Positions 1-25,410 of a stretch of DNA of 25,410 nt are shown in pieces. Position 1 is the first letter of the stretch; each line of letters opens with the position of its first letter. This DNA is from a virus, in IMG/VR virus record IMGVR_UViG_3300030060_000611, positions 1 through 25,410 of that record; one strand, 5' to 3'. The position numbers and the translations under genes were made by a program. The notes beneath the pieces are model-generated. The model saw only the letters and a list, made by a program, of their open reading frames with translations. It was not told where the DNA came from and ran no database searches.

Positions 1-2722
1 TACCATTAACATTAATAACAGTAGATCCAGTTCCATAATTTTGTAGTTTTAAAGTGCCTGTAAGATTTTTTATAAGACTTGACGAGCCATCGTGATAAAC
101 CTCTAAATCTTGACCAGCACCTATGCGTAGTTTGTCATTATCGTCATTAATATCTATGTTGCCATTAGTTGATAAACCAGTTTGTCCATAAACGATATTA
201 TTAACACTTAAAAACCCGTATACACTATTTGAACCATTAGCGTTAAAACTCATTCTAGTTCCATTATTAGTATCGCTAACAGCAAGCGCACCACCTTGTG
301 CAGTTATTGTATAATCAGGATTATTGTCTGTATCATTAAATTTAAGTGCAGGGCTAGTGCCTTCTATAGCAACTCCATCTGCTGTAGTCTCTAGACGCTT
401 TACGTTGTCGTATCTAAGTTCAACTCCAGCGTTTTCTGCAACTACAATTCCATACTCATTATTAATATGACCAATATAAACACCAGCAGAACCTTGTACA
501 ATTAAATTCCCTTGACCAACTTCTCTTATATAACTTTGAGTTCCTGAGTGATAAATTTCTAAATCTTGACTAGCACCTATTTGTAGCTTTGCGTTGTCTG
601 CTGGTATTTGTATGTTACCGTCAGACGTAATACGAAGTCTTTCTGTTGGTGATGAACCATTTGATGATGTTAAAAATTCAAAACGACCATCAACTCTGTT
701 TGAAGTCGCATTTGAATCCGCCTTTGCTCTGAAAATTGCACCTATGGTTTGTATATCTGTGCCATCAGCACCATTAAATACAATGGTTCCAAGAGTATCA
801 TTTGCTACTACTGCAACATTAGAACCTATAGTTGATCCTTTGCTTTTTGCAAAAAACAGAGTTGGACCTGCCACACCGTTTGTATTTGCAACAAGACTTG
901 CAGTATATTGACTATGAGTGTCAGCACCTGTGCCTTCTAATTGTAAGTATGGAACGTATCCACCAAAGAGTGTTCTTGCAGATGTTGTTCCAATTAAAAA
1001 ACGACCTGAATTATCAACTGATAAATCACCTGTAACAGTAACGCCAGTTGAAGTTGTGGTTAGCTTTACAGCGTTGTCATAAAAGAGTTCTACGACACCT
1101 GAATTACCTTGTAAATATCTACTATTATTTGTTTGGCTTAATAATAGGTGATTACTACGAACTCTAAGAATATTAGTATCATTGTTGATGATCGAATTTG
1201 TTGAGTCATGGTATAGCTCTAAATCTTGCGAAGCACCGAGTTGTAGCTTTGCGTTGTCGTTTGGTATTTGAAAATTACCATCTCCTGTAACTACTGTTCT
1301 TAATATATTATTTGTCCAAACAGTTGCATCCTTATTTTCTGCTGTGTAAATACTTAATCTACCTGTGTTGTCATTAGTTAAACCTACATTCCAACCAGTA
1401 GTAGTATGTGCATTATCAAAGTTTATTATTGCTCCAACATTATTATTAGTTGTTCTTAATTTAAGTATCCCACCAGAAACATTACCATTAATTTCAAGAT
1501 CGCCACTAACCTTTGTTCCAGTTGAAGTTGTCTCTAGTTTCTTACTGTTGTCGTAGTAGAGTTCAACACTATCATTTGGATATATATTAATTCCAGTTTC
1601 AGTATTACCAGATAAACTTGTTTTAAACGTAAGAGGCATTGCTTGACTTGCAATTACACTTGCACCACCATATTGACCAGTATTAGACGCATGATAAATT
1701 TTTAAATCTTGTGAATTTCCTAACTGCAACTTTTTACTATCACCTAATGCAATATGCTCACTACTTGTCCAGCTATCAGTAGCATCTAACCATTGGAACG
1801 TCTTATTCGTAGTACCTAATAAAGTTATACCCCCTTGATTAGCAGTAGTATCGGTAGGAGTTGATACCTTGCCAAGTTCAATATTTTTATCTTCAACTGT
1901 AAGCGTAGTCGTATCAATCGTTGTGGTCGTTCCATTAACAGTGAAGTTGCCTTCAACTGTCATTGATCCAGCTATATTAACTGTTCCAGCAGAATTTATT
2001 GTTAATCTATTAGCGTTACTATTTGAAGCATCTTGTATTCTAAATTCGCCAGTATTACATTGTATTCTATAATCTGGATCTCCATTAGTTTCAGTAAATA
2101 ACAGTGTAGGAGCAGTATTGCTTATTGTTAAATTTCCAGTTGAAGTTATAGCTCCTGTTACATCAAGCCCTGCACCAACATCTAGGTTGCCAGCTACATC
2201 AACATGACCATCAGTATTTACTGAAATTCTATCAACACCATTTGTTTGGTCACGAACTTTAAAAATTCCACCTTGAGATTTTATTATATAATCAGGGTTT
2301 GCATCTCCTTCTGTAAGAAGAATACTTGGAGAAGTAGAACTTAAAGTTAAATTTCCAGTTGTAGTTATATTCTGAGAACCAAAGTCAGGACTAATTTTTG
2401 TACCTGCAATAGCAGCACTTGCATTTATATCAGCGTTAACAATACTAAGATCAGATATATTCGCACTTGTAACAGTAATTGCTGTAGGTAATGCACCTGT
2501 AGCAAGTTTTGTTAAATCAATAGCAGCATTACTAGCTACCTTTGCATTATCAATCGCTCCAGAATTAACAACAATACTTGATCCATTACTGGATACTGTT
2601 ACATCACCCTTATCACCGTCAGAAAAAGTACCCTGTGGCCCTGCCGTTTTTACAGTGACAACCCTAGTCTCACCATTTACGGTAACTGTATTTTTTGTAG
2701 TTGTAACATTTACAGAAGTCAT
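1..2722 (-). CDS. Large repeat-built tail fibre, N-terminal 907 codons
   Basis: The frame is open from ATG (2722, overlapping the previous TGA) to the window edge without a stop; its end lies outside. Residues 1-45 may attach to the tail, with a short GPQG stretch. The rest is built from recurring fibre modules: a PDY module (TLLFTETNGDPDYRIQ type), a KLQLG module (DNAKLQLGASQDLELYHDS type) and a VELxYDN module (VELYYDNSKKLETTSTG type), which alternate along the shaft. Such Asn/Thr/Gly-rich repeats form trimeric beta shafts. A receptor-binding tip, perhaps with a self-cleaving chaperone, would lie beyond the window. It is missed by closed-ORF searches because it is open-ended. Confidence 0.85.
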   Translation of the reverse strand, partial: MTSVNVTTTKNTVTVNGETRVVTVKTAGPQGTFSDGDKGDVTVSSNGSSIVVNSGAIDNAKVASNAAIDLTKLATGALPTAITVTSANISDLSIVNADINASAAIAGTKISPDFGSQNITTTGNLTLSSTSPSILLTEGDANPDYIIKSQGGIFKVRDQTNGVDRISVNTDGHVDVAGNLDVGAGLDVTGAITSTGNLTISNTAPTLLFTETNGDPDYRIQCNTGEFRIQDASNSNANRLTINSAGTVNIAGSMTVEGNFTVNGTTTTIDTTTLTVEDKNIELGKVSTPTDTTANQGGITLLGTTNKTFQWLDATDSWTSSEHIALGDSKKLQLGNSQDLKIYHASNTGQYGGASVIASQAMPLTFKTSLSGNTETGINIYPNDSVELYYDNSKKLETTSTGTKVSGDLEINGNVSGGILKLRTTNNNVGAIINFDNAHTTTGWNVGLTNDNTGRLSIYTAENKDATVWTNNILRTVVTGDGNFQIPNDNAKLQLGASQDLELYHDSTNSIINNDTNILRVRSNHLLLSQTNNSRYLQGNSGVVELFYDNAVKLTTTSTGVTVTGDLSVDNSGRFLIGTTSARTLFGGYVPYLQLEGTGADTHSQYTASLVANTNGVAGPTLFFAKSKGSTIGSNVAVVANDTLGTIVFNGADGTDIQTIGAIFRAKADSNATSNRVDGRFEFLTSSNGSSPTERLRITSDGNIQIPADNAKLQIGASQDLEIYHSGTQSYIREVGQGNLIVQGSAGVYIGHINNEYGIVVAENAGVELRYDNVKRLETTADGVAIEGTSPALKFNDTDNNPDYTITAQGGALAVSDTNNGTRMSFNANGSNSVYGFLSVNNIVYGQTGLSTNGNIDINDDNDKLRIGAGQDLEVYHDGSSSLIKNLTGTLKLQNYGTGSTVINVNG
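83..1750 (-). repeat. KLQLG/QDLxIYH and VELxYDN fibre modules
   Basis: Four copies of a D-x-x-K-L-x-(L/I)-G-x-x-Q-D-L-x-(I/V/L)-Y-H module lie at about 83-147, 545-610, 1203-1270 and 1685-1750. Three copies of VEL-x-YDN-x-x-(K/R)-L-x-T-T-x-x-G lie at about 358-425, 1018-1094 and 1494-1572. The reading-strand DNA for QDL is nearly the same in all four (CAAGATTTA), showing recent or constrained duplication. Confidence 0.8.
240..2339 (-). repeat. PDY fibre modules (three copies)
   Basis: Three copies of the pattern (S/A)P-x-L-x-F-x-(E/D)-x-(D/N)-x-x-PDY-x-I-x-x-x-x-G-x-(F/L)-x-V/I-x-D lie at about 2223-2339, 1995-2113 and 240-358. Each is followed by an R-x-(S/T)-x-N strand and a G-containing turn. 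Two adjacent copies near the N terminus and one far along the shaft indicate duplication and spread of the unit. Confidence 0.75.
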
Positions 2723-3060
2723 GCTGTGTATCCTTCACTTACAAATATAGTACCTTCTAAATAATATTCTTTTAACCCTGCGGGATTAATTAATAAAAGA
2801 TCGTATTTTAATTCATTTGGAGTAAATGTAGCTGTCTGTGTATCTGTTAACGCTATAGAAATAGAACCAGAAGCACGATCAGTATAAGTAACAGCAAAAT
2901 CTGCATATTTTGTGGTGCGAGTTTCTTCCCAAACCTGTGCTTCTACTGTATAACCTGTTAAATTTATCGCTGCGTTATTACTATCTTTAAATAATAAAGG
3001 TATAGTATGATCTGCTCTTCTTTGAACAGTAAAATCATAGGTGGCGGGTTGAATTGCCAT
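2719..3060 (-). CDS. Tail appendage protein, BppU-N/Ig-like fold (113 aa)
   Basis: The 113-residue protein is a single beta-rich domain: TYDFTVQRRADHTIPLLFKD (7-26), INLTGYTVEAQVWEETRTTK (32-51), then a strand pair with ASGSISIALTDTQTATFTP and a C-terminal LKYDLLLINPAGLKEYYLEG. This resembles the N-terminal domain of baseplate or appendage proteins (BppU-type), where a polar-to-hydrophobic sequence with L-T-G-Y/V marks the fold. It probably links fibres to the tail tip. Its TGA overlaps the ATG of the large fibre gene (ATGA), so the two are likely made in balance. Confidence 0.75.
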   Translation of the reverse strand: MAIQPATYDFTVQRRADHTIPLLFKDSNNAAINLTGYTVEAQVWEETRTTKYADFAVTYTDRASGSISIALTDTQTATFTPNELKYDLLLINPAGLKEYYLEGTIFVSEGYTA

Positions 3061-3071
3061 AATAAACTACC

Positions 3072-3090
3072 AACTATCTTAAGGATAGCT
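3072..3090 (-). other. Small stem-loop between the fibre-like and next appendage gene
   Basis: On the minus strand, AGCTATC-CTTAA-GATAGTT can form a seven-pair stem (one G-U) that starts at the last base of the upstream stop codon. There is no T run after it, so it is not a convincing terminator. It could protect mRNA ends or affect translation of the next gene; A/T-rich chance pairing is also possible. Confidence 0.3.
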
Positions 3091-3899
3091 TATGTAACCT
3101 CAGTAAGATTAAATTTATATTTTTTACCACTAATTCTATTTATTAAAAACAAATCAGAAGCACCCTCCTGTATTGACCAACTGCCTTGGGTGCTATCGAC
3201 TTCATTAGGCAATGAGTTTAAATTAGACATATTAATATCTTGGGTTGTAACTGCTCCTTGCACCGTAATCCCATTCGCTGTGGTTTCACATTTTTTTGAT
3301 CCATTAAAAAATAAATGCTGTCCAGCATTTAAAAAAGCTTTATAAGCACTATCCTGACCAGAACTATCTTGTGTTTGTAGCAAAAAACATTCTTGTGCAG
3401 CGGTATTTGTTCTGGTTGTTAAAACTGTACGAGTATCAGTTAAAGCAGAAAAAAGATTTAAATCAATTTGATGAGCCATAGCAAAATCGTTGCCAGTTCC
3501 TATAATTATTTTTGTTTCATCTTTAAAAGCTAAAGCACCTCTACCTGTGGAATTATCAGCATCAAACGTAATATCAAAAGAACCACTTGAATCTGTTCCT
3601 TTAAAAACTACATCATTATAAAAATCACTTGGTTGATCTATAGAAAGACCCCCTGTTAATTTTGCAAGATTAAAATAGTTTGCAAGATTATTTTGACCAG
3701 AACTATCTTTATAAGAAAGTTTGCCAGTATTTGTATTAGCAAACCATTGATGATGATTTGCTGGTGGTATTGTAGTTCCAGAATTATTAGTTGCAATTGC
3801 TTGATATGTAGTATTTATTCTTGTTCTTACCTGTGCACCTGTACCGTCATCAATAACATAATTACCTTGACCGTTACTATCTATAGTATCTTGAGCCAT
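3090..3899 (-). CDS. Tail fibre-like structural protein (269 aa)
   Basis: The protein is Asn/Thr/Ser-rich with short beta strands and low charge, typical of fibres and appendages. The N-terminal 75 residues (GNYVIDDGTGAQVRTRINTT then NHHQWFANTNTGKLSYKD) look like an attachment domain. The middle carries DSSGSFDITFDADNSTGRGA. Residues about 201-222 (GSKKCETTANGITVQGAVTT) match the K-x-L-E-T-T-x-x-G-V-x-V-x-G module in the large fibre gene nearby. The C-terminal block (GSWSIQEGASDLFLINR, KKYKFNLTEV) is a compact end motif I associate with marine phage appendages. The leader is AT-rich without a strong ribosome site. Confidence 0.7.
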   Translation of the reverse strand: MAQDTIDSNGQGNYVIDDGTGAQVRTRINTTYQAIATNNSGTTIPPANHHQWFANTNTGKLSYKDSSGQNNLANYFNLAKLTGGLSIDQPSDFYNDVVFKGTDSSGSFDITFDADNSTGRGALAFKDETKIIIGTGNDFAMAHQIDLNLFSALTDTRTVLTTRTNTAAQECFLLQTQDSSGQDSAYKAFLNAGQHLFFNGSKKCETTANGITVQGAVTTQDINMSNLNSLPNEVDSTQGSWSIQEGASDLFLINRISGKKYKFNLTEVT

Positions 3900-3936
3900 T
3901 TTTTATAAAATTCTTTAGTTATATATTACATTAAAT

Positions 3937-6900
3937 TCAACTGCCACGCCCAAATCCTGTTGCAGTATATGTAAAAGTTCTATTTACATTGCTTGAACCA
4001 TTTTTTATGTCAATATCAAAACCTGTTCCAGAAATATTAGATAAAGTAAAGAAATCCCCTGACTGTGCATTTTCTATTGTTATAGCTATTGAGGGTAAAA
4101 CAGAATTAGCAGCAACACTTGTACCAGACTGACCAGTAAAAAAACTATTAGCGAATACTACAGATTTAGTAGATGTACCAGAAAAAATAATTCCATTTAG
4201 AGCCGTTGGACTTGTAAGACTTGTTTCTGTTCTACTTGCTAATTCTGCTGTGTATCCTAATTCTTTAATAGCTATTGTTTGTGCAGGGTCTAGTGTTTTC
4301 ATTTCAAGTTTAAATCTGAATCCTCTTGCAACAAATGAGCCTTTAACGAAAGGATTATATTGTGAAAAATCTGCAGAATAATTACAACTTCCACTTGTAG
4401 ATAAAGATGTTGCAGAAGTAAGTGTAAAAGTATCAGCTGTTTTAGAAATTATTTGGTAATCACCGTCAACACCTGTACCACTTGTAAAATCAACAGTAAT
4501 AAAACTACCAGCAGAATATCCGTGGGCAGTTTTTGTTATTGTTATTATTGTTCCAGCACTGCCAGATCCATTATTTATTGTATAAGGTGCTGTTGTTGAC
4601 GTATCTGGATCTAGGTCAGTTGTAGCAACAAGTAATTCTGCATCTACATCAGGTGCTTTTATTTGATCAAAACTTGTCCATGTGTCTATTAAGGCTGTTC
4701 TGTCATCAAAATCACTACTAGAATAAAATCCTTCAGTGATAATGTGTCTTTTTAAAATTAATGGTTGTTTACTACCTAAATCTAAAGTATTAGCAAATAA
4801 ATAACTGCCTGTCGTAGCGTTTAGAACCAAGCCACCTTTAGATATGCTAAATGCACAATTTGTTTTTGTTCCAGAAAAAGTAACACTGCCCGAATCTTCA
4901 CGGTCTACAAAAGCACTTAATTTAGGAAATGGATCTGGACTGTTATAAATAATTGAAGTTTCACCAGCACTTAACCTTCCACCATCATCTTTAAATTTAA
5001 CAATATATTCACCAGAGCCTATATTTGGAACATCTACTTCTGTGACATTACCACTAACTTCTTTTAATGTTGTAGCGTCACTAAATGTACCTGTTCCGTC
5101 AGTTACATTACTAGCTCTAACAACAATAGTTCCACCATGAATAACATCAACATCTGTAGATTTATTAAAACGTAATCTAACTAACTCATCTGAAATAGTT
5201 TCTATTTTTAAATTTTGTACATCACTTGGTACAGCAGTTTTGCCAACTGCATTAAAAGTAATTATAGATGGACTTGGACTTAATTTTCCTAAAGCATTAT
5301 ATGAGCTTATTGCAAACTCATAAGCTCCTTTTTCTGATTCAAAAAGTTCAAATGTAGGTTTTGCAACTCTTACTTTTTCAATATTATTATTATCAAGACG
5401 ATACTCGATTAAATATTCTTTAACACCTACTACTGGTTCCCAAGAAACATTAATAACAGAGACTGCTCTATTTTCTAGTACGACAATTTGTTCTGTTGCA
5501 ATTGCATTATTTGGTGCAAGTTTTTGATCTAATAACGTAGTTATTGATCTTGGGTTTGCAGCAACAGTTGTATCCTCTATTTGTGCATATTTGTTAGTGT
5601 CGTGAATGACAGCGGTAATAGTAAATTCTGATTCATTTTTTTCTTCTATAGAAACAACACGATATATCTGTAATTGAATAGCATTATTTGATATAGCATA
5701 AATAGAATTTATATTGGGAGTTTGTGAAAATGCAGAATTAATAGTTATAGTTTTACCAGTTACATCAGTAATTAAACGGTGTTGTGCTGTTCCATCTGGT
5801 AAAACAACGTGTAAATAAGCTGTTTGTTGATCTGTTAAATCTGTATTATCTTTATCATCTGCAATAATTTGGTTTATCACTCCATCTCCCTGACTATCAT
5901 TTACAGCACTTATACGACCCCCTCTTCTTGATCCAGACCTCACAGAATCTGCGATAGCAATTACTGTTGATGGTCTTACTATTACACCTGCTTCCAAAGT
6001 TGTTGTAAAAGAAACGGTTTCTGATTCTTTTAAATTTGAATATAAAAACCAACGACCCAATCTATTTGCTTGACCTCTAGAAGTACAGGCAAAGGCTTTT
6101 AAAGTTTTTCTTGTTCTACCAAATTTAGATATTGAATCAGATAAAGCTGGTATTTCATTAGTAGTAACTAATTCAAAATCAATTTCTTGTACACTATTAT
6201 CAAAAAAACCAACTTCAACTTCTGTATATTTTGTTTTTTGTCCTACACCTGAATAGTTAAAGCCTTCCTCTGTAACATTAGAATTGTTAAAAATGTATTG
6301 AGGGTCTGAAGTTTTTAGTAAAGCATTAGTAGGTCGGTCTTGTGATATTTGTAATGTGCCATTGCTATAGAAAGCCATTCCATTCATAACAGCACATAAA
6401 TCATTTATTAAAGAATATGCATCATTTTTTTGATTTAAAATTACATTGCAGCTAAATCGTGGTTCAGTAGTTTCTGTAATTGGATCTGTAATTAAAAAAC
6501 TAGAATAAACACTTGCAGCAAAAAAACTAAAAACATCTAAAGTATCTTCATCAACAACACCATTCTCCCCTCCAAAACCTTTTTCTGTAGTTAGCAAATC
6601 ATATAAAATCCATGCAGGGTCAGAACACCACTCTTTTTCGGCTTTGAATGTACCGTTAAATGTATAATTTATTGTACCGTCATCATTATATGGATAAATT
6701 ACACGCCCATTATTAGGATCTATAGTTATATCATGAGGCACTTTTATTTTTGTACCTTTTACTCGATACATTCTTCTTGGATAGCTTTGAAAAGATTGAG
6801 CATCAAATCTTAAAGCAATATATGCAAAACCTTGGTAAGCACTTGAATCAGTAGTTATTTCTGTAAGAGAATGAAAAAAAGTTTGATTAAATAATTTTTT

Positions 6901-7545
6901 TGGACTTTCATCTGGGGCATCATCAGTTATTCGATTTACAGTTATGGCAACTGGAAATTCCATACCTTTTTCAAAAATTATTTCAAAATCCTGTAAATAA
7001 GCTTCATTACTTTCGCCTTTTATAGGCCGTGGTTCTATAAGTGTAACGGTTCCATCTGCTTCAGTTATTGTTATTGAAATTTGTACTTCAGTACCGCCTG
7101 TTTTACCATTATTAAATACTTTTTTTAATAAAGGAATTTGTATTGTGACTCTGATTTTATCAACAAGATTATTGGAAATTTGTTTAGTGCTAGAAGCACT
7201 TTTTGTTATTTCTATTGGTGGATTAAATGTTTCAGTATTTTCTATTCCATTTATTTCTTTAATTGCTGTTTGATCCTCTGTTCCATTTTTCATAAAAACA
7301 TCAACATCTTCAAAATTTTCTACGCCATTAACATTTTGCAAAGGGGTGCCATCTAAAAAAATATTTTTTCTAAAATCATTTATTCCTATATTATCTTGCA
7401 ATACTCCTTCTATTTCTCCAAAACCCAATAAATCAACAACAGTTGCAAACTGCTTACTTCTTAAACCATCTTTAATTAACTCAGGATCAACTACCCTGTT
7501 ATCAGGTATTCCACCAAATAAATCATCAGAAACTAATTTAGGCAT
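3937..7545 (-). CDS. Tail tip/host-specificity protein, lambda gpJ-like
   Basis: This 1202-residue protein is the central tip protein that forms the tail hub and contacts the receptor. The N-terminal half (about 30-660) follows the gpJ hub: VVDLLGFGEIEGVLQDNIG, RMYRVKGTKIKVPHDI, then SDPAWILYDLLTTEKGFGGE (308-327) and LKAFACTSRGQANRLGRWFL (482-501). Fibronectin-III-like segments lie at about 692-765 (VSWEPVVGVKEYLIEYRLD) and 773-870. An HG module is inserted at about 990-1060. The C terminus (about 1110-1202) resembles the compact end domain found on many tail proteins, ending FDIDIKNGSSNVNRTFTYTA and GFGRGS, probably surface-exposed and receptor-facing. The gene follows I after nine bases. 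Confidence 0.92.
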   Translation of the reverse strand: MPKLVSDDLFGGIPDNRVVDPELIKDGLRSKQFATVVDLLGFGEIEGVLQDNIGINDFRKNIFLDGTPLQNVNGVENFEDVDVFMKNGTEDQTAIKEINGIENTETFNPPIEITKSASSTKQISNNLVDKIRVTIQIPLLKKVFNNGKTGGTEVQISITITEADGTVTLIEPRPIKGESNEAYLQDFEIIFEKGMEFPVAITVNRITDDAPDESPKKLFNQTFFHSLTEITTDSSAYQGFAYIALRFDAQSFQSYPRRMYRVKGTKIKVPHDITIDPNNGRVIYPYNDDGTINYTFNGTFKAEKEWCSDPAWILYDLLTTEKGFGGENGVVDEDTLDVFSFFAASVYSSFLITDPITETTEPRFSCNVILNQKNDAYSLINDLCAVMNGMAFYSNGTLQISQDRPTNALLKTSDPQYIFNNSNVTEEGFNYSGVGQKTKYTEVEVGFFDNSVQEIDFELVTTNEIPALSDSISKFGRTRKTLKAFACTSRGQANRLGRWFLYSNLKESETVSFTTTLEAGVIVRPSTVIAIADSVRSGSRRGGRISAVNDSQGDGVINQIIADDKDNTDLTDQQTAYLHVVLPDGTAQHRLITDVTGKTITINSAFSQTPNINSIYAISNNAIQLQIYRVVSIEEKNESEFTITAVIHDTNKYAQIEDTTVAANPRSITTLLDQKLAPNNAIATEQIVVLENRAVSVINVSWEPVVGVKEYLIEYRLDNNNIEKVRVAKPTFELFESEKGAYEFAISSYNALGKLSPSPSIITFNAVGKTAVPSDVQNLKIETISDELVRLRFNKSTDVDVIHGGTIVVRASNVTDGTGTFSDATTLKEVSGNVTEVDVPNIGSGEYIVKFKDDGGRLSAGETSIIYNSPDPFPKLSAFVDREDSGSVTFSGTKTNCAFSISKGGLVLNATTGSYLFANTLDLGSKQPLILKRHIITEGFYSSSDFDDRTALIDTWTSFDQIKAPDVDAELLVATTDLDPDTSTTAPYTINNGSGSAGTIITITKTAHGYSAGSFITVDFTSGTGVDGDYQIISKTADTFTLTSATSLSTSGSCNYSADFSQYNPFVKGSFVARGFRFKLEMKTLDPAQTIAIKELGYTAELASRTETSLTSPTALNGIIFSGTSTKSVVFANSFFTGQSGTSVAANSVLPSIAITIENAQSGDFFTLSNISGTGFDIDIKNGSSNVNRTFTYTATGFGRGS
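4366..4578 (-). repeat. HG-module, copy in the gpJ-like gene
   Basis: Protein residues about 990-1060: TIITITKTAHGYSAGSFITV (999-1018), DGDYQIISKTADTFTLTSAT (1027-1046), then a closing strand. It is the copy most like that in the gpL equivalent. It interrupts a region between a domain ending DLDPDTSTTAP and one starting FVARGFRFKL, both plausible continuous parts of one beta domain. Confidence 0.7.
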
Positions 7546-7554
7546 AATTTCATT

Positions 7555-8535
7555 TTAATAGGATCTTCCCAATTCATCTACATCATCTGGATGTATAGGA
7601 AAACTAAAGGTACCAACAGAATTGTAAATACGAACTTGTGGTGGATTATTATTAGAATCCCTATCAGTACTTTTGACAAGCGATATATTAGCAGGGAATG
7701 GAGAATCTTCTGCAAATATTTGTTCATCAAAAACAAAAAAATTATCGTTATCAACTTTAAAAATTGCATAAATTCTATCTGTAGCTTTATCTTTAAAATT
7801 AAGAAATTCTAACCCAACAAGATCATTTGTTTTAAATCCATGATTAGGGTTCGTTACTTTAATTGCAACTCCCTCAAGATTTATATTGTCAACACCCTGT
7901 CCACTTCTGAAATGTTTGATCCACGTAGCTGTAGCTGATGCCCTTCTTATTCTTGCACTATCTATTCCTGAGTTAATAACTATAGAGCCGCTATATACAA
8001 GTCCATACAAAATAGGTACTGGAACACCACTAGAACTGACATTCTGTATACTGTTAAACGAATAAGATCCTCTTATGTTTGGATCAATACCACTAACATC
8101 AGAGGTTGATGGAACAGGTTTTTGCGGAGCTATAAGATCAGTAATACCACCAATAACTAATGAAGTACCAATAGCAGTTAAACCTCCACCAAGAACAGTT
8201 CCAAGAAGAAAACCTCCTATACCTGTTGCAAATGCACCAGTAAGTGCTGAACCACCAGCAAGTGCACCAATACCAAGAACTACAGGCAATGACCCAGTTG
8301 CTACAGGAATAATTTGTATATCTCCTTCCCCAGACATAGATAAATATTCTTCTGTTACTACTTTTCCACCTAGTTTTACTTTATAAATTTGTTCATTCAT
8401 ATGTTTTTGCACGCCTTCAAAATTTGCTGTTAAAAAACTAACAGCTTCTTTTGGAGATTTTACAGCAGCTTCAAAATATGACCTTCCTAGAAATAGCCTT
8501 AAATTACCATATACCCTTATTTTTTTAAGTTGCAT
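7555..8535 (-). CDS. Tail assembly protein, lambda gpI-like, with inserted HG module
   Basis: The N-terminal 80 residues look like the ubiquitin/beta-grasp domain of gpI proteins: KKIRVYGNLRLFLG, a helix, YKVKLGGKVVTEEYLSM and IQIIPVATGS. A Gly/Ala-rich hydrophobic hairpin follows (81-135), then SYSFNSIQNVSSSGVPVPIL (157-176) and YSGSIVINSGID, the usual gpI C-terminal pattern. Residues about 215-293 form another inserted HG module (VAIKVTNPNHGF at 223-234, then DRIYAIFKVDNDNFFVFD). At 326 residues it is longer than lambda gpI. It pairs with the JAMM-bearing K gene upstream, with which it overlaps, and precedes J. Confidence 0.85.
   Translation of the reverse strand: MQLKKIRVYGNLRLFLGRSYFEAAVKSPKEAVSFLTANFEGVQKHMNEQIYKVKLGGKVVTEEYLSMSGEGDIQIIPVATGSLPVVLGIGALAGGSALTGAFATGIGGFLLGTVLGGGLTAIGTSLVIGGITDLIAPQKPVPSTSDVSGIDPNIRGSYSFNSIQNVSSSGVPVPILYGLVYSGSIVINSGIDSARIRRASATATWIKHFRSGQGVDNINLEGVAIKVTNPNHGFKTNDLVGLEFLNFKDKATDRIYAIFKVDNDNFFVFDEQIFAEDSPFPANISLVKSTDRDSNNNPPQVRIYNSVGTFSFPIHPDDVDELGRSY
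7657..7893 (-). repeat. HG-module, copy in the gpI-like gene
   Basis: Protein residues about 215-293: GVAIKVTNPNHGFKTNDLVG, then DRIYAIFKVDNDNFFVFDEQ. It shares the H-G-F turn, the D-x-x-Y-x-I strand and the aromatic F-x-V strand with the other copies, but is more charged and diverged. It sits after the GID segment near the C terminus. Confidence 0.55.
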
Positions 8536-9232
8536 ATCTATATACTCCTTTTAATGCTTGTTGGTACCTTAAATCAAAAGGTTCTCTACAACTTAATTTT
8601 TTTATATTATGATTCAATATCATGTTATCGCCTATAAAAACAGCAACATGATCTAAATTTCCAGTGACTGATTGAAACAGTAATACATCACCAATTTTTA
8701 TATCTTTTATTGTAGGTAGTTTTTTAAAATTTAATTTAGGTAAAGCAAATTCAAATTCTGGATCATTTAAAAAGTCTTTTATTTTTTTTGGCCGTTCCCA
8801 AAATTTAATATTTATGTTTTTTGTTTCTTTGTACCAATCAGTTACTATTGACCAACAATCATATTTTCCCCATATAAATTCACGACCTATTAATGTAGGA
8901 GACTTCCAACCGCTTGGTTCAAAATTTACCCATTCGTCGTTTTCAATACTATAAATAAAATATGGAAAACCAAGATGCTCACAAGCCGCTTTATCTGTAT
9001 CAGAAGGCGTTGCAGTACCTACAGGGTGACTATGTATTACACCAATAACTTCTCCTGTATCTTCACATTCCGCCCAATCATCAGGATCAAGTATAAAAAA
9101 TTCAAACTTACCTTCTGCTAAATTTTTACAAGGCCAAAACTGTTTTTTCCCTTTTATTATTGCTAATAAACCACACGCTTCATCTGGTGCTTGTTGCTTT
9201 GCATAAGTTATAAAAGATTCTTTCCAAGTCAT
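8525..9232 (-). CDS. Tail assembly protein, lambda gpK-like (JAMM peptidase and NlpC/P60)
   Basis: The 235-residue protein has two enzymatic domains. The N-terminal JAMM/MPN domain (1-100) shows E18, the HSHP motif (H67, H69) and S77-x-x-D80, a full zinc set. The NlpC/P60 domain (about 112-235) shows C126 in YDCWSIVTDWY, H195 in DHVAVFIG and H208, a complete catalytic triad. In lambda-type tails this protein acts at tip assembly; the JAMM domain is thought to process the ubiquitin-like gpI, and the NlpC part may cut peptidoglycan at entry. The gene overlaps the I gene by 11 bases. Both active sites appear intact. Confidence 0.93.
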   Translation of the reverse strand: MTWKESFITYAKQQAPDEACGLLAIIKGKKQFWPCKNLAEGKFEFFILDPDDWAECEDTGEVIGVIHSHPVGTATPSDTDKAACEHLGFPYFIYSIENDEWVNFEPSGWKSPTLIGREFIWGKYDCWSIVTDWYKETKNINIKFWERPKKIKDFLNDPEFEFALPKLNFKKLPTIKDIKIGDVLLFQSVTGNLDHVAVFIGDNMILNHNIKKLSCREPFDLRYQQALKGVYRYAT

Positions 9233-9234
9233 GT

Positions 9235-10059
9235 TTAAAAATTAACAAATCTGCCGACACCTGCAAAATCAGTTTTCGTTACAAGTTTACTTGGTGCGTC
9301 AACACCAAACAAGTCAAAAGAACCTACAAGCTCAAATTGAACAATATTTCTATTTTCTAAAACTTTTCTTTCTATGCTATAAATTTCTCTTGGCAGTTCA
9401 GATGATGGATCAACCGATCCAATTTTGAATGGATTAATATTAGATGGAAAATTAACCTCATCAAGGTTTTGAGTTAGAGTTTTTCTCCTTGTAACTTTTG
9501 CGTGTGCCAAATCAGATAGTGAAGTAGTTTGATTTGTCAGTTGCAATATTGTAGAAATTGTACCTAATAAATTAGAAAGAGTTAATGTTGGTCTTGGTAG
9601 CTTTCCTTTGCCAGAATATTTATATCCTTCTGCTTTACAAGGTAATCTTGAATATGTGTTTGATTGCCAAACAACATCAAAGCTATCTTTCATATTATTA
9701 CCACTATGAAAAAGGTAGACAGTAGGATCAGCTATTGTTGAATTTACATTAAAAGTAACATTGTGAGTACCAGTTATTGTTGCAGAATTAATAGCTGTAA
9801 CTGTAAAAGTATTTGTAGCAACTGTTTGTATTGTATAAATTCCATCAATAGCACCACCAGTAGCAAACTTTAAACTTAAAATTAATCCCGCAGAAAAGCC
9901 ATGTGAATTTAAAGTTATAGTTATTGTTGTACCACTTTGTACATATTGGCCTGTCTTAGCAACTTTTGTATAGTGTATATCAGGTTTTAATTCAACTGAA
10001 AAAAATTCAAGTATTGATTTTGATTCTAGTTTTTGTAGTTCAGAGGTGGGGTTAGTCAT
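9235..10059 (-). CDS. Minor tail protein, lambda gpL-like, with inserted HG module
   Basis: This tail-tip hub protein (274 residues) has gpL-like landmarks: ELQKLESKSILEFFSVELKP at the N terminus, then KLPRPTLTLSN (153-163), ARKT-like RRKTLTQNLDEVNF (191-204), and LPREIYSIERKVLENRNIVQ (222-241), where gpL proteins have their conserved P-x-E-x-Y-x-I-x-R-K and E-N motif. Residues about 37-107 are an inserted HG module (TTITITLNSHGFSAG). The family's C-terminal Cys cluster, which binds an Fe-S centre in lambda, is absent: the protein ends shortly after LFGVDAPSKL, with one Cys overall (C141). Two bases separate it from the K gene. Confidence 0.85.
   Translation of the reverse strand: MTNPTSELQKLESKSILEFFSVELKPDIHYTKVAKTGQYVQSGTTITITLNSHGFSAGLILSLKFATGGAIDGIYTIQTVATNTFTVTAINSATITGTHNVTFNVNSTIADPTVYLFHSGNNMKDSFDVVWQSNTYSRLPCKAEGYKYSGKGKLPRPTLTLSNLLGTISTILQLTNQTTSLSDLAHAKVTRRKTLTQNLDEVNFPSNINPFKIGSVDPSSELPREIYSIERKVLENRNIVQFELVGSFDLFGVDAPSKLVTKTDFAGVGRFVNF
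9739..9951 (-). repeat. HG-module, copy in the gpL-like gene
   Basis: Protein residues about 37-107: TTITITLNSHGFSAGLILSL, then GGAIDGIYTIQTVATNTFTV and a closing strand. It is inserted after the N-terminal helix and before the first recognisable gpL strand. Alignment by eye with the J-gene copy matches ITIT-x-x-x-HG-(F/Y)-SAG, DG-x-Y-x-I and T-F-T-(V/L)-T. Confidence 0.7.
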
Positions 10060-10662
10060 TTAAGGTTCAAAAACTTCACGAAAAGTACAATTAATTATTG
10101 CTCTGTTTAAAAAAGGAATTGTTTTTGTCCACCTGTCGCAAACATATTTGCCAGCCCCAGACAGTGAAAAAGTTATAGAAGTCTGGCTAGTAACATGTGC
10201 GGCATCAGTAGAAAGTGAATTTATTGTAAATGTGTTTTGGTTTGTAGAAGTTTTAACAGCATAATCAATATTGTTAGTAAGACTACCACTATTTGCAGTG
10301 ACTGTAAGTGTGTCTCCTAAAGCCACTCCATGATTAGCAGCGGTAACAGTGACTATCACACCCGAAGCTCCGCTTCCGTTGGATTGTATAAATGTGCCTG
10401 ACTTGTTGGTAAATCCTTCTGCTGGTGGAGTAAAAGTAAAGCTTGCCTGATCTGCCACTCTGCTTCTTAAAAACGCTTCAATGACATCTGATTCGGTTTC
10501 AGACACGTTAAAAGTTAAATTATATACTTTAGGATCTTGAGATAAAGGCAAGCCATACAATGCCCTAAACTCATAACCATCTCCGAGTTGTGTAACCCTT
10601 ATTTTTGGTTTACTTGTTTTTCTTGTGCCATAAGTTGGCTGTATTGATGGAAATGTAGCCAT
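10060..10662 (-). CDS. Minor tail protein, lambda gpM-like, with inserted HG module
   Basis: This is a tail-tip assembly protein. Lambda gpM is about half this length. The family core is split: residues 1-82 carry KPKIRVTQLGDGYEFRALYG (18-37) and end at the SFTFTPP turn, and residues 171-200 resume with KYVCDRWTKTIPFLNRAIIN, the expected W-containing end strand. Between them, residues about 86-168 are an inserted beta-rich segment with V-x-V-T-x-x-N-H-G-V (102-112), GDTLTV and TFTINSLS. Related segments occur in the L, I and J equivalents. The gene is joined to the tape measure by TAATG and abuts the L gene directly. Confidence 0.85.
   Translation of the reverse strand: MATFPSIQPTYGTRKTSKPKIRVTQLGDGYEFRALYGLPLSQDPKVYNLTFNVSETESDVIEAFLRSRVADQASFTFTPPAEGFTNKSGTFIQSNGSGASGVIVTVTAANHGVALGDTLTVTANSGSLTNNIDYAVKTSTNQNTFTINSLSTDAAHVTSQTSITFSLSGAGKYVCDRWTKTIPFLNRAIINCTFREVFEP
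10159..10407 (-). repeat. HG-module, copy in the gpM-like gene
   Basis: The inserted beta-rich segment (protein residues about 86-168) between the FTPP turn and the final strand of the gpM fold. Key positions are VIVTVTAANHG (102-112), GDTLTV, and NTFTINSL. It resembles the modules in the next tail genes in spacing and strand pattern, but is the most divergent at the HG site (HGV rather than HGF/HGY). Confidence 0.6.
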
Positions 10663-12668
10663 TATCTATTTAATAAACCTCCAGCCCTTTGTTCATCAAT
10701 TATAGTTGCCTGCACTACACTGGCAATCAAACCGCCTAACTGATCGGCCTCTGATCCATTACCTTGAACAGAACTACCAGTTGCATCTACGTTAACAACA
10801 ATATTATTTGTAACACCACCCATTGCATTGTTTGGAATAATAGTGCCGCTGCGTGATGGTGTAAACATTTCTGGGCCTTTTTCTCCTACTAAATAACTAC
10901 CGCCAGCCATAACTGGGCCACCATTTTCTCTTTTTATTGATGAAATACCAAATGATCCTTTAGGTAAAACGCTTGGGATACCAGTACCCATAAAGCCCTC
11001 TGGCATAGGTGCGGGAGCTTTGAAGCCACCACCTCCAAGACCACCACCAAATATGCTACCAAGTGCAGTTCCTAAGAAGTTTCCAAGACCTGAGACTGCT
11101 TGCTGCATAGCTACTTCAATAAGTTTTCTTTTAAGATCATTTAATACACTTATTGCAGCCTGACCAAGAGTTTTTGTTCCCATTGCTGCGTCTGTTAAAT
11201 TTTGAACAACTCCTTGTTCTATTGACATACCTACTTCCATAAATTTTTCTTTAAGTTTTTCTGTCTCTTCTTGTTGTTTTTTTATCAATTCTGCTGATTT
11301 CTTTCTTTCTTCATTTTGTTTTTTCTGCTCTTCTGTTATTTTTTCCTCTTCTGCTAAAGTTTCCTGTCTTTTTTGTAGTGCCTCAATATCTAGTTCAATC
11401 TGTTTTCTTCGTCTTTCTAATGCTTTTTCTGCTCTTCCACTTGTTTTTGCTAATCTTTTATCTATTTCTTTGAGTGCATCTTGTTGTTTTTTTAATGCTT
11501 TTTCTACTTCCTCTCCAGAACCTTCAGCAATAATACTTTGAAACTCTTTTGCCTCTCTTCTTACTTTCATAAATTGAGTTGCAAGACCACCAACAAGTAA
11601 AGCTAAAGCACCAATCGGCAAGGCTACCATTGCAATTTTTAAAGCTCCAAGAGCAACAGTCGTTGCCCCTATACCTTTTGCAGCCAACAAAGAAGTAGCT
11701 GACAAACCTGTAAAACCACCTTTTGCAATTATGGCCACTGTTCCAACCATGCTTAGTTTGGCTAATAATGCAGTGACAGCACCTGTAACAATAGGAACAG
11801 CTACTGCTAAAACTTTTGCAGCAACAGCTATTTTTGTGACTAATATTGCAACTTTTCCAACATCTGAATTAGAAAACTCTAAAAGTTTGTTAATCAATAA
11901 AGTTAAATTTTTTGTTACCTCTTCAACTGCTGGTCTTAACTCATCACCAAATCGTCTTGAAAGATCCTCAGTTGCGTTACTAAAGTTTTTAAATACTTGA
12001 GTAGGATCATTTGCAAGTAATTGCTTCAGAAATCCACTACCTTCATTTCCTACTCTTCCCAAAGCCCTAAGAACCACATCACTGGTTAATTTGCTATCAG
12101 CAGCTAATTTTTTAAGCTCTCCAATAGTTACACCAAGTTCAGCAGCAATAGGAGCAAGAACTGTTGGTACTTGTTCTGAAACACTCCTAAATTCATCACC
12201 AGCAAGCCTTCCTGAGCCAAGAGCCTGTGCTAATTGTCTAAATGCGTTTGATGATTCTATAGCTGATGCACCAGCTAATTTTGCAGCCGTATTAAATCCA
12301 AAAAATACAGTCCTTATATCTTCAACTGATGTTCCAAGTGGAGCCAATCTTGCTGTTATATCTGTTACGCCTTCCAAAGCTTCTGTTGCACTCAATCCAA
12401 AAGCTTTCTGTGCATCTGTCGCAATCTTTTGAGACTTTGCAAAATCTCTACTGCTTTTCGTAAGCAACCTAAGTCTTACGTTTAATTTTTCAAATGTTGC
12501 TGAAGTTCTTACCGCTTGCCTACCTATTAAAGTTATACCAGTCGCAGCAATCGCAGTTCTCAAGCCATTAAATGAGTTCTGTAATCTATTTGTCTGATTC
12601 TGTACACCATTTAACGCCCTAGTCGCACCGCTTGCATCAACTCTTAACCTGACAACTGCCTCTGCCAC
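10662..12668 (-). CDS. Tail tape measure protein
   Basis: It sets tail length and is ejected at infection. The 668 residues would correspond to a tail of very roughly 100 nm by the usual scale. N-terminal helices lead to a tape-measure domain around 90-215, including GSGRLAGDEFRSVSEQVPTV (151-170). Hydrophobic segments lie at about 272-366 (e.g. VAILVTKIAVAAKVLAVAVP), then a long charged coiled coil at 368-478. The C-terminal part is Gly-rich with GGPVMAGGSYLVGEKGPEMF (583-602) and SGTIIPN, the motif of lambda gpH-type C termini. The start is GTG with AAAGG about 12 bases upstream. The stop overlaps the next ATG (TAATG). Confidence 0.95.
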   Translation of the reverse strand: MAEAVVRLRVDASGATRALNGVQNQTNRLQNSFNGLRTAIAATGITLIGRQAVRTSATFEKLNVRLRLLTKSSRDFAKSQKIATDAQKAFGLSATEALEGVTDITARLAPLGTSVEDIRTVFFGFNTAAKLAGASAIESSNAFRQLAQALGSGRLAGDEFRSVSEQVPTVLAPIAAELGVTIGELKKLAADSKLTSDVVLRALGRVGNEGSGFLKQLLANDPTQVFKNFSNATEDLSRRFGDELRPAVEEVTKNLTLLINKLLEFSNSDVGKVAILVTKIAVAAKVLAVAVPIVTGAVTALLAKLSMVGTVAIIAKGGFTGLSATSLLAAKGIGATTVALGALKIAMVALPIGALALLVGGLATQFMKVRREAKEFQSIIAEGSGEEVEKALKKQQDALKEIDKRLAKTSGRAEKALERRRKQIELDIEALQKRQETLAEEEKITEEQKKQNEERKKSAELIKKQQEETEKLKEKFMEVGMSIEQGVVQNLTDAAMGTKTLGQAAISVLNDLKRKLIEVAMQQAVSGLGNFLGTALGSIFGGGLGGGGFKAPAPMPEGFMGTGIPSVLPKGSFGISSIKRENGGPVMAGGSYLVGEKGPEMFTPSRSGTIIPNNAMGGVTNNIVVNVDATGSSVQGNGSEADQLGGLIASVVQATIIDEQRAGGLLNR

Positions 12669-12693
12669 AAATAATAAAAACCTTTACTCTATA

Positions 12694-13223
12694 TTACCTT
12701 GAATTGTGTTTTTGTCGTTGCAATGCTTTTTTTTCGTCCTCAGTCTTAACCTCATAATATGCAGCCCAGTATATAAGCTCTGCCTGAGTTATGTTTTTTC
12801 TGAGTTCTTCTAATGTTTTGCCTAATTCAACTGCGAGGAATAGTTCAAATCTAAGCCAACTATCCTCTCTTAATCTTTTTTTGCTGTTTCAACATCAAGC
12901 TTTATGTCATGCAAAAATAATTCAATATCATTTAATATTTTTTCTGGTAAAAGTCTTTGAAGTCTTGGAGCATCTGACATATCAAAAGCTGGTGTTCCAT
13001 CTTCTTTCTCTGCCATTTGACAAAGAAGTTGAGTAGATACTGTTAATGCCTCATCAGTGCCAGCTAACTGCTGTGCTTTAACACGATCAAATCTTGTAAT
13101 AGGTCTAAAGTATAAAGTTGCTGTGACCTTACCTTTTGAATCTTTGAGGTCATATTTGCGTCTTGCAGTCATTTCATCTTGGAAAGCTCCAAGAATTATG
13201 TCTGCGGTTCTTTCAGTTGCCAT
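12694..13223 (-). CDS. Tail assembly chaperone, -1 frameshift fusion (gpGT-like, 176 aa)
   Basis: Slipping back one base on the A7 tract at 12882-12876 converts the ending AAA-AAA-GAT-TAA into AAA-AAA-AGA-TTA and continues for 60 codons to a TAA at 12696-12694. The added part begins RLREDSWLRFELFLAVELGK and includes ITQAELIYWAAYYEVK, the Trp/Tyr-rich helical pattern expected for a T domain that contacts the tail tube. The extension frame has no start codon between its upstream stop (TGA at 12891-12889) and the conserved region, so frameshifting is the only evident way to express it. Known families use the same device to set a G:GT ratio. Confidence 0.85.
12870..13223 (-). CDS. Tail assembly chaperone, short form (gpG-like)
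   Basis: The 117-residue unshifted product corresponds to lambda gpG: a soluble helical protein that coats the tape measure during tail assembly. Visible features are an N-terminal DIILGAFQDEMTARRKYDL, a strand pair with GKVTATLYFRPITRFDRVKA, and helices such as LPEKILNDIELFLHDIKLDV. It lies between the tube and tape measure genes. It terminates at TAA just after an A7 tract where a -1 shift makes a longer product (see the fusion entry). No strong Shine-Dalgarno is seen. Confidence 0.85.
   Translation of the reverse strand: MATERTADIILGAFQDEMTARRKYDLKDSKGKVTATLYFRPITRFDRVKAQQLAGTDEALTVSTQLLCQMAEKEDGTPAFDMSDAPRLQRLLPEKILNDIELFLHDIKLDVETAKKD
12876..12882 (-). promoter_or_regulatory. Programmed -1 ribosomal frameshift site (A AAA AAA)
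   Basis: Seven A residues in the reading strand, phased as A AAA AAA G relative to the chaperone frame, form a classic X XXY YYZ slippery heptamer. The zero frame stops two codons later. I saw no strong hairpin just downstream. Location, phase and the conserved-looking extension make this a confident recoding site. Confidence 0.85.
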
Positions 13224-13247
13224 AAATAAATGCGAAGAATTTTACTT

Positions 13248-13667
13248 TTAGATTGCTGATAGTATTGTGCCAGATGGCTTGAATGTGATGTTGATTGTGC
13301 TGACATCACCTAAAGCTGAACCCTGCTCAAAGTTTGTTATAAGGCCGCTAAAACTAATTTTCTTAGTTCCGCTTGCACTATCAGGGAAAAGCTCAAAAGA
13401 TGCTGTTGCTGGATCGCCTGTAGTCAAGATGCCGTCCATAAATGTTGCAGTCTCACCAGAGGCAGTGTTGTCATATTGAAGAACAGCAGATCCTTCACCC
13501 TCAATCAGTCCACCAACAAAAGATTTGAAAGTGTCGCCTTGAACAGTTGTTTCTTGGGTATCTTTGGTAATAGACATAGACCATTCTCTAGTGCCTAATA
13601 CTGGGTTGACTGAAGAGCCGCCATCATCAAATTTGACTTGCCCAACATCACCTTTTACAGCAGCCAT
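13248..13667 (-). CDS. Major tail tube protein
   Basis: This protein stacks as rings to form the tail tube. At 139 residues it has the length and features of lambda gpV N-domain/Gifsy-type tube proteins: VKGDVGQVKFDDGG, REWSMSITKDTQETTVQGDT (about 27-46), then KSFVGGLIEGEGSAVLQYDN and a C-terminal strand pair ending ISFSGLITNFEQGSALGDVS. It lies directly before the tail-assembly chaperone, as the tube gene always does in such modules. No added Ig-like C-terminal domain is present. No Shine-Dalgarno is evident at its ATG. Confidence 0.88.
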   Translation of the reverse strand: MAAVKGDVGQVKFDDGGSSVNPVLGTREWSMSITKDTQETTVQGDTFKSFVGGLIEGEGSAVLQYDNTASGETATFMDGILTTGDPATASFELFPDSASGTKKISFSGLITNFEQGSALGDVSTINITFKPSGTILSAI

Positions 13668-13690
13668 AACAATAAAAAGAAATATTTATA

Positions 13691-13696
13691 ATTATA
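13691..13696 (-). promoter_or_regulatory. Possible -10 element before the tail tube gene
   Basis: The 29-base A/T-rich gap before the tail tube gene holds a perfect TATAAT on the minus strand. No good -35 lies 16-18 bases upstream (the region is an A-rich lysine-coding tract), and a start here would leave only about 17 bases before ATG. In A/T-rich DNA this may be chance. Confidence 0.22.
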
Positions 13697-13837
13697 TTAA
13701 CCTTTTTTTGGTTTTTTTACAGCTTTTGCTTTTTGTCTTTCCATATATCGTCTACATTGAGGATCCCAGTACTTTGGATCTCTTCTACCTTTTACAGCTT
13801 CAATAGCGTCAAGCATTTCTTCTGTGACTTCAATCAT
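13697..13837 (-). CDS. Small protein between tail terminator and tail tube genes (46 aa)
   Basis: ATG overlaps the terminator gene's TGA (ATGA). The 46-residue product has an acidic N-terminal helix (MIEVTEEMLDAIEAVKG), a compact RRDPKYWDPQCRRYMERQKA block, and a Lys-rich tail. It is too regular to be noise: it has an acidic-to-basic charge gradient and fills an otherwise empty gap exactly. I do not know its function; similar small genes occur in tail operons of marine phages. Confidence 0.75.
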   Translation of the reverse strand: MIEVTEEMLDAIEAVKGRRDPKYWDPQCRRYMERQKAKAVKKPKKG

Positions 13838-14271
13838 GGTGTAAGTGCCTCATATAATTCAAATGTTACTCTAACTTGTGTCTGAAATTTACCTTCTGGA
13901 CTTGATTGAAATATCTCAGGCCCTATTGGTGGGTCAAAGCGTACATTAGAAACTGTGATCCTGTTAAATAAATTTCTCAGTCTTTTAGCTATGGCAAAAT
14001 TTTCCCCTGCCCCTACTCCCTGCTTTGTATAAATATTAAAAATAATAAGACCCACAACAAGATTTGTGGCGGTGGTAGCTGAATTAGGTGCTTGCTGTGT
14101 AAGGTATTGACTTGCTCCAAAGCTAGTAACGCATTGAATATATTTATCAACAGTAGAGGCATCAAAAGGAGTGTTGTTAAAAACAAGAGGTATTGATGGC
14201 CCTATTCTAAACTCATCATTCAATCGTTTCTCAATAGTTGCCCTGACTGTGTTTAAATCTGTAGCTGCCAT
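13834..14271 (-). CDS. Tail terminator protein (lambda gpU-like position)
   Basis: The 145-residue protein starts with a helix (LNTVRATIEKRLNDEF), a strand (IPLVFNNTPFDAS), and ends with a strand-rich block ending TQVRVTFELYEALTP. This order of one helix followed by long strands is usual in the ring proteins that cap the tail tube and join it to the head (lambda gpU, DUF4128 family members). Position between the tail-completion gene and the tail tube gene agrees. A strong GGGAGG precedes the ATG. The TGA overlaps the next ATG (ATGA). Confidence 0.75.
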   Translation of the reverse strand: MAATDLNTVRATIEKRLNDEFRIGPSIPLVFNNTPFDASTVDKYIQCVTSFGASQYLTQQAPNSATTATNLVVGLIIFNIYTKQGVGAGENFAIAKRLRNLFNRITVSNVRFDPPIGPEIFQSSPEGKFQTQVRVTFELYEALTP

Positions 14272-14274
14272 TAC

Positions 14275-14637
14275 TTACCTCCCAAACTGTCTCAAAATGT
14301 ATTGTTCAAGTTCTTTCCCAATAAGCTCAGGAAAACCAGCAACTATGTTCTGTCTTGTTCTATAAGAACCACCCCATGATGGTGGTAAGTTTACGCCAAA
14401 ACAAACAGGCTCTGCATAAACAACATTGTTTGTAATTAGTCCAATAAAACTATCTCTATTTCTTGATGCACTTTGCAATGGTATTTTTGTTTGCCATGCA
14501 GCCCTTAATCTACCTGTATCAACTGGAGTTGCTTTTTTTACCCTTACTGTCCATTCAAGTGTAGTCGCTTGAACAAGATCAATTATCTTTTCTTGAAAGA
14601 AATCGTCCATTTGAGTGATTTCAATACGTCTGGCCAT
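14275..14637 (-). CDS. HK97 gp10-like tail-completion protein
   Basis: The 120-residue protein has the signature of the HK97 gp10/lambda Z family: a helical N terminus, the motif ATPVDTGRLRAAWQ at about residues 36-49, then ITNNVVYAEPVCFG where the family has a strand and aromatic pair, and a C-terminal helix (LIGKELEQYILRQFG). Members sit at the head-tail interface and complete the tail. Start selection is supported by GAGG five bases before ATG, overlapping the preceding stop. Three bases separate it from the tail-terminator gene. Confidence 0.85.
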   Translation of the reverse strand: MARRIEITQMDDFFQEKIIDLVQATTLEWTVRVKKATPVDTGRLRAAWQTKIPLQSASRNRDSFIGLITNNVVYAEPVCFGVNLPPSWGGSYRTRQNIVAGFPELIGKELEQYILRQFGR

Positions 14638-14639
14638 GA

Positions 14640-14993
14640 CTACCTCAGAAAAATATCAAAGCTGATAGCTGTATTATCTTGTTCATTTGTATTGATTTGA
14701 ACTACCTTATACTCTGTCCCGCTTATAACAACCCGATCAAATGTTGTTGGTGTAAAAGTTATATCGCCAGCAGATATGGTAAGTCGTTTGTCTTGACTAG
14801 AAACTAAATCAGTTACTTCAGACCTTGTTACATTGCTCACCACACCCTTTATACTGACATCTGTTTTAACTTCACTCATTGAACCAGTGGTAGGGTTATA
14901 TATTCCAGTCGTCACTCTTCTATAAGTTATAGACCCACCAGTCGCCTTGATTGCTGCTGAAGCTGCTTTCTTTAGTGCTGATGCAATGCTCAT
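14640..14993 (-). CDS. Head-closure (stopper-type) protein
   Basis: The likely start is the ATG at 14993, which overlaps the previous TGA (ATGA), giving 117 residues; an upstream in-frame ATG at 15050 would run 57 bases into the preceding gene and is disfavoured. An N-terminal helix (IASALKKAASAAIKATGG) is followed by a beta-rich body: SITYRRVTTGIYNPTTGSMS, then RLTISAGDITFTPTTFDRVV and GTEYKVVQINTNEQDNTAIS. This resembles the small barrel proteins of the SPP1 gp16/lambda FII type that plug the connector. Order after the connector and before the tail-completion gene agrees with this. Confidence 0.75.
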   Translation of the reverse strand: MSIASALKKAASAAIKATGGSITYRRVTTGIYNPTTGSMSEVKTDVSIKGVVSNVTRSEVTDLVSSQDKRLTISAGDITFTPTTFDRVVISGTEYKVVQINTNEQDNTAISFDIFLR

Positions 14994-15223
14994 AGGTAAT
15001 AAGCTATAACTTGACCACTTGCAAGGGTGATGCTTGTAATAACTCCGCAAACTTCTGTTGAAGCTTTCATTGTAATGCCATTAATCGTTGAGGAACCGTT
15101 TTCAGTTATGTTCTCAGCAACAAAAGTAGCACTGGCATCAGCAAGGCAATGAACTTTCCCAAATCTCCCAGTATGGGCATTTGTATCTGTGATGATGATT
15201 GCTGCTGGATATTCGTATGCCAT
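14990..15223 (-). CDS. Small beta-rich head protein (77 aa), unknown
   Basis: The protein is short, beta-rich and neutral: AAIIITDTNAHTGRFGKVHC, a middle Thr/Ser-rich stretch, and a C-terminal VITSITLASGQVIAYYL. This strand pattern, with a final LASGxVIAY, occurs in small phage proteins among head genes, but I cannot name a role. AAGAGG precedes its ATG at good spacing. Its TGA overlaps the next ATG (ATGA). Decoration or head completion are both possible. Confidence 0.7.
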   Translation of the reverse strand: MAYEYPAAIIITDTNAHTGRFGKVHCLADASATFVAENITENGSSTINGITMKASTEVCGVITSITLASGQVIAYYL

Positions 15224-15225
15224 TG

Positions 15226-15786
15226 TTAAGACCTCTTGATTGATAGATTAGCACTTCCCCCTATTCTAAGACCTTTTAAATACTGGTCAACGATAGGTGG
15301 TATGCGATCAACTCCAACTCTTCCATAAAAATTAGGAGTTACGTTAATATTTCCAACACTCATAGCTGCAAAGTCCTCTAAGCCACTTAAACCAATACCA
15401 TCTTTATTGTTGTTCAAATAAACAGCAAGTTCAATTTGTGCATCTTGAACTTCTGGTGGTATTTCTGTATCTGTGTAATAGTCTGCAAGAATCCTGTTAG
15501 GAAAAGATAATTGGTAAAGGTTTGTATATTGATCTGGAACACGAACACCGCTGCGTGGCCACTGCCTTGCCTGTGTGTCAGATGCTTTTGCTCCTAAAAA
15601 CTGCTCACGATCAATTCGTCTAGTGCTAGAAAATAATGCACGATTCTTTTCATCATCAGTGCTGTTTCCCCATGCAACTACATCATCAGACTGAGTAAGC
15701 CCTTCAACAAAAGAATTAGCCTCAGCTAATGTGACATAACTATTAGCTGTCGCACTACCGACTGTCGCTACTATTGTGATTGCCAT
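15226..15786 (-). CDS. Head-tail connector/adaptor (DnaT-like phage family)
   Basis: This 186-residue protein has the pattern of the family annotated in phages as DnaT-like: NSYVTLAEANSFVEG near the N terminus, a helical middle with RALFSSTRRIDREQFLGAK, then QARQWPRSGV and IPPEVQDAQIELAVYLNN. In head-tail operons this family sits where ring adaptors (HK97 gp6-like) sit, just after the capsid genes, and probably binds the portal ring. The DnaT name reflects remote similarity and should not be read as replication. An in-frame AAGAGG near its end serves the next gene. Confidence is high for the family and moderate for the exact role. Confidence 0.75.
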   Translation of the reverse strand: MAITIVATVGSATANSYVTLAEANSFVEGLTQSDDVVAWGNSTDDEKNRALFSSTRRIDREQFLGAKASDTQARQWPRSGVRVPDQYTNLYQLSFPNRILADYYTDTEIPPEVQDAQIELAVYLNNNKDGIGLSGLEDFAAMSVGNINVTPNFYGRVGVDRIPPIVDQYLKGLRIGGSANLSIKRS

Positions 15787-15901
15787 TTACAGATACCTTT
15801 TGTGACTTGCGTTTTGGTTTTGGCTTAGAGGTGGAAACTGAAGCCGCCTTTTGAGCAGCTTCGTTCTGTTCCCTCATTCGCCTAAAAGCGAACATTCCCA
15901 T
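15755..15901 (-). CDS. Small basic head-region protein (48 aa), overlapping the connector gene
   Basis: The frame starts on the last base of the decoration gene's TAA (TAATG) and reads MGMFAFRRMREQNEAAQKAA, then a Lys/Pro-rich stretch (SKPKPKRKSQK), ending after NSSDSR. It extends 32 bases into the connector gene in another frame. Short proteins starting MGMFAFRR beside connector genes are familiar in phages, but the function is unknown to me. Coupling at the 5' end and filling an otherwise empty 114-base gap support it. It resembles the small basic cluster in composition. Confidence 0.65.
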   Translation of the reverse strand: MGMFAFRRMREQNEAAQKAASVSTSKPKPKRKSQKVSVNGNHNSSDSR

Positions 15902-16266
15902 TAACTTGAAGCACCCTTTAGAGCAACAAAGTTAATTACAATCGCTTCACTTAGTGAGCCAGCAGATACGTTAGCAACAGTCACTTTAAAAGATCCTGAT
16001 GCCATTGTATTGGCGTTCACTAAATATGAACCAGCTGTACCAGCAGAGCCATGACACGCAACGACAACATCAGTTGCTGCAATCTTGCTGTTTGTAACTG
16101 TAAAAGTTACCTCAGCTGCTGCCGCTAAAGCTGCGTTATTCATTGTGATTTGACCTGACTCTGTGTTTAGAGTTACACCTGTTGATTTGTTGGTGGCCTG
16201 AGTTACAGTGCCGCCTGTTGTTGGGCCAACTAAAGACCCAGCAGTTACATCAAATAAAGATGGCAT
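15901..16266 (-). CDS. Capsid decoration-like protein
   Basis: This 121-residue protein is rich in Ala, Thr, Val, Ser and Gly with almost no charge, as in beta-sandwich surface proteins. It has a repeating pattern of short strands (GTVTQATNKSTGVTLNTESG, then AEVTFTVTNSKI, and C-terminal SGSFKVTVANVSAGSLSEAI). A gene of this type next to the major capsid gene is commonly a head decoration or fibre protein. AGAGG lies eight bases before its ATG, partly in the capsid stop, which favours high coupled expression. An alternative is a minor structural protein not on the capsid; the sequence alone cannot exclude it. Confidence 0.7.
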   Translation of the reverse strand: MPSLFDVTAGSLVGPTTGGTVTQATNKSTGVTLNTESGQITMNNAALAAAAEVTFTVTNSKIAATDVVVACHGSAGTAGSYLVNANTMASGSFKVTVANVSAGSLSEAIVINFVALKGASS

Positions 16267-16278
16267 GATTAATTACCT

Positions 16279-17316
16279 CTAGTCGTTATTAGAAACAACA
16301 GTAGCGCGAACGATACCGATATTCTTTGTTTCATAGACTTTCGACCAAGAGCCTACAGTTTCAAGAACTGATCTGTTTGGGTTAACAGTTGTTACTGCAT
16401 ACTTCAACCCTACTGGGTGATAGATGTAATGCAGATCAACTGCCATAGCTTCTTCCAAAGCTAAAATATCACGATCAGTTTGAGTTCTAATCGGAGCTTG
16501 CTCACCAGTAACAACAGCACCATTTGTAAACATGAATACAGAGTATTCAGTAGATGATCCAGAGCCTGTTGTAGGAATATCGTCAGAAACGATAACTCTA
16601 AGACCCATGAATGTTGGAACTGTTGGGCTACCAAATGCGTTCTGGATAGAACCACCTGACGCTGTAGCACCACCACCATTAACATCACCAGCAAGAACAA
16701 AGTCAACTGCTCTTCTTTCAACAAGATCGTAATAACACTTAGAGTGCATTGCGATTGTTGTAAGCTTGCCGCCTTGATCGCCTAATAATGACTGAGCTTT
16801 TGCAACGTGTCTAGGACTCAATGCTGTAGGTGAATCACCTGACTCAGAATCAATAGTTAGATCAAACAATGCTGAACTACTTGAGTTTGCATTGATAGAA
16901 CCAAAAGCACCAGTTAAGCAAGAATATAAATCCTTCTGTTTCTGGTTGTTTACATATGCAGCCATTTTCTGAGCAATAGCAGCCATTGGATCTGTACTGC
17001 TACCAACTGCAAGACTAGCTAAATCTCTTGAACTGAAAGCACGACCTCTGTGTAGAACAGCAGCGATCTGATTATCAGCTTGGATTTTAGATGGAGTTAA
17101 TGATGTTGAATCAGATAGAACCTCAAAATCTCCAGTTAAGTTAGCTTTATAAAAAGGTATTTTTACAAAGTCGCCACCAGCGGTGGAAGATAGATTTAAC
17201 TCTGCCAAAGGTTGCACAACCCCACTTTGTAGAAAGCTATCTGTCTGAGTAGTAGCCTCAATTAAGTAGGGTGTAAACACCTCTGGAATAATTAAATCAC
17301 TGCGAACTGTCGCCAT
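16279..17316 (-). CDS. Major capsid protein (HK97-fold type)
   Basis: This is the main shell protein. The 345-residue product begins with an N-terminal arm and LIIPEVFTPYLIEATTQTDS (8-27), followed by GGDFVKIPFYKANLTGDFEV and LHRGRAFSSRDLASLAVGSS (88-107), a pattern common in non-cleaved or lightly processed coat proteins of siphoviruses. The ending has the VDLHYIYHPVGLKYAVTTVN stretch often seen near coat C termini. Position between scaffold and decoration-like genes fits. Its ATG lacks a clear Shine-Dalgarno (an AT-rich AATTAATTTC precedes it). The following gene's GAGG ribosome site overlaps the stop codon. Confidence 0.93.
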   Translation of the reverse strand: MATVRSDLIIPEVFTPYLIEATTQTDSFLQSGVVQPLAELNLSSTAGGDFVKIPFYKANLTGDFEVLSDSTSLTPSKIQADNQIAAVLHRGRAFSSRDLASLAVGSSTDPMAAIAQKMAAYVNNQKQKDLYSCLTGAFGSINANSSSSALFDLTIDSESGDSPTALSPRHVAKAQSLLGDQGGKLTTIAMHSKCYYDLVERRAVDFVLAGDVNGGGATASGGSIQNAFGSPTVPTFMGLRVIVSDDIPTTGSGSSTEYSVFMFTNGAVVTGEQAPIRTQTDRDILALEEAMAVDLHYIYHPVGLKYAVTTVNPNRSVLETVGSWSKVYETKNIGIVRATVVSNND

Positions 17317-17341
17317 GAAATTAATTAGATATGTTTACTTC

Positions 17342-17376
17342 GAGGCACAACCTCTGACATGGCACAACCACGTTGT
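17342..17376 (-). other. Two small hairpins with a repeated GGTTGTGCC before the capsid gene
   Basis: In the 67-base gap between scaffold and capsid genes, GGTTGTGCC occurs twice on the minus strand (17369-17361 and 17352-17344). One copy lies in a perfect hairpin GAGG-TTGTG-CCTC (17354-17342); the other overlaps a second hairpin ACAAC-GTG-GTTGT (17376-17364). Neither is followed by a T run, so neither looks like a terminator. They could stabilise the capsid mRNA, mark a processing site or bind a protein; no known family is recognised. Confidence 0.45.
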
Positions 17377-17383
17377 CTATATA

Positions 17384-18052
17384 CTAACCTGTAACTGCGT
17401 TTTTGAGCATATTATATTTATTAATATCTGTTCTATATAACCTAGCTTGCTCTGTAAGGTTGAATGAATCAGGTGCAAATGGGTTTTTATCAGTTGCAAC
17501 AAACTCAGTCTGTACCTTTGTTGTAGTAGCCCCACCGCCTTGAGGTCTTGGGTTTTTTTGCGCCCATTGTGGCATATTTGACATTGCCCATTCTTTGACG
17601 TTAGTTCTGTTGTATCCATCAACAACTACAACTGTGCCGTCTGCTTCCCTAGCAAGCTGTTCCTTACTTATACGGCTCAACGCATATTGTGGGTCGTGTA
17701 CAACATCAGCAAGTGCTGTTACTGCTGGAGCTTCAACTTCAAGTTCTCTTTGTCTTCTTTCTAGCTCCTGTATTCTTTGCTTTTGCTGTTCTTCTGCTTG
17801 TCTATATTGACTAGCTAATTTTTCTGTAGCCTCTTCATATTTGCCCTTTGCTTCAAGTTCTTCCTGTTCTTTTTTCTGCTTGAAAGCAATCAAAGCATTT
17901 ACATCTACATCTTGAGGTACAGCTTTTGCAGCTTCCTTAGCTTTCTTGTAATCATCTAATATTTCAGAATTAGATTTTCTTAGTCTTTCAACTTCTGCCT
18001 TCAATGCAGCCATTTCAGCTGAGTTATCAGGCTTGATTACTTCATCTGCCAT
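17384..18052 (-). CDS. Capsid scaffolding protein
   Basis: This protein probably guides coat assembly and is then removed. The 222-residue product is highly charged, with two predicted coiled-coil stretches (about 13-43 and 57-108), e.g. MAALKAEVERLRKSNSEILD and QAEEQQKQRIQELERRQREL. After a helical middle, a Gly/Thr-rich linker (171-178) leads to a C-terminal block NPFAPDSFNLTEQARLYRTD, typical of scaffold tails that contact the coat. It lies directly before the major capsid gene, the standard place for scaffolds. No protease motif is present, so a separate or host protease, or scaffold exit without cleavage, must apply. There is no clear Shine-Dalgarno before its ATG. Confidence 0.85.
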   Translation of the reverse strand: MADEVIKPDNSAEMAALKAEVERLRKSNSEILDDYKKAKEAAKAVPQDVDVNALIAFKQKKEQEELEAKGKYEEATEKLASQYRQAEEQQKQRIQELERRQRELEVEAPAVTALADVVHDPQYALSRISKEQLAREADGTVVVVDGYNRTNVKEWAMSNMPQWAQKNPRPQGGGATTTKVQTEFVATDKNPFAPDSFNLTEQARLYRTDINKYNMLKNAVTG

Positions 18053-18080
18053 AGATAAATTTTAACAATAATTAATAATT

Positions 18081-18109
18081 AGCATATCAATTACATTTTA
18101 TTTTGTCAC
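18081..18109 (-). promoter_or_regulatory. Candidate sigma-70-type promoter for scaffold and capsid genes
   Basis: In the 72-base gap between the basic cluster and the scaffold gene, the minus strand has GTGACA (18109-18104, one mismatch to TTGACA), a 17-base spacer, and TATGCT (18086-18081) preceded by TGA, giving an extended -10 (TGnTATGCT). A start site about seven bases downstream would leave a leader of roughly 22 bases. A dedicated promoter here would allow extra expression of scaffold and coat. This is read by eye, and random matches are common in A/T-rich DNA. Confidence 0.45.
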
Positions 18110-18124
18110 TGAGGAATACCAGTA

Positions 18125-18388
18125 TTAGTTACAGTTCCATTTTTTAAGTGCCAAACCTTTTCTTGTAAGTTTTCCTCCTTTACTCGTTGGCCCCTTAACA
18201 CCCGACATTCTTACACAAAAAGATTTTTTTCTTGCTTTTTCAGATTTTGTAAGATTTTTTGTTTTTGTAACTGGTGCTTTAAGATTGCTTCCAGTTTCTC
18301 TATTAATTTTATCCCTTCCTTTTTTTGTAAGACCTCCTGTCTTACTTTTATGCTCTTTGCGAAGTTTTACTGGTTTTTTCTTTTTCAT
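18125..18388 (-). CDS. Small basic protein, SFCVRMSGVKGP type (87 aa; DUF6321-like)
   Basis: This 87-residue basic protein contains the blocks TGGLTKKGRDKINRETGSNL (about 17-36), KSFCVRMSGVKGP (about 55-67) and a C-terminal LALKKWNC. I recall this combination as the family DUF6321, found in phages and large viruses; the number is from memory. Cys residues in SFC and KWNC may be a pair. It is the last member of the basic cluster, coupled to the preceding gene by ATGA, and is followed by a 72-base gap with a promoter-like site. Confidence 0.88.
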   Translation of the reverse strand: MKKKKPVKLRKEHKSKTGGLTKKGRDKINRETGSNLKAPVTKTKNLTKSEKARKKSFCVRMSGVKGPTSKGGKLTRKGLALKKWNCN

Positions 18389-18672
18389 TTCTTTTTACCC
18401 TTGGAAGTTTTTTTGCGTCTATGTTGATATTTGATCTTTACACTACTTTTCTTTTCTCTTTTAAATTTTGCCTTTTCTGCTGGTGTCATCTCTCCAACAG
18501 TTTTTGGTGTTTTGCTGCTTACCCTCTTTTTTGGTCTACAAGCTGGATACCCGTCCCTTTTTTCTCCTTTATTGCGACCACAAGGCTTACCAGTTTTTAC
18601 ATCAACCCATTCCTCCTTAAACCAGCGTGTAAGACCACCGCTTGCTTTTTTTGACTTACTTTTTTTTGCCAC
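18385..18672 (-). CDS. Small basic protein, GGLTRWFKEEWVDVKTGKPCGR type (95 aa)
   Basis: The protein carries the distinctive block GLTRWFKEEWVDVKTGKPCG at about residues 13-32, then a second Cys in YPACRPKKRVSSKTPKT and an EMTPAEKAKFKREKKSS helix. This arrangement is a recurring conserved family in phages and giant viruses, of unknown function as far as I know. Two conserved-looking Cys (in KPCGR and PACRP) could pair or bind metal. The first 17 bases overlap the end of the preceding gene, and its TGA/ATG overlap (ATGA) leads into the 87-residue gene. Confidence 0.88.
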   Translation of the reverse strand: MAKKSKSKKASGGLTRWFKEEWVDVKTGKPCGRNKGEKRDGYPACRPKKRVSSKTPKTVGEMTPAEKAKFKREKKSSVKIKYQHRRKKTSKGKKK

Positions 18673-18844
18673 CTTTTTTTGTTTTGGGTTTGTTTACAAC
18701 TGAATACTTGCCGCCACGTTTTTTATATTCTCGAACAAGCCAAGCATTAGCATAAGCCGAAGGGTAAACAGCAAATTTAGCTTTGGCCGCAGCTTTTACA
18801 CGCGCATAAAGGCTTGCGTTTGTTGGTTTGTTTACCTTTGCCAT
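18656..18844 (-). CDS. Small basic protein with YPSAYANAWLVREYKKRGG motif (62 aa)
   Basis: This 62-residue protein is strongly basic. Its core, at about residues 26-45, is AVYPSAYANAWLVREYKKRG, a motif I associate with small proteins of marine phages and large DNA viruses; I cannot give a confident family number. The N terminus (VNKPTNASLYARVKAAAKAK) is helical and the last ten residues are nearly all Lys and Gly. It starts on the previous stop (TAATG) and overlaps the next gene by 17 bases. The function is unknown; nucleic-acid binding is plausible from charge. Confidence 0.85.
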   Translation of the reverse strand: MAKVNKPTNASLYARVKAAAKAKFAVYPSAYANAWLVREYKKRGGKYSVVNKPKTKKGGKKK

Positions 18845-18927
18845 TACTTTTTAGCTTTTTTAGCTTTAGTAGTGGTTTTTGTTTTTTTGGTTTCTTTTTC
18901 ACCTTGTACTTTAAAAACGTAACCCAT
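18844..18927 (-). CDS. Tiny lysine/threonine-rich protein (27 aa)
   Basis: ATG overlaps the previous TAA (TAATG), and the gene's own TAA overlaps the next ATG in the same way. The product begins MGYVFKVQGEKETKK and ends in a Lys/Thr/Ala-rich tail resembling a histone tail. No domain is recognisable. Support comes from being an exact link in the coupled chain: both ends are stop/start overlaps with neighbouring small genes. Confidence 0.6.
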   Translation of the reverse strand: MGYVFKVQGEKETKKTKTTTKAKKAKK

Positions 18928-19013
18928 TATTTTTTACCACCTTTCTTAACTTTTTTCTTTTTTGGTGGTCTGCCGACCTTTGAACCATAAGTTCCTTTCC
19001 CCATTGGAGCCAT
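18927..19013 (-). CDS. Tiny basic protein with AT-hook-like core (28 aa)
   Basis: The frame encodes MAPMGKGTYGSKVGRPPKKK followed by a lysine/glycine tail (28 residues). VGRPPKKKK has the Gly-Arg-Pro core flanked by basic residues that defines minor-groove AT-hooks, which suits an A/T-rich genome. The start is ATG, 26 bases after the previous stop; a GTTACTTTT stretch precedes it and no strong Shine-Dalgarno is seen. Its TAA overlaps the next ATG (TAATG). DNA or RNA binding is inferred only from composition and this motif. Confidence 0.7.
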   Translation of the reverse strand: MAPMGKGTYGSKVGRPPKKKKVKKGGKK

Positions 19014-19039
19014 GATGTTTAAAAGTAACTGTTTTTATC

Positions 19040-19171
19040 TTACTTCCTTTTACGCTTTTTAGCAGTAGATAGAGCTATGGCCTGTGCTTGCTTTAATGTG
19101 CGGCCTTCTTTCATAAGGAGCCTTATATTGGCAGAGATAGCTTTCTGTGACTTTCCTTTTTTTAGTGGCAT
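19040..19171 (-). CDS. Tiny lysine-rich phage protein (43 aa, MPLKKG-type)
   Basis: This short frame starts on the last base of the preceding TAA (TAATG) and encodes 43 residues: MPLKKGKSQKAISANIRLL, then a second helix with the EGRTLKQAQAIALSTA pattern, then a basic tail KKRKRK. Small proteins with this layout (an MPLKKG start, an ISxNI helix, a KQAxAIAL helix) recur in phage genomes beside head genes; the role is unknown to me. The pattern of conserved-looking helices, tight coupling and the neighbouring run of similar small basic genes makes it a real gene despite its size. Confidence 0.8.
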   Translation of the reverse strand: MPLKKGKSQKAISANIRLLMKEGRTLKQAQAIALSTAKKRKRK

Positions 19172-19476
19172 TATGTTTGACCTGTTTTTTCTATATTATT
19201 GAGTTCTTTCTCTTCTTTTTCTAAAACTTCAACACCTTCAATAACATTAATATTTTCTGAACCATACCTGTGAGTCAAAGCTGTTGCTACATCTAAAGCT
19301 GTTGTTTGGTTGCCACTCATATAGTTATGTCCAGCCGCCCCATAACTGTAGTTCAAAGAGAACTCAGCATCTTCAATAAGTTCTTGATTACCTGTCCAGA
19401 TAACAGTATCAGGTGAACTCACCATTGTAGCAAAAGCTGTCTCTTCACCAAACTTAACTTCAATTTTTACTGCCAT
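19171..19476 (-). CDS. Hypothetical protein immediately after the MuF-peptidase gene (101 aa)
   Basis: I do not recognise this protein. It begins on the last base of the MuF gene's stop codon (TGATG), so it is probably translated by coupling. The first 60 residues look like a mixed alpha/beta fold (IEVKFGEETAFATMV, then DTVIWTGNQELIED and a Gly/Tyr-rich SYGAAGHNY). The C terminus (about 75-101) is acidic and helical (EVLEKEEKELNNIEK). No membrane segment or signal peptide is present. It could be a minor head protein; because it directly follows a possible cargo peptidase, a partner or inhibitor role is possible but not shown by the sequence. Confidence 0.75.
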   Translation of the reverse strand: MAVKIEVKFGEETAFATMVSSPDTVIWTGNQELIEDAEFSLNYSYGAAGHNYMSGNQTTALDVATALTHRYGSENINVIEGVEVLEKEEKELNNIEKTGQT

Positions 19477-21794
19477 CAGTATGTGTTCCTAGTCATTGAA
19501 AGGATCATATGGAAATGATCTGGGTCGATTGTATAAAGTCTAAACATCAACTCTGGATCTGCAAAGTGTTCAACACCCATACTTACAATTTCAGTTGCAG
19601 TATCTACACTTTTCATTAAATTTCGATCATATTTTGTATATGGTCTGCCAGCATAAGGTGAAATAAATTCATCAGGCAAAACACTTTCTGATAAAGTCCA
19701 TGCTTTCTTCACTTCTCTAGGTGATTTTGTTGGAATATTACTTGTAATTTTTGAAGTTCTAAATCCAACAGCCATGTCAAGGTTTTCTTTTCTAACCTTT
19801 TCAAGTGAATGTCCTATTTCATGGAATACTGTTTGTTTGGAACTTAAACTCATATATCTTAGCTCTGGATCTTCAAACGGAACTAATATTTCACCAAGAG
19901 CATCATTGTTTGCCCTACTTGTTCCTAACTTAACCTTTGAAATTTTGCCGTCCTTGACTGCATAGTTTGGATTTACAGTGACTCCACCACCATTAAACAT
20001 CTTTGTGAACTCTTCTACTTGCTCACGAACTTTGGCCTGTAATGCTTTTGTTTTGTTTTTAAATGGAAGCTTATCAAGTGTTTCTTTTATTTCTGCATTT
20101 GTCACATTTGTATCAAGTAGCTCTTTCCTAAGAATCGCCATTTCTTTTGATCCTTCCATTTCTATTTTTCTAAAAGCCTGTCTTGTTTCCAGCCATTTTG
20201 ATCGCCTTATTTTTCTTTCTTTGTAGTAAATATCAATGGCTTCACTTCTGGTCAGCCCAGCCTTTCTCAATCTGGTAGGTGTTCCATAATTCTTTTGCCA
20301 GCTATAAGTAAAATAATTTTCTGATGCTGATTCATACTCATCAAATGCTTTTTTATATTGTTTTGTTAATTGATTTGCTTTTTCAAATCTGCCCTTAGTC
20401 ATTGATTCACCCCTTCTGATCGCCTCTTTGTAATCTGTAGTAACTCCCCATGATCCCTCTACAACCTTTGTGTTGGCCATAGACTTAACTGCTGTCACTA
20501 TTGTTTCCACAGCTTTTACTTTAGGCTTGAGTGTACTGACTTTGCCATATAGCCTTTGCAAATCTTTAAGACTACGCTTTGTTCCGTCATTGCGGATCAT
20601 TTTTCTCAAAGCCTTTTGTCCAGATCCTTCTTTAGCAGATAATCTTTTGAAATAGTTTACTTTTGCTGAATCGCCAAGAGTTTTGATTTGAAGCTCTTTA
20701 TCTTGTTTTAATAGCCAGTCTCCGTATGCTGTTCCTTGCGGTACTCGGCCAGTTGATGATGGTCTAAATCTTCCAACAACATTCGGTGGCTTTTCAAGGT
20801 TAGGATATTTTTTTTGCAAACCATCAAAGTCCACAACAGGGACAGTAGTAGATCGACAGTTGAAGTGTTGCGGTGGTGTCGGGCCATTATTGTAGTCAAA
20901 CTTTTGTCCATCAAGTCGCTGACAAATAGCACTTGTTCGAGAATCCAAAGTTGCAACATATTCATATTTAGGGGCAACCTTTTTATTTGCGGCATATACA
21001 GCCTGTGATGCTTGATTTGTAACCTGATTAACAGATGTTCTAACAATAGTCTGAATCTGATTATTAGCCAGCTTTGTTAACTCACCACCAGCTTGAGCCA
21101 TTTGCCTAACACTAGCTTTCTGTAGATCGTCAAAATCAAGTCTGCCAACTAATCTCCTACTGATCTGCTGTAATGTCTCACCAGCAAAGACTCCTGACCT
21201 GACTGCCAAATCTAATCTTTCTGCTGAGGACTCTGCTATACCCCTAAATGCTTTCTGGACTGTTTGCCCATTTGGTAGCTTGATTGTTGCACCCTGCAAA
21301 GAAGTGAGGCTGAACTTACCAGATCCAAACTTTACAAAGTCATCTTCTGTAAACTTCTGACTTGTGAAAATATTGACCTTTGATGGATCAGTCATAATCA
21401 CTGAATCTGCATAATCCTTACTGATAGCAATACTATTGATAGGAACATCACCAGAAGCTGTAATGTTTTTCAGTTCATTAACAACAAAATCTCTCTGTAA
21501 CTCAACTACACCTTGCAACTCATCTTTCATATCAAGGGTTGATCTAGCCCACCATGTATTCAAGCTGTCACTTGATTGTTTAATTATGGCTCTAAGTCTT
21601 TTTCTGGTAACTGGTGCAATGATTCTTGTACCGCCTTTTGCTATCTCTGCAACCTGTCTTTGATCTATAGACCTAAGTTGTTTTGCTGCATTGAGGATTA
21701 TTTCGTTATAGGTGACAACATATTTCTCTGCAACAGCATAGGAATATCTATTTAGATCAATGATTTCTCTATAGAAAATCTCTGGTGTGGACAT
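19476..21794 (-). CDS. MuF/SPP1 gp7-like minor head protein with C-terminal metallopeptidase-like domain
   Basis: This is a minor head protein of the Mu gpF/SPP1 gp7 family, thought to sit at the portal inside the capsid. At 772 residues it is two to three times the usual length. The MuF core is at about 245-320, with its hallmarks TLDSRTSAICQRLDG (282-296) and PPQHFNCRS (307-315). Residues 380-600 are basic and mostly helical. The C-terminal domain (about 600-772) holds a zinc-peptidase signature, H658-E-I-G-H662 in a hydrophobic context, and a downstream TEIVSMG segment with E735 as a plausible third zinc ligand. Long MuF proteins with C-terminal enzymatic or toxin cargo are known in temperate phages. 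The peptidase could be injected cargo or could act in head maturation; which is inference. The stop overlaps the next start (TGATG). Confidence 0.9.
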   Translation of the reverse strand: MSTPEIFYREIIDLNRYSYAVAEKYVVTYNEIILNAAKQLRSIDQRQVAEIAKGGTRIIAPVTRKRLRAIIKQSSDSLNTWWARSTLDMKDELQGVVELQRDFVVNELKNITASGDVPINSIAISKDYADSVIMTDPSKVNIFTSQKFTEDDFVKFGSGKFSLTSLQGATIKLPNGQTVQKAFRGIAESSAERLDLAVRSGVFAGETLQQISRRLVGRLDFDDLQKASVRQMAQAGGELTKLANNQIQTIVRTSVNQVTNQASQAVYAANKKVAPKYEYVATLDSRTSAICQRLDGQKFDYNNGPTPPQHFNCRSTTVPVVDFDGLQKKYPNLEKPPNVVGRFRPSSTGRVPQGTAYGDWLLKQDKELQIKTLGDSAKVNYFKRLSAKEGSGQKALRKMIRNDGTKRSLKDLQRLYGKVSTLKPKVKAVETIVTAVKSMANTKVVEGSWGVTTDYKEAIRRGESMTKGRFEKANQLTKQYKKAFDEYESASENYFTYSWQKNYGTPTRLRKAGLTRSEAIDIYYKERKIRRSKWLETRQAFRKIEMEGSKEMAILRKELLDTNVTNAEIKETLDKLPFKNKTKALQAKVREQVEEFTKMFNGGGVTVNPNYAVKDGKISKVKLGTSRANNDALGEILVPFEDPELRYMSLSSKQTVFHEIGHSLEKVRKENLDMAVGFRTSKITSNIPTKSPREVKKAWTLSESVLPDEFISPYAGRPYTKYDRNLMKSVDTATEIVSMGVEHFADPELMFRLYTIDPDHFHMILSMTRNTY

Positions 21795-21797
21795 TTA

Positions 21798-23216
21798 TCA
21801 TTCGTCCTCTGTATCAGCTGCCGCATCTGCTGGCTCCGCTGGTTCCTCCCTTTCTGTCAATCCTCCGTTCTGCGTTGTTTCGATCTCATCTTCAACATCA
21901 AAGTCATCACCAAGAATCTCTCCAGCCGATAACTGATTCAATAATGTCTCCTGACTGATAGTGCCAGAGGTAAACAATGCAAGTAACGACTGGATCTCCT
22001 GTGGTTCTAGCCTTGCAGAAACAAAATCTCTATTAACGAAACAGCTGCCAGCATTAGGTTCATTTAGATATTCGCTATGAAACTTCAAGCAGTTATCAAT
22101 CAAGTCTTGCATTTGCTGGGCAACTACCATCATTGTGCTGTCATTCTGCGATCTATCTATTCTCTTAGCCTCTGCTGTTTCTCCCACTAACTTCTGACCA
22201 AGAACAGCTGCAAGCGATAAAGTATTGATCTGCTCTTTTAAATCTTCAAGAAGTCTAAATTGTGCATCATAGCTATCCGCAGAGGGTGAAACATATTCCA
22301 TGCGTGAATCTGGTGGCAATGCTAAAGCCTCACTAGGGCCTGTGGTTATCTCATCAGCATTTGGATAGCCATAAACTACTAAATTAGGAACTGCACTAAT
22401 GTGCAGAATGTTAAACAGATCTGACTGAATCTGATAATGCTTAAGGTTTAGCTCTGCAATGTCATACAAAGGACTGCGGCTTTCATAGAATCCGACCCTG
22501 TTGGAATAAGCAACAGAAAAAGGTATCTTATCCTTTAAGCTCATTTCACCCTCTTCAAACAATTTATATTCGCCCTTCTTTTCATCCCTTCTATGAATTT
22601 CAAATCTGCCACGTTCAAGCACCCTAATCTGAGATATTACCTTTTCACCATATTGGCCATCTGGCTCAACAACCCTTTCTAATAAACGTACCTGTACAAG
22701 TTCCCTTGCACCATCTATGATCTCAGTCCTCCAGCCTAAAATGTCTGATGGCTTATATGTCACCCAGTATGGCCTTGCTTTTTCTCCTTCCTTTGGTGCA
22801 TCTACCAAAACACCACAATGTCCAAAAGAAACAACAATCCTTGCGGTTTGATAAAGCCAAATATTTAGATCATTGCCTTCTAAATCAACATCAAACAACT
22901 GCTCTCTAACAAGATCAGATACATCATCCAAACGTATTGGCTTTCTGACCAGCATACCGCTTAACATTTTCTCGATTCTCTGGAGATATGGAACTACTGT
23001 TGATCTTGCTAATCTACGATCATAGCTGTCATCTACTTCTCTTTCTAATTGTGGTAAGTATTTTCTATGTTCACTCCTGATCTTATATGTGCCTTCCTTC
23101 AAATCTGCTATCAAATCCCAGAACTGTGCCATGCGTTGATATGCCGCATTTGGGCTTGCAACTGTTGTTACAGCTTGGGTGATGGACTTATTGTAAATAT
23201 CAAGTGAGCTATACAC
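21798..23216 (-). CDS. Portal protein (DUF4055-like)
   Basis: This is the dodecameric DNA gateway at the capsid vertex. The 472-residue protein has the sequence character of portals annotated with DUF4055: an N-terminal stretch with YLPQLEREVDDSYDRRL, then YLQRIEKMLSGMLVRKP, and a core stretch HCGVLVDAP near residue 133. The C terminus (about 440-472) is acidic and probably disordered (EPAEPADAAADTEDE). The start is GTG with GAGG seven bases upstream, a good ribosome site, and no better upstream ATG. It sits between terL and the MuF gene, as portals usually do. The exact family number is from memory; the portal role is well supported by position and size. Confidence 0.9.
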   Translation of the reverse strand: MYSSLDIYNKSITQAVTTVASPNAAYQRMAQFWDLIADLKEGTYKIRSEHRKYLPQLEREVDDSYDRRLARSTVVPYLQRIEKMLSGMLVRKPIRLDDVSDLVREQLFDVDLEGNDLNIWLYQTARIVVSFGHCGVLVDAPKEGEKARPYWVTYKPSDILGWRTEIIDGARELVQVRLLERVVEPDGQYGEKVISQIRVLERGRFEIHRRDEKKGEYKLFEEGEMSLKDKIPFSVAYSNRVGFYESRSPLYDIAELNLKHYQIQSDLFNILHISAVPNLVVYGYPNADEITTGPSEALALPPDSRMEYVSPSADSYDAQFRLLEDLKEQINTLSLAAVLGQKLVGETAEAKRIDRSQNDSTMMVVAQQMQDLIDNCLKFHSEYLNEPNAGSCFVNRDFVSARLEPQEIQSLLALFTSGTISQETLLNQLSAGEILGDDFDVEDEIETTQNGGLTEREEPAEPADAAADTEDE

Positions 23217-23242
23217 AGTTTTGCCTCAATACTATCATGTTC

Positions 23243-24583
23243 TTAATATATTCTAATCCCTGTAGGTTTGCCCGCCCTTGCAAATAATGGATTAAATTCT
23301 CTCCAAATTAGATAGCCAACAGCATCAGCCATGTGGTCATAGCCAGATTCTTTGTCTGGTTCGCCCTTTTCGTTGTATGACTGAAGTTCCATTGATTCAA
23401 TTAGCTTTCTGCAACTGGCATGGATTTGTAAACGGCTTTCCCCTTTGCCGTTACATAATAAAGCCTGTACGGAAGAAACCCTATCTCTGACTGGCGGGTT
23501 GGAACGAGGGCTTTGATTGCTGAACCCATAGCTTTCAAGGATTTGAATGTCTGTTTGACTCGCATTAGTGCTTCTGTTGCCTCCACTTGCATCTGGGTAA
23601 ACGTATATCTTATTCATAGGGTATCTGGACTTGATGGTTTGTGCTAGGGAATCAGTATCGTGAGAGCCGCTAATCTCATCAAATATTAACAATTTTTGAT
23701 TTTGGACAATACCAATAACGCAGTTCATATTCCCAATATTAAAATCCAATCCGCAACGCAATGGCTCTAACCCTATATCAGGTTTGACATTAGTAACATT
23801 TTTTTCTCTGGTAAAGCGATCATAGACTTGGCCAGTAGTTAAATTAATAAACTCTCCATTCAAATAAGCCTGTAACATTGATGGATCGTAGTTAGCTTGC
23901 ATACGTTCAATGAAGTCACTAGGCAAATGTGGGTTATCCTGAGTCCTCATCTTGATTAGCTGCCTGTCTGTTCTCTCCTTAGCCTCATCTGTAGCAAAGG
24001 TATGGTATAGCCACCGAAAGCCCTCTGGTGTACTAGCTGCACAAAACTGTCTAACATTACCAGCCCTTAATCGTCCCAGTATCTTTGGAAATGCTTTCTC
24101 ACAAATGGTAGGACTAACAACATCTATTTCGTCTGCAAGGCAAAAGGCCAGATTCAAACCTATGATTCTGCTCCAGTTCTCGAATGATCTACATAACAGC
24201 TTGCAATCACCCTCTTTTAAATGCACAACATACTCAGGCAAAGGACTGGCTCTGAAGCTGTAAGGTATCTCATAATGCTCAAGAAACTGATCGAAGTCTG
24301 TTTGCCAGATGTCTCTGAGTAGCGGCCCAGTTGGTTCAAGGATTGCACCGATAAAGCCAACATTTTGAGCCATAAGCTTCAAGGCCATTGCACAAAGCGA
24401 TCTTGTTTTGCCTGCTCCATATCCAGCAGAAAGCCCAACTATCTCATTTTGGTTATCAAAGAACTCTTGTTGCTGTGGGTGCAAGTCATTTCTAATCCTT
24501 TCTAGTAGCTCTCCAGTATCAATGTCAGTGTAGTGACTGCCTATATGATCTAATACAGATCCCTCTTTGTTCAATATGCTCAA
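23243..24583 (-). CDS. terL: Terminase large subunit (ATPase and nuclease)
   Basis: This is the packaging motor that pumps and cuts phage DNA at the portal. The 446-residue protein shows both domains. The ATPase domain has Walker A at 54-60 (GYGAGKT), Walker B with catalytic D151-E152 in FCLADEID, and a coupling motif AASTPEG at 182-188. The RNase H-like nuclease domain has the acidic residues expected for metal binding: D280 (GLDFNIG), D302/E303 (IFDEI), D331 (YPDASGG) and D420 (HMADAVGY). All key residues appear intact and length is normal. Translation starts at TTG, overlapping the terS stop and preceded by an AGG-containing stretch; this suggests coupling. The next gene, portal, follows after 26 bases. 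Confidence 0.96.
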   Translation of the reverse strand: MSILNKEGSVLDHIGSHYTDIDTGELLERIRNDLHPQQQEFFDNQNEIVGLSAGYGAGKTRSLCAMALKLMAQNVGFIGAILEPTGPLLRDIWQTDFDQFLEHYEIPYSFRASPLPEYVVHLKEGDCKLLCRSFENWSRIIGLNLAFCLADEIDVVSPTICEKAFPKILGRLRAGNVRQFCAASTPEGFRWLYHTFATDEAKERTDRQLIKMRTQDNPHLPSDFIERMQANYDPSMLQAYLNGEFINLTTGQVYDRFTREKNVTNVKPDIGLEPLRCGLDFNIGNMNCVIGIVQNQKLLIFDEISGSHDTDSLAQTIKSRYPMNKIYVYPDASGGNRSTNASQTDIQILESYGFSNQSPRSNPPVRDRVSSVQALLCNGKGESRLQIHASCRKLIESMELQSYNEKGEPDKESGYDHMADAVGYLIWREFNPLFARAGKPTGIRIY

Positions 24584-24903
24584 GACATCACCTGACCTAC
24601 CTTTGCCATTGAGTTTATACAGCCTAAAGCTACTGTTAACTGCCCTGATTTCCTAGCCTCTTTTGCCAGTGATGCATATTGAGCTAGAACTTCAGCCGTA
24701 AATTGTCGTCTATCAATATCAAAGTCTTGCTTCAAGATTGCTGTAGCCTCTTGAATATATCTATCTATCGACCTTTGAGTAACACCCCACTCAGTTGTTG
24801 CAAATTGACTTATTTCTGATCTAACAGTACCAACAGACAAAAGTTTTGCAACTTTGTTCACTCTGAACTCATGCTCATTCTTGCTAGTTCTGCCGTTAGA
24901 CAC
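24580..24903 (-). CDS. terS: Terminase small subunit (probable)
   Basis: This is probably the DNA-recognition subunit of the packaging motor. The 107-residue protein has a helix-turn-helix-like N-terminal half (about residues 13-57): regularly spaced basic helices, then GVTQRSIDRYIQEA, a pattern common in small terminase subunits in which a recognition helix is followed by an oligomerisation region. The C-terminal part is helical. The call rests mainly on position: the next gene is a clear large terminase, and its TTG start overlaps this gene's TGA (TTGA). The start is GTG with no obvious Shine-Dalgarno; no ATG lies between it and the 112-aa gene. Length is on the short side for the family. 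Confidence 0.75.
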   Translation of the reverse strand: MSNGRTSKNEHEFRVNKVAKLLSVGTVRSEISQFATTEWGVTQRSIDRYIQEATAILKQDFDIDRRQFTAEVLAQYASLAKEARKSGQLTVALGCINSMAKVGQVMS

Positions 24904-24967
24904 TATGGGAATATGGTTTTTATTATTCTAAATGTAGCGTCAATCGTTAGTTTTTGTCGATTTTCGA

Positions 24968-25306
24968 TTATTGCCAGTGGTGAAAAGTTTTTAAATTTGA
25001 TAATTTTTCTAGTTTTTTACTATATTCTTCCCAGTTTTCTTTTGAAGATGTAGGAATATTGCCGTCATAATAAAGATAAACAAAATCATCATTTTCTTTA
25101 GTGTGATTATTCCAGCTATAAAATCTTTTTTGTGTGATAGTTAATTTTCTTATTCTTGCATTTTTAGGAACATCTTCATATTTAGCGTGTTCTTTATTAT
25201 CCCAGCCTAAAGGTTTATACTGTCTGTTTAGTAAAATCCAACCACCAATATCATCATTTACTTTTGTAAGGCAATAAGGCAATAGCTGTTGTCGTACTTG
25301 ATTCAT
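24968..25306 (-). CDS. Hypothetical protein upstream of the terminase genes (112 aa)
   Basis: I do not recognise this gene. It starts with ATG inside the TGA of the upstream gene. The protein is soluble, with no signal peptide or membrane segment, and is rich in Trp, Tyr, Lys and Asn; the last 30 residues are charged and likely helical (KENWEEYSKKLEKLSNL). It ends 64 bases before the small terminase gene. Its position just before terS is where phages often keep small accessory or DNA-metabolism genes, but no catalytic motif is visible, so no function is proposed. Confidence 0.7.
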   Translation of the reverse strand: MNQVRQQLLPYCLTKVNDDIGGWILLNRQYKPLGWDNKEHAKYEDVPKNARIRKLTITQKRFYSWNNHTKENDDFVYLYYDGNIPTSSKENWEEYSKKLEKLSNLKTFHHWQ

Positions 25307-25410
25307 TGTTTTTGTTTCTCCCAGTTACGAATAAGTAAAAGTAAATCTTCAATCCGCTTTCTTGCAGCCAAGATGCGGTCATTGTTGAAGCTATCAAAGT
25401 CTTTGTTTTT
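25303..25410 (-). CDS. Unknown protein, 3' end only (35 residues seen)
   Basis: An open frame enters from the window edge and ends in TGA, which overlaps the ATG of the next gene (ATGA arrangement). The visible 35 residues are charged and probably helical, with a leucine run (IEDLLLLIRNWEKQKQ) at the C terminus. The start lies outside the window and the family is not recognisable from this piece. The ATGA coupling suggests it is in the same transcript as the 112-residue gene that follows. Confidence 0.6.
   Translation of the reverse strand, partial: KNKDFDSFNNDRILAARKRIEDLLLLIRNWEKQKQ

Follow-up and report, generated by a model that had tools for sequence, protein, structure and literature searches.

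In the virion of phage lambda, the tail tip is made of six copies of M and three each of L, I and J, and gpK is not found in the particle (PMC10721106). The plug, and with it most of the resolved part of gpI, lies in the lumen of the tube, and the strands that follow the plug thread through gaps in the gpJ hub (PMC11101478). In lactococcal phages, carbohydrate-binding modules (CBMs) decorate Dit as well as neck and tail proteins, with binding to the host seen for two of them (PMC6669499), and host binding by CBM insertions is described for Dit, Tal, neck and tail proteins (PMC6669499, PMC7291167). For the Ig-like and FNIII decorations of phage virion proteins, weak binding to surface carbohydrates has been proposed (Fraser et al. 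2006, as cited in PMC10721106). Finally, the beta-barrel of the K1F endosialidase carries a non-catalytic sialic-acid site, apart from the active site, that is a hotspot of host discrimination (PMC12632334).

The window analyzed here, IMGVR_UViG_3300030060_000611, is a viral contig of 25.4 kb whose head region is ~75% identical in nucleotide sequence to the Prochlorococcus phages MED4-184/P-HS2, counting aligned pieces only. Its tail genes all lie on the minus strand, in the order tape measure, M, L, K, I, J, and the M-L-K-I-J order with lambda homologues marks a lambda-type tail tip. The tip genes and the modules found in them are as follows:

10060-10662, minus strand: M gene, distal tail (Dit-like) protein, 200 aa (Pfam/PHROGs; match to lambda gpM, 8iyk, 4.7e-14)
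10153..10416, minus strand: HG barrel module of M, covering residues ~83-170; the FTPP turn lies on one side of it and the final W-strand on the other (profile E 7e-15)
9235-10059, minus strand: L gene, hub protein, 274 aa (Pfam)
9733..9957, minus strand: HG barrel module of L, covering residues ~35-109, within the N-terminal domain's first hairpin (profile E 4e-21)
8525-9232, minus strand: K gene, JAB + NlpC/P60 protein, module-free
7555-8535, minus strand: I gene, tail assembly/plug protein, 326 aa (PHROGs)
7648..7914, minus strand: HG barrel module of I, a diverged copy covering residues ~208-296, following the conserved core on its C-terminal side (E 1e-5)
3937-7545, minus strand: J gene, central tail fibre/tip attachment protein, 1202 aa (Pfam/PHROGs)
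4363..4590, minus strand: HG barrel module of J, covering residues ~986-1061, flanked by the conserved segments LLVATTDLDP and GSFVARGFRFK (profile E 1e-21)

The module is a domain of ~75 residues, present once in each of the four proteins, with an invariant H and near-invariant G, G, G and F. An earlier note, made from this sequence alone, had proposed one beta-rich HG module in four consecutive tip proteins (M 86-168, L 37-107, I 215-293, J 990-1060), and the HG turns indeed fall inside all four ranges, at residues 111, 53, 232 and 1008, respectively. Its description of M also holds up: the protein is about twice as long as that of lambda (200 aa versus 109 aa), and comparison with relatives reveals that the module splits the FTPP turn from the final W-strand. 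None of the window genes other than M, L, I and J contains a module copy, and a profile-profile comparison of K with L gave no match, in line with the proposed absence of the segment from K. The module-bearing genes thus coincide with the set that forms lambda's virion tip, and the module-free K with the protein that is absent from the lambda virion.

Two features of the tip genes lie apart from the module. Lambda gpL has an Fe-S domain with four cysteines at its C-terminus, which the window L gene lacks; among complete L relatives, just 2 of 137 have at least four cysteines within the last 90 residues, and the L gene of L147 retains the cysteines in a longer form. In MED4-184 (L001:10142-11110), K and I are fused into a protein of 322 aa, from which the NlpC/P60 half of K is apparently missing.

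Evidence for the homology of the four copies comes from single-sequence, profile and profile-profile comparisons. When single sequences were searched against the 23 proteins of the window, J hit L (6e-11) and M (6e-8), and M hit J (1e-6); the pair scores of M-L, M-J, L-J and L-I were reached by none of 2000 shuffles. Taken singly, the I copy is weaker, with the M-I score reached by 6 and the I-J score by 1 of 2000 shuffles. A profile of L and M, however, finds I at 4e-6, as the top non-member besides J and with the next protein at 0.016, and a deep profile of relatives from which the window I copy had been left out recovers that copy at ~1e-5 (2939-3557 ORFs). Profile against profile, the E-values are 2.5e-23 for L-M, 4e-26 for L-J and 8e-24 for M-J, and the I copies of relatives match L at 1.5e-13 and M at 2e-13; the window I copy alone matches the L profile at 1.7e-4, with a probability of 50%. 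It is strongly diverged, with a branch length of 5 in the module tree, and has clear homologues in relatives (L007 and L164-L166 among others). Judged by these comparisons, homology is beyond doubt for the copies in M, L and J; the I copy of the window is the weakest link, although its relatives are clear.

Could the likeness nevertheless reflect chance or convergence among beta-rich segments rich in T, S and G? The composition of the modules is biased and the window I copy scores low in single-sequence comparison, as such an explanation would have it. Yet reversed and shuffled ORFs searched with the deep module profile gave no match below an E-value of 0.15, the profile-profile E-values range from 1e-13 to 1e-26, the structure models of I and M hit the same folds, and the module is cleanly present or absent among relatives. 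For the M, L and J copies, the homology evidence rules chance resemblance out, and for the set of four we consider it very improbable.

Module matches among 3557 ORFs all lie in M, L, I or J genes or in cut-off pieces of M. In searches that were seeded with M and L, and that do not give unbiased frequencies, the module is present in 102 of 136 relatives of M, 33 of 149 of L, 8 of 117 of I and none of 140 of K, as well as in 60 of 74 long copies of J. Its presence is reflected in protein length: M measures ~115 aa without and 188 aa with the module, L 192 and 271 aa, and I ~205 and ~280 aa. Sister M genes with 85% nucleotide identity differ by an in-frame insertion of 219 bp, and sister I genes with 86% identity by an addition of 249 bp at the C-terminus. 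For L and J, the insertion is seen by protein alignment with module-free relatives, which in J show a gap inside a conserved stretch; further insertion sites exist elsewhere in J. All four genes therefore have relatives with and without the segment, and in none is it an inseparable part of the host protein family. At the level of genomes, P-HS2 has a module in just M and J, S-H1 lacks it in all of these genes, and the single-cell virus AG-345-A17 has none in M, L or I; a profile that included the window and P-HS2 copies, and was biased by them, brought up no further copies that stood out. L modules always occur in genomes with an M module, where the M sequence is covered, and all I modules of the counted set occur in genomes carrying an L module. 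M and J modules are found together in 52 genomes, are both absent from 8, and are mixed in 6.

The module is a six-stranded beta-barrel, homologous to the endosialidase beta-barrel (PF12195) and similar in fold to the FCCH domain of ubiquitin E1. The Pfam family End_beta_barrel (PF12195) is matched by 48 of 60 module copies (best 6e-11), and its curated cut-off of 35 bits is exceeded by modules of relatives, such as those in M of L016 (36.7 bits) and J of L122 (38.5 bits). The window copies lie below this cut-off, with 18.6 bits for J and no match for L, M and I; they belong to PF12195 through a chain of homology rather than by their own scores. The L copy by itself had no match in the PDB; matches came only with the 60-copy profile, for which the best were the endosialidases of phages phi92 and K1F (E-values of 2.4e-5 and 2.5e-4).

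AF2 models were built for M, from an alignment without rows from phage records, and for the I tail, from an alignment guided by L modules, so that the I model partly depends on the assumption of homology. The M model has a mean pLDDT of 82 and the I-tail model, of moderate confidence, one of 60.5, with 63-84 across most module blocks. Both have a common strand order, and Foldseek matches the I model to 4hiz, 3gvk and 3ju4 and the M model to 4hiz, 3ju4, 3gvk and 1v0e. UBA1/UBA6 are among the top matches of both; the endosialidase and FCCH matches mostly have probabilities of 0.85-0.99, with weak E-values (0.01-0.2). The agreement of the I and M models in strand order and PDB folds is what a shared module predicts, and different folds are not seen in this pair. 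The FCCH likeness suspected in the earlier note is borne out for the fold, through UBA1/UBA6, but not for the sequence: E1 FCCH (PF16190) is hit by 3 of 60 copies (best 8e-4), with a best score of 19.9 bits against a curated cut-off of 29.5. An Ig-like fold was set aside, the best structural matches being barrels and not Ig sandwiches.

We next consider how the copies arose. On the K tree, the fewest state changes are 8 for M, 3 for L, 7 for I and 10 for J, with the L modules kept throughout one clade. The modules group by host gene, with 8 label changes compared to a mean of 39 after shuffling, so acquisition events were few for each gene and the copies have since been passed down with it. 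On present data, the history is one of serial acquisition with inheritance thereafter, and not ongoing spread. The only signs of later movement are two M-type copies at new J sites, near residue 305 in L024 and near residue 929 in L134, which suggest rare copying between genes. The idea of a spreading domain hence stands insofar as the same removable domain has been added to four different proteins, but gene-wise inheritance argues against free spread at present.

Several modules differ at their N-terminal edge, where they read S/N-N/D-GSGxAGxIIT instead of GTYxQSGTTIT (window M at ~94 and J at ~991; M and L of L006, L012 and L176; J of L028 and L173), possibly from partial exchange among the modules of one genome. 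Other additions occur in the same proteins. Two L genes (L003:7418-8407 and L083:711-1688) carry a different insertion of ~130 aa at a different site, without a Pfam match, whose H...C..H....M pattern (HPL...YYCSTHGNSMG) is like a cupredoxin copper site. In the I genes L153:3356-4495 and L158:1967-3151, glycine-rich repeats (GGTGYSQxPSI...GGTGFTSPPTI) precede the HG module, and the C-terminal end of I seems to be a place that accepts accessory domains.

What might the modules do? Taking their location in the virion from lambda, the modules of M, L, I and J would lie on the outside of the tip, in about 15 copies per particle at the stoichiometry M6 L3 I3 J3. For I, with the post-plug strands threading through the gpJ hub, an extension at the C-terminus may emerge on the outside. 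The role of the K1F barrel and the host binding of lactococcal CBMs favour weak multivalent binding, and the modules would most likely contact a host-surface glycan and hold the particle near the cell until J engages its receptor. The ligand is probably other than sialic acid. Residues S460 and S468 of the K1F barrel site (PMC12632334), numbered here to match the distance between the two serines, correspond to positions that hold Asp in 45 of 60 and 49 of 60 modules, respectively; K1F-type sialic-acid binding was set aside because these positions are mostly Asp, and sialic acid is accordingly an unlikely ligand as far as residue alignment can tell. By analogy, we give an even chance to the modules being a barrel form of the known "evolved Dit/Tal" decoration that makes weak multivalent contact with host-surface glycans. 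More tentatively, one domain may have been recruited stepwise into every virion component of the tip, yielding a distributed low-affinity adhesin in which the ~15 copies of a repurposed endosialidase-type barrel would act on marine, probably cyanobacterial, surfaces. To our knowledge, the phage receptors on such surfaces are mostly unknown.

Two other explanations do without host binding. The modules could be structural staples or spacers that pack together or on their neighbours and stabilize or enlarge the tip, given that the module-bearing subunits touch one another in the lambda tip, that M and J modules mostly co-occur, and that a module carried by the P-SSP2 major capsid protein could be a stabilizer. 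However, the module varies freely among close relatives and most L and I genes lack it, so that no fixed contact between modules is needed, and the few contrasts among independent pairs do not show co-gain in M and J; we therefore regard staples as unlikely. Near-neutral accretion, in which loops of the tip tolerate a compact barrel that is swapped by recombination and has little function of its own, would account for the repeated state changes in M, I and J, for the multiple insertion sites in J and for the unrelated insertions in the same proteins. Neutral insertions should decay, though, and the conservation of the modules counts against this explanation, as do their gene-wise inheritance across large divergence and the persistence of the L modules through one clade; it strikes us as rather improbable.

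The finding carries the idea of the "evolved Dit" from the phages of lactic acid bacteria to marine lambda-type phages, and offers a testable candidate for the first grip on the cell by relatives of Prochlorococcus siphoviruses. Natural pairs with and without the module are available for each of M, L, I and J. In addition, the agreement with lambda, where the products of the module-bearing genes are the ones that form the virion tip, hints at an easy way of distinguishing tip components and assembly factors by sequence.

Literature searches that covered few subscription journals turned up no previous account of the module in tail tips. The same module occurs elsewhere, in tailspikes, fibres, a baseplate wedge protein and capsid proteins. 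An example is the major capsid protein of cyanophage P-SSP2 (L186:643-1953), which has an inserted barrel module scoring 36.4 bits against the PF12195 cut-off of 35; P-SSP3 is likewise equipped, and both are podovirus-type cyanophages. With the endosialidase barrel (PF12195; K1F endoNF, 1v0e/3gvj, and phi92, 4hiz), the modules share sequence homology, the HG-x3-G turn and the model fold, but they are located inside tail-tip proteins, without any enzyme. They share the fold of ubiquitin-E1 FCCH (PF16190), with weak sequence similarity. The distal tail protein pb9 of T5 also combines a ring domain with a small barrel, an OB-fold, and the M model matches no PDB entries better than 7qg9 (T5 pb9) and 8hqz (DT57C), at E-values of 3e-7 and 5.5e-6; no sequence match to the module was found in this case, however, and the barrel types may differ. 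As in the Ig-like/FNIII decorations, a small beta domain has been added to many virion proteins, yet the best structural matches are barrels. The closest parallel is the evolved Dit/Tal of lactobacillus, lactococcal and streptococcal phages, where small beta domains likewise occupy loops, are variably lacking in relatives and decorate several virion proteins of one phage, and the defining arrangement, in which a loop of Dit or Tal houses an extra domain that relatives lack, is found here as well. There, however, the domain has a BppA-type CBM fold and the hosts are Gram-positive; here, a different domain, a single kind of barrel, is carried by all four tip proteins, M, L, I and J.
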